From Candidatus Saccharimonadota bacterium (lineage in GTDB: Bacteria; Patescibacteriota; Saccharimonadia; Saccharimonadales; UBA4665): DNA of 58,288 bases. The position numbers and the translations under genes are program-made. Every line of letters begins with the position of its first letter. Within the stretch, counting starts at the first letter, position 1. The notes below the pieces were generated by a model. That model worked only from the letters and a program-made list of their open reading frames with translations, had not been told where the DNA came from and made no database searches. Where the stretch lies: the NCBI GenBank assembly GCA_027459325.1, contig DAIDIO010000006.1, positions 1 to 58,288 of the forward strand, given 5' to 3'. This document shows positions 1 through 58,288 of the stretch, piece after piece.

Positions 1-426
1 GATAAATTCCAAGCATTAATAGCGACTAATCTTACCGGCTATTTTATTGTTGCAAAGGAAGTGATACCACGCATGCTCGAGCGCGGCATAGGCAGAATAG
101 TTAATATTTCGATGAATCATTCAACCATGAATCGTAAGGGCTTTATTCCTTATGGTCCATCACGAGCGGGTGCCGAAGCGTTATCCCGAATCATGGCTGC
201 AGACTTGGAAGATACTCCCATCCGGTTAAACATTCTGCTACCAGGAGGAGCTACAGCTACGGGTATGATTCCCGACGAACTAATGTTACCTAATAATGTA
301 TCCTTGCTGAATCCAAAGATCATGGGACCACCGATTGTTTGGCTAGCTTCTTCAAAAGCGAATAATGTTCATAATGAGCGGATTATAGCCTCAGAATTTC
401 AAGACTTGCTAAATAGGAGAAAGTAG
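1..426 (+). CDS. SDR-family oxidoreductase, 5' end cut by window
   Basis: The frame is open from base 1, so the N-terminal Rossmann part (NAD(P)-binding TGxxxGxG) lies upstream of the window. What remains is the C-terminal two thirds of a short-chain dehydrogenase/reductase: the NLTGYF helix, the strand GRIVNIS, the active-site tyrosine region, and the segment INILLPGG that corresponds to the usual VNxxxPG. The canonical YxxxK pair reads Y-G-P-S-R, so the catalytic lysine is replaced by arginine. A GTG at 61 gives a short ORF but is internal to the family fold. The stop lies 4 nt before the rhodanese start, so the two are probably co-transcribed. Substrate cannot be inferred. Confidence 0.85.
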   Translation, partial: DKFQALIATNLTGYFIVAKEVIPRMLERGIGRIVNISMNHSTMNRKGFIPYGPSRAGAEALSRIMAADLEDTPIRLNILLPGGATATGMIPDELMLPNNVSLLNPKIMGPPIVWLASSKANNVHNERIIASEFQDLLNRRK

Positions 427-430
427 AAAT

Positions 431-724
431 ATGGAAAATAACATTGTTTTAGAAGTATTAAATAAACGTGCGCAGTTGCTAGACGTTCGCACTAAGGAAG
501 AGTGGAACGACGGTCATGCAAAACCCGCTATTAATATTCCATTACAAGAGCTAAATAAAAATACTATGAAAAGCCTAAAAACAGACCTGCCTATTTATGT
601 ATATTGCCAGTCTGGTAATCGATCTGGGGTAGCTACGAACATACTGAAGCAAGCAGGCTACGACGCCCATAACTTAGGCGGTTTGCGCGACTGGCAGGCG
701 GCAGGCGGAGAGATTAATTTCTGA
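431..724 (+). CDS. single-domain rhodanese-like sulfurtransferase
   Basis: A 97-residue stand-alone rhodanese domain of GlpE/PspE size. It has the family landmarks in order: LLDVRTKEEW near the N-terminus, the AINIPLQEL segment, the catalytic loop CQSGNRSG with the persulfide-forming cysteine, and the C-terminal LGGLRDW. Such proteins transfer sulfane sulfur to cyanide, thioredoxin or other thiols; the CxxGxR loop fits a thiosulfate-type enzyme, but the acceptor is unknown. No signal peptide, so cytoplasmic. It starts 4 nt after the SDR stop and is likely in the same operon. Confidence 0.9.
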   Translation: MENNIVLEVLNKRAQLLDVRTKEEWNDGHAKPAINIPLQELNKNTMKSLKTDLPIYVYCQSGNRSGVATNILKQAGYDAHNLGGLRDWQAAGGEINF

Positions 725-781
725 TAGGTTTTATTTATCCTGCCGAACATAATAACATTTGTAATATTATCTAATTGATGG

Positions 782-787
782 TATTAT
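782..787 (+). promoter_or_regulatory. -10 box for leaderless gene at 794
   Basis: TATTAT lies 6 nt before the ATG at 794 and no Shine-Dalgarno sequence fits in between. Transcription would begin at or next to the ATG, giving a leaderless mRNA. Confidence 0.5.
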
Positions 788-793
788 GCTCTA

Positions 794-1168
794 ATGGAAT
801 CACTCAAGAATAAATGGTCGTTACCCCTTAGCATCTTAGGAGGCGTAGCCTTAGGTGCTGGCGTTACTTTGGGCGTGCAATCACTAGAGAATTCTACTTT
901 AAAGTCTCAATATGAGCATGTCTACGAAAGCGACTTTGCCTGTCTTAAAAACACACCGTTCGATTCAGCAGATGGCGCCTTGATAAGTATTAATTACTTA
1001 AGGCAAGCGAACGAAGACTTAGTTTCCGTAACACCAATCCATGCTAATTACTACAAACCTTCAGTACTATTTTTTGTTGCGGGTAACGATAAATTATACC
1101 CTGCAGATCATTTCACGGCCTCGTTCCTTGTGCAATCACATTGTCAGAACGTACCAAACGGCACATAA
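794..1168 (+). CDS. membrane-anchored hypothetical protein
   Basis: I do not recognise a family. The 124-residue product has one N-terminal hydrophobic segment (about residues 11-30, rich in Gly/Ala/Leu) followed by a soluble part of about 95 residues. Two cysteines (FACLKN and SHCQN) could form a disulfide if this part is outside the membrane. It has the form of a single-span anchored exported protein. The start is supported by a -10 box exactly 6 nt upstream. The gene stands alone between the SDR-rhodanese pair and another small membrane protein gene. Confidence 0.6.
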   Translation: MESLKNKWSLPLSILGGVALGAGVTLGVQSLENSTLKSQYEHVYESDFACLKNTPFDSADGALISINYLRQANEDLVSVTPIHANYYKPSVLFFVAGNDKLYPADHFTASFLVQSHCQNVPNGT

Positions 1169-1266
1169 TCAGGCCAGCAAACCATAATTTCAAGACTTAA
1201 ATTGAAATCAGCACTTCTTGCATTATTTCTGGAGACTTAAGTAATCTATGGTATTCTACATTTACT

Positions 1267-1689
1267 ATGGCTATGTCAGCTACACAAACAGCGGAAGGAC
1301 GCGTTAATTTTATAAGGCATGCTAGAGATGCAATTTCTACTGGGGGCCCTTTGGGAGCGATTTTTGGCGGCGTAATTGGTGGGGTATTTGTAGAGGATGC
1401 GGTAACTAACTATACCGGTCAACAAAACGCAGCTAATCACCTTAGGTCAATTGAAGTTGCAAACCATAACATTGTAAATCTATTAGTTAAAGCCGAAGGG
1501 CACCCGGCGGTAGAAACTTTTTTGCAAAATGCAATTAAGGGAAATACACACCAGATTCATGAAATTCAATCAACTGCCCCGCCTCACGCGGGGGTCGGAG
1601 AAGATTTAGCATTCATCGGCGGCGGGGCACTTATAGGCGCTCTCGCGTTATCCGCTATCTTTTTGACATTAGCTCGAGATCGCATTTAA
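1267..1689 (+). CDS. hypothetical two-span membrane protein, glycine-rich
   Basis: A 140-residue product of unknown family. A Gly-rich hydrophobic stretch around residues 25-45 (GGPLGAIFGGVIGGVF) and a second around residues 110-135 (FIGGGALIGALALSAIF) frame a polar middle part that is probably helical. GxxxG-type packing in both segments suggests a helical hairpin. The upstream TATTCT lies 9 nt before the ATG and no ribosome-binding site is visible. The second in-frame ATG (1273) is an equally possible start. Confidence 0.55.
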   Translation: MAMSATQTAEGRVNFIRHARDAISTGGPLGAIFGGVIGGVFVEDAVTNYTGQQNAANHLRSIEVANHNIVNLLVKAEGHPAVETFLQNAIKGNTHQIHEIQSTAPPHAGVGEDLAFIGGGALIGALALSAIFLTLARDRI

Positions 1690-1722
1690 ACTGGAATTAT
1701 GCTTTAAGCATAAGCAATATAG

Positions 1723-1728
1723 TATAAT
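1723..1728 (+). promoter_or_regulatory. -10 box (TATAAT) of the ATA-start ORF
   Basis: A perfect TATAAT followed by 6 nt and then ATA at 1735, the spacing seen before the ATG of many genes in this window. It supports transcription of the 1735-2055 ORF starting at its first codon. Confidence 0.45.
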
Positions 1729-1734
1729 TGCTTT

Positions 1735-2055
1735 ATAAAAACAACCGTCAAAAATCCAATTCCCTCACCTTTTCTCATTCTTATATCTGTCGCCATACTA
1801 TTAGAACTAACAGGATTAATACTAAGCTATTTTTCTTTCACACAGCCGGGCTGCAGTAATAAACCGTTTCCAGTTCTTCCAATAGGACTAGAAACTTTAG
1901 GGGCGTTTTTGCTTCTAATCTGCATCATCAACATCTTGATAGAGCGGATTAAGCTTGGGGTTGTTAATGTTGTTATTGCATTGTTCCTGATTGTTTTTAC
2001 AATACTCGCTATTTTCTTTTCGTTAGTTTTAAACTATTCTTGCATCATAGTCTAG
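1735..2055 (+). CDS. three-span small membrane protein with apparent ATA start
   Basis: An open frame of 106 codons with no ATG, GTG or TTG near its beginning; the in-frame stop at 1720 limits it upstream. Read from ATA at 1735 it starts (M)KTTVKNPIPSPF, which looks like a normal N-terminus, and has three hydrophobic helices: about residues 13-32, 45-63 and 73-97, the last ending LVLNYSCIIV. TATAAT lies 6 nt upstream, so the mRNA would begin with the ATA codon. The composition is typical of an inner-membrane protein and there are no internal stops. No family recognised. A pseudogene whose ATG mutated to ATA is the main alternative. Confidence 0.5.
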   Translation: MKTTVKNPIPSPFLILISVAILLELTGLILSYFSFTQPGCSNKPFPVLPIGLETLGAFLLLICIINILIERIKLGVVNVVIALFLIVFTILAIFFSLVLNYSCIIV

Positions 2056-2193
2056 TTTCAGTGGAAGCATTCAACTGCAGCCTAGCACTGTTTGTCTAAT
2101 AGTAATATTTCTAATCTACAGCAAATACTGTTCCGTGTAATACTTTTTACTGGTCAAGCAACTAATTGCATTAAGGCAGGACTAGAGGTTTGT

Positions 2194-3843
2194 ATGAATA
2201 AGTCGGAGGTTGAGTCAGCTACTAATAACATCGAGAAACGCATGACATCCCCCGTGGTGCCTTTAATTGTCACTCTAGCTGTAGCCGGAGCGTTTGTTTA
2301 CTTAGATTATTTATTACAACCTCGGTTCCGGGGCGATACTCTGCCTTATTTAATGGTGATCATTGCCGAGATCTATGTCATTATTCAAGGCTTTATCTCT
2401 TTCTGGACTATTCTAGGTGGACGTTATAACCCCCGTAATTTCGAGTACCACCGAACACAGGATAACCTTTATGCAGCTCCTGTTGGAAAGTCTGCTATAA
2501 AAATTCTAGCTAAACATGATACAAAAGTGTCGACTACTGTACCCATGTATATTCACCACAAGAAAATAACAGTAGATATATTCATACCGGTATATGGGGA
2601 ACCAATCGAGGAAATAAAGTCTACCTTGATAGCAGCCCGAGACATCTATGGCCTTCATGAGACATACGTGCTCGATGACGGCGAATCCGATCAGATAAAG
2701 AGCCTGGCTAAAAGCCTCGGCGTACATTATATACGCCGGCCGACTCATGAAAATGCCAAAGCCGGCAACATTAACTATGCCCTTAGCAAAACCAAGGGCG
2801 ATCTTTTTGCTATTATAGACGCCGACTTTGTTGCCGATCCCCATTTTTTATACGAGACGGTCCCATTTTTTGAAAATGATAATTTGGCCTTCGTTCAGAC
2901 CCCTCAATACTACGATAACGGCGATAATTTTGTATCAACGGGGGCTAACTTTATGCAACACGTCTTCTACTCGCTGATTCAATCCGGCAAGAATAGGTTT
3001 AATGCCGCTTTTTGTGTGGGTACTAATGTAATTTTCCGGCGGTCGGCAATTGACGCCATTGGCGGAATATATAATCTTTCTAAATCCGAAGATATCTGGA
3101 CTTCACTGTTTCTGCACGAGCACGGTTATAGTTCAGTTTACATTCCGAATGTACTAGCCGTCGGTAAGACTCCTGAAACTCTCAAGGCTTATTCTAAACA
3201 ACAACTCCGTTGGGCGACAGGGAGCTTTGAAATCTTCCTCAGACACAACCCGCTTTTTTCTAAAAAACTAACCATGGAGCAACGTTTACAGTACCTGGCC
3301 ACCACTTCCTTCTACTTTATTGGCTTCTCCGTATTTCTACTGCTATTACTGCCGCCACTGCAGATCTACTTTAATTTATCGCCAATTAGTTTACTGATTC
3401 CTTTTTGGCAATGGGCGCTGCTGTATAGCAGCTTCTACATTACTCAAATGCTGCTCGGCTTTTATACCCAGGGTGGTCTGAAACTGGAAACCTTGTTTCT
3501 GGCTAACGCTTCCTTTCCTATATACATTAAGGCTTTTTGGAACGCCCTAATAAGACGAGACATGTCCTGGCAGGCAACTAACGCTAAAAACGACTACGAT
3601 TCCCCTTTTAATTATGTGCGCATGCAGGTCTATGTATTTCTCTTTCTGTCACTAACTTCGATCGTAGGTGTAGCTAAAGCGCTTTATGTGCACGCTTTTT
3701 CCATTTCTTTGATTTGGAATATTTTCAATACCTTCATCTTTGGCTACTTTGTCCAGGCCGCATGGAAAGAAAGTCGTGAAATGAAACGTGTTAAGAAAGG
3801 CACGGCTAAAAAGGTTATGCGTTTGCAGCAAGGTAACGTATGA
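2194..3843 (+). CDS. processive GT2 glycosyltransferase, BcsA/CrdS-like
   Basis: A membrane polysaccharide synthase with the full processive GT2 motif set: DDG at 161-162, DAD at 209-211, SED (in place of TED) at 298-300, and QQLRW at 336-340. Two N-terminal membrane helices precede the cytoplasmic GT domain and four or five follow it, as in BcsA, but at 549 residues it lacks room for the C-terminal PilZ domain, so c-di-GMP control is unlikely. The frame is open from TTG at 2092, but ATG 2194, preceded by AGAGG at 5 nt, is the better start. The stop overlaps the adaptor start (ATGA). Cellulose, curdlan (beta-1,3-glucan) and beta-mannan synthases share these motifs; the GH81 gene two places downstream points to beta-1,3-glucan. 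Confidence 0.88.
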   Translation: MNKSEVESATNNIEKRMTSPVVPLIVTLAVAGAFVYLDYLLQPRFRGDTLPYLMVIIAEIYVIIQGFISFWTILGGRYNPRNFEYHRTQDNLYAAPVGKSAIKILAKHDTKVSTTVPMYIHHKKITVDIFIPVYGEPIEEIKSTLIAARDIYGLHETYVLDDGESDQIKSLAKSLGVHYIRRPTHENAKAGNINYALSKTKGDLFAIIDADFVADPHFLYETVPFFENDNLAFVQTPQYYDNGDNFVSTGANFMQHVFYSLIQSGKNRFNAAFCVGTNVIFRRSAIDAIGGIYNLSKSEDIWTSLFLHEHGYSSVYIPNVLAVGKTPETLKAYSKQQLRWATGSFEIFLRHNPLFSKKLTMEQRLQYLATTSFYFIGFSVFLLLLLPPLQIYFNLSPISLLIPFWQWALLYSSFYITQMLLGFYTQGGLKLETLFLANASFPIYIKAFWNALIRRDMSWQATNAKNDYDSPFNYVRMQVYVFLFLSLTSIVGVAKALYVHAFSISLIWNIFNTFIFGYFVQAAWKESREMKRVKKGTAKKVMRLQQGNV

Positions 3844-4559
3844 GCTTTTGGTCAAGATTAAAATTCACTATAGGTATTATGGTGGTTTTTCTGATGGTTG
3901 GATTACTAGCTTTATACCTAAACTCTACGCTTTCAACCGTTCAGGCCACTCAGGCGTACTTAGGGGCTGACACGACTACCGTAGGCGTGGACTATGCCGG
4001 CCAGGTACTTGCCCAACATGTAAATGCCGGCCAGAAGGTCAGACTTGGACAAGTTATGTTTAAAGTCCAAAGCCCAACACTTGCTAGTGACATAGCTAAT
4101 CGGACAGTGGACCCTTCAACCCTACCATTTACACTTAATAAGGATGGTAATATATCTGTTACCGCGCCGGCTTCTGGCATTGTCCAAAAAGTTAATTACC
4201 AAACCGGATCATATGTGTCTGGAGGTACGGTCATGGCTGTGATCTATAATTCCCACAGCTTATATATTACTGGTGCATTTCATTTAACTCCTCCGGATTA
4301 CACGAGACTGACAAACGGTGAAATTATGGATGTGACATTTCCTGATGATACAACTACTCAGGCGAAAGTTTACAACATTGCCTTGCAACAGAACGGCTCT
4401 ACGGTAGTGACGATTGTTAACGCCAGATTGCCAAGAAATTACAAGCCTAACCCGGTCTTTAGTATCGGTACGCCGGTACAGGCATCGCTCCGGCTAACGA
4501 AGAACACTTGGTGGGATACCATTAAAAAAGAAGCGCATAAACTAATAAGCCCTAAGTGA
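3840..4559 (+). CDS. HlyD/biotinyl-lipoyl-type membrane adaptor protein
   Basis: 239 residues with one N-terminal membrane helix (about 8-28) and an exported part carrying a split lipoyl-like hammerhead: YAGQVLAQHVNAGQKVRLGQVMFKV, then after an insertion ITVTAPASGIVQKV-type strands, then a small beta-barrel part. It resembles truncated HlyD/Alg44-type periplasmic adaptor proteins without the long coiled coil. The gene overlaps the synthase by 4 nt (ATGA) and the GH81 gene follows with overlap, so the three are made together. Inferred role: an extracytoplasmic partner of the synthase that guides the polymer, comparable in position to accessory proteins of bacterial cellulose, alginate and curdlan systems. 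Confidence 0.75.
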   Translation: MSFWSRLKFTIGIMVVFLMVGLLALYLNSTLSTVQATQAYLGADTTTVGVDYAGQVLAQHVNAGQKVRLGQVMFKVQSPTLASDIANRTVDPSTLPFTLNKDGNISVTAPASGIVQKVNYQTGSYVSGGTVMAVIYNSHSLYITGAFHLTPPDYTRLTNGEIMDVTFPDDTTTQAKVYNIALQQNGSTVVTIVNARLPRNYKPNPVFSIGTPVQASLRLTKNTWWDTIKKEAHKLISPK

Positions 4560-6556
4560 TCATGAAAAGATATCTATTGATTAGTTTAGCGGTCTTGGTT
4601 GCGGTTATAGCGTTAGTAATTTTGACAGGGACCAGAAATAACACTAAAGATGGCGGTAAAGCTCAGATAACTAACGTACCGGCACTAGTTAATCGGGCGA
4701 CGCTCGATTCCTTGCCCGTAAAAAGTGCTTCCGTTGCCGATACGAGCCATTTGGCCTCCGGTTTATTGCCGCCGACCAATTGTTGGATAAGCGGTATGGT
4801 TTTACAGAAAATTCCTCAGCCCGTCTATCCCCTTCCCCTCAGTTTTCTTGCAAAAAACAATGGCTTTCAAATAGGCCTCCCGACCGTTACTTCTAGTCCT
4901 GCAGAGATAAGTGGCGAGTTTCAGCCCGGTATTATGGCGCAGCTGCCAGCAACTACCTTTCGTCTTACCCGCTTCGATAAAATATCTGCAACTCTGACTT
5001 ATTTTAATGGTCTTTCCAGGCTAGGTAATCTTACTTTAGCCGAAGGCTCACCATTCGTTTTTTACCAATCATTTGTTGCAGGCATACTTAACCTTACATC
5101 AATCAATCCGTCCAGTATTAATTCGCAAACGGATCACTACCTGCGCTACAACTTAAACGGACATAATTACGTACTAAATACCAACTCAGCTGACATCCAC
5201 GTCAGTAACGTTGCGGTTTCAGTACGATTAAAACCAGGCAGTAGTCTTGCTCTCTATGCCCTACCGGGATCAGCTGACCCGCTCAGGCCTTATGCCAATA
5301 ACCTGCTTAGCTCGGTTGCTACCCACTACACTAAGCTTGGTCGATCAATTGACACCACCTTTACTTACCATACGGCCAATGACAAGCCTACCGTTTTTGC
5401 ACCCCTGCCCTACACAAATATTTCTGGCAATTCAATTGCCAGCTATCAAAGCATATACGGGCCGATGCCGGCATTAGTAGGAAAAAGTTTTACTAGTAGC
5501 GTGCCGGCTATCACCCCTTCTAGCCAGCTCGATTTAGCAAAATTGACTGCTAGCCAGAAACAAAATTTAACTGCTATGCTTGAAGTAGACACGAAAAACA
5601 CCAACATTTCAGACCAGGATAGTTATTTTGCCGGTAAGGAGCTTGCCCGGGCGGCTAACTTGCTTTCTATAGCCGAACAACTTGGTCAAAAAAGCATCGC
5701 TTCTCAACTCAAGCAAACACTTGCTAATGCTTTCGCTAGCAGATTAACACCTAAGTATTTTTACTACGACAGTACGCTTAAAGGCGTGGCTGCGCAAACA
5801 GCTGATTTTGGTTCGCAAAACTTCAACGACCATCATTTCCACTATGGCTATTGGCTATACGCCGGCAGCATTCTAGGGAAGTATGACCCCAACTTCCTAA
5901 GTCGAGATAAAGACATGTTAAATCTTCTGGCAGCCGATATAGCCAGCTACCAGACCAGCGGGTCCTTTCCTGTAAGCCGTTACTATGACGCCTACGCAGA
6001 GCACTCCTGGGCCGACGGCTTAGCCCCATTTGCCGATGGTAATGATGAGGAATCGAGCAGTGAGGCCATTCATGCCTGGAACGGGGTGACCCTATGGGGT
6101 CAAGTAACGAGCAACCGATCCCTAGTTCAAGTGGGTCAATGGATGCTGGCGAATGAATATCACTCTGCGGCGGCAATCTGGCGCAATGTGGATGTCAGCA
6201 GCCCGAACTTAAAAGGCTACACCAGTCCATTAGTTGACATTACATTTGGCGGCAAACGGGTTTATAGCACCTGGTTTAGTGCTAGCCCGGCTGCTAAATT
6301 AGGCATCCAACTCATACCAATGGACCCGACCATGGCTGGTTTTGTCTCGGATAAGAATATCTCAGCTAAGGTAGCTGCCTCGATTGCTGGCAATAACTTC
6401 AATGTTAGCCTGGGAGACTATGCCTTGATGTATTTATCTCTTAAAAACCCAAAGCAAGCTTCCCAGTTGGCCCAACAACAAACAAATATAGATAATGGTG
6501 ATTCTAAAACCTATTTGAATGCTTTTATATACGCTCAACTCGACAAAGGCTATTAA
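4556..6556 (+). CDS. GH81 endo-beta-1,3-glucanase, membrane-anchored
   Basis: 666 residues. An N-terminal hydrophobic segment (about 8-24) gives an anchor or signal peptide, then a GH81 beta-sandwich and alpha/alpha barrel. Diagnostic motifs: the FGSQNFNDHHFHYGYW block with the general-acid aspartate at 425, YAEHSWADGLAPFADGNDEE near 478-499, and ESSSEAIHAWNG with the candidate nucleophile glutamates at 499 and 503. GH81 enzymes cleave beta-1,3-glucan (laminarin, curdlan, fungal wall glucan) with inversion. The start is GTG 4556 overlapping the adaptor stop, or ATG 4562 two codons later. Coupling to a processive synthase suggests release, trimming or proof-reading of the product, as BcsZ does for cellulose; a role in attacking external glucan is also possible. 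Confidence 0.88.
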   Translation: MIMKRYLLISLAVLVAVIALVILTGTRNNTKDGGKAQITNVPALVNRATLDSLPVKSASVADTSHLASGLLPPTNCWISGMVLQKIPQPVYPLPLSFLAKNNGFQIGLPTVTSSPAEISGEFQPGIMAQLPATTFRLTRFDKISATLTYFNGLSRLGNLTLAEGSPFVFYQSFVAGILNLTSINPSSINSQTDHYLRYNLNGHNYVLNTNSADIHVSNVAVSVRLKPGSSLALYALPGSADPLRPYANNLLSSVATHYTKLGRSIDTTFTYHTANDKPTVFAPLPYTNISGNSIASYQSIYGPMPALVGKSFTSSVPAITPSSQLDLAKLTASQKQNLTAMLEVDTKNTNISDQDSYFAGKELARAANLLSIAEQLGQKSIASQLKQTLANAFASRLTPKYFYYDSTLKGVAAQTADFGSQNFNDHHFHYGYWLYAGSILGKYDPNFLSRDKDMLNLLAADIASYQTSGSFPVSRYYDAYAEHSWADGLAPFADGNDEESSSEAIHAWNGVTLWGQVTSNRSLVQVGQWMLANEYHSAAAIWRNVDVSSPNLKGYTSPLVDITFGGKRVYSTWFSASPAAKLGIQLIPMDPTMAGFVSDKNISAKVAASIAGNNFNVSLGDYALMYLSLKNPKQASQLAQQQTNIDNGDSKTYLNAFIYAQLDKGY

Positions 6557-6645
6557 TCGAGAGCTATTTTAATCATTTCAGAACAAGCTAGCCAAGTTTG
6601 CATATAGAGGTGATGGAGAAATTTTTCTGATATTATTTACATGTT

Positions 6646-7851
6646 ATGGAAAGACCGAATCCTAAACTAATTAGCGCCTGGCGTTTTATTGTTTGGTTCG
6701 GCATAGTAAGTCTGTTTGCGGATTTCGTTTATGAAGGTGCTAGGGCGGTAACAGGTCCTTTCCTGGCCCATTTAGGTGCAACTGCGTTACTGGTCGGAGT
6801 GGTGACGGGTGCCGGTGAAGCCCTTGCTCTTGCCGGTAGACTGGTTACCGGACCACTGGTTGATAAAACTAAGGCTTATTGGCCACTAGCCATAATGGGT
6901 TATCTGCTGACCATAATTGCCGTTCCCTTGCTGGGAGTTGCTTCAACGGTGCTTGCCGCATCAGTGCTAATTATTGCTGAACGGGCGGGTAAAGCTGTTC
7001 GTAGCCCCGGTAAAGATGTAATGCTGTCTCATGCAACTGCTAGTATGGGCCGCGGTAAAGGGTTTGCTGTGCATGAAGCACTTGATCAAATAGGGGCCGT
7101 AGTTGGACCGCTCGTAGTAGCGCTGGTGCTGGCCATATCGCACAATAATTATCACCTAGGATTTTCTGTACTCTCGATACCAGGACTTATAGCTCTAATC
7201 ATTTTAGTTAAATTGCGTAAGCAAGTTCCTGACCCGTCAGTCTACGACAATAAAGCTGACAAAACATTTAGTCTAGGAGCCGGTAATATTCGATCTTTCC
7301 CTAGAGAATTCTGGACATATTTAACTTTTACATTTATTGCCACCGCCGGCTTTGCAACCTTCGGTATACTGTCTTACCACTTGGTAAAACAGCATGTCGT
7401 AGCGACTCCGGTTATTCCTATCATTTATGCCGGCACTATGGGTGCGGCGGCGCTTATGTCTCTTATTTCGGGCGTTTTGTATGACCGTATCGGGCGAGGA
7501 AGCTTATTTCTAGTGCCTATTTTTTCGGCGTTTATTCCGGTGCTGGCTTTTCAGTCCCGTCCAGTTCTTGCAATTATCGGGATAATCTTCTGGGGTTTCG
7601 TTATGGGTATCCAAGAGTCCACTATGCGGGCTGCTGTTGCCGATATCATTCCCTCCGAGCTTCGTGGTACAGCATACGGTGTTTTTGCCCTAGGCTTTGG
7701 TGTATCCAGCCTGATCGGCGGCACGCTCGTCGGTTTTCTTTACGGCCAGTCCTTGCAGGCTTTAATATACACCGTATGGCTGCTGGAAGCGCTGGCATTA
7801 TTATTCTTTTTTATTACTATAAAAAGTGTCAAACATAAAGTTTCAGCATAA
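6646..7851 (+). CDS. MFS transporter
   Basis: 401 residues with about 12 hydrophobic segments in two halves, typical of the major facilitator superfamily. The loop between helices 2 and 3 carries a GPLVDKTKAYW version of the MFS signature G-x-x-x-D-(R/K), and the second half repeats it as GVLYDRIGRGS. Helix 4 includes the charged motif AERAGKAVRSPGKD. The substrate cannot be read from sequence; drug or metabolite efflux is a guess. A TATTAT box ends 9 nt before the ATG, and an out-of-frame ATG at 6641 lies between. The gene follows the GH81 unit by 90 nt and seems separately transcribed. Confidence 0.85.
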   Translation: MERPNPKLISAWRFIVWFGIVSLFADFVYEGARAVTGPFLAHLGATALLVGVVTGAGEALALAGRLVTGPLVDKTKAYWPLAIMGYLLTIIAVPLLGVASTVLAASVLIIAERAGKAVRSPGKDVMLSHATASMGRGKGFAVHEALDQIGAVVGPLVVALVLAISHNNYHLGFSVLSIPGLIALIILVKLRKQVPDPSVYDNKADKTFSLGAGNIRSFPREFWTYLTFTFIATAGFATFGILSYHLVKQHVVATPVIPIIYAGTMGAAALMSLISGVLYDRIGRGSLFLVPIFSAFIPVLAFQSRPVLAIIGIIFWGFVMGIQESTMRAAVADIIPSELRGTAYGVFALGFGVSSLIGGTLVGFLYGQSLQALIYTVWLLEALALLFFFITIKSVKHKVSA

Positions 7852-7899
7852 CTCCAGCTTGATCCTTTTTAATGATACCGTTAATATGCTTATAAGCAC

Positions 7900-8382
7900 A
7901 TGAATAGTATTATCATTTTTTGCGCCAAGTATGTATTTTTGCTGGTAATTCTGGGTCTAGCGATCGCTTGGCTGCCGACCGATAAGGAAACCAAAAAACG
8001 CTTTGTCGTGGCAACTATACTGGCAGGCGGCATTGCCTTCGTAATCTCTCGTATCGCTAGCCATCTTTACTACGACCCTCGGCCTTTTGTGACCGAGCAT
8101 GTAAAACCCCTAATCCCGCACGCCGCCGATAACGGCTTTCCATCAGACCATGCCTTACTAACCATGACACTCACTTCAATTACTTACTTCTTCAATAAGA
8201 AGATTGCCGGTGTAATGCTTATATTTACAATTGCTATAGGACTAGCCAGAATCCTTGCTAAGGTGCACTCGCCCTTGGATATTGGCGGCGGCTGGGTCTT
8301 CGGTATCATCGGCTCAATATGTGGTTACTACCTGATGCGCTGGATTTTTACCCAATACTCGAAACATCAAAAAACTGCCTAA
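7900..8382 (+). CDS. PAP2-family phosphatase, probable undecaprenyl-diphosphatase
   Basis: 160 residues, five or six membrane helices and the three phosphatase motifs of the type-2 phosphatidic acid phosphatase family: YYDPRPF (C1-like), FPSDH (C2) and ARILAKVHSPLDIGGG (C3, with Arg, His and Asp). The short length and motif order fit BcrC-type undecaprenyl pyrophosphate phosphatases, which recycle the lipid carrier for peptidoglycan and other surface polymers. It begins 48 nt after the MFS gene and ends 3 nt before the next membrane protein, probably one operon with it. A glycerophosphate-lipid phosphatase is the alternative. Confidence 0.82.
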   Translation: MNSIIIFCAKYVFLLVILGLAIAWLPTDKETKKRFVVATILAGGIAFVISRIASHLYYDPRPFVTEHVKPLIPHAADNGFPSDHALLTMTLTSITYFFNKKIAGVMLIFTIAIGLARILAKVHSPLDIGGGWVFGIIGSICGYYLMRWIFTQYSKHQKTA

Positions 8383-8385
8383 CAA

Positions 8386-9144
8386 ATGCAGGTTCGGCGC
8401 CAGACTTTACTGAGAAAAGTCCCCCAAGTTGGACTGGTGTTCTGGATAATTAAGCTCTGCACAACTGCAATGGGAGAATCAACCTCTGACTACTTTGTCT
8501 TTCACATTAATCCCTACGCTGCCGTAATAACAGGCTTCTTGGCATTTGTTACGACTATGGTGCTGCAATTCCGGACATCCAGATATACCCCGTGGATTTA
8601 CTGGCTGAACGTACTAATGGTAGCCATATTCGGCACAATGGCGGCCGACGTAACTCACGTTGTACTCGGCGTGCCATACATTATCTCAACTATTACCTTT
8701 GCCGTTGTCCTAATAATCGTCTTTTACCTATGGCAAAAAAGCGAAGGAACGCTATCAATACATAGCATTACCAGCTACCGGCGTGAAGCATTTTACTGGA
8801 CTACAGTACTAGCTACCTTTGCCCTTGGTACAGCGGCCGGTGATCTCTTTGCATTTGGCTTTAAACTAGGCTTTTTGGCTGCCGGCATTATTTTTGCAGC
8901 AATCTTCATAATTCCAGCCCTGGGTTACGCCGTCTTTAAATGGAATCCTGTCTTGTCTTTCTGGTTCGCTTACATCCTAACCCGCCCGCTCGGGGCATCC
9001 TTTGCCGACTGGACAGGTAAACAGCACTCTATAGGAGGACTTGGCTGGGGCGACGGTCCGGTTGCCGCTGTGCTTTTTATCCTTATTGTAATCTTTGTTG
9101 GCTATCTACAAATAACCCACGAAGATGTCGACAGATCATCGTGA
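8386..9144 (+). CDS. COG4705-like conserved multi-span membrane protein
   Basis: 252 residues with about eight hydrophobic helices arranged in repeated pairs. It matches the look of COG4705 'uncharacterised membrane-anchored' proteins: an N-terminal KVPQVGLVFWIIKLCTTAMG followed by E(S)TSDYF, the internal repeat ALGTAAGDLFAFGFKLGF, and the conserved RPLGASFADWTGK block. The function of the family is not established. It starts 3 nt after the phosphatase stop, so it is most likely translated from the same mRNA. Its 3' end converges with the minus-strand gene ending at 9157. Confidence 0.75.
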   Translation: MQVRRQTLLRKVPQVGLVFWIIKLCTTAMGESTSDYFVFHINPYAAVITGFLAFVTTMVLQFRTSRYTPWIYWLNVLMVAIFGTMAADVTHVVLGVPYIISTITFAVVLIIVFYLWQKSEGTLSIHSITSYRREAFYWTTVLATFALGTAAGDLFAFGFKLGFLAAGIIFAAIFIIPALGYAVFKWNPVLSFWFAYILTRPLGASFADWTGKQHSIGGLGWGDGPVAAVLFILIVIFVGYLQITHEDVDRSS

Positions 9145-9156
9145 GATTAAAGCAAT

Positions 9157-10641
9157 TTAGAGGGCTTCAGATCGGTGACTATTGGACAGCGCGAAAGTAC
9201 CTAACGCGCATATTAATTGCCGGCTGGCTGTAGTAAATATAGTCCAAAGCAGGTTTTTGAAATGTTTCGCCTCGTGTGTGCCTATATGCTCCAAATCCAG
9301 AGCTATCTCTTCCTCATTAAGTATCAGACTGATTAATTCGGGTTTTTGCATAGCTTGTACAAACCGCCTTAAGCTATCCTCGTCATAATTGATGCCTAAG
9401 TATGTCATTAGCGATTCGCAGAGGTTCTCTAGCTGCGCTTTAATGACCTCTTTTGCTTCGGTTTCAGCTCCACTAGACTCCAATAAACTAAGGCCATGCA
9501 AAGCACCAACAATATTCGTTAAGATTACCGAAACTTCCTCTTTTGCCTCTTCATCTAGTTCTTTCAGACCTTCAAATACATTCACTATGATTTCGGGAGA
9601 TTCGTCCAACTGAATATCATCATTTAAAGAGTCGCTTTCTATAGTATCTGATTGCTTAGCTATTGTATTAATGTTGAATTTAAGAATATATGCGGCAAGG
9701 CCTTCTGTAAAATCCTCTAATAGCTCTAACGGCTGTTTGGCTAGCTCGACTTCGTATGCCAAACTCATATTAATATGCTCTTCAGAATTAATAGGGTCGG
9801 GTTTTTCGTTAGTATTTTGAGGTGGATCATAATCTAAGTCCTTAATAAACAGGTTTATTGCGGACTCCGGTAATACTTCAGTCATAAAAGTTGGTATGTC
9901 TGGTAACTCTAATGGGTATTCATGCGTCGTTTCTGGTTCCTTGGGGGCAACGAAAACTACCGCTCCAGAACCATCTGCACGGCTTACTACAGAATTTGAG
10001 CCTATATCTACTTCTCTGTCTTGCTTTTCTTTTAGACCGCTTGGTGTCTCAGGCATAACGGCAGCTTCAGAAATCTTATCCTTAGTCGCTATTGATAGCA
10101 ATCGCTTATCGCTTGTTTCTTCGCTGTTTTTGCTGCGTTTCACTACATCCCTAGTAAGCTCTGCCTGAACAATATCATTTAAAGCCAAAGTTCCAGTTAA
10201 GCGTTGCTGTTCAGCTTGCCTTACATAATTTTCACTTCTTGATCTATACTCTAATGCTTTTTGAGGCAAAGTCGGAGAGGTTAGCGGCTCTGAAGTTTGT
10301 TTACTTTCTGTGGCTTTTGGTTTTTCAGGTTCTACCCTCTTAAGATTGGCGTCCGGCTCATTCTTAATAACGCTATACTTGCGCTCAAGCCCTTGCTGTT
10401 CAAGAATTTTGTCAAAAATTACAACGTACTTATCCTCGATCTCTAAGCCTGCTTCGTTAACAGCTTTAACCACAAACCTATTTATAGCTTCAGTAGTGAC
10501 TTGAGATAGGTCAATCGGGCAAGAATCTGCCAGTTCACCAATAGTGCCCGGGACACCGAATAAAGTTATTTGTCTGTCTGCAAATTCTGCAAAAAGATCC
10601 ACTTCAGGACTATTTTCTAGACTCTCTGCCCCCACCGCCAT
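9157..10641 (-). CDS. hypothetical acidic protein, 494 aa
   Basis: No family recognised. Three zones are visible: an N-terminal part (1-85) of mixed helix and strand; a long low-complexity, Glu/Lys/Ser/Pro-rich zone (about 90-250) that is probably disordered; and an acidic, leucine-rich C-terminal part (about 250-494) expected to be alpha-helical, with a mildly hydrophobic end (LLWTIFTTASRQLICALGTF). No signal peptide is seen. It follows the 82-residue gene by 6 nt and is likely co-transcribed with it. Several long antisense frames exist over it, but they lack coding character. Confidence 0.6.
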   Translation of the reverse strand: MAVGAESLENSPEVDLFAEFADRQITLFGVPGTIGELADSCPIDLSQVTTEAINRFVVKAVNEAGLEIEDKYVVIFDKILEQQGLERKYSVIKNEPDANLKRVEPEKPKATESKQTSEPLTSPTLPQKALEYRSRSENYVRQAEQQRLTGTLALNDIVQAELTRDVVKRSKNSEETSDKRLLSIATKDKISEAAVMPETPSGLKEKQDREVDIGSNSVVSRADGSGAVVFVAPKEPETTHEYPLELPDIPTFMTEVLPESAINLFIKDLDYDPPQNTNEKPDPINSEEHINMSLAYEVELAKQPLELLEDFTEGLAAYILKFNINTIAKQSDTIESDSLNDDIQLDESPEIIVNVFEGLKELDEEAKEEVSVILTNIVGALHGLSLLESSGAETEAKEVIKAQLENLCESLMTYLGINYDEDSLRRFVQAMQKPELISLILNEEEIALDLEHIGTHEAKHFKNLLWTIFTTASRQLICALGTFALSNSHRSEAL

Positions 10642-10647
10642 AGCTAA

Positions 10648-10899
10648 CTATTCACTTTCTTCTATCAGGTACGCATGCTCAGGGAGTAATGATCCACCGG
10701 CCGCTAAAGCCCGCGCCAGGAAACGTACCCGTCTAACCGGATCCTGTCGAACCTCTTTATTAGCCTCGCATAACATCGCTTCACGAAGTAGTGCCTGCTC
10801 TAAGGTTAGCGGTTTACTGCCTTCCTTGCCAGTCACAACTAGTGCATCCGGTCCATACATTTCCATAAATCTTTCTGGATCAGGTATTTCAGAGCTCAT
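10648..10899 (-). CDS. small hypothetical protein, 82 aa
   Basis: The frame is open from 10953, but the ATG at 10899 (MSSEIPDPERF) is the natural start: the region before it is AT-rich, with promoter-like TATTAT and TAATAT. The product is soluble, mixed charged, with ARALAAGGSLLPEHAYLIEESE at the end. No domain recognised. It is the first gene of a pair with the 494-residue protein 6 nt downstream. Confidence 0.55.
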   Translation of the reverse strand: MSSEIPDPERFMEMYGPDALVVTGKEGSKPLTLEQALLREAMLCEANKEVRQDPVRRVRFLARALAAGGSLLPEHAYLIEESE

Positions 10900-11011
10900 A
10901 TTTATATTAATAATAAAGCTTACAGTTAATTCCCGCAAAGTGAACTGTGTCACGACTCAGTTATTTTTAAGGTATTTTTGACTTTTCTTCTATATCTGTT
11001 AATTTATAAAC

Positions 11012-11419
11012 ATGAAAAAGTTTGGTCTGGAGTCGGGTTCATCGGTTTTATATATGCCACCAGGTCAGCACGAAAGTGTTGGCATTAGCTCAGACAGATA
11101 CGTTCATGAATACAGGCACTGGCATTTAATTCTTGAATCCGAAGAAAATAGACAGAAACGGGGCTTGGCGGCGGGCTTAATCATCGCTCGGCGTCAATTA
11201 ATGTTTGTTACTGAACTAAGTGCAGCAGAGTGGCAAGATCTCCGTAATGTTGTTCATGACGGTCCAGAAAAACTGTGTGACAAAGTCGGAGTGACTTTTA
11301 CTGGTAGGTTTAGCGGGCCTGAATTCAATAACGGCGAACTGGCAGGACAATCTGACGCTCAAGTTCATGGCCATTTATATCCGGTAATCGTAGAGCAGCT
11401 ACCATTTACCATTTCGTGA
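11012..11419 (+). CDS. HIT-like nucleotide-binding protein
   Basis: 135 residues resembling the histidine-triad superfamily: a central HWHLILESEENRQKRGLAAGLII stretch like the HIT beta-sheet that leads into the loop, ELSAAEWQDLRNV matching the HIT helix, and near the C-terminus AQVHGHLYP, which aligns with HxHxHxx but has Gln at the first position. HIT proteins bind nucleotides and many hydrolyse dinucleoside polyphosphates or nucleoside phosphoramidates. The altered first His leaves catalytic activity open. A promoter-like TAATTT lies 6 nt before the ATG. No partner gene. Confidence 0.55.
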   Translation: MKKFGLESGSSVLYMPPGQHESVGISSDRYVHEYRHWHLILESEENRQKRGLAAGLIIARRQLMFVTELSAAEWQDLRNVVHDGPEKLCDKVGVTFTGRFSGPEFNNGELAGQSDAQVHGHLYPVIVEQLPFTIS

Positions 11420-11510
11420 ACCTTGAAATGGAGAGGGCGTGACAAGGCTTAAAACGATTAATGTGGACTGAACAATCCATTAGCTATACCCTTTTTTAAG
11501 CTTTGCCTTT

Positions 11511-11530
11511 TGACAGTAGTGTCATTTTTT
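11511..11530 (+). terminator. short hairpin with T-run after the HIT-like gene
   Basis: TGACA-GTAG-TGTCA followed by TTTTTT. The stem is only 5 bp, so termination would be weak. TTGACA within it could instead serve as a -35 box for the gene at 11566. Confidence 0.3.
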
Positions 11531-11565
11531 AATTAAATATACTTTTAAGGGAGTGTGAGGATACG

Positions 11566-12291
11566 ATGCGTAATTTAAATATAAGTAGAGCGGTTAGTCT
11601 AGTAGCGGCTAGCGGGGTCCTGGCCGTCCCGGCAGTAGCTAGTGCAGAAACCGTGCCGACTCAAGCCCAAGTGGATCAAACCTTAACCCAAGATTATCTG
11701 GATATAACGGCACCGCTCGACAAAAAATATACACTTCCTGTGTCGCCCAGCCACATTGGTAATTTAGCGGTAACTATTAATACTGCAAGCTTGGAAATCA
11801 ATGGCAGTCTGGATACTGGAACTTCTGTGAGAGTTCAGATAGATGCCTTTAACAAGCGTTCTCATACTTTACAGGAATCAATTATTAACGTAATTACGCC
11901 TCGTGATATAGCAGCCTTACCTGTGCCCGCATTTGTTCAGGTTGCCCTATTTAGGACCAGATATATTCATAAAAGCGCCCCTCAAACTCCAGCCGGCTTT
12001 AACCGGGTTATGGCCTCTACGAGCACTACTCCATCGGAGTACGATTTTAACCTCGGCAATCTAGATGGTAGCTGGCAGTTATCTGCCTCTCATAGTCAAG
12101 GAAGGAACCAAGAAGAAATATTTAGTGAAAACCCAGAACCTAACGCAACCGGTACTATATCCTTAAACTTTGACGCCACCAAAGCCCTGATCACCCAAGG
12201 TGAGCGGGTACTGAAAGCAATCGAAAGAGATAGAGTTTTACCTCCGGGCCAGCCAGCCAACTTAATGCCAAATCACCTAGATAAGTTATAG
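11566..12291 (+). CDS. secreted hypothetical protein
   Basis: 241 residues with a clear Sec signal peptide: positive N-terminus (MRNLNISR), hydrophobic core, and an Ala-x-Ala cleavage site at about residue 27 (VASAE). The mature part is Ser/Thr-rich with beta-strand character and no cysteines; no domain recognised. It has one of the few strong Shine-Dalgarno sequences here, AGGGAG about 12 nt upstream of the ATG. The gene is monocistronic and converges with the HAM1-family gene. Confidence 0.65.
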   Translation: MRNLNISRAVSLVAASGVLAVPAVASAETVPTQAQVDQTLTQDYLDITAPLDKKYTLPVSPSHIGNLAVTINTASLEINGSLDTGTSVRVQIDAFNKRSHTLQESIINVITPRDIAALPVPAFVQVALFRTRYIHKSAPQTPAGFNRVMASTSTTPSEYDFNLGNLDGSWQLSASHSQGRNQEEIFSENPEPNATGTISLNFDATKALITQGERVLKAIERDRVLPPGQPANLMPNHLDKL

Positions 12292-12316
12292 CAGGAAAAG
12301 TTGAGCTAGCTTTTTA

Positions 12317-12412
12317 TTAAGCAGCTTGTGCATGTCTTCTGGAGTACCATTCAGCAAAGCCATGCCAAGCATCTTTTCTGTTTAGATAACGCTCGGCAAC
12401 AGCCGATTGTCA
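12317..12412 (-). other. in-frame continuation of HAM1 gene past TGA
   Basis: After the TGA at 12410-12412 the same frame stays open for 30 codons to TAA at 12317. It encodes QSAVAERYLNRKDAWHGFAE and a further ten residues ending RRHAQAA. Adding it brings the protein to 195 codons, the usual HAM1/RdgB length. This suggests a recent nonsense change (or an error, or readthrough) rather than a natural end. Confidence 0.55.
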
Positions 12413-12904
12413 CGTCTCGAAAACTTCAGCTATAGTTTTACCATTGTCGTCGTCTAGCACTGTCACAAGCATATTTGGCGATCGTTCATTAATACCTCTT
12501 GCTTCGTTAATAATCTTGCCAGTTATATCATTAGTGAAGACCTGGAGCTCTTTTCCATCGTAGTATGCTAGGAGCTGATGAAGAATAATGCGGCGATCAT
12601 TCCTGCCATTCATAAGTCTTAAAAAATCTTCGGCTGTAAACCACTTATTTATAGACTTCATGTAGGGACCGGGGAAACCTTTTAATGAAGGAATGTCCCA
12701 GCTATCATCGCTGACAACCACCGGCCTAGCAAGAGACTCAAATGCACGAAAAGCTTTATCTTTGACTATATAAGCAGGGTCCTCACCTTGAATTTCATCT
12801 ATATCTACCTTGGCCTGTTCAACCTTAATGTTCCACTTAGAGCAGACAATTTGAGCAATTAGTAGCTTTTCAGTATTCCCGGTAGCGAAATATACGGTGT
12901 CCAT
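12410..12904 (-). CDS. HAM1/RdgB-family NTP pyrophosphatase, cut by in-frame TGA
   Basis: Family members hydrolyse ITP, dITP and XTP to keep damaged purines out of nucleic acids. The N-terminus VYFATGNTEKL is the family's substrate loop ((F/V)xTxNxxK), VDIDEIQGED and the YIVKDKAFRAF helix follow, and VVSDDSWDIPSLKGFPGPYMK is the conserved active-site block. Translation stops after 164 residues, about 30 short. The long upstream extension of the frame (to 13066) is spurious: the ATG at 12904 has TATAAT 7 nt before it. Loss of the last helix probably impairs dimer or fold stability, so the gene may be inactive unless the TGA is read through. Confidence 0.8.
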   Translation of the reverse strand: MDTVYFATGNTEKLLIAQIVCSKWNIKVEQAKVDIDEIQGEDPAYIVKDKAFRAFESLARPVVVSDDSWDIPSLKGFPGPYMKSINKWFTAEDFLRLMNGRNDRRIILHQLLAYYDGKELQVFTNDITGKIINEARGINERSPNMLVTVLDDDNGKTIAEVFET

Positions 12905-12911
12905 AACGTTA

Positions 12912-12945
12912 ATTATAATAAACAAATGTTTTTTGAATGTATAAT
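12912..12945. promoter_or_regulatory. divergent pair of leaderless promoters
   Basis: Minus strand: TATAAT at 12917-12912, 7 nt before the ATG at 12904. Plus strand: TATAAT at 12940-12945, 8 nt before the ATG at 12954. Both genes of this 49-nt divergent spacer appear to be leaderless. Confidence 0.6.
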
Positions 12946-12953
12946 TGGGGGAT

Positions 12954-13355
12954 ATGTTTGAAGCCGAATATCTTCTCTTTTGCGCCGGCAACTCGACAGG
13001 CGAAAACGGTACGCTGAGCCTGCATGGCATATTTGACCGTATATATGCCTCAGACTTCCCGACCAATCAAAGTCCGTTTATTATCGTATTCAAACTAAGA
13101 GCAAAAAAAGCCATTGTTAATGAGCATTTAAGGTTAAAAATCACGGTTGAGTCGGAGAAAAGTGAAGTCAATAAACTGGATATTGAAGGCGACTTTACAA
13201 TTGAAAAAAATAATAGCCTTGTTCCTACTTTCGATGTCAGCCAGTTTGTTTTCCCAAAAGCCGGATCTTATGACATTAACCTTTATGTTAACGATAAGCT
13301 GCTGATTAGCCGTTCACTGTTTCTTCACTCAGCAAATGAACTTAGTGAAGCTTAA
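12954..13355 (+). CDS. conserved hypothetical protein (DUF6941-like beta-sandwich)
   Basis: 133 residues beginning MFEAEYLLFCAG, then TLSLHGIFDRIYASDFP. This layout of a 'what the gene product knows about itself' strand pair, followed by long alternating beta-strands (FIIVFKLRA, HLRLKITVES, KLDIEGDF, SYDINLYVNDKLL), resembles the small DUF6941 proteins. The function is unknown. TTG 12945 would also give an ORF, but the TATAAT at 12940-12945 overlaps it, so ATG 12954 is chosen. No signal peptide. Confidence 0.6.
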   Translation: MFEAEYLLFCAGNSTGENGTLSLHGIFDRIYASDFPTNQSPFIIVFKLRAKKAIVNEHLRLKITVESEKSEVNKLDIEGDFTIEKNNSLVPTFDVSQFVFPKAGSYDINLYVNDKLLISRSLFLHSANELSEA

Positions 13356-13384
13356 ATACTTTTGCAATAAACAGTTTTTCCTCT

Positions 13385-13390
13385 TATGAT
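13385..13390 (+). promoter_or_regulatory. -10 box for leaderless prepilin-like gene
   Basis: TATGAT followed by 6 nt and then the ATG at 13397, with no space for a ribosome-binding site. Confidence 0.45.
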
Positions 13391-13396
13391 TTAAAT

Positions 13397-13990
13397 ATGA
13401 AGAAATTAAACAAAAATCAAAACGGTTTTGGCGTAATAGAGTTACTGCTGATCTTAATATTTATAGCAATCGTAGCGTTCATTGCGGCCTACATTGCCCA
13501 TAACCACAAGACCAGCCTTTCTATTACCGGTTCTACTAACAGTTCTACCCTAGCTAACAATAAAACCTCGGCGGCGGCTGGTGCTGAGGCGGCTATGATT
13601 GCTAGTGATTTACTGAATGCTGGCAATGCTGGTAATGCCGCGTTAGTTACTTACGTCGATAATCACGTTTCGGATGGTCAATTCGTGAGCAGCTTTAAAA
13701 CGGCAGTCGATAGTCGAACAGCACTTCCAAACGGCGGCGCCTCACCAGTTGCCTGCACCAACGGTATCTTTCCTGACAGCTTTAGCGCAGGACAGACAAC
13801 GGTTGCCGGTGATACTGCAATCTCGACGCCTATATTCATAAAAGGCGGCCAGGACGTTACCAATCAGTACGATCAAAGACCTCAGGTGACTCTCACTTAC
13901 CTGAACGGCAAATGGTCTGTAGTTAATTACACCTGCGTTACTAATCCAACGTCAGTTAATAATAGTTCTTCTACGGCCGGCTTCCCGTAA
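13397..13990 (+). CDS. type IV prepilin-like protein
   Basis: 197 residues with a type III signal sequence: short basic leader MKKLNKNQNG, then FGVIELLLILIFIAIVAFIAAYIA. This fits prepilin peptidase cleavage after Gly10, Phe as +1 and Glu as +5. The hydrophobic helix doubles as the pilus-core segment. The rest is Ala/Ser/Thr/Asn-rich with two cysteines (PVACTNG and NYTCVTN) that may close a D-region disulfide loop. Probably a minor pilin or a surface pseudopilin. Its last 64 nt overlap the 3' end of the convergent ATP-grasp gene. Confidence 0.75.
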   Translation: MKKLNKNQNGFGVIELLLILIFIAIVAFIAAYIAHNHKTSLSITGSTNSSTLANNKTSAAAGAEAAMIASDLLNAGNAGNAALVTYVDNHVSDGQFVSSFKTAVDSRTALPNGGASPVACTNGIFPDSFSAGQTTVAGDTAISTPIFIKGGQDVTNQYDQRPQVTLTYLNGKWSVVNYTCVTNPTSVNNSSSTAGFP

Positions 13991-14994
13991 GCAGGAGCAG
14001 CGTTTGATAGTATATTGCCTTGTCTGCTTAAGCCCAATCTAGCTATTTGTAAAATCATATTTTCATAACTTAGTGCTTGGTCCAGCTCGCAAGCCTTAGG
14101 GAAAGAGCCGTAGCCGGCAATTAAACTGGGTATAAGATTGGCTTCCAGAAAATAAGGGGTGCCAGTTTTTGACATACGTATATCAATTCTGCCGAAGTCT
14201 CGTGCTCCCAGTGACAAAAAGCAAGCCAGGGCTAACTGGCAAACCTGGTTTTTAATTTGTCTATTAACAACAGGTTTTATTTCCTCGATATTCTGCTTCT
14301 TGACCTTGCCGCCTAACAGCCGATTGCCATTTATGTCTGCCGGTGCAATAAGTTCTAGCGGCATAAGCCGGTAGCCTCTACTGCGCTTAAGTATGGCCAC
14401 GCTGAATTCCCTACCAGGCAGGTACTCTTCGATCAGCGCTGGAGACTTTAGTTTGATCGTAATATAGTCGACTTTGCTTTTTAACTGATCGAAGTTGTGG
14501 ACCACCGATTGGCTATCAATACCCAAGCCGCCACCACGATTAGCTGGCTTTACAAACAAAGGATACTCAATATTTAAGTTATCCTCTAAGAGTTGGTCCG
14601 GCATGGCAACAAAAGATTTTGCCGTATTTAGTCCGCTACTGGCTATACGCCCTTTGGCTTTGGGTTTATTTCGGCCATATTCATGAGCAATCCGAGCAGA
14701 GCCGGTATAAGCGATGCCGTATTGATCTAATACATCGGCCAGCCAGATCTTATTTTTATCCAAGCGGCCAAGGTGAGGCTGGGCAGAGACATACTCCATG
14801 CCTAAGAAAACTAGATCAGGCGTCGCTGCAACTAACGCATCCAGATCTTGGGTATTATTTATAATTCGGGTGTTTACTGAACTAAAATGTTTAGATAAAA
14901 CACTGTTAATGGCACTAGCCGACCCCTCGCTCATAGAGCTTAATCCAGGGACATTGGAGCGCACAATCTCAATATGCATGTGTTCTTTTGACAT
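13927..14994 (-). CDS. D-alanine--D-alanine ligase-like ATP-grasp enzyme
   Basis: 355 residues with the three-part ATP-grasp layout of Ddl: an N-terminal domain ending IAYTGSARIAHEYGRNK, the nucleotide-binding FVKPANRGGGLGI loop (glycine-rich version of the Ddl GSSVG loop), EEYLPGREFSVAIL, and the metal site DFGRIDIRMSKTGTPYFLEANLIPSL with the EAN triad. Ddl joins two D-Ala residues for peptidoglycan; in this organism it would supply MurF (44783-46042). The glycine-rich loop and the PSL in place of the usual NxxPG leave related peptide ligases possible. The C-terminus extends about 50 residues past the core and overlaps the prepilin gene antisense. Confidence 0.7.
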   Translation of the reverse strand: MSKEHMHIEIVRSNVPGLSSMSEGSASAINSVLSKHFSSVNTRIINNTQDLDALVAATPDLVFLGMEYVSAQPHLGRLDKNKIWLADVLDQYGIAYTGSARIAHEYGRNKPKAKGRIASSGLNTAKSFVAMPDQLLEDNLNIEYPLFVKPANRGGGLGIDSQSVVHNFDQLKSKVDYITIKLKSPALIEEYLPGREFSVAILKRSRGYRLMPLELIAPADINGNRLLGGKVKKQNIEEIKPVVNRQIKNQVCQLALACFLSLGARDFGRIDIRMSKTGTPYFLEANLIPSLIAGYGSFPKACELDQALSYENMILQIARLGLSRQGNILSNAAPAYGKPAVEELLLTDVGLVTQV

Positions 14995-15013
14995 GATAAA
15001 CCTAACAAACTAA

Positions 15014-15042
15014 GGGGCTTAAAAGTATTAACTTTAAGCCCC
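15014..15042 (-). terminator. hairpin terminator after RRM gene
   Basis: Perfect 10-bp stem GGGGCTTAAA / TTTAAGCCCC with a 9-nt loop, 29 nt beyond the RRM stop on the minus strand and followed by TTAGTTTGTT. It separates the RRM gene from the ATP-grasp gene. Confidence 0.65.
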
Positions 15043-15070
15043 TGTAATGAATTATTTAAAAAATAATCTT

Positions 15071-15370
15071 TTAGTAAGATCTGCGGTAATTGCTATTACC
15101 ACCACCGCCACCGCGTCGGTCTTCTTGTGGTCGTGCTTCATTTACCATGATAGCCCGGCCGCTGACTTCTTTACCGTTTAATGCTGCCATAGCAGCCTTT
15201 GCTTCACTATCATCGGCGAATTCAACAAAGCCGAATCCCTTTGACTGATTGGTGTCGCGGTCTTTAATTACTGCAGCACTGGTAACTTTACCGTACTCTG
15301 CAAATAATGTTTCTAGTTCTTGTTCGGTGATGCTGTATGCCAGACCACCTACGTATAGCTTCATAGCCAT
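15071..15370 (-). CDS. RRM-domain RNA-binding protein
   Basis: 99 residues: one RNA-recognition motif plus a short tail. RNP2 is KLYVGGL (4-10) and RNP1 is KGFGFVEF (about 44-51); both aromatic RNP1 positions are present. The tail RRGGGGGNSNYRRSY is the Gly/Arg-rich end typical of cold-inducible bacterial Rbp proteins, which bind single-stranded RNA and may act as RNA chaperones. GAAGGA lies 10 nt before the ATG. An unusually long untranslated leader (see 15424-15497) and a dedicated terminator suggest a highly expressed monocistronic mRNA with post-transcriptional control. Confidence 0.92.
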   Translation of the reverse strand: MAMKLYVGGLAYSITEQELETLFAEYGKVTSAAVIKDRDTNQSKGFGFVEFADDSEAKAAMAALNGKEVSGRAIMVNEARPQEDRRGGGGGNSNYRRSY

Positions 15371-15423
15371 AATTATTCATTCCTTCTTTTAACTTAATAG
15401 CTTGCGACACTTTTCTTACCGAG

Positions 15424-15497
15424 ATTATATTAAGTTTTTTGAGAACTAATTATGACGACGGGATTTACGAGTAAACACTTGCTTAACTACAATTATA
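15424..15497 (-). promoter_or_regulatory. two candidate promoters and long leader of RRM gene
   Basis: Minus strand: an extended -10 TGGTATAAT (TATAAT at 15497-15492) would give a leader of about 115 nt; a second TATAAT at 15429-15424 would give about 47 nt. This contrasts with the leaderless pattern of neighbouring genes. Cold-shock RNA chaperone mRNAs often have long regulatory leaders. Confidence 0.45.
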
Positions 15498-15538
15498 CCA
15501 CAAATAATGATTTGATCCTTATGTAAATGAAAGGAGTG

Positions 15539-16177
15539 TTATATGTCTAATATCTTTAGATTTATTTCCAAGGCAGAAGGTCTCGGCGCCCTAATAACTC
15601 CCTGCTTCTGAAAGTAAGGCATATTTATACTCACCCCTTCCCTTGTTACTCCTGTCATGTCAGCAATAAACTGATGGGTTATAGGGAAAGAAACGGCCGC
15701 CCAACCATCTTTACTCCGCTTACCGGTATGGTAAACCATTAAAAATTTTAAGGCGGCGGTCATTTTTTCCTTAATATCAGATTTACTTAGACTACTCAAG
15801 CGAATTAATAGTTCATGTACCTGAAACGAAAACCATGCTGTTAAATCTAACGCTAGCTGACCGTCTGATTGCAAAAGATTCCGTACTTTTTCAGGCTTTA
15901 ATATATATAACTCACAATCTGTATACGACAAATAGCTCCATTGACTAATGGCTTTAGGTCCGGAGAAAAAGGCAAATGGCATAAGTGCGAGCGGACGTAC
16001 AACATGTAAAATACTCTGGGAGGTACCCTTCGGTGAAACCATGATAACCGTACCGGTTTTAAGAATGTAGATATGATTATATGTTTCGCCTTGACGGAAT
16101 ATGATTTGCTTTTTCGGGATATGAACTAATTGTGCATTATGAGCAATACGTGCTAGGGGCGAAGATTTATCTACCAT
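15539..16177 (-). CDS. Crp/Fnr-family transcription regulator
   Basis: 212 residues: an N-terminal cyclic-nucleotide-binding beta-roll (IIFRQGETYNHIYILKTGTVIM, about 25-46), a long dimer helix near 110-140, and a C-terminal Crp-type winged helix (about 150-205) with the recognition segment ITHQFIADMTGVTREGVSI. The PBC signature RxS for cAMP is not obvious, and there is no cysteine cluster for an Fe-S centre, so the ligand is unknown. TATCTT lies 6 nt before the ATG, giving a leaderless mRNA. The target genes are not known; the KGG stress genes next to it are candidates. Confidence 0.85.
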   Translation of the reverse strand: MVDKSSPLARIAHNAQLVHIPKKQIIFRQGETYNHIYILKTGTVIMVSPKGTSQSILHVVRPLALMPFAFFSGPKAISQWSYLSYTDCELYILKPEKVRNLLQSDGQLALDLTAWFSFQVHELLIRLSSLSKSDIKEKMTAALKFLMVYHTGKRSKDGWAAVSFPITHQFIADMTGVTREGVSINMPYFQKQGVIRAPRPSALEINLKILDI

Positions 16178-16230
16178 AATTAAAAGATAGTTTAGTTGAG
16201 ATTACTTTTCAGTTAAAAAAAGGGTTATTA

Positions 16231-16259
16231 AACAAAAGAGGGCCCTAAATCAGGCCCTC
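16231..16259 (-). terminator. hairpin terminator after KGG gene
   Basis: Stem GAGGGCC / GGCCCTC with an 8-nt loop (16238-16259), followed on the minus strand by TTTTGTTTAATAACC and a further T-run. It ends transcription of the KGG genes ahead of the Crp/Fnr gene. Confidence 0.7.
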
Positions 16260-16329
16260 GACTGAACTATCACCTCGGCAATAACCGATGCTGAGATATA
16301 CGCACTACTCCCGCTTTTCCTATTTCACT

Positions 16330-16512
16330 CTATAGATTTTCGGCTTGGTTAGCTTTGTCTGTTGAGCCTTTTGCTCTCTCTCCGCGTTTTTCACCTCCCT
16401 TATGTCCTATTTCCTGATAGAATTCCTTACCATGAGTATCACTGGTTCGCTGTCCGCCTTTTTGTCCGGCTTCACTTTGAGGTATATCGCCACTATCGCT
16501 ATCGCTTGCCAT
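16330..16512 (-). CDS. KGG-motif stress protein (first copy)
   Basis: 60 residues, highly hydrophilic. It contains the 'stress-induced bacterial acidophilic repeat' (KGG, YciG/GsiB type) twice: SEAGQKGGQRTSDTHGKEFY and QEIGHKGGEKRGERAKG. Such proteins are small, disordered, hydrophilin-like and often induced by osmotic or general stress. AGGGAG lies about 9 nt upstream of the ATG. It shares most of its central sequence with the neighbouring copy at 16592-16768 and is probably on the same mRNA, which ends at the hairpin 16231-16259. Confidence 0.85.
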   Translation of the reverse strand: MASDSDSGDIPQSEAGQKGGQRTSDTHGKEFYQEIGHKGGEKRGERAKGSTDKANQAENL

Positions 16513-16591
16513 AATAAACTCCCTTTCCTTTACTGAGGCCGGCTACTTAAAGCCGCCGCACAGTTAAATATCTTCATTAATTTTTTCGCCT

Positions 16592-16768
16592 TTATTCGGC
16601 ACTTTCGACTTGCTTGCCTTTATCGATTAGCTCGCTGACTCGCTCGCCGCCTTTTTGACCAATCTCCTGATAGAATTCCTTATCATGCGTATCACTGGTT
16701 CGCTGTCCGCCTTTTTGTCCGGCTTCTCGAACGCTCATATCCCCTTTATTATTAGTATCACTACCCAT
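16592..16768 (-). CDS. KGG-motif stress protein (second copy)
   Basis: 58 residues starting MGSDTNNKGDMSVREAGQKG. It has the same two repeats as its neighbour (AGQKGGQRTSDTHDKEFY, QEIGQKGGERVSEL) but a different N-terminus and C-terminus. A strong AGGAGG lies 8 nt before the ATG, which fixes the start. The two genes are a tandem duplication 79 nt apart; even the nucleotide sequence of the first repeat is almost unchanged. Role as for the first copy: a hydrophilic general-stress protein. Confidence 0.85.
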   Translation of the reverse strand: MGSDTNNKGDMSVREAGQKGGQRTSDTHDKEFYQEIGQKGGERVSELIDKGKQVESAE

Positions 16769-16928
16769 AAAAAAACCTCCTTGAAATTAAATAATTGTAA
16801 ATAATTGTCAGCAACGTTGCCTATTAATAGTAGTCGGCTAAGGCTGGGGGAGCAGTCGTATTGGCCACATAAAATATGTAAATATTTACCACTTGGCGTT
16901 TTAGTCGGTTAATCTTACCTCGATAACA

Positions 16929-18335
16929 CTAAGTTTCTTGCCAAACCCGAACATAATCGACGTACATGTTCAGAGGTGGGATAATGTTATTCTGATATCC
17001 TTTAAATACTGCTAGATCGAGTACTAAATATTGATAGGCGCTGACAAAATTATTGCCTAAGCTGCTAGCTTGGGCCGCCGTTAACGTGCCCATTTTTTGA
17101 CAATCATAATACCAGGTAATGAGACCAGGCTGGAATTCAACCGCATAGGTATGCCATCCTCCGACATAAGGCGCCGATGAAGCGCAACCTTGAAAATTGG
17201 TTCCGTCGTTAGTCCAGCCGACTCCCCCGCCGTTAGGAGGCCCATGCCAGTGTCCGCATAGGCTGTTCGGGTGTAAACCTTCAACGGTATCAAGCTCACC
17301 GCCAAATGGGTAGCTAAGAGAAGAACCGATTTGCCAAAAGGCTGGCCATCCAGATATTGGATTCGCAGCGTCAGTAGGCATCCAGATACGGGCTTCAGCG
17401 TAAGTTGTATTAGTGTCTACTTGGTAAGAAAATTTGCCGGCTGTTGTAACTATACCGGTTGTAAATGGTTCACTTTTTCCTTTACAAAAGTTGGTCTTTT
17501 GTATTAGTTGCAGCCTAAGAGCATTTTCTTTATGATAGTTTCCCACCGTAACCTGATTAGGGTCATAGCAATCGGCTTCATTATTATTAACAGGACCGTT
17601 TGGATCGGACGATGAAGACCAAACTGAATTCCACTTAGAAGTATCTAAAGTTGTCCCATTGAATTCATCATCGAAAATTAACTTCCAGTTAGGATATGTC
17701 AGCTTTGAAGAAGGTATTGCACAAGGACACGAAACACTACTGGCGACAATAGCCGGATCTTTATAGCCGGCTGCGATATCCGGGGAACCAAGTCGGTAGG
17801 TCATACTCTCTTGCTGTGGGGTTGCTTCACCTGCAGCATCCCACCTAACCATAAAAGTGAAACTCTCTTCTTTGCAACCGCTGCGGCAACTAGACGGGAA
17901 CGGCGTAGAATATAGGCCGTTATAGACCGTTCCGGCAGCGTTAGCTTCGTTGATACTAACATAGTATGGCGGCCCCTGCTGGGCGCAACCGGAATTGTAT
18001 TCCTGATAACCCCCGAGTTGATCAGCTTCAGCACTAGTGGGTACTGGCTTAATAAAAGCCGCCGATAAGCTGCCGCTACTGGTAATACAGAAAAAATTGC
18101 TGCCGTTTTTTGCCAGACTTAATACTGCCGACGGGTCGTTATCCATAGCCAGCCGTAATTCTTCAACTTGAGAGTCTAGGATACCGAGGGCCTGCGAATG
18201 TTGCTCGGCAACTAGTGAGGCGCTCAGACCGCCATCAGCTGTTTTGTATGACATGGCCAAAGAAAAACTTAAGACAGATAGAGCCACCATAACTTCAATT
18301 ATTGTGTCTCCCGCCTGGCCCCTTACAAATATCAT
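16929..18335 (-). CDS. type IV prepilin N-terminus fused to GH16 glucanase
   Basis: 468 residues in two parts. The N-terminus MIFVRGQAG|DTIIEVMVALSVLSF is a type III prepilin signal: Gly at -1, Glu at +5, then the hydrophobic pilin helix and a pilin-like stalk (to about 200) with two cysteine pairs. From about 215 a GH16 beta-jelly-roll begins (WKLIFDDEFNGTTLDTSKW), with the catalytic motif E347-L-D349-T-V-E352 and the usual C-terminal YVDYVRVWQ strand. GH16 enzymes of this type act on beta-1,3 or beta-1,3-1,4-glucans, so the enzyme would be displayed on, or anchored like, a type IV pilus. Pilin-GH fusions are not an architecture I know as established. A second possibility is anchoring without pilus assembly. 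Confidence 0.85.
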   Translation of the reverse strand: MIFVRGQAGDTIIEVMVALSVLSFSLAMSYKTADGGLSASLVAEQHSQALGILDSQVEELRLAMDNDPSAVLSLAKNGSNFFCITSSGSLSAAFIKPVPTSAEADQLGGYQEYNSGCAQQGPPYYVSINEANAAGTVYNGLYSTPFPSSCRSGCKEESFTFMVRWDAAGEATPQQESMTYRLGSPDIAAGYKDPAIVASSVSCPCAIPSSKLTYPNWKLIFDDEFNGTTLDTSKWNSVWSSSSDPNGPVNNNEADCYDPNQVTVGNYHKENALRLQLIQKTNFCKGKSEPFTTGIVTTAGKFSYQVDTNTTYAEARIWMPTDAANPISGWPAFWQIGSSLSYPFGGELDTVEGLHPNSLCGHWHGPPNGGGVGWTNDGTNFQGCASSAPYVGGWHTYAVEFQPGLITWYYDCQKMGTLTAAQASSLGNNFVSAYQYLVLDLAVFKGYQNNIIPPLNMYVDYVRVWQET

Positions 18336-18486
18336 TTTGTTTTAAATAGTACTTATATACAAGCTATCGCCCCCTCAACCGCTTTATAATAATTTTATAC
18401 CGCATTTGAAGCGATCCCAACGTTTTTTATACACCACTCTTCTCTAACTGTCGGATGGATACCTTTCTCGGTAACTAAGCCAGTTA

Positions 18487-18504
18487 AAAGGCTTCTAAGC
18501 CTTT
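18487..18504 (-). terminator. short hairpin after lysine-rich microORF
   Basis: AAAGGCTT-AG-AAGCCTTT, read on the minus strand and followed by TTAACT. The practical loop is 4 nt (TAGA). A weak intrinsic terminator is plausible. Confidence 0.35.
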
Positions 18505-18509
18505 ATGGG

Positions 18510-18563
18510 CTACTTTACTTTTTTTGGTTTCTTGATCTCTTTACGCCCTTTGTCTTTAGACAT
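18510..18563 (-). CDS. 17-residue lysine-rich microprotein
   Basis: MSKDKGRKEIKKPKKVK, 17 codons plus TAG. AAAGGA lies 5-6 nt before the ATG, and a hairpin follows the stop within 6 nt. Net charge is strongly positive, so nucleic-acid or ribosome binding is a guess. It is too short for gene callers; the ribosome-binding site and terminator are the reason for listing it. The rest of the 18336-18641 spacer is AT-rich with nothing else visible. Confidence 0.45.
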   Translation of the reverse strand: MSKDKGRKEIKKPKKVK

Positions 18564-18629
18564 AACGTTCCTTTCATGGATATTTATAAAAGTTACTATT
18601 AGTATACGCTTATGATTCTTTTTATGTAG

Positions 18630-18635
18630 TAGAAT
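18630..18635 (+). promoter_or_regulatory. -10 box for leaderless FKBP gene
   Basis: TAGAAT, then 6 nt, then the ATG at 18642. No ribosome-binding site is present. Confidence 0.45.
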
Positions 18636-18641
18636 GGGGTT

Positions 18642-19025
18642 ATGAATGATAACCCGCGACTGGAAGGTAGTGTCCTAAATAACTTTACCCCAGGACTCCA
18701 AGTAGACAACCTAGAAATTATAGATTTGTCAGACGGCAGCGGTGAAGTCGTAAGTGAAGGGGCAACGATAGAAGCGCATTACACTGGAGCTTTAGTAGCT
18801 AATGGGGTTATATTCCAAAGCTCCCATGATTTCGGTGACCCTATAACCTTTGGACTTAATCAAGTCATCGAAGGCTGGACAAAAGGCGTGCCAGGTATGA
18901 AGGTCGGGGGAATCAGGAGGCTTATCATACCGGCAGCACAGGCTTACGGCGCTAACTCTCCAAGCCCGAATATTCCACCCAATTCTGACTTAGTCTTTGA
19001 TATAGAGCTCGTTAGTATTAAATAA
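18642..19025 (+). CDS. FKBP-type peptidyl-prolyl cis-trans isomerase
   Basis: 127 residues. The FKBP core is complete: VSEGATIEAHYTGALVANGVIFQSS (the V-x-V-H-Y-T-G-x-L-x-x-G strand), VIEGWTKGVPGMKVGGIRRLIIP and LVFDIELVSI. It catalyses proline isomerisation during protein folding. No signal peptide or membrane segment, so cytoplasmic; no extra metal-binding or insert domain of SlyD type. The gene is monocistronic, leaderless, and lies upstream of the GH13 gene, which has its own -10 box. Confidence 0.92.
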   Translation: MNDNPRLEGSVLNNFTPGLQVDNLEIIDLSDGSGEVVSEGATIEAHYTGALVANGVIFQSSHDFGDPITFGLNQVIEGWTKGVPGMKVGGIRRLIIPAAQAYGANSPSPNIPPNSDLVFDIELVSIK

Positions 19026-19089
19026 CTAAAATAACCAAATACTTTTTAAGGTTGCGGTCTAGCTTAAGCATAAGCATAATATAGCGAAG

Positions 19090-20862
19090 ATGAGTTACAA
19101 GCATAAAAATGAAGTCGGGGCTATTGTTAAAAAATCAGGTGTATCTTTTCGTGTCTGGGCACCTTTTGCTGAACGAGTATCGCTTATTGGATCATTTAAT
19201 AACTGGTCAGAACAACCGCTGAACTCCGAAAATGATGGGTATTGGTCGACCTTTGTTAAAGGAGCGATCGCCGGTCAAGAATATAAGTTTGTTATCTATA
19301 GGGGTGAAGAAAGGCTTGTTAGAAATGATCCCAGGGCGCTACACTATACCACCTCGGCTGGTTGCTCGGTCATTGTTGATCCTGAATTTGATTGGCAAGA
19401 TGACAACTACTCTGCGCCTCCATCAAACGAGCAAGTTATATACGAGCTACATGTCGGAACATTTCACAGGCCTGACCCGGCTATTACCGGTACTTTCGTT
19501 GACGTTAGCGCCAAATTAGATTATTTAGCCGGGCTTGGGGTCAATATGATTGAACTGATGCCGATTAGCAGCATGCTAATGGACAGGGGTTGGGGCTATG
19601 CCATCGATTACATCTTTGCCATAGAAAGTTTATACGGTGGAAGGTACGGATTTTTAAAGTTTGTTGCCGAAGCGCATAAACGGAATATAGGGGTAATTGT
19701 TGACGTGGTCTTTAATCACTTCGGCCCGGATGCCAATCTTGACTTATGGCGATTTGACGGCTGGTATGACAATAACCTGGGCGGCATTTACTTCTATAAC
19801 GATTGGCGGGCGGAGACTCCCTGGGGCAACACCAGGCCTGACTTTGGCCGCAAAGAAGTACAGCAATATATTCTAGATAACGTTAAGATGTGGGTACTCG
19901 ACTGCCACGTAGACGGACTCAGAATGGACTCGACTATTTATATGAGGAACGTAAAAGGGCTGAATAATGATCCCGCCAACGATCTGCCCGAAGGATGGTT
20001 TTTGCTTCAACAAATGAATAATTTAGCCCGCAAGATAGATCCGAGTGTTATTACAATCGCTGAGGATATTAGCGACAATGAATACATAGTGAAGCCAACT
20101 AGAGATGGCGGCGCTGGCTTCTCTGCCCAATGGGAGCTTGGATTTCCGGCTAGCTTCCGATCGGCTTTGCATTCAACTGATAAACAGTCAATTGATTTAA
20201 CCGGACTATATAGCGAATTAACCCGACGTTTTGATGGCGACGCCTTTAAACGGGTTATATTTGTTGATTCCCATGACAGCGCAGCTAACGGTACGGCCAG
20301 GTTCAATGAAGTAATCGCTCCGGGTAAGGCTGACGGTTTATTCGCTCGCCAGCAATCTTTAATTGCTGCTGCCATAATATTGACCTCACCGGGCATACCG
20401 ATGCTCTTCCAGGGCCAAGAGTTTATGCAAGCTGGGGCATTCAATGATTGGCAGGCACTAGACTGGCAAAATGCCGATGACCACGCAAGTATTGTAGAAG
20501 CCTACAAACACCTAATAGCCTTAAGGCTAGATAAGCATAATAATACTGGCGGATTACTTGGTCAGAATATCAATCTAATGCATGTGGATGAAGATAATAA
20601 AGTTATCGCCTATCATAGATGGAATAATGGCGGGCCACGGGATGACGTAATGGTTGTCATTAATTTTGCTAATGAACTTCACCAAGAATACCAAATGGGC
20701 TTTCCCAGAAATGGCATATGGATACCCCGTTTCAATAGCACCTGGCGAGGTTATAGCGCAGATTTTAAAGACATAGCCGTTCCAGAGATTGTAGTAGATA
20801 AAGGCGCGGGCAGCATCGTCTTGCCGCCCGCATCGGCAATGATATTTTCTCAGGACAGATAA
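19090..20862 (+). CDS. GH13 alpha-glucan enzyme, branching-enzyme/TreZ-like
   Basis: 590 residues: an N-terminal CBM48/E-set domain (FRVWAPFAERVSLIGSFNNW, about 18-40), then a GH13 barrel. Active-site regions are visible: VDVVFNHFGP (region I), VDGLRMDS with the nucleophile Asp (region II), TIAEDI with the acid/base Glu (region III) and VDSHD (region IV). YELHVGTF and the domain order match glycogen branching enzymes and maltooligosyltrehalose trehalohydrolase (TreZ); PMLFQGQEFMQAGAFNDWQALDW is common to both. No glycogen synthase or TreY gene is in the window, so the choice is open. No signal peptide, hence intracellular storage or trehalose metabolism. TAATAT lies 7 nt before the ATG. Confidence 0.85.
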   Translation: MSYKHKNEVGAIVKKSGVSFRVWAPFAERVSLIGSFNNWSEQPLNSENDGYWSTFVKGAIAGQEYKFVIYRGEERLVRNDPRALHYTTSAGCSVIVDPEFDWQDDNYSAPPSNEQVIYELHVGTFHRPDPAITGTFVDVSAKLDYLAGLGVNMIELMPISSMLMDRGWGYAIDYIFAIESLYGGRYGFLKFVAEAHKRNIGVIVDVVFNHFGPDANLDLWRFDGWYDNNLGGIYFYNDWRAETPWGNTRPDFGRKEVQQYILDNVKMWVLDCHVDGLRMDSTIYMRNVKGLNNDPANDLPEGWFLLQQMNNLARKIDPSVITIAEDISDNEYIVKPTRDGGAGFSAQWELGFPASFRSALHSTDKQSIDLTGLYSELTRRFDGDAFKRVIFVDSHDSAANGTARFNEVIAPGKADGLFARQQSLIAAAIILTSPGIPMLFQGQEFMQAGAFNDWQALDWQNADDHASIVEAYKHLIALRLDKHNNTGGLLGQNINLMHVDEDNKVIAYHRWNNGGPRDDVMVVINFANELHQEYQMGFPRNGIWIPRFNSTWRGYSADFKDIAVPEIVVDKGAGSIVLPPASAMIFSQDR

Positions 20863-20928
20863 AAATAAATTCATCATACCTAAATAACTTAACCAGTGAG
20901 GCCAACAGGGATCAATTTTGGGCATTGG

Positions 20929-20954
20929 AAAAACCGAAAGAAGTTGCTTTCGGT
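20929..20954 (-). terminator. intrinsic terminator after GH26-like gene
   Basis: Stem ACCGAAAG / CTTTCGGT with a 6-nt loop, followed on the minus strand by TTTTT. It lies about 127 nt past the GH26-like stop and could also stop leftward transcription before it enters the GH13 gene antisense. Confidence 0.65.
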
Positions 20955-21080
20955 ATAGAGCCACAGCTAAACTTCTCCGGTTTTAATTCAAGGATGGCCT
21001 AAGCGTCGCTATTTATTTTTGTTAGCAGGCCGACATCTTGATAAGAGATAAAATGCTTTAAACATTTGGACTACGAACGG

Positions 21081-22307
21081 TTAGTTTCCATATATGCTTT
21101 TATACATAGCTGAGCCATTCGGAAAGTCTGATAATATACCACCGCCCCAATCTAAATTAAAATACGCCTGATAAACTGGATTTGTATCGTTAATTAGCTG
21201 AGCCATTTGCTGGATAAAGTATGGATCATCGCCGCCGCCAGCGTATGAATCACCGCTATTATATAATCCCCATTCTGGAAAACTTAAGGGCTTCCCGTGG
21301 GCGTGAGCAAACTGTACTAAATCATTGACGCCCATATACCGTGTAGTTATGTAGTTCCATCTTTCCTGAGGTGTCACTCCAGGCTGCATCCATTCGACAT
21401 CATATATATCCATACTGATTAAGTCGACTACATCATCGCCTGGATAAAACGAGCTAAATGAGCTCAGAGCGTGGCCTGACTGTAAGCCGTTACATACAGA
21501 CCAGTCAAAAATGAATGAACTACCCGGCACAGCTCTCATTAGCCCAACAATATGCCTGAATAGCTGTACGTAGCCAGAGGGGTTATCTGTAGCCTGCCAC
21601 GGGCCTATTGTGTCACAATTGCCCTCATAACCTAGTCTGATTATTGTATTTGCTAGGCCATTAGCCACTAACTCATTAGCTAGTGCTGTGAAATATGTAT
21701 CAAATTGCCCGCTTACTCCTGCGGCAAATTGCCCTGCGTTGGCACTTTCTAGCATCGGTACACCCAGAACTAATCTTCTTCCCGCTGCTTGCTTAACCCA
21801 ATTACCCCAGGGTTGCATTAACCATTGCTGAGAATCAATAAAATCTTTCTGCCAACCGCCCTTATAGTCTATATAATCTGCGGCATAAGGAACTGGCCTG
21901 CCGAGCCATTGTTCAAATTGTGTATGTGCGGCTATAGCGCCAGGGCCGGTGTATACTCCAAGTGCCGCGGAAGAAGTATTAACTACCTGAGTGGTATTAG
22001 CTTCCATTACACTTGGCGGATTGGTCGGTGTAGGGGTATGAGCCGATACAGGTTTTGATGCCGACGAAACTGGTTGAACATTTTGTGAAGTCACTTTAAC
22101 TGTACCTGCCTTGGTGGGAGTGTGCTGTAAGGTTTTATGATGATGTCCACTCTGCTTAATGTGGGAGCTATTAGGAGCATCGGAGTAGGCGTTAGGGGCG
22201 TACTTATTTACGAGTCCTAGCCCAGCTATAAAAGTTACTATAACAAATATAATAACGCTGAAGATTTCTTTGTTTTTGAAAATACTTACTCGGGACCGTT
22301 TCCCCAT
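21081..22307 (-). CDS. membrane-anchored GH26-like glycoside hydrolase
   Basis: 408 residues: a basic N-terminus, one membrane helix (about 16-33), a Ser/Thr/Pro/His-rich linker (about 42-112) and a catalytic (beta/alpha)8 domain of the GH26 type. Candidate acid/base is E228 in IIRLGYEGN and candidate nucleophile E345 in LSFPEWGLYN; SFIFDWSVCNG and DVVDLISMDIYD are equivalent to the GH26 'W-x-W-x-P' and 'Y-x-x-D-Y-V-D' regions. GH26 members cut beta-mannan or beta-1,3-1,4-glucan. The enzyme would sit outside the cell on a stalk. The preceding gene on the same strand (GT2-GH26 fusion) carries a related domain; 94 nt with CATACT 6 nt from this ATG separate them. Confidence 0.75.
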   Translation of the reverse strand: MGKRSRVSIFKNKEIFSVIIFVIVTFIAGLGLVNKYAPNAYSDAPNSSHIKQSGHHHKTLQHTPTKAGTVKVTSQNVQPVSSASKPVSAHTPTPTNPPSVMEANTTQVVNTSSAALGVYTGPGAIAAHTQFEQWLGRPVPYAADYIDYKGGWQKDFIDSQQWLMQPWGNWVKQAAGRRLVLGVPMLESANAGQFAAGVSGQFDTYFTALANELVANGLANTIIRLGYEGNCDTIGPWQATDNPSGYVQLFRHIVGLMRAVPGSSFIFDWSVCNGLQSGHALSSFSSFYPGDDVVDLISMDIYDVEWMQPGVTPQERWNYITTRYMGVNDLVQFAHAHGKPLSFPEWGLYNSGDSYAGGGDDPYFIQQMAQLINDTNPVYQAYFNLDWGGGILSDFPNGSAMYKSIYGN

Positions 22308-22401
22308 TAGCTTAGTATGTCATATCCTAAGCATAAGGTCGATGATATTATGTTGTATTATTTTTTAATACTTCTGGTTAGCACAAACTACTGGCGTCCT
22401 T

Positions 22402-25059
22402 TTAGTAAGGCGTTTTTCGGGAAGTGGTAAATAATTCAACAAAATTATTAGTAGATTTTGGTTTTTTAGCAAATTTTGAAATTACTGCTGGTTTTTTAAT
22501 GACTACTTTAGACGGGTTAGGAGCGAACAATGAGCCAAATTCCGAAATATGATTTAGTGTATAGTTAGGTCCAACCAGATTAGCATCTATCATATTTATG
22601 TAAACAAGTGCGCTGAAACCTAAACTGTGATACTGATTAATAGCTTGGTTTATTAATTCACTCTGGAAGACAGGGTCTGCTCGACCAACGCCAAACTCAA
22701 CAATCCATACCGGCTTATTGTAAGACTCTAACCATACTCTATCGGAGGACAAGTCTTTAAAGGTAGGCTGGTAGCTGCCTGACCAGTATTGGTCATACAA
22801 TATAGTGGTTCCAACTACATCTACATAGTCGTTGCCGGGGTAATACGCGGCAGCAACAGAATTACCCGCTGGCGACCATACCCATTTTACGTTGGGAGCA
22901 CCGTTAGACCGCACAAAACTTACAACGTGCTGATAGGCCGCTATGAACGTAGCAGGATCCTGACCAGCCCAGGGATAAACGTCTCCAAGGTCCATTTCAT
23001 GCGCAAACCTAACATATATCGTTTGCTTAGTCGATCCTAAGACATTAGCTAATGCCTTGAGCTTATAGTCATACTGTCCGGCTGCAATATCCTGAAGCAA
23101 CGTCGCACCGTTAACTGTACTACTAGGATCGATGGTAATTAGCGGAGTGTTATGCATTTCGAGGCTGAGATAAATCTGCTGGGCGATGTACCGATCGTCA
23201 TCCCAACTAGCAAAAGCTTCCTGTATATAGGGGTGGCTAGCCTTCAACGGACCAGACGGGTTATAAAAACCTAGACTAGGGCTAGACGTTGGGGTTGTTG
23301 GCACCTGGTGTATTTTTTGCAAAATTTGATTAAGGCTCATTTGGTCAACTGAAAGTAAATGCTTAGAATTTACCGGTGAATGTTTAGAGAAAGCATAGAC
23401 TAAATTTCCCGATATAAGCGGGGAAGTTAATAATGATAGTACTAACAACATAAATACTACACTTGTGGCGCCAATAGGCTTTAGCCACGCAAAGTTCAAT
23501 TTAAATATTGTCAACTTAGCCTGTTTAACAGCTTGATGCAGAGTTATACCTAAGTCCACTATACACACCGACAACATTAGTACAGCGTTTGCTAAAGCAA
23601 AGATAATTTGTGCTTCGGGGGTACTGTCGCCATGTACAATTGACGAATATATTACGGCGCCTATACTAAGTAAGCCCAATCCTAAAAATATCCTATAGGT
23701 TTTTATCAAAGGAACTTCAATATCTTCAGCCCCTTTTGGGGTGATCATATACGGCTTCTTAATTCTGAAGCTAGAACTAACGATTGCCCTTAGTACTATT
23801 GGCCAACGAACGACATGAAGAATCATACCTCGCCATGACAAAAAAACATTTTTAGGTTGCATTAAGGGTCTGGAGGACCACCAAACCATAAACCCAGCAA
23901 TAAATTCCGGCCCAAAATGAGCGCCAAATTGACCAACATGCATCCTAGCAATATTTCTTCCGACGATTAATGCGATTACCGGGCATATGAATAAAATCAA
24001 ATACGTCAGAGACCATAAAGGGTACCATGTTTGAGCGAATAAGAACTGCCAGCGCCTCTTAAATGACATTCTTTTTAATAGCTTTGGGCTATGCGTAGTT
24101 AAAACCTGAAACATAGAGTATGCCCAGGCAAATTGCTGACCTAAATAAATAGAAAGTGTCTCTGGGCCGTCGCCTTCAGCAATTACTTCTGGAATAAATA
24201 CACCTTTATAGCCCTTTGAAGCCAGAGCTAAAGTGTCTAGGTGATCTTCGGCTCTTGTAGGTTGAAAGCCACCAATTTCTTGTATTGCGCTCATTCGATA
24301 AGTTGAGTGCGAACCAATAATAAAAGGCGTATCACTATGGCCGTAAAATCCCATCTGCATAGGACCTTGTAAAACCAGTTCCTGCTCAGAAGAACCTAAC
24401 GAAGTCCAGCTATCATGATTCTTATATACCGAGGGGGCTTGGACCCATGCTACCAATGGATCACGAAAGTGCCCAAGGCTCTTATTTAAATAATTAGGTT
24501 TAGGGTTGTGATCGATATCAAATTGAACAAAGTAATCATATTTATATCTTTTCACCCTATCTATCCAAGCATTAACGTTGCCGGCTTTTGTTTTCGATTT
24601 AAAAGGTGCAACACCTTGGTTATATTTAGCTATTCCCTTACGACTGAAGTACTTGACTTTATACTTTTTCGCTAAAGCTTTTACTTCCTTACTATTGCCT
24701 TCATCTAAAATCCAACTGTCGTGGGGGTAGGTAATGTTAGTTAAGGCGTCAAGTTGCCTTTCTATTATTTCCATAGATTCAGAGTTTGGCACGCACAGTG
24801 TAATGGCGGCTACTTTCAAATTCTTCTGGGCAATCTTTTTTGGTGGAGTTTTAGCTTTAAACACGAAATAAAGAAATAAACTGGGTAGTACTGTAAATTC
24901 ATAGAGCAAAGCTACAGTTAGAGGTATAAATAATGGCAAAAAGTTAACTCGGGCCGCATTAAGCCACCAAAGCCACATCCATAGACTTACGCCTATCCAA
25001 ACCGGTAAAATTAGAAGCGCTCGACGTGTTGAAGGCGTCAAGCGCCCTCCACGCCGCAT
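22402..25059 (-). CDS. processive GT2 glycan synthase fused to GH26-like hydrolase
   Basis: 885 residues in one polypeptide. Residues 15-70: two membrane helices. About 85-315: GT2 domain with ILDEG (about 119), FDIDH (DxD, about 182), AED (about 271) and QQFAW (about 309, QxxxW with Ala in place of the Arg in QxxRW). About 340-560: six or so further helices, the channel part of BcsA-like synthases. About 600-860: a GH26-like domain outside the membrane, with VRFAHEMD (acid/base Glu), VKWVWSPAGN and WIVEFGVG (nucleophile Glu). A single protein would thus make, export and trim a polymer; substrate is unknown, beta-mannan or mixed glucan being suggested by GH26. TATATT lies exactly 6 nt before the ATG at 25059, which is why the GTG at 25062 is not used. 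Confidence 0.85.
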   Translation of the reverse strand: MRRGGRLTPSTRRALLILPVWIGVSLWMWLWWLNAARVNFLPLFIPLTVALLYEFTVLPSLFLYFVFKAKTPPKKIAQKNLKVAAITLCVPNSESMEIIERQLDALTNITYPHDSWILDEGNSKEVKALAKKYKVKYFSRKGIAKYNQGVAPFKSKTKAGNVNAWIDRVKRYKYDYFVQFDIDHNPKPNYLNKSLGHFRDPLVAWVQAPSVYKNHDSWTSLGSSEQELVLQGPMQMGFYGHSDTPFIIGSHSTYRMSAIQEIGGFQPTRAEDHLDTLALASKGYKGVFIPEVIAEGDGPETLSIYLGQQFAWAYSMFQVLTTHSPKLLKRMSFKRRWQFLFAQTWYPLWSLTYLILFICPVIALIVGRNIARMHVGQFGAHFGPEFIAGFMVWWSSRPLMQPKNVFLSWRGMILHVVRWPIVLRAIVSSSFRIKKPYMITPKGAEDIEVPLIKTYRIFLGLGLLSIGAVIYSSIVHGDSTPEAQIIFALANAVLMLSVCIVDLGITLHQAVKQAKLTIFKLNFAWLKPIGATSVVFMLLVLSLLTSPLISGNLVYAFSKHSPVNSKHLLSVDQMSLNQILQKIHQVPTTPTSSPSLGFYNPSGPLKASHPYIQEAFASWDDDRYIAQQIYLSLEMHNTPLITIDPSSTVNGATLLQDIAAGQYDYKLKALANVLGSTKQTIYVRFAHEMDLGDVYPWAGQDPATFIAAYQHVVSFVRSNGAPNVKWVWSPAGNSVAAAYYPGNDYVDVVGTTILYDQYWSGSYQPTFKDLSSDRVWLESYNKPVWIVEFGVGRADPVFQSELINQAINQYHSLGFSALVYINMIDANLVGPNYTLNHISEFGSLFAPNPSKVVIKKPAVISKFAKKPKSTNNFVELFTTSRKTPY

Positions 25060-25065
25060 CACAGC

Positions 25066-25071
25066 AATATA
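25066..25071 (-). promoter_or_regulatory. -10 box of GT2-GH26 fusion gene
   Basis: TATATT on the minus strand, 6 nt before the ATG at 25059. A leaderless start. Confidence 0.45.
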
Positions 25072-25106
25072 TTAACACAATATAGCTAAATTTTCAATGA
25101 TATTTA

Positions 25107-25226
25107 CTACAGTATATTATTAACGGTGTAAAACGCCATAAATGGTACTACTGGGATGATCACAGTAAAAACAAATAAATAGCCTAGAACATCTGTTATT
25201 ATCTGTTTAGATTTCTTTGTTTTCAA
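25107..25226 (-). CDS. 39-residue single-span small protein
   Basis: TTG start at 25226 with GGAGGG 4-5 nt upstream. The product begins MKTKKSKQIITDVLGYLFVF and has one hydrophobic helix of about 22 residues after a very basic N-terminus, i.e. a small inner-membrane protein with its N-terminus inside. It lies between the promoter of the GT2-GH26 gene and the GlsB gene, and ends 48 nt before the GT2-GH26 start, so it may be in the same transcript. No family recognised. The remaining part of the 25060-25413 spacer holds only the leader of the GlsB-like gene. Confidence 0.4.
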   Translation of the reverse strand: MKTKKSKQIITDVLGYLFVFTVIIPVVPFMAFYTVNNIL

Positions 25227-25413
25227 TTTCCCTCCAGAAATTAAGCTAATACTTACTTTAGTAGCAGTAGATATAAATTGCAACTATCTATAAGTGAAAT
25301 TAACATTTACATGGAAACAATTGTTAGTGGGCGGTTTTTCTTACAGCAATATGAGGATTTGGTTGCTAAGCTTATCTTTACTAATCTAAAGTCCGAAAGG
25401 AGGCGTTGGATAT

Positions 25414-25680
25414 ATGAGTATAATAGTAGCATTAATAATTGGTGGGATAGTCGGTTGGATAGGTGCCGCTCTAACGGGTAGGCATGAAGGTATTCTGGGT
25501 AGTATAGCAATTGGTATCGTAGGATCACTAATAGGTGGAGTACTAGCAAGCCTGTTCAATGGCGGTACTCACCCCTACCTCAGCTTCTCATGGGCTAGTG
25601 TCATCTGGTCAATCATCGGAGCAGTAATCTTGTCGGCCCTTCTTAATACCGTTCAGCACCGCGGTCATCACAGCGTGTAA
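25414..25680 (+). CDS. GlsB/YeaQ/YmgE-family membrane protein
   Basis: 88 residues with three hydrophobic helices and the family's Gly-rich pattern: LIIGGIVGWIGAALTGR, GILGSIAIGIVGSLIGGVL and IWSIIGAVILSALLN. The family (formerly 'transglycosylase-associated') is small, integral and often stress-induced; its molecular role is unknown. AAAGGAGG lies 12 nt before the ATG, one of the strongest ribosome-binding sites in the window. It is monocistronic and ends in a perfect hairpin terminator at 25706-25729. Confidence 0.88.
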   Translation: MSIIVALIIGGIVGWIGAALTGRHEGILGSIAIGIVGSLIGGVLASLFNGGTHPYLSFSWASVIWSIIGAVILSALLNTVQHRGHHSV

Positions 25681-25705
25681 TAACGCCTGGTTTTCCAAAT
25701 TGGCT

Positions 25706-25736
25706 CACAGGGGTAGAAATACCCCTGTGATTTTAT
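25706..25736 (+). terminator. intrinsic terminator after GlsB-like gene
   Basis: A 10-bp perfect stem CACAGGGGTA / TACCCCTGTG closed by a GAAA tetraloop, followed by ATTTTATA. It also lies right at the end of the convergent GH16 gene and may work in both directions. Confidence 0.85.
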
Positions 25737-25737
25737 A

Positions 25738-26925
25738 TTATTGCCAAGCCCTGACGTAATCTACTTTCACTTGCGAGGCAGTACCGTAGGCTGGGGTATT
25801 GCCGCTTGCCAGACCGACAGTTAGGATTAATGTCTCAGGCTGGCCGTTATCAGAAGTCGAATATGATTTAACCAGACTTCCGTCCCAATAAACATTATTA
25901 TAGTTAGAGCCTCTGTATAGTCCGAATGTATAATAATTATTAACCCATGTACCAGAGATATAAAAAGGACCTGCTTGTTGGTCGCCGTTGGAATAATAAT
26001 GGTAGTTAGTAGAGGCGGTGCCTAATCCCTCAAATATATCGGCTTCACCAGCCTGTGGCCAATTCGGCCCGCTAACCCACCAAGCTGGCCAGTTGTATAC
26101 CGTCGTACCACTACCGGGAAAACTAATCCTGGCTTCAGCAAAGCCTCCTACCGGCAAGGCATAGCTACTGGTTTCTATTTCAGCGCCTGAGCTTGAGGAA
26201 GCTAAAGTCAGAATTAAGTTGCCATTAGATTCGGTAACGTTTGAAGACGAAGTCGTTACCCCGTTCTGATTAGTCCAGTTATTTGTGACGTTCCAGATAT
26301 TTGTATTAACTGACGTTCCATTGAATTCGTCATCAAAAACCGGGCTGCCCCAGCCGCTTGCGCCAGTAGTGCTTGAGCCAATACAAGGTGCAACTGTGCC
26401 CTGGTAGCTGCAACCACTATAAGTTGGCGTGACATTGCCTCCAGAGGAACCGCTTGATGAGCCAGTGCTTGAAGAACTTGGAGGCGGACTGGATGTACTA
26501 GCAGGTGTAGAAGCAGCCACGGATGACGATATAGTGCTGCTTTGGGTTGTATGGGGCTGGGTTGTGCTAACTACACTCGTGACGGATTTTGAGGGAGTTG
26601 TCGTAGTACTACTAGTAGCAGATCCACTGCCTGGAGGAGTGGTTACATGGCTGGGATTTGTCCGTATATTAGGCTTAGCGGAGGTAGATGAGCTACTAGA
26701 GGGAGTCGTACCAAAACTGGGTTTGGGTTTGCTAGTAAGATTAATGAGCGCTGCCGCTCCTCCACCTAAAATTATAAATAGAGTAACTGCTAACAAACTT
26801 ATTCCCTTAGCTGATGTAGCTAACCCAATAAGGCGCTGCAAGCCTAGCAAATGCGGAGAAGATGTATCTGCGTCAAAGACAACTACAGTCCCCATATTCT
26901 TATTTTCGCTCGGTTCACTTTGCAT
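25738..26925 (-). CDS. membrane-anchored GH16 glucanase with Ser/Thr linker
   Basis: 395 residues: a cytoplasmic tail of about 40, one membrane helix (about 42-62), a very Ser/Thr/Pro-rich linker (about 65-168) likely to be extended or glycosylated, and a GH16 domain. The catalytic motif is E294-A-D296-I-F-E299 in QAGEADIFEGL; FDDEFNGTSVNTNIWN opens the fold and VKVDYVRAWQ ends it. GH16 of this kind hydrolyses beta-1,3(4)-glucan or transfers glycan. It would act at the cell surface. Domain order is like the secreted GH26 gene (anchor, low-complexity linker, enzyme), which suggests a shared display strategy. The long open frame on the other strand (26429-26968) comes from the repetitive linker. 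Confidence 0.85.
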   Translation of the reverse strand: MQSEPSENKNMGTVVVFDADTSSPHLLGLQRLIGLATSAKGISLLAVTLFIILGGGAAALINLTSKPKPSFGTTPSSSSSTSAKPNIRTNPSHVTTPPGSGSATSSTTTTPSKSVTSVVSTTQPHTTQSSTISSSVAASTPASTSSPPPSSSSTGSSSGSSGGNVTPTYSGCSYQGTVAPCIGSSTTGASGWGSPVFDDEFNGTSVNTNIWNVTNNWTNQNGVTTSSSNVTESNGNLILTLASSSSGAEIETSSYALPVGGFAEARISFPGSGTTVYNWPAWWVSGPNWPQAGEADIFEGLGTASTNYHYYSNGDQQAGPFYISGTWVNNYYTFGLYRGSNYNNVYWDGSLVKSYSTSDNGQPETLILTVGLASGNTPAYGTASQVKVDYVRAWQ

Positions 26926-27044
26926 AACGTTTTTATTTTCTTTGCTTCTTCTATATTACCACTTATAAATAAATGCTATATAGACATATGGCAGTTATTG
27001 TGGTTAAATAGTCTACTAAACAAGGTTGGCAAGTTTTTATTTTT

Positions 27045-27533
27045 ATGCCCGTCGCTATTTTTTCCACTTATAACAAGCAGGGTCTTATACCTTTTATGGA
27101 AGGACTGTCTAAAGAGTCCTTTGATATGTATGCAACCGCTGACGTATCTACTACTTATGCCGAAAGCACCGGCAAACACCTTCCTTCGCTATGGGACTTA
27201 GTGGAACATGAATTCAACGTCATGCCCGATAACGACCTAGACGTAGCTAATAAAATCGCCAGTCTTCTTCAGCTAAAAAAGAATGTCGATATAATCTGTG
27301 TAAATTTGCGCCCGAAGACACCTAACGGGGAGCCGGATTTTCAGGGGCTTAGTATTCTTGAGGGAGCAATTATCGGTAATTTGGTGGTAACGAATCCCGG
27401 CAGTTATGATGCCGTACTCAATAATATTCGATACAATGTTCCCAATGTCCTCGATTTGATGAACCATCTTGAAGCACAGAAAGTTACGCATTTAGCTGAT
27501 CATTACGCCGGCAAAATTGCTACTCAACATTAA
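27045..27533 (+). CDS. PurH-like IMP cyclohydrolase (MGS-like) domain protein
   Basis: 162 residues resembling only the N-terminal domain of PurH: AIFSTYNKQGLIPFMEGL is like the opening ALISVSDKTGI...FAKEL, DIICVNLRPK matches the PurH strand IDxVVVNLYPF, and ILEGAIIGNLVVTNPGSYDAVL matches the IGGPxMIRAAAKN...DPxDYDxVL region. PurH's AICAR transformylase domain is absent, and the family's residues in the GGPAM loop differ (LEGAI). It may have a divergent role among methylglyoxal-synthase-like domain proteins. No purine genes are nearby. No ribosome-binding site; the ATG follows a T-rich run. Confidence 0.55.
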   Translation: MPVAIFSTYNKQGLIPFMEGLSKESFDMYATADVSTTYAESTGKHLPSLWDLVEHEFNVMPDNDLDVANKIASLLQLKKNVDIICVNLRPKTPNGEPDFQGLSILEGAIIGNLVVTNPGSYDAVLNNIRYNVPNVLDLMNHLEAQKVTHLADHYAGKIATQH

Positions 27534-27572
27534 AGTAAAAAGCAGTAAAATCTATAATAGAGTAAATTTACG

Positions 27573-27812
27573 ATGAAAAGACAAACATTTAGATCTACTG
27601 ATGCCATGCAAGAAGTAATGACGATTGTTGAACCGGGCCTGAACCATTACAACCCGGTTGAAGAAGCAGAAACCCTAACCCTTAGAGCCGTCAACGGCGA
27701 ACTTAAAAGCAGTCTCGCAAAACAACTTGGCGGAGTAGTCCTTAAATGCGCAGAATTTTACTGGGAGGGTTTGAAAACTAATTGTCAGTATTATCAGGGG
27801 TTTCACGCTTAG
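27573..27812 (+). CDS. small hypothetical protein, 79 aa
   Basis: A soluble 79-residue product of unknown family, beginning MKRQTFRSTDAMQEVMTIV and containing LTLRAVNGELKSSLAKQLGG. TATAAT at 27553-27558 lies 14 nt before the ATG, so there would be a leader of about 7 nt. The stop overlaps the convergent DedA-gene stop by 4 nt. It is the second gene after the PurH-like gene, 39 nt downstream, and has its own -10 box. Confidence 0.55.
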   Translation: MKRQTFRSTDAMQEVMTIVEPGLNHYNPVEEAETLTLRAVNGELKSSLAKQLGGVVLKCAEFYWEGLKTNCQYYQGFHA

Positions 27813-28432
27813 GTTTTGGCTTTTTGGCGTTCCCGTCTTGGCTTAATCGCTAACTTATAACTGAGATAGCCGAGGATTAGAATGGCGGCGGCAATACTAA
27901 CATATACATCATAGTGGAGCAGCGTATTAAGATGGCTGCCACCAAAGTATCCGACGCTTGACCACAAACCCACCCAAAGGGCAGCACCGATGGAGTTGTA
28001 TAGAATAAACAGCTGCCAAGGCATTTCTGCCAGACCGGCAATAATACCATTAGCCTGCCGCAACCCCTCGATAAACCGAGCAACAATCACCAACCAGCCA
28101 CCTTTGCGTTTAAAGAACTCCTCGGTTTTACTTATTCGCTCCGGCGTTAAGAATATATACTTACCGACTCTCTCGACTAAGGGGTGGCCACCGAATTTGC
28201 CAATACTAAAACCAATATTATCCCCAAGGACGGCAGCTATAAAGCCTACTATGATTACTAAAAATATATTTAGCTGGCCAAGGCCTGCAAATACAGCGGC
28301 CGTAATAAGTATGGTCTCACCCGGAACCGGAACGCCAAAATCCTCGAGAAGAACTAAGCCCCCAACAGCAAGATAACCATGCTTATGAATGAGCGGAGCT
28401 AAAGTATTAACAAAACCTGGCAAGTGTTCCAT
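27809..28432 (-). CDS. DedA-family membrane protein
   Basis: 207 residues with four or five membrane helices and the DedA/SNARE-associated pattern: LEDFGVPVPGETILI, then GFIAAVLGDNIGFSIGKFGG, then ARFIEGLRQANGIIAGLAEMPWQLF with the conserved Arg and Gly, and an ending rich in Lys/Arg. DedA proteins are now linked to flipping lipid carriers (undecaprenyl phosphate or phospholipids) back across the membrane, which would fit with the PAP2 enzyme at 7900. TATAAT lies 7 nt before the ATG, so the gene is leaderless. Confidence 0.9.
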   Translation of the reverse strand: MEHLPGFVNTLAPLIHKHGYLAVGGLVLLEDFGVPVPGETILITAAVFAGLGQLNIFLVIIVGFIAAVLGDNIGFSIGKFGGHPLVERVGKYIFLTPERISKTEEFFKRKGGWLVIVARFIEGLRQANGIIAGLAEMPWQLFILYNSIGAALWVGLWSSVGYFGGSHLNTLLHYDVYVSIAAAILILGYLSYKLAIKPRRERQKAKT

Positions 28433-28439
28433 AGGTCTT

Positions 28440-28445
28440 ATTATA
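28440..28445 (-). promoter_or_regulatory. -10 box (TATAAT) of DedA gene
   Basis: TATAAT on the minus strand, 7 nt before the ATG at 28432. A leaderless start. Confidence 0.5.
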
Positions 28446-28447
28446 AC

Positions 28448-29392
28448 TTAATAGATTAGGGTGTCAGCTTCAGGAAAAGTCATATTAAAAACTACAACCT
28501 CTAGATTCGATATAATCCGCTTAATTCGATCTTTAGTAGCCAGTTCAGCAATAGCCCGATTACCAGCTACGACATCTATATAATGAAGGCTATGACGCGG
28601 CTCTCCTTGTAAAAATGGATTATTGGCAAATTCGTGAAAGTGGGCCGCAATATACGGCATCGCCAGACTGACATCTAAGGATCGTAAATGGAGCTTAATG
28701 TCATTCTCGATTTGTTTATTTGTAAAGTTGGGTTTAGGCAATATGAAGCTTAAAGCGGTAAACATATGGTTATCGATGTCTTTCAAGTCAATTGATTTGT
28801 GATGATACCAACCATTAGCTTGCAAAAAGGCACTCACTATATCCTGGATGATTACATATAGACGCAAATAAAGCGCTCGATCTTCGAGACTAGCGCCCTT
28901 CGCTAAACCAATCTCAATACCTATACATTTATACCGCTTTGCATCTTTATGGATGCTTAAAGGCGAATCTTTACTTTTAAGCGTATCGGCATAAACAAAC
29001 GGCTTTAAGTCACTCCCCTCCTGAAATGGTGTGCCTATCAGCTGTTTGATTTGTTTGTCGAATAACGACTTGTTGGTTATTGTTATGCTGACCCGCTCTT
29101 CGGCCGCACATTGATCAAGGCTAACTTTTAGCCTATCCTCATCTAAATATTTATCGGCTATAAATTCCTTAAACAGCCTATTCAGTCGTTCGTCATACAA
29201 ATAGCATTCAAAAAAGATAAGTTCACCATAGGTTTCCCCAGCTAACATACCAATTAATCCGGGATCGATTTTCAATCTCTCACTTACCCGCTTACGAAAC
29301 GTCATATAAAACCAATGCTCATAGATGTGGCACACATCAGTTGGTAGTCCGCTGTTTTCTTTAACTAAGAACATGTTATGCATATTGCTCAT
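28448..29392 (-). CDS. divergent M16-like protein with HxxEH motif
   Basis: 314 residues. Near the N-terminus CHIYEHWFYMTF contains H22-I-Y-E25-H26, the inverted zinc-binding HxxEH of peptidase family M16, at the place where M16 enzymes have GVAHFLEHMLF. Downstream glutamates in GETYGELIFFE could give the third ligand. The remaining part does not show a clear second M16 domain and no signal peptide is seen. Function is therefore uncertain: an M16-type peptidase half or a non-catalytic relative. TATAAT lies only 3 nt before the ATG at 29392, so the transcript probably starts inside codons 2-3 and translation at Met4 (29383). Confidence 0.5.
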   Translation of the reverse strand: MSNMHNMFLVKENSGLPTDVCHIYEHWFYMTFRKRVSERLKIDPGLIGMLAGETYGELIFFECYLYDERLNRLFKEFIADKYLDEDRLKVSLDQCAAEERVSITITNKSLFDKQIKQLIGTPFQEGSDLKPFVYADTLKSKDSPLSIHKDAKRYKCIGIEIGLAKGASLEDRALYLRLYVIIQDIVSAFLQANGWYHHKSIDLKDIDNHMFTALSFILPKPNFTNKQIENDIKLHLRSLDVSLAMPYIAAHFHEFANNPFLQGEPRHSLHYIDVVAGNRAIAELATKDRIKRIISNLEVVVFNMTFPEADTLIY

Positions 29393-29492
29393 TAGATTAT
29401 AGCCGCATTATTGCAATTTAAGACGTTTAAGGTTATAAATTAAGAGTGTGTTAGCTAATAAAAAACAAAAACAAGAGTAGTTAAACAACAAA

Positions 29493-30476
29493 GTGCTAAA
29501 ACCTCACAGTTTATTAAGATTGGATCATAAAGGCCACATGCCTAAAGGCATCGCCTTTATGTTGTTTGGCATGTTTGTGTTTGGACTGATTGGCAGCTTT
29601 AGGGGTTCGACTATCCATGCTTACGCTGTTAGTAATCTGTCCATCAAAGCAGGAGTAGCCGGGAACTGCCTTGATGATCTTAATGACAACAATAAAGCCG
29701 GGGCAATTGTTGATATCTATAACTGTAACGCCAGCGATGCGCAAAACTGGGATGTTAACACCATTAGCATTAAGCATGCCGGATTGTGCCTCAGCGTTGA
29801 GGGCAATAGCCAAAAAGCTGGTGCTAAAGTAGATTTAGATAATTGCAATAATTCACCGGGTCAAGTATGGCTGATCGATAGGAGTAGCTTATATAACCCT
29901 AATGCGCAGCTTTGTTTAACCGATCCTGGCTCCAGGACAGCCGCACAATTAGAGATGGGTGACTGCAATGGCAAAGATAATACTCTTTGGAGTTCGCCGA
30001 TGCTGACCTTAAACTGCTCAAATATCAGGGGTAAAGGTGCTAGAATAGCCTGCTATGCCGAAAGCGACTGGGAAACTTGGCAAGCATCTAATAATCATGA
30101 AAGTTTACTTAATACCTACACCGATGGATCAGCCTATGAAGAGTGGTGCGCCGACTTCGTCAGTTATGTTTACAAGCAAGCCGGTTACCCGTTCACCAGT
30201 GCCTATGACGGCTGGGATGAGAATAATGCTAATAATATCCAGAACTACGGCTTTACCGTACATGATACCAGCTACGTGCCCTCTCCAGGCGACATTGGCT
30301 ACTTCGACTATAGCGGTGGTCATGTTGAGATAGTTATCAGTGGAGGTAGCCAGCCGACGTTCATTTACGGCAACTCAGCAACCATTGATCCAACTACCGG
30401 CAATGGCGAGATGGAAGCCAATACCATTTTGCAGGACGGCAGTTTAGGTAACATTACCAACTATTACTCCTTTTAG
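29493..30476 (+). CDS. secreted ricin-type lectin / CHAP-domain protein
   Basis: 327 residues with a signal or anchor segment (about 16-45). A ricin-B-type beta-trefoil (CBM13) follows, about 48-170, with repeated Q-x-W-like elements (SDAQNWDV, SPGQVWLI, DNTLWSS) and paired cysteines. A CHAP domain covers about 190-327, with catalytic Cys in YEEWCADFVSYVYKQAG and His in GGHVEIVISGG. CHAP enzymes are peptidoglycan amidases or endopeptidases, and the trefoil would bind sugar. It is a plausible cell-wall hydrolase acting on the organism's own wall or on that of a host cell. The GTG at 29493 is the furthest start; ATG 29538 is possible. Confidence 0.85.
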   Translation: MLKPHSLLRLDHKGHMPKGIAFMLFGMFVFGLIGSFRGSTIHAYAVSNLSIKAGVAGNCLDDLNDNNKAGAIVDIYNCNASDAQNWDVNTISIKHAGLCLSVEGNSQKAGAKVDLDNCNNSPGQVWLIDRSSLYNPNAQLCLTDPGSRTAAQLEMGDCNGKDNTLWSSPMLTLNCSNIRGKGARIACYAESDWETWQASNNHESLLNTYTDGSAYEEWCADFVSYVYKQAGYPFTSAYDGWDENNANNIQNYGFTVHDTSYVPSPGDIGYFDYSGGHVEIVISGGSQPTFIYGNSATIDPTTGNGEMEANTILQDGSLGNITNYYSF

Positions 30477-30531
30477 TAACAGTTAAAAAAGCTACTAACT
30501 TTAGAATCGACGTTAGCTAATATAGAAGAAT

Positions 30532-30948
30532 ATGAGTAATTATACTATCGTCAGCTGGTTAGACGCCCCAGACTCGTATAGTGCTAGCGACGTGCCTGGT
30601 GAGTTCAGGCGGATGACTAAATTGCTTAATGCAGAGCAGGTAGCGATTACACTTATCAGGATTCCGGCTCATTCAGACTTTGAGCAAAGTACCGGCCATT
30701 ATCATAATGAGATTGAAGAAATATATATTATTACCAAAGGCACACTAACGATGCGCTTTAATGATGACATCGTTAAGGTTCCGGCTGATTCAGTAGTTAG
30801 AGTTGCTCCGAAAACTGTTCGCTCCCACCGGAATGAAGGAGATGAAGTGGTGGAGATGTGGGCAATATCTAAGCAACTCGGTCATAGAGATGCAACTAAA
30901 GTCGACGATTTCTGGGAAGCCAGTCCGGCTGCCAAACAAACCAAATAA
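30532..30948 (+). CDS. cupin-domain protein
   Basis: 138 residues with a single cupin barrel. The metal-binding motifs are present: HYHNEIEEIYIITKG (H-x-H-x(3,4)-E version of motif 1) and motif 2 with VRVAPKTVRSHRNEGDE. This is a mononuclear-metal beta-barrel as in isomerases and dioxygenases; the substrate is not evident. No signal peptide. TATAGA lies 5 nt before the ATG, so it is probably leaderless. It ends 10 nt before the convergent ABC transporter gene. Confidence 0.8.
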   Translation: MSNYTIVSWLDAPDSYSASDVPGEFRRMTKLLNAEQVAITLIRIPAHSDFEQSTGHYHNEIEEIYIITKGTLTMRFNDDIVKVPADSVVRVAPKTVRSHRNEGDEVVEMWAISKQLGHRDATKVDDFWEASPAAKQTK

Positions 30949-30957
30949 CTACCGATC

Positions 30958-31635
30958 CTAACTTTTCTTGGTTATAAGTTTACCATCGGATAATTTAAAT
31001 GTTTTATCAGTTTTTCCAGCAATTTCATTATCGTGAGTGACCACGATTATAGTGGTGTTCTGGCTTTTAGACAGATTGTGAAGTAAATCAAATATCATAG
31101 TACCGGTCTGGCTGTCTAGATTACCGGTTGGCTCATCGGCCAGAATCAGCTTTGGTTTATTGGCAAGCGCACGGGCAATTGCTACACGCTGCTGTTCGCC
31201 GCCGGATAAACGGGCCGGTTTCCTAGTTTGCTTATCGGCTGACAGTCCGACTTGATCAAGCAGCAGTGAGGCCCGACTATGTCTATCTTCCTTGCTGATT
31301 CCGCCAAACTCCATTGGTAACATGACATTTTCCAAAGCTGTTAAATTAGGTACCAAATTGTAACTTTGAAATACAAACCCGATAGTTTTGCAGCGGTACT
31401 TAATTAAATCTTTATCATGGAGCTGGGTTATATCTTGATTATCGACAAAGATCTGTCCGCTGGACGGTTTATCTAGTGCCCCAAGCAGACTCAGTAAAGT
31501 TGATTTACCGCTACCTGAACGGCCAACGATTGAGGCAAACTGTCCTTCTTTTAGGCTAAGACTGATGCCATTAACCGCTGCCACCGTTACATCACCAGAT
31601 TTGTATGATTTTTTTAAATCTTTTACCGTCAACAT
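30958..31635 (-). CDS. ABC transporter ATP-binding protein, MacB/LolD-like
   Basis: 225 residues: a complete nucleotide-binding domain of the MacB/LolD subfamily. Walker [10 protein letters not shown] (about 38-46), Q-loop in [19 protein letters not shown], signature LSGGEQQR, Walker [10 protein letters not shown] and H-loop TTIIVVTHD are present. It powers the membrane protein whose gene begins upstream on the same strand, 3 nt away. The pair forms a mechanotransmission-type exporter; no MacA-like adaptor gene is adjacent. Confidence 0.92.
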
Positions 31636-31638
31636 ATA

Positions 31639-33027
31639 CTACTCCGTCCTCATTACTACAGCAGGTCTTATCTTTGATATAAAGTAAGCAACCCCCGCGC
31701 TGCCGATAACCGCTATGACTATGGCCGACAGCAGTCCAAAACCAAGCACACTCCAACCAACAGCTGCATGAATATTTGTAAAGTTATCTCTTAAAAAGCC
31801 GCCGGCGCCACGACCACCGCTAATAAAGCGCGGGCCAGCTGCCCTAAAGGCCGCCCCCGGACCACCAAAGCCAAATTGCCTATTACTGGTAGCACTGTTA
31901 TTAACAAGCGTATGGGTTATAGGGCTGGCGGCAAGGATTGCAAAAATCAGACCGACTACAGCACCCATTAAGGTTAAGGTCACCGCTTCACTCATAAACT
32001 GCAGGCTAATCCGGCCGTTAGACGCACCAATTGCCTTAATTACACCTATTTCACGTGTCCTTTCGCGAACTATCATCACCATTGTTAGTAGTATTATTAG
32101 CGATCCGGCGATTACTGCACCTATTAGGCTATAGAGTGATATGCTCTTTACGCTATCAAGTGGAGCAACTGTTTGATTGGCCTGCTGCTGTGAGCTGGTT
32201 ACGTCAGCCGCTGACCCAAGCTTATTTTTAACGGCGTTGGTAACACTAGCTAAATTGTCTAGGGAATTCACATAGACTACAGCGCTGGTGACCACGCCGC
32301 TCTTATTACTTATAGCTTGGCCTGTCGGCAAACTGACTACTACCGTATTATTGGCGCTCTGGGTAGAATTCGAGAAGATTCCTTCAACACTTAAAGTTGT
32401 GCTGTAGGCCGTAAAGGTTGACCCGACTTTTAGATTATTCTTTGTTGCCATCGCTTGACTCACTAAAGCCTGATTGTCATCAAGATTAGCATTAATCATC
32501 TTACCGCTGACTATCGCCAGGTTGCCGGTATTGATTTGGTTTGGATTATTGGTGGCCAGAAAAGTTATAGGCAGACTGAAATTGGCTGGAGAGAAGTTTG
32601 CGCCGCCACCCCCGACATAGAAGAACCGACGACCAGCTTTAGCTTTAAGTTTTACAGGTGAGCTTAACGATGTGGTGGCGCTAGATTTTGTATTACCAAA
32701 AGGCAGGTTTGTATTTGAGCCTATCGTGATTAGTCTATCAGTAAAACTCTCTTCCACACCGGTCACGTTAGCAAGTTTAGATAACGGGGCCAATTGGCTC
32801 GTTGTTAAACTGTTATTGACCGAGCTAAAGCGACTAAAACCGGCCGGCGTAACCGTAATTGTGTTGCCTACTGAGGCTTTTACGGTATTAATTTTGTTAT
32901 TAACCGATTGGTCGGCAACTAACATAGCCAGCGCTAGACCTATGCTGAGCCCCAGTATTATAACTATAGAAAAGGTCCGGCTGGTGTTTCTAAAAGCATT
33001 ACGTATGCCCCGGCTAACTGGATTCAT
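31639..33027 (-). CDS. ABC transporter permease, FtsX/MacB-like
   Basis: 462 residues. Helix 1 (about 18-38) is followed by a large extracytoplasmic MacB-PCD-like domain (about 50-290), then three helices (about 298-325, 348-372, 425-450) of the FtsX permease core with the cytoplasmic coupling motif RTREIGVIKAIGAS. Between helices 2-3 and 4 lies an unusual Gly/Ala/Arg-rich segment (FGFGGPGAAFRAAGPR). It is paired with the ATPase gene, which it precedes by 3 nt. Substrates of this family are lipoproteins, peptides or drugs; nothing here decides. Confidence 0.9.
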   Translation of the reverse strand: MNPVSRGIRNAFRNTSRTFSIVIILGLSIGLALAMLVADQSVNNKINTVKASVGNTITVTPAGFSRFSSVNNSLTTSQLAPLSKLANVTGVEESFTDRLITIGSNTNLPFGNTKSSATTSLSSPVKLKAKAGRRFFYVGGGGANFSPANFSLPITFLATNNPNQINTGNLAIVSGKMINANLDDNQALVSQAMATKNNLKVGSTFTAYSTTLSVEGIFSNSTQSANNTVVVSLPTGQAISNKSGVVTSAVVYVNSLDNLASVTNAVKNKLGSAADVTSSQQQANQTVAPLDSVKSISLYSLIGAVIAGSLIILLTMVMIVRERTREIGVIKAIGASNGRISLQFMSEAVTLTLMGAVVGLIFAILAASPITHTLVNNSATSNRQFGFGGPGAAFRAAGPRFISGGRGAGGFLRDNFTNIHAAVGWSVLGFGLLSAIVIAVIGSAGVAYFISKIRPAVVMRTE

Positions 33028-33094
33028 AGTCTTCCTCTAGTATTTATTCTTAATAATGAATGTACAAACAATAACTGAACACTAGCTGAGGTAT

Positions 33095-33517
33095 TTACGC
33101 TTGTGTGCAGTTCTGGCAAATACCCTGAATTTCTAATTGGTGGTCTCTTAGCACAAAATGATGCCTGTCGGCCTGTTTCATTATGAGGTCTTCGAACTGA
33201 CTGTCTTCTGTATTTATAATCCGTCCACAGCTAATACAGGTCAAGTGATGGTGATGGCGGTTAAACCTGTCACTAAGTTCAAGTTTATACTTAAAGCCGG
33301 TGTTAATGCGGTTAATAATGCCTAAATCTTCAAATAAATTAATCGTCCTATAAAGACTGGCTCGATCTAAGTGGCCTTTCGAAGCCCTGACAAGGCTGGA
33401 GAGAGTTTGCGGTTCAGGGCGGTCAAGCAGTTCAAATACCATTATTCGTGGCTTAGTTAAGCTAGCATCGTTATCGGCTAGGGTCTGCTTAAGCAGTGCC
33501 AGTTTTGGTGAATCCAT
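33095..33517 (-). CDS. Fur-family metal-responsive regulator
   Basis: 140 residues. The winged-helix N-terminal domain (KPRIMVFELLDRPEPQTLSSLV, HLDRASLYRTINLFEDLGII) is followed by a dimer domain with HHHHLTCISCGRI and GICQNCTQA, i.e. two CxxC pairs for the structural zinc, and His/Asp ligands for a regulatory metal. The frame is open to 33553, but ATG 33517 is chosen because TATTAT sits 6 nt before it. The divergent neighbour is a ZIP transporter, so zinc sensing (Zur-like) is likely; iron, manganese or peroxide sensing cannot be excluded. Confidence 0.85.
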   Translation of the reverse strand: MDSPKLALLKQTLADNDASLTKPRIMVFELLDRPEPQTLSSLVRASKGHLDRASLYRTINLFEDLGIINRINTGFKYKLELSDRFNRHHHHLTCISCGRIINTEDSQFEDLIMKQADRHHFVLRDHQLEIQGICQNCTQA

Positions 33518-33518
33518 G

Positions 33519-33576
33519 TTGCAATAATAGCAGTTTCTGCGACATATTTGCAATAATAATTCAGACTTATTAATAT
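33519..33576. promoter_or_regulatory. divergent Fur-family/ZIP control region with 11-bp repeat
   Basis: The direct repeat TTGCAATAATA occurs at 33519-33529 and 33548-33558. The first copy contains the minus-strand -10 box (TATTAT) of the Fur-family gene. The second supplies a -35-like TTGCAA 17 nt from TAATAT (33571-33576), itself 7 nt before the ZIP ATG. One regulator bound to the repeats could repress both genes. The repeat is not an inverted repeat of classic Fur or Zur box form. Confidence 0.5.
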
Positions 33577-33583
33577 ATATTCT

Positions 33584-34309
33584 ATGATTGCTTTACTTCT
33601 ATCTGTAGCTGCCTTTATATCAACGCTGAGCGGCGGTCTGACAGGTCTTAGGAATAAAGATAAATTGCACCGGTTTCTAGGCTATACCGCCGGAGTACTA
33701 ATCGGTGTGGTGGCCTTTGATTTACTCCCAGAAATATTTAAAATACTGACCGCGACACATAAAACCGCAACCTGGCCAATGATTGCCCTCGTTTGTGGCT
33801 TTTTAGTATTCCATATAGTCGAAAAAAGTATACTAATCCATCGAACTAATGAAACGGACTACGGCCCGCATCATCATCCGCACGTAGGTGTAGCTAGCGC
33901 ACTGGCTCTCAGCGGCCATAGCTTTCTTGACGGTGTTGGTATCGGCCTCGGCTTTAAGGCTAGCTCAACAATTGGTATAGCCGTTGCCATTGCCGTTATA
34001 GCACATGATTTCACTGATGGACTTAACACGGTTAATTTAATGCTACTGAATAAAAACCGTTCCGCCAAGGCCCTGGCTTTCCTAATACTTGACGCCTTAG
34101 CGCCAATACTAGGAGTGCTTAGCACTTTGCTCTTTAGTATCAGCTCAAACGGGCTAACTCTTTATTTAGGATTTTTCGCCGGCTTTCTACTATACATCGG
34201 GGCCAGCGAAATATTACCAGAAGCCCACTCCGAGCACTCTTCTTATCAAACCATAGCTCTAACCATAATCGGAGCGCTATTTATTTTTATAGTCACAAGG
34301 TTTGCCTAA
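33584..34309 (+). CDS. ZIP-family divalent metal transporter
   Basis: 241 residues, about seven or eight membrane helices. The binuclear metal site is visible as HSFLDGVGIG (helix 4) and HDFTDGLNTV (helix 5). A His-rich cytoplasmic loop, YGPHHHPHVG, precedes helix 4 and could sense or bind zinc. ZIP proteins import Zn2+, Fe2+ or Mn2+. Opposite orientation and overlapping control elements with the Fur-family gene point to regulation by cellular metal. Leaderless by the TAATAT at 33571-33576. Confidence 0.9.
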   Translation: MIALLLSVAAFISTLSGGLTGLRNKDKLHRFLGYTAGVLIGVVAFDLLPEIFKILTATHKTATWPMIALVCGFLVFHIVEKSILIHRTNETDYGPHHHPHVGVASALALSGHSFLDGVGIGLGFKASSTIGIAVAIAVIAHDFTDGLNTVNLMLLNKNRSAKALAFLILDALAPILGVLSTLLFSISSNGLTLYLGFFAGFLLYIGASEILPEAHSEHSSYQTIALTIIGALFIFIVTRFA

Positions 34310-34490
34310 ACTACAAATTACTGCTCGATTAGATTAATCCAAGCAGACCTATCAAAACTCCAAGACTTATTTTTGTCTGAACCTCTCATATACATAATAT
34401 CATATATTTTTTTATTGCCATAGGTGTTGTAAATTAAGTGTTCGGTTTTTTCTATTTCACCTCTGTTAAAAATAGATGTTATAATAAGTT

Positions 34491-35060
34491 ATGGATATCC
34501 AAAAGATTCTGGAAGGGCCCGCTTACCAAGCCGCCCCTCGCCTCTTAGGCAGTATATTGGAGCGTCAGATTGACGGCCACATTATCATGGTAAAAATTGT
34601 TGAAACAGAAGCTTATGACCAAAGCGACCCCGCTAGTCATAGCTATAAACCGCTATCGGCTAGGACCAGCATAATGTTCGGCCCAGCTGGTTATCTTTAC
34701 GTTTATTTCACATATGGCATGCATTACTGTGCCAATATCGTTGTCGGTCGTAGCGGTTACGGCGCCGCAGTTCTGATAAGAGCCGTTGAGCCAATTACCA
34801 ATGCCGATCTTATTTGCTATAACCGCCCTAACGCGAGCGGCCCCAATCTGACAAATGGGCCAGCTAAGTTCACTCAGGCTTTATTAATAGATAAGACCCT
34901 AAACGGTCATAAATTAGACCGTCCGCCGCTTAAACTAGTGATTAAACCGGCACTGAGCGCTGACCAGATTGAGCAAACTACTCGCATCGGCATAAGTCAG
35001 GCTATAGACGTGCCTTGGCGCTTCTATATTAAAAACAACCCTTACCGGTCCCGTCCGTAA
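34491..35060 (+). CDS. DNA-3-methyladenine glycosylase (MPG/AAG family)
   Basis: 189 residues, standard length. Family landmarks: APRLLGSIL at the start, the catalytic E in IVETEAYDQSDPASHS, and MFGPAGYLYVYFTYGMHYCANIV, which gives the intercalating and base-flipping pocket (Tyr and His). LTNGPAKFTQAL is the characteristic C-terminal block. It removes alkylated purines and hypoxanthine from DNA in base-excision repair. TATAAT at 34480-34485 lies 5 nt before the ATG. The 34310-34490 spacer upstream shows no other feature. Confidence 0.92.
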   Translation: MDIQKILEGPAYQAAPRLLGSILERQIDGHIIMVKIVETEAYDQSDPASHSYKPLSARTSIMFGPAGYLYVYFTYGMHYCANIVVGRSGYGAAVLIRAVEPITNADLICYNRPNASGPNLTNGPAKFTQALLIDKTLNGHKLDRPPLKLVIKPALSADQIEQTTRIGISQAIDVPWRFYIKNNPYRSRP

Positions 35061-35153
35061 CTAACCAATAATGTAAGTCCGCTCATAGTTAGAAATGTTT
35101 GCTCAAGGGTATAATGATATAAAAGAGATATATAACGAAAGGATAGATAAACT

Positions 35154-35747
35154 ATGTTCAGCCTGCCAGATCTACCATATAATTACGACGCCCTCGGAAA
35201 ATATATCAGTAAAGATATAATGGAGCTCCATCATAACAAGCATCATCAAACTTATATCGATAACTTAAATAAAGCTGTCTCCGATACTCCTGAGCTTCAA
35301 GGCAAAACTATTGAGGAGCTTTTAACTAACCTTGATAGTGTACCAGAAAGCGTCAGAACGGTTGTCCGCAATCATGGAGGCGGCCACTATAACCACAGCC
35401 ATTTCTGGGTATGGATGAGCCCCGACGGCGGCCATGAGCCAAGCGGACGCTTAGCCGATGGACTGAAAGAAAAGTATGGCAGCTATCAGGGATTCGTTGA
35501 CACCTTTAGCGCTCAGGCCCTTAAGGTCTTTGGTAGCGGTTGGGCCTGGCTGTTACCTGATCTTTCTATCACAAGTTCACCCAACCAGGATTCACCACTA
35601 ATGACCGGCGGGCCAGCACCAATACTAGGCTTAGACGTCTGGGAGCATGCCTATTATCTTGACTATAAGTCCAACCGTGGAGATTACGTTAAAGCCTGGT
35701 GGAATGTTGTGAATTGGCCGGAAGTAGAAAAGCGCTTCAGCGAATAA
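35154..35747 (+). CDS. Fe/Mn superoxide dismutase
   Basis: 197 residues, full length. Metal ligands are the His in MELHHNKHHQTY (about residue 26), the His in HYNHSHFWVWM (about 82), and Asp and His in GLDVWEHAYYLDY (about 159-163). GSGWAWLL is the conserved segment before them. The Gly-Gly-His context (NHGGGHYNH) occurs in both metal types, and I cannot assign iron or manganese with confidence. AAGGA lies 11 nt before the ATG. It protects against superoxide, notable for an organism with a small genome. Confidence 0.93.
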   Translation: MFSLPDLPYNYDALGKYISKDIMELHHNKHHQTYIDNLNKAVSDTPELQGKTIEELLTNLDSVPESVRTVVRNHGGGHYNHSHFWVWMSPDGGHEPSGRLADGLKEKYGSYQGFVDTFSAQALKVFGSGWAWLLPDLSITSSPNQDSPLMTGGPAPILGLDVWEHAYYLDYKSNRGDYVKAWWNVVNWPEVEKRFSE

Positions 35748-35862
35748 GCCAATAGTCAAAAGATAATATACTAGACAAATTCTCTATTTAGTGTTATTAT
35801 CTACAAAATACAAATATTTAATGAAAATTTAATATTTGGTGGGATAAGATAGATGGGCATAT

Positions 35863-36567
35863 ATGACATCATTACCTAAAGTACTGCTTGTCGAAGACAA
35901 TAAATCGGTCAGTAATACTTTAGTTTTAGCACTAAAGACCGACTACGACATCGATGTCTCTAGTACCGGCAAGTCAGCCCTTTATAAATGTGATTACAAA
36001 GACTACGACATCATATTACTAGATCTTAATCTGCCGGATTTGTCCGGCGCCCAAGTTTGCGCTATGTTACGCCAAAGGGGCCTTCGGGCCCCTATTTTAA
36101 TTCTAAGTGGTATTAGTGAAATCAGCAGTAAAGTTAATTTGCTTGACTTAGGAGCCAACGATTATCTAACAAAGCCTTTTGCACTGGGAGAGTTAAAGGC
36201 TCGGCTAAGAGCACTGCTACGAAGAAGCCAGCCAACGGTGGAAACAAAACAAATTCTCAGTGCCTACGGTGTTACTCTCGATCGTCAAAGCTTTTCCGTA
36301 ACCCGAAACGGAATAAAAGTTAATCTACGCCGAAAAGAGTTTGAGCTGTTGGCCTGTTTGATGGAACGGCCGGGCACGGTAGTGTCGCGGTCCACGCTCA
36401 TGAGCCAAGCCTGGCTCAGTAGTGATAACGTCTGGACAAATACAATTGATGTCCATATAAATCACCTTAGGGAAAAGCTCGACAGACCATATGCTAGCAA
36501 TTTAATCCATACCGTCCATGGTCAAGGCTACAAGTTTGAGGAAGTTCCTGTAGGGGTCGTCTTATGA
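35863..36567 (+). CDS. OmpR/PhoB-type response regulator
   Basis: 234 residues: a receiver domain (acidic pair E11-D12, phospho-acceptor D54 in ILLDLNLPDLSG, conserved Lys in LTKPFAL) and a C-terminal winged helix (RKEFELLACLMERPGTVVSRSTLM, DVHINHLREKLD, IHTVHGQGYKF). The start is the ATG at 35863; the nearby ATG 35853 leads to a very short frame. The stop overlaps the start of the histidine kinase gene (ATGA), so the two are a cognate pair. Promoter elements upstream are AT-rich and not clear. Confidence 0.93.
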   Translation: MTSLPKVLLVEDNKSVSNTLVLALKTDYDIDVSSTGKSALYKCDYKDYDIILLDLNLPDLSGAQVCAMLRQRGLRAPILILSGISEISSKVNLLDLGANDYLTKPFALGELKARLRALLRRSQPTVETKQILSAYGVTLDRQSFSVTRNGIKVNLRRKEFELLACLMERPGTVVSRSTLMSQAWLSSDNVWTNTIDVHINHLREKLDRPYASNLIHTVHGQGYKFEEVPVGVVL

Positions 36568-37271
36568 ATGATCGGATTTTTAAAGAGGGCAGCGAAACAG
36601 AAGATATCCAACGATTTGCCGAGCTAGGCCGGCTAAGCGCCAGCTTATTACACGAAATAAGTAACCCATTATCTGTAGCCCTGCTTCACCTTGATCAAAT
36701 TGGTGATCAAAAATCTGTTGGCGTCAAACATGTCCGCCGTAATCTCGTCAGACTGACACGTTATGTTAATGCCGCAAGGGGACAGATAACAAGAGATGGA
36801 CAAAAAAAGAGCTTCTATGTTTCCTCCCAGCTTAGCGACATTAAACGGCTCGCCCTACCGGTTGCCAGATCGGCCTTTGTTACCTTACATATGAATAAAG
36901 TCCCTAAGGTTAAACTAACAGGAGATCCATTACAGTTTCAGCAAATACTTTTGAACCTAATAATAAATGCAATTGAAGCTTATCCAAAAGCCAATTGCCT
37001 GACGCTTAAGCGGGTTGTAACCGTCGATTTTGAAATTAAAAAAGATTATTTATTGATGCAAGTAAGAGATTATGGTTCCGGCATTAGACCGGCTCAGCTG
37101 AAGCAGATCTTCGAACCTTTCTATACGACTAAGACAGTTGATCGGCAAGGGCTTGGCATCGGGCTAGTTATAGTTAAAACTTACGTCAGGGATGGCTTTG
37201 ACGGCCAAATTAAAGTTACTAGCTCAACCAGACGAGGGACATGTTTCTCTGTAAAAATACCACTCGTGTGA
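36564..37271 (+). CDS. soluble sensor histidine kinase
   Basis: 235 residues, consisting of only a DHp and an ATPase domain. The H-box is RLSASLLHEISNPLS with His30; N-box ILLNLIINAIEAY; G1 DYGSGIRP; and G2 GLGIGLVIVKTYV. No membrane helix or PAS/GAF sensor part is present, so input must come from a partner or from the short N-terminus. It overlaps the regulator by 4 nt. Such minimal kinases are often controlled by a protein partner. Confidence 0.9.
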   Translation: MNDRIFKEGSETEDIQRFAELGRLSASLLHEISNPLSVALLHLDQIGDQKSVGVKHVRRNLVRLTRYVNAARGQITRDGQKKSFYVSSQLSDIKRLALPVARSAFVTLHMNKVPKVKLTGDPLQFQQILLNLIINAIEAYPKANCLTLKRVVTVDFEIKKDYLLMQVRDYGSGIRPAQLKQIFEPFYTTKTVDRQGLGIGLVIVKTYVRDGFDGQIKVTSSTRRGTCFSVKIPLV

Positions 37272-37343
37272 AATTATTCACTAAAATGCCCCTTCTTCGT
37301 ACATATAATATATAATGTTCTTTTAAAGCAAAAGGAAATACGG

Positions 37344-37802
37344 GTGATTTATAACGAAAAGAGAACTATTATGGAAGCCTATGATGCGCGAGTAGCATTT
37401 CCGCTAATAATCGTAGCTCTCCTTAGTCTAATCTTCGTCGATGCTAGCGGCCATAAAACTGTGAATTTTCGGAACAGCGCCGGGCTTTCAGCGCACCATC
37501 AAATTGTGTCTAAGGAAAAAGCACCGGCTGTTAATCCTGCTTCAAACCTACCCACTCTAAATAAAACTGTTCAAAGTCAGGATCTTAGCCCAGGTCAAAC
37601 GCCTTTAGACATTCAGACCGCCTCGCCACAGACCAGTCGAGCTAACGGTTCGGCAAGCACGGGAAGTGCCGAGCGTTTGCAAAACACACCGGATAATCCA
37701 CCGATGAATTCTAATCAGCCTTCCACTAGCGCAACTGAAAACATTATAAACGGAACGACTGGAACTTTAATTAATACTTCGAAAAGCTCGGCTAGTCACT
37801 AA
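37344..37802 (+). CDS. membrane-anchored Ser/Thr-rich hypothetical protein
   Basis: 152 residues: a short basic N-terminus, one hydrophobic helix (VAFPLIIVALLSLIFVDA) and a Ser/Thr/Asn/Pro-rich, probably disordered external part. The start is GTG 37344 (AAGGA at 7 nt); ATG 37371 is the alternative. No enzyme domain is recognised. Convergent with trmD; the two frames overlap by 11 nt at the stops. Confidence 0.55.
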   Translation: MIYNEKRTIMEAYDARVAFPLIIVALLSLIFVDASGHKTVNFRNSAGLSAHHQIVSKEKAPAVNPASNLPTLNKTVQSQDLSPGQTPLDIQTASPQTSRANGSASTGSAERLQNTPDNPPMNSNQPSTSATENIINGTTGTLINTSKSSASH

Positions 37803-38448
37803 CCGTTCGCTGCGCCTGTCTCCGCCATTCTTCTATTTGGCCATGATGACCGCTAAGTAACACCTCGGGTACCTTTTGGCCTAGGAATTCTTCCGGCCGG
37901 GTATACTGCGGGTACTCTATAGTTTTATCATCTGCCTGAAACGACTCATACTCGGCTGAGTTTTCACCCCCTAATACACCAGGTATTAAGCGGACTACTG
38001 AATCAATGATGGTTAATGCCGGCAATTCTCCGCCAGTTAAAACGTAGTCGCCTATTCTATACGATACATCTACAAAGTCCATTATCCGTTCGTCATAGCC
38101 TTCATAGCGTGGACAGACAATAATAAGGTTATGTTTTTGGCTGGCAAGCGCCTTAGCCTCGGATTGAACGTAGCGTTTACCGCGCGGCGTAGGCAAAATA
38201 ACGGTGGCCTCCGAATTATTTTCTTTAGCTTGCTTAATTGCCGCAACAATCGGCTCGGGCTTAAGAAGCATTCCATCGCCCCCACCATAAGGGGTGTCAT
38301 CCACCTGTTTTCTGGAACCTAATCCAAAGTCTCTAAGATTTATAATGTCGTAGTCAAACAAACCTTGATCCTGAGCCCGCTTTAGCATGCTGGTATCAAG
38401 AACTGGTTTAATCATCTCAGGAAATAACGTAATAATCTTAATATTCAT
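37792..38448 (-). CDS. trmD: tRNA (guanine-N1)-methyltransferase TrmD
   Basis: 218 residues with the SPOUT-knot sequence of TrmD: ITLFPEMIKPVLDTSMLKRAQDQGL, the YGGGDGMLLKPEPI loop, CPRYEGYDERI, and the SAM-binding YVLTGGELPALTIIDSVVRLIPGVLG. It methylates G37 of tRNAs with a G36 anticodon base and prevents +1 frameshifting. The family's SPQG turn reads PTPRGKR here. It is the last gene of the rpsP-KH-trmD block; rimM, normally next to it, is missing. Confidence 0.95.
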   Translation of the reverse strand: MNIKIITLFPEMIKPVLDTSMLKRAQDQGLFDYDIINLRDFGLGSRKQVDDTPYGGGDGMLLKPEPIVAAIKQAKENNSEATVILPTPRGKRYVQSEAKALASQKHNLIIVCPRYEGYDERIMDFVDVSYRIGDYVLTGGELPALTIIDSVVRLIPGVLGGENSAEYESFQADDKTIEYPQYTRPEEFLGQKVPEVLLSGHHGQIEEWRRQAQRTVSD

Positions 38449-38550
38449 AAATTAAATCTCGTTTAAATTTCCTGGTCTTTAGGAGAAGAGCAGGCCATTC
38501 TATTGTATCTTATTGACAGAGATTTTGTCGGTTTGAGCGTTTAAATTGAT

Positions 38551-38868
38551 CTAACGGAGCTTTAAAGCATGCAATACGGCTTTAAAGGAAAATTTAGACC
38601 CCTTAGCAAGAGATGTCTCAAGCAGAGAGGACTGCTCGCCGCCAACCGCTTCACTACTACTGCCTGGTTGTGACGCAGCCTGACCATTAGCCTGTTGATT
38701 AGTTTCGCTAGGGACTACGTCCGTCTGGGCTGTTATTAGAGTACCTGGTTTGGGTGCTTCGCTAAGATCGACTTTTAGGGACGTTAGCTGGTCAACGTCT
38801 GGGGGAGGTGGCAGCTGGTTATATGGTGTAGGCGGCAAATTTTCAGGCACAGTTTTATTTGGATCCAT
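38551..38868 (-). CDS. Pro-rich disordered hypothetical protein in rimM position
   Basis: 105 residues, beginning MDPNKTVPENLPPTPYNQLP, Pro/Gln/Ser/Glu-rich and without globular blocks until a short basic C-terminal helix (KFSFKAVLHALKLR). It lies between the KH gene and trmD, where most bacteria have rimM. Nothing in it resembles the RimM PRC barrel. The start has no strong ribosome-binding site. It could be a real small linker gene of the operon with unknown function. Confidence 0.5.
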   Translation of the reverse strand: MDPNKTVPENLPPTPYNQLPPPPDVDQLTSLKVDLSEAPKPGTLITAQTDVVPSETNQQANGQAASQPGSSSEAVGGEQSSLLETSLAKGSKFSFKAVLHALKLR

Positions 38869-38946
38869 GATTGTTTCTGTGATTTTTAACTAATATGCCA
38901 CTAATTATATACCAGTAAGCATCAATGGCGGCTATATGTGTTACTT

Positions 38947-39390
38947 TTAAACGTCTAGATCGTCGAGGTCAGCAAGTTCTGCCCGGGCGGCCTTTAGCCG
39001 GTCGCTAGTTTCCTCTTCTTGGTCTTTATCTTCTTCGCTAACCTCGTCAATGGTTTTAAGCTGGTCGTCGGGTACTGGTGCTGGAGTGGATGAATGATTG
39101 TCGTCAGAGCTGGAAGATGTTGAAGCGCCACCATTAGATCCGGTGCCGTTATCGACAATCTTTAGGTTATATCGGGCATCGTTTTTTGTGCCTAGTGCTC
39201 TTAGCAAAGTCCTGAGGCTTTGGGCGGTAGCACCGCGCTTTCCAATTACCCGGCCTAAGTCTTCAGGATCGACTGTAAGTTCTAGTAACACGCCTTTTTC
39301 GTCTATCCGTCGGTCTATATGCACCGCTTCTGGTTTTCCGACTAAAGATTTTACTACATACTCTATAAATTGCTGATCAATTTCGCTCAC
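38947..39390 (-). CDS. KH-domain RNA-binding protein (KhpA-like)
   Basis: 147 residues. The first 80 form a KH domain with ELTVDPEDLGRVIGKRGATAQSLRTLLRAL, containing the GxxG loop IGKRGAT. The remaining 65 residues are an acidic, Ser/Asp/Glu-rich tail (TSSSSDDNH, EEDKDQEEE) not found in the usual 75-80-residue KhpA. Role: RNA binding, by analogy with KhpA, which acts with KhpB in cell-size control and sRNA matters. It is in the conserved place after rpsP. Confidence 0.88.
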   Translation of the reverse strand: MSEIDQQFIEYVVKSLVGKPEAVHIDRRIDEKGVLLELTVDPEDLGRVIGKRGATAQSLRTLLRALGTKNDARYNLKIVDNGTGSNGGASTSSSSDDNHSSTPAPVPDDQLKTIDEVSEEDKDQEEETSDRLKAARAELADLDDLDV

Positions 39391-39469
39391 TTACTTGCTC
39401 CTTCAGTGTTTATATTATATCAAAAAATGAGTATTAATTAGTGACAAATAAGTTACACTACGTCTCTAA

Positions 39470-39925
39470 TTATTCGGTCGGCTCGGCAGCTGGTTGTGAT
39501 TGATTTTGCTCAGCAGCAGGCTCGGTCGCAGGGGCTGTATTTTCTTCAGTAACGGTTTCGGGTTCTTCTTTAGTTTCTTCCACAGGGGCTTCTTCAGGCA
39601 CAGTTTCACTGGCAGGTTGAGTACTTCGGCGTTTGTCAGGATTACGGACGGCTTTAGACTTACTGTCTTTCAGATTAACCCAATCAGGCAGCTTGACGCC
39701 GTCAGCTTTTAATAAGGCGGCTACTCTGGGTGATGGCTGTGCACCATGACCTAAATAGAAAGACGCTTTTTCTTTGTCAACAGTAAACGTCTTGGCGTGT
39801 GGGTCATAAGAACCCAACCAAGCTACTACTTTACCGCTAGTAGGAGTGCGTCGGGCGTCCTGAACTACGACTCTAAACATCGCGTGTCCTTTACGACCGG
39901 TTCGCTGCATACGGATAACTAGCAT
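39470..39925 (-). CDS. rpsP: 30S ribosomal protein S16
   Basis: 151 residues. The S16 core is the first 85: MLVIRMQRTGRKGHAMFRVVV, ARRTPTSGKVVAWLGSYDPH, KEKASFYLGHGAQPSPRVAALL. A Pro/Glu/Thr-rich acidic tail of about 65 residues follows, much longer than in typical S16 (80-90 residues). It heads the rpsP-KH-trmD block. Binds 16S rRNA in small-subunit assembly. Confidence 0.95.
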   Translation of the reverse strand: MLVIRMQRTGRKGHAMFRVVVQDARRTPTSGKVVAWLGSYDPHAKTFTVDKEKASFYLGHGAQPSPRVAALLKADGVKLPDWVNLKDSKSKAVRNPDKRRSTQPASETVPEEAPVEETKEEPETVTEENTAPATEPAAEQNQSQPAAEPTE

Positions 39926-40006
39926 CTAATTTATTTACTCTTCCCTTGGCTTGAATTTAAGTTATAAAGACAATTCTCACTATTTTACAGATAAGCGCCT
40001 CTGTTG

Positions 40007-40711
40007 TCAATCAGTTTTGTTGGTATAAAAATCAAGAGCTGATTGAGCGGCCTTTTGCTGAGCCGCTTGTTTGCTAGGACCTTCACCTTGACCACGCATT
40101 TTACCGGCCACATATACCCCTATAATAAAGGTCTTGTCATGATCAGGGCCTTCTTCGCTCATTACCTTATAAACTGGCGTTGAACCTTCCTGGCTTTGAG
40201 CCAGTTCCTGCAAATATGATTTTGGATCCATCCACGATCCGGTAGAAAGTATATCGGCAAAGGTGCTTAAAATACTTTCCTCTAAGAACCGTTTAGCAGC
40301 CCCGTAGCCTTGGTCTAAATATATAGAGCCAACAACAGCTTCAAAACTATTAGCCAGGATTTGCGCTCTGGCGCGTTCAGTACCCCGCTTTTCGCCGCGA
40401 CTCAAGAGGAGTAGTGGTTCAAAACCGTATCTTTGAGCAGCCGCACTGATACTTTCAGTTCGCACTAAACTGCTGCGCCAATTAGTCAGTATGCCTTCCG
40501 GCTCAGAATAATTGCTGTATAAAAATTCCGTTACAACCAGCTCTAAAACGGCATCGCCCAAGAACTCCAGCCGCTCGTTATGTTCCTTAACGGTCTTACG
40601 ATGTTCGTTTAGGTAAGAGCGGTGGGTAAAGGCAGTAATAAGGAGACTGATGTCGTTATATGTAACCTTTAATTTTTCTTGGGCAAATTGAATGTAGGTG
40701 GCTCTATCCAT
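40007..40711 (-). CDS. rnc: ribonuclease III
   Basis: 234 residues: the RNase III domain (signature NERLEFLGDAVLELVV, about 44-60; metal-binding acidic residues also in ILANSFEAVVGSIYLDQG) and a C-terminal double-stranded RNA-binding domain (DPKSYLQELAQSQEG to AQQKAAQSALDFY). It processes rRNA precursors and cleaves double-stranded RNA. It follows the Nudix gene by 17 nt on the same strand and precedes rpsP by 81 nt. Confidence 0.95.
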   Translation of the reverse strand: MDRATYIQFAQEKLKVTYNDISLLITAFTHRSYLNEHRKTVKEHNERLEFLGDAVLELVVTEFLYSNYSEPEGILTNWRSSLVRTESISAAAQRYGFEPLLLLSRGEKRGTERARAQILANSFEAVVGSIYLDQGYGAAKRFLEESILSTFADILSTGSWMDPKSYLQELAQSQEGSTPVYKVMSEEGPDHDKTFIIGVYVAGKMRGQGEGPSKQAAQQKAAQSALDFYTNKTD

Positions 40712-40728
40712 CTCTTTTTAAAACTTTT

Positions 40729-41223
40729 CTAAACCTCACCTTTTCTAATTTTTTTCATGCCGAGTAGGATCAGCTTTCCTATATCGTCATAGGCTATTTT
40801 ATCGACAGCATCCATTGCTGGCAACCATTTAATGTCACTTAGCCACTCTTCAGGGGTTAATTTATCAGTATCACCTTGGGCTTCAACCAGCCAAATGTGC
40901 ATAGTCATTAGAACTAGAGTATGGGCCCGACGGTAACGGAAATTGACTTTACCAAGCCAAACTAAAACTTCCATATCTTGTAAGCCGGTCTCTTCCCGGA
41001 TTTCCCTTTCGGCGGTAGCCCCGGGATCTTCACCGGGCTCCACATGTCCCTTCGGAATCGTCCAGCGGTCCTTGGCGTCCTTCATCAGTAGAATTTCTAA
41101 AGCGCCACTGCTATTTTTTCTAAAGACTATGCCACCAGAAGTAGTTTCGTGAACAACTTCATCAATAACTGGCCGTTTTTTAAACGGCAGCTTGACATGA
41201 ATTGACGGTTTAGGTTTCTTCAT
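40729..41223 (-). CDS. Nudix hydrolase
   Basis: 164 residues. The Nudix box GHVEPGEDPGATAEREIREE, followed by TG, matches G-x5-E-x7-R-E-U-x-E-E-x-G-U completely. The N-terminal extension (about 25 residues, Lys/Pro-rich) precedes TTSGGIVFRKNSSGALEILLM. Substrates of this group include (di)nucleoside polyphosphates and oxidised nucleotides; not determined. The first 14 nt overlap the end of nusB, indicating translational coupling. rnc starts 17 nt downstream. Confidence 0.9.
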   Translation of the reverse strand: MKKPKPSIHVKLPFKKRPVIDEVVHETTSGGIVFRKNSSGALEILLMKDAKDRWTIPKGHVEPGEDPGATAEREIREETGLQDMEVLVWLGKVNFRYRRAHTLVLMTMHIWLVEAQGDTDKLTPEEWLSDIKWLPAMDAVDKIAYDDIGKLILLGMKKIRKGEV

Positions 41224-41695
41224 TTGTAACTTTCTTGCGGGTTGATTTAGCTTTAGCTTTCACTGGTTTTTCTTCTCTATCTCTAAGTAATGTGCCGAGC
41301 ACGCCATTAACAAACTTTGATGAGTTATCTCCACCAAAGGCCTTAGCCAGTTCAACAGCTTCATTAATAACGACTTTCGGGGGCGTATCGGGTTCATTAT
41401 CTAACTCGTATAAGCCGATTCTGAGTACCAGTCTATCCATACGGGCAATCTGATCAATTGGCCATTCCGGTGCTACAGGCTGAATTTTGGCGTCGAGTTG
41501 TTTAGCCTGAGCTAGTACACCGTTGGTCAGGCGCTCTACAAACTCCGTATCATCGATTGATTCAGAATAGCGGGCAATATTACGGGACAGAATTTCTTTC
41601 AGGGAAAGATTGCTATCTCCAGCTTCGGATCTTAGATCCTGCTCATAGAGAGTTTGGAGGGCTATAATTCTGCCAAGATGACGGTTTGATGCCAT
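41210..41695 (-). CDS. nusB: transcription antitermination factor NusB
   Basis: 161 residues, all-helical NusB fold: MASNRHLGRIIALQTLYEQDL at the start and EWPIDQIARMDRLVLRIGLYEL, followed by PPKVVINEAVELAKAFGGDNSSKFVNGVLGTL, the most conserved block. It binds boxA RNA with S10 to stop premature termination in rRNA operons. A basic C-terminal tail follows. The gene comes right after rpmF, and its 3' end overlaps the Nudix gene by 14 nt. Confidence 0.94.
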   Translation of the reverse strand: MASNRHLGRIIALQTLYEQDLRSEAGDSNLSLKEILSRNIARYSESIDDTEFVERLTNGVLAQAKQLDAKIQPVAPEWPIDQIARMDRLVLRIGLYELDNEPDTPPKVVINEAVELAKAFGGDNSSKFVNGVLGTLLRDREEKPVKAKAKSTRKKVTNEET

Positions 41696-41739
41696 TGTCT
41701 TACTTAAACTTCCTTAGTGCTTTACAAAGGACTAATACT

Positions 41740-41883
41740 TTAAAGAGCTTTAGCTGATTCTCGCTTAGTCGTTTTTACTTTAACCGGTGAAGTTGCATTA
41801 ACTTTCCGGGCTAATTTAAGCGCCAAGTGACTACGGCGGGTGCCGGTCTTTCTTGGGCTAGTACGTTTCTTGGGCTTTCCCAT
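41740..41883 (-). CDS. rpmF: 50S ribosomal protein L32
   Basis: A 47-residue frame, MGKPKKRTSPRKTGTRRSHL and then ALKLARKVNATSPVKVKTTK, ending at TAA 41740. It fits L32: the N-terminal PKKRTS and the RRSHLALK core. The zinc-ribbon cysteines of many L32 proteins are absent, as in several CPR lineages. It is short and too small for length-limited gene finders. It heads the nusB-Nudix-rnc operon, 44 nt upstream of nusB. Confidence 0.85.
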   Translation of the reverse strand: MGKPKKRTSPRKTGTRRSHLALKLARKVNATSPVKVKTTKRESAKAL

Positions 41884-42004
41884 AGGTTTTGTGGTTTCCT
41901 TATTTACTCTTTATCTATATTCTAGCTAATAATTGATCTGATCTCAAGTAAGCAAGTTAGAACATGGTATTTTGCTGCTATCGGCTAATGGCGTGGAACG
42001 GTAT

Positions 42005-42010
42005 TATAAT
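42005..42010 (+). promoter_or_regulatory. -10 box (TATAAT) for leaderless small membrane gene
   Basis: TATAAT, then 6 nt (GATGCC), then the ATG at 42017. Confidence 0.5.
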
Positions 42011-42016
42011 GATGCC

Positions 42017-42253
42017 ATGATAATGCCTGAGACTAAACGTCAGATTGAGCGAAACGGCCTGTTTTTCAGCGGTTTTGTGCTAAGCAGCGTCCTTCAAGTA
42101 CCCGAGGCTACAGTGGTTTTTCTAGGGGTGGGCGGCGTTAGTATTATCTATTCACTATCGTCTGTACTTGACTATCTGGACTACCGCTCGGAACGCTCAG
42201 CAGTTGTCGCTGCTGCTGAACAAATTACTGCCGAGGCGGCCAGAACGGAATAG
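42017..42253 (+). CDS. small two-span membrane protein
   Basis: 78 residues, starting MIMPETKRQIERNGLFFSGF. Two hydrophobic helices (about 15-32 and 36-55) are followed by a soluble C-terminal helix with YLDYRSERSAVVAAAEQITAE. The frame is open 15 codons further upstream, but the perfect TATAAT with 6-nt spacing fixes ATG 42017. No family recognised. It is convergent with leuS. Confidence 0.6.
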   Translation: MIMPETKRQIERNGLFFSGFVLSSVLQVPEATVVFLGVGGVSIIYSLSSVLDYLDYRSERSAVVAAAEQITAEAARTE

Positions 42254-42265
42254 ATTTGATCAGCT

Positions 42266-44713
42266 TTAAACGACAAAATTAACAATCTTACCAGGCACGT
42301 AGATAGTTTTTTTAATTGTCTTATCTTTCAAGTAGCTGCCCACTTTCGAGTCTTGTTTGGCCTGATCGAGCACTTCTTCCTCAGTTGCTTCGCTACTAAC
42401 CTTAATATTAGCCCTCAGCTTACCGTTAATTTGTATAACAATATTAAGCTTATCTGAATGTAAATACTGTTTTTCGACCTGAGGCCAACTGTCTTTATGA
42501 ACTGTCGTGGAATGCCCAAGCTCATGCCAGAGCTCTTCTGCCATATGCGGCGCAAAAGGCGCCACCAAAGCCGTAATAGCCTCCAGAGCCTCTTTCCAGG
42601 CGCTCGACTTAGCTAAGGATTTAGCTTTCTGCTTATATAAATCATTAACCGCCTTCATACAGGCTGCAATAGCGGTATTATAGAAGTTATTCTCTAAGTC
42701 AGCGGTAACTTTCTGGGTAGTTTTATTAATTATCCTTTTCAGCTCAGTTGCCTGATCTTGACTGGATTCGGTTGTCGGCGCTTCCAGATATTCCTGCACT
42801 AGTGTCCATAACCTTGACAGAAAACGGTAGGCACCTGGTACGCCTTGTGGATCCCAACGTATCCACAGCTCTAAGGGTGCGGCAAACATTAAATAAGTTC
42901 TTAGGGCATCAGCGCCGTAACCTTGGTCAATTATTTCCAGAGGGTCGACTCCATTACCCTTACTCTTAGAAAACATAGAACCATCGGCGGCGGTAACCTT
43001 ACCATTGAACAGCATCTGCTTAAACGGTTCCGGATTGTCTATTAAACCGATTTTGTTGAAAAAGTGTCCTATAAACCTGGCGTAGAGCAAATGGGCGGTG
43101 GCGTGATCGCCGCCGTTATAGAAGTCCACAGGGGTCCACTTATTTACTAGCTGGCTATCGAAGATCTTTTCTTGGTTGCGCGGATCAATATAACGGAACA
43201 TATACCAGCTTGAGCAGATATATGTATCAAGCGTATCGGTTTCCCTTTCGCCCGGCCCTCCACAATTAGGGCAATCGACTTTTAGCCAATCGGTCGCCCG
43301 GGCTAGAGCACTACGGCCATCACCGGAGGGGGCAAAATCATCAAGCTCGGGAATAATTACAGGCAGTTGGTCGTCAGGCAAAAGCACCGGACCGCACTTT
43401 TTACAGTGGATTATAGGTATGGGGGCGCCCCAGTAACGTTGCCGGCTGACGCTCCAGTCGTTCATGCGGTAATTAATCTTTTCACTTGCCATTCCAATAT
43501 TTACAAGAGCTGCAACAATATTCTCCCTAGCTTCGGCTGAAGGTAAGTTATTAAACTCAGCAGAATTAATCATTAGCCCTTCTTCGTGGGAACATTCGTC
43601 ATCGGCAGCCTGGTTCTTAACTACTCTGACAATAGGAAGATTGAATTTCTTAGCAAACTCATGGTCTCTTTCGTCATGCGCCGGTACGGCCATAATAGCA
43701 CCGGTCCCATAACCAACTAGAACATAATCGGCAATCCAAATTGGTATTCTAGCTTTATTAATAGGATTTATGGCATAGGCTCCTGTGAACACTCCGGTTT
43801 TATCCTTTTGGGCTTGGCGTTCTAGTTCACTCTTAACCTGGCTCTCTTTTTTATAAGCTTCTACTTCATTTTTATGCTCAGCACAAGTTAATTTATCTAC
43901 TAGAACGTGTTCGGGCGCTAGGACCAGAAAAGTAGCGCCGAATAGTGTATCTGCCCGAGTTGTAAAGACAGTTATTTTTTCCTCACTACCCTCCACCTGA
44001 AAATCAATTTCGGCACCCTTACTTTTACCAATCCAGTTCTTCTGCGCTAATTTGACACTGTCCGTCCAATCAAGTGCATCAGTGGCTTCAAGCAATTCAT
44101 CGGCGTATTCAGTTATCTTAAAGAACCATTGCTTAATCTCTTTCTTCTCAACCAGCGGGTCATCCAGTCCATCATGTCGCCAACATTTGCCATCAATCAC
44201 TTGTTCATTAGCCAACACCGTATTATCTTTTTCGCACCACCACTGCATGCGTGAGGCCTGGTAAGCTAGCCCATGCCGGAACATTTCTGAAAAGATCCAC
44301 TGCGTCCACTTGTAGTATTCCGGCAGGTGGGTAGCAATCTCTTTTTCCCAATCATTACTCCATCCCATTGCCTTATATTGCTTATGATAGCCTGGAATTA
44401 TTTTAGCCATGCTTTCCTGCGGGCTAACACCTGACTTAATGGCAAAGTTTTCAGCCGGCAAACCAAAAGCGTCCCAGCCAACCGGATGATAGGCTTCATA
44501 GCCTTGTTGCCTCTTAAAGCGGGCTTTTACGTCTGAAATAGTGTAATTCATGGCATGCCCGATATGTATACCATTACCGCTGGGGTAATTAAACATACTC
44601 ATTGCCAGATATTTTGGCTTAGAGCTTGTTAAGTCGGCAGTATAGGTTCCGGTCTGATCCCAGATTTCTTGCCACTTGGGCTCAATCTCTTTGGGGTTGT
44701 ATCTCTTTTGCAT
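42266..44713 (-). CDS. leuS: leucyl-tRNA synthetase
   Basis: 815 residues, class I. HIGH motif as HIGHAMNY in YPSGNGIHIGH (about 45-58), the CP1 editing domain (about 220-410, including TTRADTLFGATF and GTGAIMAVPAHDERD), zinc-like Cys pairs (IHCKKCGPVLL and VDCPNCGGPGE), KMSKS as FSKSKGNGVDP, and the C-terminal anticodon and LeuRS-C domains. It charges tRNA-Leu; a tRNA-Leu gene lies at 47602. Full length, no frame break. Confidence 0.97.
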   Translation of the reverse strand: MQKRYNPKEIEPKWQEIWDQTGTYTADLTSSKPKYLAMSMFNYPSGNGIHIGHAMNYTISDVKARFKRQQGYEAYHPVGWDAFGLPAENFAIKSGVSPQESMAKIIPGYHKQYKAMGWSNDWEKEIATHLPEYYKWTQWIFSEMFRHGLAYQASRMQWWCEKDNTVLANEQVIDGKCWRHDGLDDPLVEKKEIKQWFFKITEYADELLEATDALDWTDSVKLAQKNWIGKSKGAEIDFQVEGSEEKITVFTTRADTLFGATFLVLAPEHVLVDKLTCAEHKNEVEAYKKESQVKSELERQAQKDKTGVFTGAYAINPINKARIPIWIADYVLVGYGTGAIMAVPAHDERDHEFAKKFNLPIVRVVKNQAADDECSHEEGLMINSAEFNNLPSAEARENIVAALVNIGMASEKINYRMNDWSVSRQRYWGAPIPIIHCKKCGPVLLPDDQLPVIIPELDDFAPSGDGRSALARATDWLKVDCPNCGGPGERETDTLDTYICSSWYMFRYIDPRNQEKIFDSQLVNKWTPVDFYNGGDHATAHLLYARFIGHFFNKIGLIDNPEPFKQMLFNGKVTAADGSMFSKSKGNGVDPLEIIDQGYGADALRTYLMFAAPLELWIRWDPQGVPGAYRFLSRLWTLVQEYLEAPTTESSQDQATELKRIINKTTQKVTADLENNFYNTAIAACMKAVNDLYKQKAKSLAKSSAWKEALEAITALVAPFAPHMAEELWHELGHSTTVHKDSWPQVEKQYLHSDKLNIVIQINGKLRANIKVSSEATEEEVLDQAKQDSKVGSYLKDKTIKKTIYVPGKIVNFVV

Positions 44714-44782
44714 TATAAATATCCTAACAGCTTAAGGGTGTACATGTCACGCATAGGGAGGTATAAATGAGGCTGCTGAATG

Positions 44783-46042
44783 TTAGGTTGCCGGAAACTG
44801 TTTTGACTTTACGTTAAGCCAATACCTGGACTGCCTTACCAGTTTTTCTGAATCATTTTTATCTGCAAGTAGAAGCTTAACCGCTTCCTCGGCAAAAACA
44901 CCGTTTTGAGATCCCTTTGCGAGAATAACCATATCTTTTTCTACTAAACTAGCTAAATAATTACCAGCTTCATAAGGACTTAGAAAACTGACCACCTGGC
45001 AGCCCGCTTTCTTAGCAGCCGGTGCCAGATACTTTTTAGCTTCGGAGCCTATCGTGACAACCAGTGTTAACTTTTTAGGATCACAGTACTTACCAATTGA
45101 TGCGTGGGCAGCAGCACTAGTCTGTCCTAATTCATTCATGCTACCCAGTAGTGCTATACGGCTTCCTGCTTTGTAGCTATAAAGTACATCTAGGGCAGCA
45201 CGCGTAGCTAATGGGCTGGCATTATATGTGTCATCAATAATTAAAGAGCCTTTGAGCCCATTAAGCTGCTGCATTCTGCCGGCGACAGGAGTTAATTGCT
45301 GCAATGACTGCTGAATTATGCCAGGCGACTTACCCAGGATGTGATTAACGGAGGCAGCCGCCAGGCTTATCATGGCCCCTTGCTGACCCAGCAGCTTGGT
45401 TTCAATCGTCAGCGGCAGGGGATTGCCCTTTAAGGTTATTTCTAGCTTTTGATCAAGCTTTTGCACAATATAATCAGCTGGTGAGTGAGAACTATAGGAT
45501 AAGTAATCTAAACCCTCTAAATATTTGGAAGCGGCGTTATCAATATTAACTAGAGTCAGCTTAGAAAAGTTTGCCGGTACGAGCTCTTCCTTAGCGACAT
45601 TATCTATAGTTCTAAAATATTCCATATGCTCGTCAGCAATTGCCGTTAATACATAAAGATCGGGCTCTAGATAAGCAAAGTCGGCGAGTTGACCTGGCCC
45701 ATCAGTACCTATCTCAATTACCGCATATTTGTAAGGGTAAGGTTGCTTTAGGGCTTGTTGATTGGCTAACAGGATTTTAGCCCAGGCAAAGACGTTTAAT
45801 ATACTTGGCTCAGTTTGACCGAAGAACACTAGAGGCACAGTTAAGCGGTCGTTATAGTTGCCATCCTGATAGATGACTTCTGTCCAACCGGATAATGTCG
45901 ATGCTATGGCTAGCTTAGTCGAAGTCTTGCCGACGCTTCCGCCGACAACGATGACATATACCTTATTTTGTTTAAGCAGCTGTTTAACTTGTCGTTCCAG
46001 CAAAGCACATAGCAAATTCTTGCCAATTTTCTTAAATTGCAT
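44783..46042 (-). CDS. MurF-like Mur ligase
   Basis: 419 residues with the Mur ligase pattern: P-loop VVGGSVGKTSTKLAIASTL (about 32-50; the usual GSNGKT reads GSVGKT), the central domain with YKYAVIEIGTDGPGQLADFA and DEHMEYF, and the C-terminal domain with LIIDDTYNASPLATRAALD and IALLGSMNELG. The DTYNAxP motif is that of MurF, the enzyme that adds D-Ala-D-Ala to UDP-MurNAc-tripeptide. It starts 3 nt after a two-span membrane protein gene, and the Ddl-like ligase at 13927 would supply its substrate. A branch ligase of similar family is a lesser alternative. Confidence 0.85.
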   Translation of the reverse strand: MQFKKIGKNLLCALLERQVKQLLKQNKVYVIVVGGSVGKTSTKLAIASTLSGWTEVIYQDGNYNDRLTVPLVFFGQTEPSILNVFAWAKILLANQQALKQPYPYKYAVIEIGTDGPGQLADFAYLEPDLYVLTAIADEHMEYFRTIDNVAKEELVPANFSKLTLVNIDNAASKYLEGLDYLSYSSHSPADYIVQKLDQKLEITLKGNPLPLTIETKLLGQQGAMISLAAASVNHILGKSPGIIQQSLQQLTPVAGRMQQLNGLKGSLIIDDTYNASPLATRAALDVLYSYKAGSRIALLGSMNELGQTSAAAHASIGKYCDPKKLTLVVTIGSEAKKYLAPAAKKAGCQVVSFLSPYEAGNYLASLVEKDMVILAKGSQNGVFAEEAVKLLLADKNDSEKLVRQSRYWLNVKSKQFPAT

Positions 46043-46044
46043 TT

Positions 46045-46425
46045 CTAATTCTCATTTAAGCTTAGGCCCTGCTGGCGCCATTCCCGCATAAGAAGCATGA
46101 GAAATGGTACATAAGCCCAAACAATCGGATAAAGCAGTATTATGGCCAGGCCGAAGTATAGGCCTCCGGCGATCTTATTAGATAAGCCCATTATAGCCAC
46201 GACAATACCGGCAATTATCTGAAGGGTGATTCCTAACGATATTACGATCAGTGTTGTCTTAGTTTGCCTAGTTTTCGGCGCCGGTTTTTTAAGCGGCTGC
46301 TTAAAATCTTTTGTCTCGTGAATCGACTTTAAATAGTCAGCCGGGCTATTTTTGGCAGAGTGAATCAAGCTTACTAGAGCTTCAGGGTAGCGGTAATAAT
46401 ACAAGCTGAAAAGGTTGTGGAGCAT
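46045..46425 (-). CDS. two-span membrane protein upstream of murF-like gene
   Basis: 126 residues: a soluble N-terminal part (about 1-55, MLHNLFSLYYYRYPEALVSL), a basic linker and two helices (about 57-80 and 87-112), ending in REWRQQGLSLNEN. It ends 3 nt before the MurF-like gene. It may be a membrane partner or a split-off N-terminal module for the Mur ligase, an inference from position only. No known domain. Confidence 0.55.
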   Translation of the reverse strand: MLHNLFSLYYYRYPEALVSLIHSAKNSPADYLKSIHETKDFKQPLKKPAPKTRQTKTTLIVISLGITLQIIAGIVVAIMGLSNKIAGGLYFGLAIILLYPIVWAYVPFLMLLMREWRQQGLSLNEN

Positions 46426-46468
46426 AATTATCTTTTCTTATTTATATTGTAACAGTATTCGGTGGTAT

Positions 46469-47554
46469 TTAAGCTGCCTGATCAATATTGAAATCATCAC
46501 TTATGTTCATGCTGCTGGTCATTTTAGCTAACGATTGTGAAACTTGATTCTGGCTTAAACTCAGAGCCTTAGCTATTTCTTTTTGAGTCTGGTCTAAAAA
46601 GAAATAACGTTTAAACATTTCCCTCTTTATAGGGTGAAATTTTGACAACATTCGCTCAATTTCCATCTTCAAAACTAGTTTATCTATTATGGTGTTCTGG
46701 TCATTTGGTGCTGGCGTTACATCGGCTAAAGTTTTATCTGTGACGTCATCTTCTATATCAATAGGCTGATCAAATGACATCGGTTGATTACCTTCCTGCA
46801 TGACAAGCATAGCCTCCACAGCCTCCCTGTATGAGATTCCAAGCTTGTCTGCTATGCTTTGGGCACTGCAATTCTGACGGGTTGATTCTTGTTCTTTAAC
46901 TACCTTACGTACGATCAGCGCCCTCTCTTGTAATCTGCGGGGGACATGGGTGCCCCAACTATTAGCACGCATATACCTCTTTATCTCGCCTTCTATAGTC
47001 GGATATGCGAAGCTCATAAAACTTACACCTCGATTAATATCAAACCGCTTTATAGCTAACAAAAGTCCAATTGATGCAACTTGCGACACGTCATCATAAT
47101 ATTCTTGCCCAGTAGTGTATTTGTATGCCAGCTTACGAACGAGTGGTATATACTTCTGAAATAACACATCCCTGGAGCTGATGTCACCATTGGCGATGCG
47201 TTCAAATAAAGCGCTATCATCTAGTTTGCCCTGTTGTATCTGTCTTTTTATAGACAGAGGGATTTCCTGTAATGCAGCCCCTCTAGTGTTATTATCCACA
47301 TCTGGGCTGGATATGTCTGGCTGATCACTTGAGCTTTCTGGATAAGCGTTTGGAACAAATTCATCAATTTGTATAACTTTTCCTATGCTTATATTCTCTT
47401 CAGCTTTCTCCGCTACCTCCGTTATGTATGGCCTCACATCACGGATAGCATTGACGGCCATAGTCATAGGATCAATATCTGAAGCTATAAGCTCGTAGTT
47501 TGCGGCAGATGACGATTGATTGTCTGCTATTATAGGTTCGCCTTCACTGGCCAT
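46469..47554 (-). CDS. sigma-70 family factor, SigB/SigF/WhiG-like (group 3)
   Basis: 361 residues. A long, acidic, probably disordered N-terminus (1-110) is followed by region 2 (ISSRDVLFQKYIPLVRKLAYKYTTG, then YPTIEGEIKRYMRANSWGTHVPRR), region 3 (SAQSIADKLGISYREAVEAM) and region 4 (MERMLSKFHPIKREMFKRYFFLDQTQKEIAKALSLSQNQVSQS in its essential parts). GEIKRYMR and WGTHVPRR are characteristic of the stress and sporulation SigB/SigF/SigG type. It is not the housekeeping factor. It lies next to two tRNA genes; a second, RpoD-like factor is at 53947. Confidence 0.9.
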   Translation of the reverse strand: MASEGEPIIADNQSSSAANYELIASDIDPMTMAVNAIRDVRPYITEVAEKAEENISIGKVIQIDEFVPNAYPESSSDQPDISSPDVDNNTRGAALQEIPLSIKRQIQQGKLDDSALFERIANGDISSRDVLFQKYIPLVRKLAYKYTTGQEYYDDVSQVASIGLLLAIKRFDINRGVSFMSFAYPTIEGEIKRYMRANSWGTHVPRRLQERALIVRKVVKEQESTRQNCSAQSIADKLGISYREAVEAMLVMQEGNQPMSFDQPIDIEDDVTDKTLADVTPAPNDQNTIIDKLVLKMEIERMLSKFHPIKREMFKRYFFLDQTQKEIAKALSLSQNQVSQSLAKMTSSMNISDDFNIDQAA

Positions 47555-47601
47555 CGAATTTCCTCACAATTAAATGTTCATGTGTTTCAATAAATTCATG
47601 G

Positions 47602-47683
47602 TGCGCGGGGCGGGAATCGAACCCGCACGCCTTTCGGCACAGCATTTTAAGTGCTGCTCGGCTACCAGTTACGACACCCGCGC
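47602..47683 (-). tRNA. tRNA-Leu (anticodon TAA)
   Basis: An 82-nt gene with acceptor stem GCGCGGG / CCCGCGC, anticodon stem CAGCA / TGCTG with loop CTTAAAA, anticodon TAA at 47647-47649, a long variable arm (GCCGAAAGGC) typical of a type II tRNA, and T-arm GCGGG-TTCGATT-CCCGC. The 3' CCA is encoded at 47599-47601. It reads UUA (and UUG) codons. Confidence 0.95.
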
Positions 47684-47705
47684 TTGAACTATTTGTTAAT
47701 ACTGG

Positions 47706-47776
47706 AGGCGCCGACCGGAATTGAACCGGCTTAAAAGGTTTTGCAGACCTCTGCGTAACCAATCCGCCACAGCGCC
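47706..47776 (-). tRNA. tRNA-Cys (anticodon GCA)
   Basis: A 71-nt gene with acceptor stem GGCGCTG / CGGCGCC (one G-U pair), anticodon loop CTGCAAA with anticodon GCA, short variable loop, and T-arm CCGG-TTCAATT-CCGG. CCA is encoded at 47703-47705. It lies 22 nt upstream of the tRNA-Leu on the same strand, probably in one transcript. Confidence 0.95.
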
Positions 47777-47896
47777 AGCTAATAAACTTAACAGAGATTT
47801 ATTATACCCTACTACTGTTTAAATGTGGCTAACTATTAACGCCCAGACCGTAGATTAGTATAAACTATTTGAAGAAACCTAAGTTGACCAAACTAT

Positions 47897-48415
47897 ATGC
47901 AAATTAGCTATAAAATGATTCAAAACTTGATAAAGCTGCTGATAATCATTGGTGCCCTCGTTTTAGTGTTGTTGATTATTATTGACAGGAACAACTATGG
48001 TGATACAAGTACTAAAACCACGTCTGCCGCTACCAACCCGACTACCGTCCTCGGCACACCGGTAAGCGTCAATAAGGTATTAACACCGGCAACCGTACCA
48101 CCAAAGGTCCAAGAATGTTACCAAACAGTTGGCTATTCAAGTACCGGCGTACCGTCGCCTTTAACCTGTGTCAATGGCGCAATTAACGTGAATGCCTGGA
48201 ATGCTATCTCGGCTCAGGAGCCAAAAGTCATGAGTCTAGGGTATAGCCCCAATGTTTCAGTCGTTCAGGCTGCAGTATGTAGCGACATTAGCGCAGCTTC
48301 ATCAGATTCAGCACCGGGTGCTGACAATGATTTAGAGTCAAGCGCTTATCAGATTAGCGCCCTCTATTACGGGTGGAACTTCGGACCTGCCAGTAATTTC
48401 ATATCTAGATGTTAA
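47897..48415 (+). CDS. membrane-anchored exported hypothetical protein
   Basis: 172 residues: an N-terminal helix (about 10-28, LIKLLIIIGALVLVLLIII), a Thr/Pro/Val linker and a soluble domain with four cysteines (QECYQT, LTCVNG, AAVCSDI, ISRC at the very end), probably two disulfides outside the cell. No domain recognised. The ATG follows CAAACTAT; no ribosome-binding site is seen. It is 20 nt upstream of the YqfO-like gene. Confidence 0.6.
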   Translation: MQISYKMIQNLIKLLIIIGALVLVLLIIIDRNNYGDTSTKTTSAATNPTTVLGTPVSVNKVLTPATVPPKVQECYQTVGYSSTGVPSPLTCVNGAINVNAWNAISAQEPKVMSLGYSPNVSVVQAAVCSDISAASSDSAPGADNDLESSAYQISALYYGWNFGPASNFISRC

Positions 48416-48434
48416 GTGAGTTAACATAAAACAT

Positions 48435-48761
48435 ATGCCTAATTATAAAGTGGTGGTAACAGTCCCAGAGAAGGATAGCCCATCTCTTTTAGAAGCAATT
48501 GGTCAGGCCGGCGGTGGTCAGATTGGCAACTATACTTATTGCAGTTTCTCTTCAAAAGGCACCGGCAGGTTTCTACCAAACCCCGGCGCAAGTCCTGCAA
48601 TTGGCGGCGTCGGCAAGCTAGAAGAAGTTATTGAAGACCGCATAGAAATTAGTTGCACAGACCAATCACTAAAGCGTGTTATTAGTGCGATAAAAGCAGC
48701 ACATCCTTATGAAGAGCCGGTAATTGATGTATACAAACTCGAGAGTACTTTCTTGTCCTAG
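48435..48761 (+). CDS. YqfO-type NIF3 insertion-domain protein, stand-alone
   Basis: 108 residues matching only the middle, CutA/PII-like domain of NIF3/YqfO proteins: YKVVVTVPEKDSPSLLEAIGQAGGGQIGNYTYCSFSSKGTGRF, then PAIGGVGKLEEVIEDRIEISC and AHPYEEPVIDVYKLE. The flanking di-metal NIF3 halves are not encoded next to it. Stand-alone versions exist in several bacteria and have no fixed function. Cytoplasmic. Confidence 0.8.
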   Translation: MPNYKVVVTVPEKDSPSLLEAIGQAGGGQIGNYTYCSFSSKGTGRFLPNPGASPAIGGVGKLEEVIEDRIEISCTDQSLKRVISAIKAAHPYEEPVIDVYKLESTFLS

Positions 48762-48784
48762 TTTTCATTCTAAATCCGCATTCA

Positions 48785-49798
48785 CTATGGGAAATTAACC
48801 GACATTTTCTCGGTTTTTGGTCCTTCATAGCGACCTCTTCCGGCATACATTTTAAGGGCTCGCTGGTCAGCCGGCGTCAACCGGTAAGCAGTCAGGCTGC
48901 GGGGCCATAGTTTCAAGTCAAGAACTGTATCTATCTCAGTCGCGTAAAGAATAATTCGAGCCAGTAGATATATCCAGAACAGTGTAGCCAGGATGACTGC
49001 GAAAGTTCCATAAAGGGAACTTAACTTTTTAAGTTCATGAGTTATTAAAAACCCACCGACCGCCTGAACTATTTGAAAGCCGATTGCAGCTGTTAGAGCT
49101 CCGCTAAAGAATTCCCTTAATTTTCGTCTTATGGACAAACTTAGCTTAAAGACCACCATAAGTATCAAAGTTAAAAGTAAAAGACTTACAATAAAGGCGG
49201 CAATTCTCAGCCAGATATTTGAATGTGGAGCCGTAAAATAGCTGGACAAAACTCCAGAAACAATAAAGCCGACGCCTAAAAAAATGACTAGAATAATACT
49301 TTTAAGATTATTAATTAGTCCTCCCCGCTTATACATGGGCACTTGCCAGATATGATTCATTACGCTCTGAAAGGCCTGGGCCACGCCCCGCGCACCGTAA
49401 ATCGTAATCAGTACACTAATAATTAATGCAATGCCAGCTTTATGATTAGAGTGGACACTGTTTTGCAACTGGGAGCCAACAATTGGAAAGTTCTTATTAA
49501 GCGCGGTAATTATCTTAGCTTTTAGATGGGCGCTGTGTAGCAAAGATAACTGAGTTAAAGACATGGCCACTATGAGTAACGGAAACAGAGACAGGAAGCC
49601 ATAATAAGTGACTAGGGCCGCCTGGTAGCCAGCCTGGTCGTCGCTATACTTTTTTTGAACAGAATAAGGTAGGCTAAGAAATTTGTGACGCTGAATAAAA
49701 TCGTCTAATTTACCTAGAATACGGCCTTTGCGAGTTTTTTGAGCTTCGGCTGCCTTCCTTTCGGCAACCAGTTTTGCCTTGTCGTTAGTAGATGCCAT
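48785..49798 (-). CDS. YihY/BrkB-family membrane protein
   Basis: 337 residues with six membrane helices and the YihY/UPF0761 pattern: DDQAGYQAALVTYYGFLSLFPLLIV, ITIYGARGVAQAFQSVMNHIWQVP, FFSGALTAAIGFQIVQAVGGFLI, YGTFAVILATLFWIYLLARIILYATEIDTVL. The family is widespread; the older link to RNase BN was an error, and its function is unknown. It is the third gene of a minus-strand operon with the YtxH-like gene and the small membrane protein (17-nt gap). Confidence 0.88.
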   Translation of the reverse strand: MASTNDKAKLVAERKAAEAQKTRKGRILGKLDDFIQRHKFLSLPYSVQKKYSDDQAGYQAALVTYYGFLSLFPLLIVAMSLTQLSLLHSAHLKAKIITALNKNFPIVGSQLQNSVHSNHKAGIALIISVLITIYGARGVAQAFQSVMNHIWQVPMYKRGGLINNLKSIILVIFLGVGFIVSGVLSSYFTAPHSNIWLRIAAFIVSLLLLTLILMVVFKLSLSIRRKLREFFSGALTAAIGFQIVQAVGGFLITHELKKLSSLYGTFAVILATLFWIYLLARIILYATEIDTVLDLKLWPRSLTAYRLTPADQRALKMYAGRGRYEGPKTEKMSVNFP

Positions 49799-49815
49799 AA
49801 CAGCCCGCTTGGGAT

Positions 49816-50022
49816 CTATTTTTTTTTAAAAGCTTTAAACATCCGCTTACCGATATAAGGAATGTCTTTTACCATATCAACTTTTGCCTGAGCTGTTCTA
49901 GTAAGTTTGGTTACTTTACGAGTCGCTGCTAGCACCGCAAATAATATAACAATAAATGTCAGCATTATGACGCCCATAAACACGATGGCGACGATAATTG
50001 CCGCGGTTTCAAGTCCTGTCAT
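49816..50022 (-). CDS. small single-span membrane protein
   Basis: 68 residues: one long hydrophobic helix (about 6-34, AAIIVAIVFMGVIMLTFIVILFAVLA) then a basic tail (RKVTKLTRTAQAKVDMVKD) ending FKAFKKK. The start has AAGGAGC upstream. It sits between the YtxH-like gene (3-nt gap) and the YihY gene, and is probably cotranslated. Family unknown; the layout is like small phage-shock or YtxH-associated proteins. Confidence 0.65.
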   Translation of the reverse strand: MTGLETAAIIVAIVFMGVIMLTFIVILFAVLAATRKVTKLTRTAQAKVDMVKDIPYIGKRMFKAFKKK

Positions 50023-50025
50023 GAC

Positions 50026-50358
50026 CTAGCTCCTTCCTTGTTTGTCGCTGCTTTCTTTAGCAGCCCGCTTGCCTTCATCGATAGCATTCTTGGTCGCTTC
50101 TTTAGCTGTATCTACTTTATCTGCTGCCTTGTCTTTTATGGCGTCTTTTGCATCCCCTAACTTATCGGTTGTTTTATTGGCGCCTTTTTTTGCTTGCTGC
50201 TTGAGCTTTAAGCGGGTTACCCGTCCACTATGCGGTGCTAGTAACATACCAGCGGCGGCTCCGATGGCGGCACCAATGGCTAGTATTCCTATTTGTGAGC
50301 CGGTGTTTGATTTTCGTCTGTTACCGTCTAGAACGTTCTGTAAATCTTGTAGTTTCAT
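50026..50358 (-). CDS. YtxH-domain protein
   Basis: 110 residues. The YtxH signature is IGILAIGAAIGAAAGMLLAPHSGRVTRLKL (about 25-55), a Gly/Ala-rich helix followed by AP-x-S-G and basic residues. A long Lys/Ala/Asp-rich helical tail (KLGDAKDAIKDKAADKVDTA) follows, much like LEA-type repeats. The frame opens at 50373, but GGAG 9 nt before ATG 50358 makes that the start. Such proteins are membrane-linked stress proteins. First gene of the three-gene operon. Confidence 0.8.
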   Translation of the reverse strand: MKLQDLQNVLDGNRRKSNTGSQIGILAIGAAIGAAAGMLLAPHSGRVTRLKLKQQAKKGANKTTDKLGDAKDAIKDKAADKVDTAKEATKNAIDEGKRAAKESSDKQGRS

Positions 50359-50514
50359 GCAAATTAACTCCATTTAGTAATGCATTAATATTCATATTTT
50401 TATCAATTAATATCAGTTATAATTTTTACTTCTTGACCAAAATATTATGCTTCTGGCCAAAATAAGCTATTATTGTTATGACAACTGCCAACGGGAGCAT
50501 GAGGGAAAAACTTG

Positions 50515-51117
50515 ATGAAAAAAAACCGAAAATTAATAGGCTTGCTGGGCATAATAATCGTGCTCGTATTAGTACTGGTGCTAATTCTGGCTAACAGTCA
50601 TAAAGCTAGTGTTAACACCAGCCAATCGGGAAAAACATCTAAGCTGAAAACTTTGACTCTGGATAAACTATTAACCATCACTTTTCCATGCACAACTCAT
50701 GCCGTTGACCTTAAACCGGCAAAGACTACCGGCATAACCGGCCAAGGTGCTGACTGCGGTATTAAAGTTAATAACACCAAGCAGAGCGTAGTCTTTACGG
50801 CTGCTATCGAGCGATATACTAACCAGCCTTCAGAAGAGCAGTCTGTACTGAATTACTGCACAGCCAAGACTAGCTATCCTGGCCCGATTAACGGTAGCAC
50901 TATTTATATTATGGATCCGATTACGCAAAACTACTCGAATACTATTTTCAAAGAGTGCACGCTTTCAATTGACAATACAACGGCTTACGAATCAACAGCC
51001 CGGGCCAGTATAGGGCCATACGGCATCATCTTAAATGTCGATAGCTCTAGCGAAACTACTGCTAGTTCTCTTGAAAACTATCTTCACAATTTCATGTACA
51101 CAATGCATATCAAATAA
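50515..51117 (+). CDS. secreted or anchored hypothetical protein
   Basis: 200 residues: a basic N-terminus, one helix (about 9-27, LLGIIIVLVLVLVLILA), then a soluble part with strand-rich sequence and four cysteines (FPCTTHA, ADCGIKV, NYCTAKT, KECTLSI). A TTG one codon upstream would also give a start. No domain recognised. It lies upstream of the CIRCE/Hsp20 region but has no regulatory link visible. Confidence 0.6.
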   Translation: MKKNRKLIGLLGIIIVLVLVLVLILANSHKASVNTSQSGKTSKLKTLTLDKLLTITFPCTTHAVDLKPAKTTGITGQGADCGIKVNNTKQSVVFTAAIERYTNQPSEEQSVLNYCTAKTSYPGPINGSTIYIMDPITQNYSNTIFKECTLSIDNTTAYESTARASIGPYGIILNVDSSSETTASSLENYLHNFMYTMHIK

Positions 51118-51135
51118 GATAGAAAGAACTATTTA

Positions 51136-51173
51136 TTAGCACTCTTGACCTATGAGTGCTAATTTACTAAAAT
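51136..51173 (+). promoter_or_regulatory. CIRCE operator over hsp20 promoter
   Basis: A perfect CIRCE inverted repeat, TTAGCACTC-N9-GAGTGCTAA (51136-51162). The 9-nt centre begins with TTGACC (51145-51150), a -35 box that is 17 nt from TAAAAT (51168-51173), so the HrcA operator overlaps the promoter. The start of transcription would be near 51180, giving a leader of about 55 nt to the hsp20 ATG. Confidence 0.92.
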
Positions 51174-51235
51174 AATAAGTAGAAGCCTTTATGCTTCTTC
51201 ATAACGTTAAGTAATATAGCGAAAGGAGAAATATA

Positions 51236-51664
51236 ATGAGCAATCTAGTAAGATGGGATCCGTTTTCCGAACTAAGTGCGCTGCAGAAGCAATTCTTTGG
51301 CGATGATTATTTATCGCCGTTTAAGGGAATTAATATTCCTACCACTGATGTCTATACCAAAGACGATCAGCTAATGGTCGAGGCTCATCTGCCGAACTTT
51401 GAGCAGAAAGACATTAACAGTCAGGTCGACAACGGGAACCTGGTTATAAGTGCCGAGCGACATGAAAAAGAAGATGACAAGAATAAAAAGTATGTTGTCC
51501 GGGAGAGCTCTAGCAGCTTCTACCGCCGTATTGCGCTACCCGAGCGGGCTAATGCCGAGAAAATCGAAGCCAGCCTAGAAGAAGGTGTGCTTACAGTGAC
51601 GGTGCCACTAACTCCACTGCCCGAACCAAAAAAGATAGCAATTAGCGCCAAAGCCAAAAAGTAA
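51236..51664 (+). CDS. Hsp20 family small heat-shock protein
   Basis: 142 residues: N-terminal arm (VRWDPFSELSALQKQFF), alpha-crystallin domain about 36-130 with VDNGNLVISAERHE and LPERANAEKIEASLEEGVLTVTVPL (the A-x-x-x-n-G-v-L pattern), and a C-terminal KKIAISAKAKK extension without a clear I-x-I motif. It is an ATP-independent holdase against aggregation. The ribosome-binding site AAAGGAG precedes the ATG, and the promoter is under CIRCE control, so heat induction through HrcA is expected. The hrcA gene is not in the window. Confidence 0.95.
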   Translation: MSNLVRWDPFSELSALQKQFFGDDYLSPFKGINIPTTDVYTKDDQLMVEAHLPNFEQKDINSQVDNGNLVISAERHEKEDDKNKKYVVRESSSSFYRRIALPERANAEKIEASLEEGVLTVTVPLTPLPEPKKIAISAKAKK

Positions 51665-52264
51665 CTAGAACGAACTGGTTTGGACCTTCCCGATTTTTTT
51701 GTAGTTAGCAAAAATAACACCCTTTGGCGTTGTCTTCGAGTTAATTAATGCAAAGGCAGTAGGAGCAATATTTTCACCAACTAGTCTTTTTCCTTTGCCT
51801 AATATAACTGGAAATATCTTTACCCAAAGCTCGTCAACTAACTGGTGTTCAAGCAAGGTTTGAATCATATCGCCACTTCCATGCACCTGCAGTAAATTTC
51901 CTTCTTGCTGCTTAAGTTCAGTTAGCTTGCTAACAACGTCGCCCTCTATAAGAACTGTGTTTTTCCACCTTAAATCAGGCTTGCTTCTGCTTAGCACAGA
52001 CTTGGTGGATTTATTTAGCTGGTCGGCAACCGGACCGGACTGATTGAGCCAGTAGTTTGCGAATATATCGTAGGTTTTTCTGCCCAGTAACAAATCAAAA
52101 GGCATGCTCATTTGCTCCATCATGTTCTCGCCTAATACTTTATCGGAATAGGGTAGAGTCAAGCCGCCAAACTCAAATCCACCCGATGTGTCTTCGTCCG
52201 GACCCTCTGGTGCCTGTATAACTCCGTCTAAACTAATGAATGAGATCACAACAATTTTACGCAT
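51665..52264 (-). CDS. DHFR/RibD-C-like reductase family protein
   Basis: 199 residues resembling the dihydrofolate reductase-like domain family (PF01872; YwjB/YyaP type): MRKIVVISFISLDGVIQAPEG, FDLLLGRKTYDIF, LQVHGSGDMIQTLLEHQLVDELWVKIFPVILGKGKRLV. It binds NADPH; the natural substrate of these stand-alone proteins is often unknown. It ends directly beside the Hsp20 stop (convergent) and starts 62 nt from the divergent aldo/keto reductase ATG. Confidence 0.85.
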   Translation of the reverse strand: MRKIVVISFISLDGVIQAPEGPDEDTSGGFEFGGLTLPYSDKVLGENMMEQMSMPFDLLLGRKTYDIFANYWLNQSGPVADQLNKSTKSVLSRSKPDLRWKNTVLIEGDVVSKLTELKQQEGNLLQVHGSGDMIQTLLEHQLVDELWVKIFPVILGKGKRLVGENIAPTAFALINSKTTPKGVIFANYKKIGKVQTSSF

Positions 52265-52326
52265 AATTGCATGCTAGCAGAATCCAAAACACACTGAATC
52301 TAATGCCTTCTGCTAAACTAAAAATC

Positions 52327-53148
52327 ATGGCGGTTGATAAAATAAAACTCAAAAACGGTGCAATTATACCAGCTATCGGGCTGGGGCTATGGAAAGTTAA
52401 AGACGAAATAACATTTGATCAAATGTTCAAGGCAGCCATTGAAGCCGGCTACAGACATTTTGATGACGCCCAAGCTTACGGTAACGAGCAGTATTTGGGC
52501 AATTGCTGGCGCAAATATGGCCTCAAACGAGATGAGCTGTTTATAACAACCAAGATCCTGACACAAAATTTTGGCTATAAAGCCACACTCAAGAGCTTCA
52601 ATGAGTCTTTAACAAAACTCCAAACTGATTATGTTGATCTACTGTTAATTCACTTTCCCGGTCCATACTGGCTCAGAAAAGAAAAATGGCGGGCTATGGA
52701 AGAAATAAAGAAATCCGGACGAGCTAAATCAATAGGCGTCAGCAACCATTATGTAAAACATCTTAAAGAACTAGAGGCTTTTGCCACGGAAATGCCGGTG
52801 GTTAATCAGATTGAGATGCACATATTCCTACAACAGCAAGAGGTTAGAGATTACTGTAAAAAACTGGGCATCCAAATAGAAGCCTACTCTCCGCTAGCCC
52901 ACGCCCAAATTATGAACGACCCTATAATTCAGCAAATTGCTGAAAAATATAATAAAACCTACTCACAAATTATGTTGCGGTGGTGTTTGGATAATGAAGC
53001 AATCCCACTACCCAAATCCACTACACCTAGCCGTATAGAAGAAAATATTAATATATTTGATTTTAAGTTAGATAAAGACGATTTAAGTAAATTAGCTACT
53101 CTAAACCGGGATAAAAAGACGCTATGGCGTAGTATCATATCTAGCTAA
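52327..53148 (+). CDS. aldo/keto reductase
   Basis: 273 residues from ATG 52327 (MAVDKIKLKNGAIIPAIG). A (beta/alpha)8 oxidoreductase with DDAQAYGNE (catalytic Asp and Tyr), ITTKIL (Lys), YVDLLLIHFPGPYW (His) and the NADPH-binding ending IPLPKSTTPSRIEENINIFDF. The frame continues upstream to 52267, but TAAACT lies 7 nt before ATG 52327. It probably reduces aldehydes such as methylglyoxal. Divergent to the DHFR-like gene; the two reductases may share regulation. Confidence 0.92.
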   Translation: MAVDKIKLKNGAIIPAIGLGLWKVKDEITFDQMFKAAIEAGYRHFDDAQAYGNEQYLGNCWRKYGLKRDELFITTKILTQNFGYKATLKSFNESLTKLQTDYVDLLLIHFPGPYWLRKEKWRAMEEIKKSGRAKSIGVSNHYVKHLKELEAFATEMPVVNQIEMHIFLQQQEVRDYCKKLGIQIEAYSPLAHAQIMNDPIIQQIAEKYNKTYSQIMLRWCLDNEAIPLPKSTTPSRIEENINIFDFKLDKDDLSKLATLNRDKKTLWRSIISS

Positions 53149-53167
53149 AGGTCTATCGTTTCAAGCA

Positions 53168-53797
53168 TTAATACTGCGATTGCTGATCTTCCTGAACTGG
53201 CGGTGCTGTTTTTTCGGTAGGGACTATATTGGGCTGGAAATTATTTATGACAGGTTGATTTGTTTGGGCAACCTGCTCTGGCAGAATTTGTATAGGCATA
53301 TGATCGCTCGGCTTTAAGCTTACTCCTTCAACATCAGCGCTAGCTTTTACCCGATATATGTAATCAACATGCTCTAGATTAGAGGCGACATTAGCAACTG
53401 ACTGCAGAGCACCCATTAAGCCACCGTCAGTAGCGCCACCGACATTGTTTCTACTGCCGGCAGTACCGTCAATGTATAGCTGTAAATTAACTGTCTTTGT
53501 TTCTCCCGGACCAACCGTCAAAGGTTCTCGGCTTTCAACTATAGCAATCGTCTGGTAGGTTGTCCTTTCTTCCTGGATACCCACTCCGCCCGTATAGCTC
53601 TGATTCATGCCGTTACCAAAAGAGAAGCCTTGCTCTCGTGCTTGTGCTTGAATCTCAGCTTTAAGGCTATTAATAGTATGCTCTTTGTCGGCCGATATAT
53701 TAACAGTTACCGGAATTACCGCATTTCTAGTGACAGAGCTTGGGGCCTGTACTTGAACCTTAACGCCACCATGTCCTAATTTATTAAACAAACCCAT
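53168..53797 (-). CDS. hypothetical protein, possible arrestin-like (Spo0M-type) fold
   Basis: 209 residues starting MGLFNKLGHGGVKVQVQAPS. Alternating beta-strands (VIPVTVNISADKEHTINSLKAEIQAQ, EPLTVGPGETKTVNLQLYI, YIYRVKASADVEGVSLKPSDHMPIQI) suggest an arrestin-like sandwich as in Spo0M-type proteins, and a Gln/Pro-rich tail follows. The fold is inferred; the family assignment is weak. AAGGA lies 7 nt before ATG 53797, which is preferred over the longer frame beginning with TTG. Confidence 0.5.
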   Translation of the reverse strand: MGLFNKLGHGGVKVQVQAPSSVTRNAVIPVTVNISADKEHTINSLKAEIQAQAREQGFSFGNGMNQSYTGGVGIQEERTTYQTIAIVESREPLTVGPGETKTVNLQLYIDGTAGSRNNVGGATDGGLMGALQSVANVASNLEHVDYIYRVKASADVEGVSLKPSDHMPIQILPEQVAQTNQPVINNFQPNIVPTEKTAPPVQEDQQSQY

Positions 53798-53946
53798 ATA
53801 CAATCCTTGTGTTAGCTTTATGATTAGAATACCTCACCGAGCTGTCGGAAGAAAAGAGACAAAAAAATAATAGTTAATTTAATAGGTGATTGGCTCAGAT
53901 TTTAAATTGAATAATCTTGGCTTAAATCATATATTCTTTTATAATT

Positions 53947-55056
53947 ATGCAGAATATGTCCCATTCAAGTTGTGAGTTTAGTGAGTCTTACTATCCAGTA
54001 AAACCAACCACTGAGGAGTTAAGCGTCGCTGACAGGAACGAAAACCCGGCTTTAGCTAGCATAGCTGGTAACCTAGCAGTCGGAGCTTGCCATGTCACAG
54101 GCACTGACAGTAGCAACATTTTAAACGAGCCAGATTTCATCCTAGAAGATAAACAGCTGTTTACCGAATTGAAAAAAACTAAATTAGAAAATTTGATAGA
54201 GCTGGAGGTCGATCCTAGCGAACGTGGTGCTATTCGTAAACTTCTAAACCATTCAGTCCTCAGTCCAGAAGAACAGATTGAACTTACCATTAAGGCCAAC
54301 AGGGGCGACAAGGAGTCTAAAGATAAGCTAATTTTGCACACCATGCGCTGGATTGCTGTATGCGCAAAAAAAAGACACATGAATCGTGGCCTAACCTTTT
54401 CCGAGCTACTTATTGAGGGGTCTATAGGTTGCGCACGGGCAATTGAAAAATTTGATCCTGAACGCGGTTTCCACTTCGTTACTTATGCCACTTGGTGGAT
54501 CGATCAAGCAATGAGGAGAGCTATAGAAAACACAGGCTCGACTATCCGGTTACCAAACAATTTACATTGTGAAGCCAACAATCTATTCAAAGAAAAAGAT
54601 CGGTTTATACAACAGAATGGTTACCCCCCAAGCCTTCAAGAGTTGTCTTCAATCACCGGTATGTCTATTAAAAAATGCATGGAAATTAGTCGTACAAAAT
54701 CTGTAAGCTCACTAGATGCTGCATTACCGAGTTTCAAAGGATCGGTCAGTTTACATGAGTTAGTAGCCGATACCGAAGTCGACGTAGAAGCGGACGCGCT
54801 CAATAATATCCAGGCTAAAGAAATATTAGCCCTACTTGATTTATTGGATGAAACTGATGCCCTAATAGTCAAATTACGTTATGGCCAAATAGACGGCATT
54901 TGTCATGAATATGATGACATAGCGTCTAGGGTAGGCTTAAAGACGACCAGGGTTAAATATATTCTCGATAAATCTTATAAAACACTGAAAAAACTGTATG
55001 ACAGTCAAACGGCAGAATACCGGGTAGGGCGGCATTGGTCGGAAATTGAATGGTAA
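53947..55056 (+). CDS. RpoD-like sigma-70 factor (divergent)
   Basis: 369 residues. Regions in order: 1.2 (VLSPEEQIELTIKANRGDKESKDKLI, about 115-140), 2 (FSELLIEGSIGCARAIEKFDPERGFHFVTYATWWIDQAMRRA, then STIRLP), 3 (QNGYPPSLQELSSITGMSIKKC) and a shortened region 4 (LLDETDALIVKLRYG, then YDDIASRVGLKTTRVKYIL). It is close to group 1/2 factors but differs at region 4, and its N-terminus is unlike housekeeping RpoD. TATAAT ends 1 nt before ATG 53947 and 10 nt before Met4 (53956), so translation probably begins at Met4. Confidence 0.88.
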   Translation: MQNMSHSSCEFSESYYPVKPTTEELSVADRNENPALASIAGNLAVGACHVTGTDSSNILNEPDFILEDKQLFTELKKTKLENLIELEVDPSERGAIRKLLNHSVLSPEEQIELTIKANRGDKESKDKLILHTMRWIAVCAKKRHMNRGLTFSELLIEGSIGCARAIEKFDPERGFHFVTYATWWIDQAMRRAIENTGSTIRLPNNLHCEANNLFKEKDRFIQQNGYPPSLQELSSITGMSIKKCMEISRTKSVSSLDAALPSFKGSVSLHELVADTEVDVEADALNNIQAKEILALLDLLDETDALIVKLRYGQIDGICHEYDDIASRVGLKTTRVKYILDKSYKTLKKLYDSQTAEYRVGRHWSEIEW

Positions 55057-55064
55057 AAACTATC

Positions 55065-55544
55065 CTATAACTGCTCGGCTTCAAGTTTTACTGCCCGCAG
55101 TTCATACTGCTCAAAATCGGTAGCGTTTCTTATACCATTAGTCGATAAAACCTGTGCATAAAAAAGGTTCCTAGAGTCTACCTGACTTCTAAGGGTGTAC
55201 TCAACAAGCCCGATATCAAAAATTCTGGCAATTAGAGTGCTTACAAGCAGTGGCTTCTGCTCATCAAATTCTGTTCGATTGCCGGTTGGGTATATACCGC
55301 TACTACTACGGCAGACGTATTCAATGGCCGATGATTCGCTACCATCCCTCATATAAACGGCAAGGGCGAAGCCGGCCGGTATGGACATCCTGATCTGCGC
55401 TAATTTTGGATCTTCGGTTTTAATATAAGGAGCATCTTCAGTTGCATAAGCAGCTACCCAGTCATCAGCTTTTTTAATAAACTTGTCTCTTCGTTCGTTG
55501 ACTTTCTCTAGGCTTATTTCCTCTATAGTGCTCATTGGCTTCAT
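55065..55544 (-). CDS. hypothetical protein, 159 aa
   Basis: Soluble mixed alpha/beta product, MKPMSTIEEISLEKVNERRD at the start; no domain recognised. Helix first (KFIKKADDWVAAYATED), then strands (MSIPAGFALAVYMRDG, SAIEYVCRSSSGIYP). AAGGAG lies about 9 nt upstream of the ATG. The gene stands alone, converging with the sigma-factor gene (8-nt gap between stops). Confidence 0.55.
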   Translation of the reverse strand: MKPMSTIEEISLEKVNERRDKFIKKADDWVAAYATEDAPYIKTEDPKLAQIRMSIPAGFALAVYMRDGSESSAIEYVCRSSSGIYPTGNRTEFDEQKPLLVSTLIARIFDIGLVEYTLRSQVDSRNLFYAQVLSTNGIRNATDFEQYELRAVKLEAEQL

Positions 55545-55617
55545 AATTACCGCTCCTTAGTCTTTAATAATAAGTTTCCTCTCGGCCGATCAATATTGCA
55601 AGGAACAGCTGGTTGCG

Positions 55618-57423
55618 CTAACCCTGAATCTGGGCTTCAAACATCTTATAGAAGTGACCTTTTTTAGCAATCAGCTCATCGTGAGTTCCGGTTTCAACTA
55701 TTTCGCCGTTATTCATCATGTAGATAACATCGGCCTTTTTAACAGTCGATAGCCTATGGCTTATTGTAATGACCGTCCGGTTTCTTCCCTCAAATAATCT
55801 TTTAAACACTCTTGCTTCGGCCAGTGCATCAATAGCGGAAGTCGGTTCGTCAAGTATTACAATCTTTGCATTCCTGTAAAAATTCCTGGCCAGAGCCAGC
55901 CTTTGCCACTGTCCTCCCGATAAATCCGTTCCCTTATTGCCTTCCTCGTCTTCCATCCAGTTATTGACATATGAGTCAACGCCATTAGGTAGCTTGCTAA
56001 TAAATCCGCTAGCTTCGGCATCATCGAGCGCTTCTTCTAGACGCTTACTACTAAACTTGGCTTCTACATCACCATAGACTACATTTTCCTTAGCTGTGGC
56101 AAAGGTATAGCCTATAAAATCCTGGTGGAGTACTGCTAGTTGCTTATGCCATGAACTTACATCAATTTGCTGTATTGGCGTTTGATCAAGCAACAATTGT
56201 CCGCTGGTTGGATAATAAAGACCGCTTAATAATTTTATTAATGTCGATTTACCAGCGCCATTCTCACCAACTATAGCGATATGTTGGTTTTTATGGATAG
56301 TTAAATTAATGTGACGTAATACGTCTTTTGGATTACTACTGGGGTAGTGAAATCCCACATCATAAAAGCATATCTGCTCCGGAACATCCTGTAATTTCTG
56401 ACCGCTTTGCTTTTGATTTGGCAGTTTCATAAATTGCTCATACTCAAACAGGTTTGCCACATCTTCATCGATACTACTTAATGTAGATACTAGCGTAGTA
56501 CCGCCCTGTATAGCCCTTGATACCATTTGCTGAACATATAGAAACTGTCCAAGTGGCTGTTTTTTGGCAATTATCTGGGTAGTTATCCAAATTAGTGAAG
56601 CCAGTTGGGCGCCGGCTTCCAGAAAATTAGAAGCTAGTGTGAGTGGCATAGTCTCTCTTTCTATTTCTACCCGCTTCTTTTCATCCTTGTCTCTAAGACT
56701 AGTCCGCAAATTAAGCAAATAATTGACCATGCCATAAAGCCTCAATTCGCTAATTAATCTCGGCTGAAACATATTCCATTCGATCATATTTAATTTACGC
56801 CTGACTTCAACGTTCTTGTTCCAGTGTTTAATCTGTTTGCGCGATAAATTAAATTGGATGTAGATGCCGGGAATGACTGCTATAAGAATAAATAATGCCA
56901 GCAAGGGATTAACAACTACCAGAGCAATGATCGCACTTATTATACTGATCAGCTGTTGAATTATTGTAGCAATGCGGTCAAATACATATGTAAAGAATGT
57001 GGAGAATTTTTGGGCCCGGTCATATAAATCAGCCGTTTCTTTATCGTCATACCGCCAAAAATCCAACGATAGAAATTTTGAAAACATATTATTACTAATT
57101 CTGGTCTCTACCGTATAGCGCATTTTTGCCTGAATGTAATTGTCGAAGCTACTCCATACCGTCATAAATAGGCCGAGCAGAGTAGTAATGACGACATATA
57201 ACAGAACTTGGCTACGGGCAGCCCTATTACCACCATAGGCTTGTACAAGTATTGTTGTGGTGCGGGCGGCAAAGAATGTCGTGGCAATCGGCAAGAGGGC
57301 ATTGACTACCGATCCCAGCAGCTTAAACAGAACCGAGAAGGGCGCGATTTTAAAAGTTAATGCCGCAACCGAAGCAATAGCCACAAATTGCTGCTTAAGT
57401 GTAAGGCTTGTCTTTGCTTCCAT
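55618..57423 (-). CDS. ABC exporter, fused TMD and NBD
   Basis: 601 residues. Six-helix transmembrane domain (about 20-310), then the nucleotide-binding domain: Walker A GENGAGKST (about 396), signature LSGGQWQR, Walker B IVILDEPTSAID and H-loop VITISHR. It is a half-size exporter that works as a dimer. The second transmembrane helix follows a MRYTVETRISNNMFSKFLSLDFW linker like that of lipid-A or multidrug exporters. Substrate unknown. Confidence 0.93.
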   Translation of the reverse strand: MEAKTSLTLKQQFVAIASVAALTFKIAPFSVLFKLLGSVVNALLPIATTFFAARTTTILVQAYGGNRAARSQVLLYVVITTLLGLFMTVWSSFDNYIQAKMRYTVETRISNNMFSKFLSLDFWRYDDKETADLYDRAQKFSTFFTYVFDRIATIIQQLISIISAIIALVVVNPLLALFILIAVIPGIYIQFNLSRKQIKHWNKNVEVRRKLNMIEWNMFQPRLISELRLYGMVNYLLNLRTSLRDKDEKKRVEIERETMPLTLASNFLEAGAQLASLIWITTQIIAKKQPLGQFLYVQQMVSRAIQGGTTLVSTLSSIDEDVANLFEYEQFMKLPNQKQSGQKLQDVPEQICFYDVGFHYPSSNPKDVLRHINLTIHKNQHIAIVGENGAGKSTLIKLLSGLYYPTSGQLLLDQTPIQQIDVSSWHKQLAVLHQDFIGYTFATAKENVVYGDVEAKFSSKRLEEALDDAEASGFISKLPNGVDSYVNNWMEDEEGNKGTDLSGGQWQRLALARNFYRNAKIVILDEPTSAIDALAEARVFKRLFEGRNRTVITISHRLSTVKKADVIYMMNNGEIVETGTHDELIAKKGHFYKMFEAQIQG

Positions 57424-57559
57424 GTATATTGACTAAATTATACTTCAGCCTTCAGATTAAGAAAAAATTGGTTTGTACAATTATCCGGCAAGGAAGGACG
57501 GCTGGCTTGTTAATTAATTGTTGACCTATATACTGAATCTATAGTTAACCATCACAAAA

Positions 57560-58288
57560 ATGCCCGAACAAGAAAACCCCCCCTCACCCGAACCTCATAA
57601 TATTTATGTATCACCTGGCTTTATAAGCCCGACAAACAAACGTAGCAGTAATAATAAGCCAAAGAAAGATGTAATAGCATTACTCGCATGCATACTCATA
57701 GGCTTAATAGTAGCTCTGGTTATTTTTATACTAGGCGGTAGCACGCCAAACAAGCCTATGATGGCTAGCAAGAAAAGCTTAGTCCAGCCTTATAAATCGA
57801 GCCAGGTAACAGCCACAAAGACTACTCCTACCAATGCGGTTGCTACAGTGCCTGTAAGTACAAGTACCTCTCAGCCAGATACAACCGCCACTTTGTCATC
57901 TCCAGCTGCAGCAGCAAACAGCGCGGCGGGTCCGGCATATACAGGCAGTTTGGTCTCAACAACACCTGTTTATTACACGGCCGGTAGCAATTATTATTAT
58001 GCCGGAACCAGGCAGTATGCCAACGCCGAAGGCGCATCCGTCACATTAGGCCAGTATAGTCCTATTGTCACCCAAACTACCGGTTCGGAGAACCATTCTT
58101 TAATGGAACTGGCCGTTGAATCCAAAGATGGCACCCAAATTGTAGAAGTTGGCTGGACGGTTGACCCGAAAGTAAATAACGACAACTCGCCTCATCTATT
58201 TGTTTTTTATTGGGTTAATTCACAGCCGGCAGCCTGTTATAACGTTTGTGGCTTCGTTAGAACAAGTAACACTTTTGGGCCCGGCTCT
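57560..58288 (+). CDS. membrane-anchored neprosin-like protein, 3' end cut by window
   Basis: The frame starts at ATG 57560 and stays open through the last base (243 codons). After a cytoplasmic tail of about 42 residues comes one membrane helix (about 43-62, VIALLACILIGLIVALVIFI type), a Ser/Thr/Pro/Ala linker (to about 130) and then a region resembling the neprosin domain (PF03080, peptidase G3): YYTAGSNYYYAGTRQYA, IVEVGWTVDPKVNND and LFVFYWVNSQPAACYNVCGFV. In neprosin the first catalytic Glu lies in the matching VEVGW segment. Neprosins are glutamic prolyl endopeptidases, well known in plants. The rest of the domain is outside the window. Confidence 0.65.
   Translation, partial: MPEQENPPSPEPHNIYVSPGFISPTNKRSSNNKPKKDVIALLACILIGLIVALVIFILGGSTPNKPMMASKKSLVQPYKSSQVTATKTTPTNAVATVPVSTSTSQPDTTATLSSPAAAANSAAGPAYTGSLVSTTPVYYTAGSNYYYAGTRQYANAEGASVTLGQYSPIVTQTTGSENHSLMELAVESKDGTQIVEVGWTVDPKVNNDNSPHLFVFYWVNSQPAACYNVCGFVRTSNTFGPGS

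Follow-up and report, generated by a model that had tools for sequence, protein, structure and literature searches.

A PilV-type minor pilin joined to a GH16 glucanase domain in a Saccharibacteria genome

The window analysed here is a stretch of 58,288 nucleotides from a Saccharimonadia-type draft genome. On its minus strand, at 16929-18335, it carries a gene in which a type IV pilin module (amino acids 1-199) is joined to a complete GH16 domain (amino acids ~215-468). The open reading frame of 468 amino acids begins with ATG and has no internal stop codon, and its composite nature is confirmed by Pfam, PDB sequence searches and homology to PilV. The pilin homology stops at amino acids 185-199 and the GH16 homology begins at amino acids 207-218; the gap between both corresponds to a linker of about 30 residues (amino acids 186-214, 17694-17780), after which the GH16 domain runs to the C-terminus. 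We hold with good confidence that the product is a modular minor pilin, i.e., a second PilV (GspI-type, belonging to the tip of T4P system 1) bearing a C-terminal GH16 endo-beta-glucanase whose catalytic residues are intact. Scans for promoters and terminators near the gene found matches at chance level only.

The protein starts with a class III leader peptide, MIFVRGQAG (amino acids 1-9, 18309-18335), followed by DTIIEVMVALSVLSFSLAM. Cleavage by PilD is predicted after G9, which would leave Asp at position 1 and Glu at position 5 of the mature pilin; G9, T11, I12, E14 and V15 are invariant across 25 aligned PilV modules. The strict prepilin regular expression matches two of the 66 ATG-started ORFs of at least 100 amino acids in the window. 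Against a cut-off of 21.2 bits, PF07963 (N_methyl) scores 17.6 on the protein alone and 22.1 when the genome is searched. A chance prepilin motif is excluded because amino acids 6-185 share 45% identity (E 4e-36) with the PilV that this genome encodes in its pilus operon, and this homology makes the window copy a paralogue of the operonic PilV located outside the operon. The prepilin cleavage motif put forward by the sequence-only reading is thus borne out, and the N-terminus, by its homology with a minor pilin of the operon, differs from the ordinary signal peptide or membrane anchor that would have told against that reading. Its closest partner in the tree is the PilV from the operon of another genome, G009 (support 98/90), adjoining the genome's own PilV (100/98), a position in keeping with an ancient duplication or with exchange of the gene among relatives. 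Elsewhere in the window, the plus strand encodes a second prepilin-like N-terminus (MKKLNKNQNGFGVIELLLILIFIAIVAF) at 13397-13990, with a weak N_methyl match (E 3.5).

The two halves were modelled separately because alignments that pooled fragments of pilins and of GH16 proteins for a full-length model misaligned both. The AlphaFold2 model of the pilin half (pLDDT 78) predicts a 59-residue helix (residues 8-66) and a beta-sheet (strands within 81-182), i.e., the lollipop fold formed by a long alpha1 helix and a beta-sheet head. In the gene, the alpha1 helix, also covered by PF07963, occupies amino acids 10-66 (18138-18308) and the globular domain, supported by alignment, AlphaFold2 and VIA-align, occupies amino acids 67-185 (17781-18137) and includes the conserved C83 and C117. 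The top four VIA-align matches, 2ret_E (Z 6.9), 3cfi_D, 6qvf_D and 7o5y, are all pilins, and despite modest Z-scores (6.0-6.9) they rank above unrelated structures. They comprise two chains of EpsI/EpsJ pseudopilin complexes, both assigned by chain length to EpsI, a GspI-type tip pseudopilin, a competence pilin of Thermus and S. sanguinis PilA (7o5y), which is described as I-like (PMC9934059). With Foldseek alone, no match of the pilin half was significant, and the sequence profile of the PilV module retrieved from the PDB only the N-terminal helix of pilins (E 0.02). The NCBIfam model gspI (TIGR01707) gives 18.1 bits against a cut-off of 44.35, which is set for T2SS GspI equivalogs and which a distant PilV is not expected to reach. 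Altogether, a PilV/GspI-type minor pilin of the tip complex is supported, an assignment more specific than the one made initially.

The second half (amino acids 215-468, 16932-17693) is related to 17 distinct PDB sequences at E <= 1e-3 (phmmer), all of which bear names of glucanases or of other enzymes of the GH16 type; the best are the laminarinases 3atg (4e-16) and 2vy0 (9e-16). Its model, a beta-jelly roll (pLDDT 81.5, pTM 0.86), superposes on the endo-beta-1,3-glucanase 2vy0 with a Z-score of 27.8, at 2.3 A over 236 residues. The motif ELDTVE (amino acids 347-352, 17280-17297) provides E347, D349 and E352, the invariant catalytic positions (ExDxxE) of 25 aligned GH16 domains, namely that of the window protein and those of 24 relatives. 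PF00722 reaches 15.2 bits, below its cut-off of 22, which is a detection threshold and not a defining property; the GH16 assignment stands because the matches to solved enzymes, the kept motif and the fold outweigh this score. The complete GH16 domain with ELDTVE proposed earlier is therefore upheld. The suggested Pfam search of both halves succeeded in part, since PF07963 passes its cut-off in the genome search but remains below it on the protein alone, as does PF00722.

Likeness to the laminarinases 2vy0, 3atg, 4dfs and 3azx extends to the fold (Z 26-28), the ExDxxE triad and the WPAFW and HxHGP regions. The window enzyme differs from them in sitting on a pilin, whereas these four are secreted or anchored enzymes. 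As judged from the kept residues, the domain would be able to hydrolyse its substrate, probably a beta-1,3-type glucan given its family. This specificity alone gives no pointer to a bacterial host wall, and the sequence is compatible with glucan on a host cell, in the matrix of a biofilm or in the debris of plants, fungi or algae. GH16 domains that have decayed into lectins usually lose their catalytic residues, whereas E347, D349 and E352 are all kept here and align with the laminarinase residues. It is thus quite improbable that the module acts at the pilus tip as a lectin that holds glycan and leaves it uncut, as the ConA-like module carried by S. sanguinis PilC does, even though other PilV modules of the order are lectin- or CBM-like and adhesion is the common theme of known modular pilins (PMC8179133, PMC9934059).

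A profile survey of the class found GH16 matches in 46 of 393 genomes. Of the 63 different GH16 proteins examined at these loci, one, the window fusion, begins with the pilin module; in the other 62, the N-terminus is an ordinary anchor, a signal peptide or an unrelated sequence. The window itself holds an example of this usual display, which contrasts with the pilin fusion: a second GH16 protein (EADIFE; 25738-26925, minus strand) with an ordinary N-terminal membrane anchor and an S/T-rich linker, which is not part of the fusion. This distribution, like the location of the fusion gene outside the pilus operons, would agree with a pilin helix that acts as a membrane anchor only, PilD-processed or not, and tethers to the surface a glucanase serving the cell's own feeding or wall remodelling. 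However, conservation spans the entire PilV module and extends to Glu5, the globular sheet and C83/C117, and a pilin head of 130 residues would be needless for a mere anchor, which makes this explanation unlikely.

At 22402-25062 (minus strand), the window encodes a membrane glycosyltransferase 2 that also bears a GH26-like domain. Its gene adjoins that of a GH26-like protein (21081-22307), and both products could possibly take part in the synthesis and trimming of one polysaccharide. The secreted protein encoded at 29493-30476 (plus strand) looks by eye like a ricin-type lectin repeat combined with a CHAP-like amidase domain.

The genome assembly (822,790 bases, 27 contigs, 91.5% complete) encodes pilus machinery at two loci. 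The T4P-1 operon of contig C25 is complete and comprises PilN, PilO, PilB, PilT, PilC, a pilin, PilD, a minor pilin, PilV, PilW-like and PilX-like proteins, among which PilO, PilV and PilW were named by position and length. Pfam recognizes PilB (PF00437, 1e-123), PilC (PF00482, 1e-64) and PilD (PF06750 and PF01478). The operonic PilV homologue is a protein of 466 amino acids (C25:13137-14537), separate from the fusion and intact. Contig C22 carries a second PilB/PilC-like (T4P-like) locus with its own pilins, as read by eye. The presence of two T4P loci recalls TM7x, which makes two pili (PMC12206443). The sequence-only reading had supposed a pilus or pilus-like base for the enzyme, a proposal that depended on type IV pilus genes being present in the genome, and both loci supply them. 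A like operon with PilV is also found in G009, G072 and G090. The PilV proteins of G009 (L045) and G054 (L046) are identical and the remaining pilus operon looks alike; G054 shows 4% contamination and the two bins may share contigs. The position of the fusion gene outside the pilus operons counts against a tip pilin, as co-expression is not implied.

The lack of any orthologous pilin-GH16 fusion in the 393 genomes of the class, in a sample of 380 genomes of the phylum and in a scan of GTDB contigs also counts against a tip pilin. A singleton in a 27-contig draft raises the question of an assembly chimera between a pilV fragment and an unrelated GH16 gene, all the more as GC content is 0.50 in the pilin half and 0.44 in the GH16 half and the flanking genes lack synteny in relatives by which continuity could be checked (the flanking CRP-like and FKBP genes lie in no conserved block across 93 genomes of the family). 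Nevertheless, the join is in frame and falls exactly between two complete domains, the pilin homology reaches into the beginning of the linker, relatives of each half occur in Saccharimonadia, both GC values are near the range of the other window genes (0.39-0.47) and the operonic PilV is separate and intact. Such an artefact thus appears very unlikely. Searches of the open-licence PMC literature for pilin with glycoside hydrolase, prepilin with laminarinase and Saccharibacteria with GH16 revealed no precedent.

The modular minor pilin proposed here can be set against the other PilV proteins of the order. The profile survey detected the PilV module in 141 of 198 genomes, mostly as one copy each, and many copies stop after the pilin head. 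Among the 42 PilV-like proteins of at least 280 amino acids, 39 were aligned and scanned with Pfam; a polysaccharide lyase, a C-type lectin, a CBM60 and a PA14 domain were each found once and a glycine-rich domain twice. Tandem PilV copies with differing C-termini occur in G370, G329 and G198. These varied C-terminal modules indicate that the PilV carrier is modular in this order and that GH16 is one of its modules. The search for further pilin-glycoside hydrolase fusions suggested at the outset therefore brought no other pilin-GH16 protein but one candidate for a second pilin-enzyme fusion. This gene of G370 (L182:1058-2392, minus strand), which adjoins a second tandem pilV copy, combines a PilV-type pilin with a PF14099 polysaccharide lyase (62.7 bits, above cut-off); a PDB search with its polysaccharide-lyase module gave no match. 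In G130, the PilV-like pilin encoded at L188:667-2577 bears a C-type lectin domain (59.6 bits).

The fusion falls within the "modular pilins" described by Raynaud et al. 2021, as a variant and not as a category of its own. In S. sanguinis, PilB carries a vWA module and PilC a ConA-like lectin (PMC8179133, PMC9934059), the latter at the pilus tip (PMC9934059). Like the window protein, they combine a class III signal peptide, a pilin module and a C-terminal domain foreign to the pilus, presentation at the tip is proposed in both cases, and the PilC module belongs to the ConA-like lectin/glucanase superfamily. However, the grafted modules of S. sanguinis bind, whereas that of the window is a GH16 with intact catalytic residues, and it is held by a GspI/PilV-type pilin, while the I-like subunit of S. 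sanguinis, PilA, has no module. Raynaud et al. 2021 also list modular pilins with predicted peptidase modules, S74 and M26, which resemble the fusion in placing an enzyme-like module on a pilin but are of another enzyme class and are database architectures only (PMC8179133). Cutting by a pilus tip has so far been a prediction only, made for a small number of pilins whose modules cut proteins.

TM7x provides a further comparison, since its PilV1/PilX1/PilX2 locus is of the same T4P-1 kind and C-terminal modules occur there as in the fusion, a jelly-roll-like one on PilX1 and a beta-propeller on PilX2. PilV1 is described as elongated by loops only, and the passages of PMC12206443 considered mention no glycoside hydrolase module. 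Deletion of pilV1 failed and the gene is presumed essential (PMC12206443); unlike PilV1, the window PilV is a duplicate outside the operon.

In type 4 filaments, PilD removes the leader, an I-type pilin helps to nucleate the tip complex and grafted pilin modules are best accommodated at the tip (PMC10191384, PMC8179133, PMC9934059); modular pilins present such modules, which are probably tip-exposed (PMC8179133). By analogy, the prepilin would enter the membrane, PilD would cut it after G9 and its helix would pack into the tip complex with other minor pilins, replacing the resident PilV or beside it. The GH16 domain would then lie at or near the T4P-1 tip and would be moved by PilB, which would extend the fibre, and PilT, which would retract it. 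At the point of pilus contact, it could cut beta-1,3-type glucans of exopolysaccharide, capsule, fungal, algal or plant origin. Delivery of the hydrolase to the surface of another cell, as envisaged by the sequence-only reading for an episymbiont, would be plausible for Saccharibacteria.

This tiny and probably parasitic member of the Saccharibacteria thus probably cuts surface sugars with a retractable pilus tip. More tentatively, and with considerable doubt, Saccharibacteria could use the duplicated PilV as an exchangeable holder for GH16, polysaccharide lyase, C-type lectin, CBM and PA14 modules, the retractable pilus being a glycan-cutting probe that would open the coat of a host or prey before attachment. 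Modular pilins are known mainly as adhesins, and a pilin with an intact glycoside hydrolase would offer a direct test case for catalysis at the pilus tip. For the open question of how ultrasmall episymbionts recognize their hosts and cross the host surface, the fusion gene offers a concrete candidate. Beyond this gene, the PilV survey suggests that serving as a tool holder is a general design of PilV, with differences from one lineage to the next.
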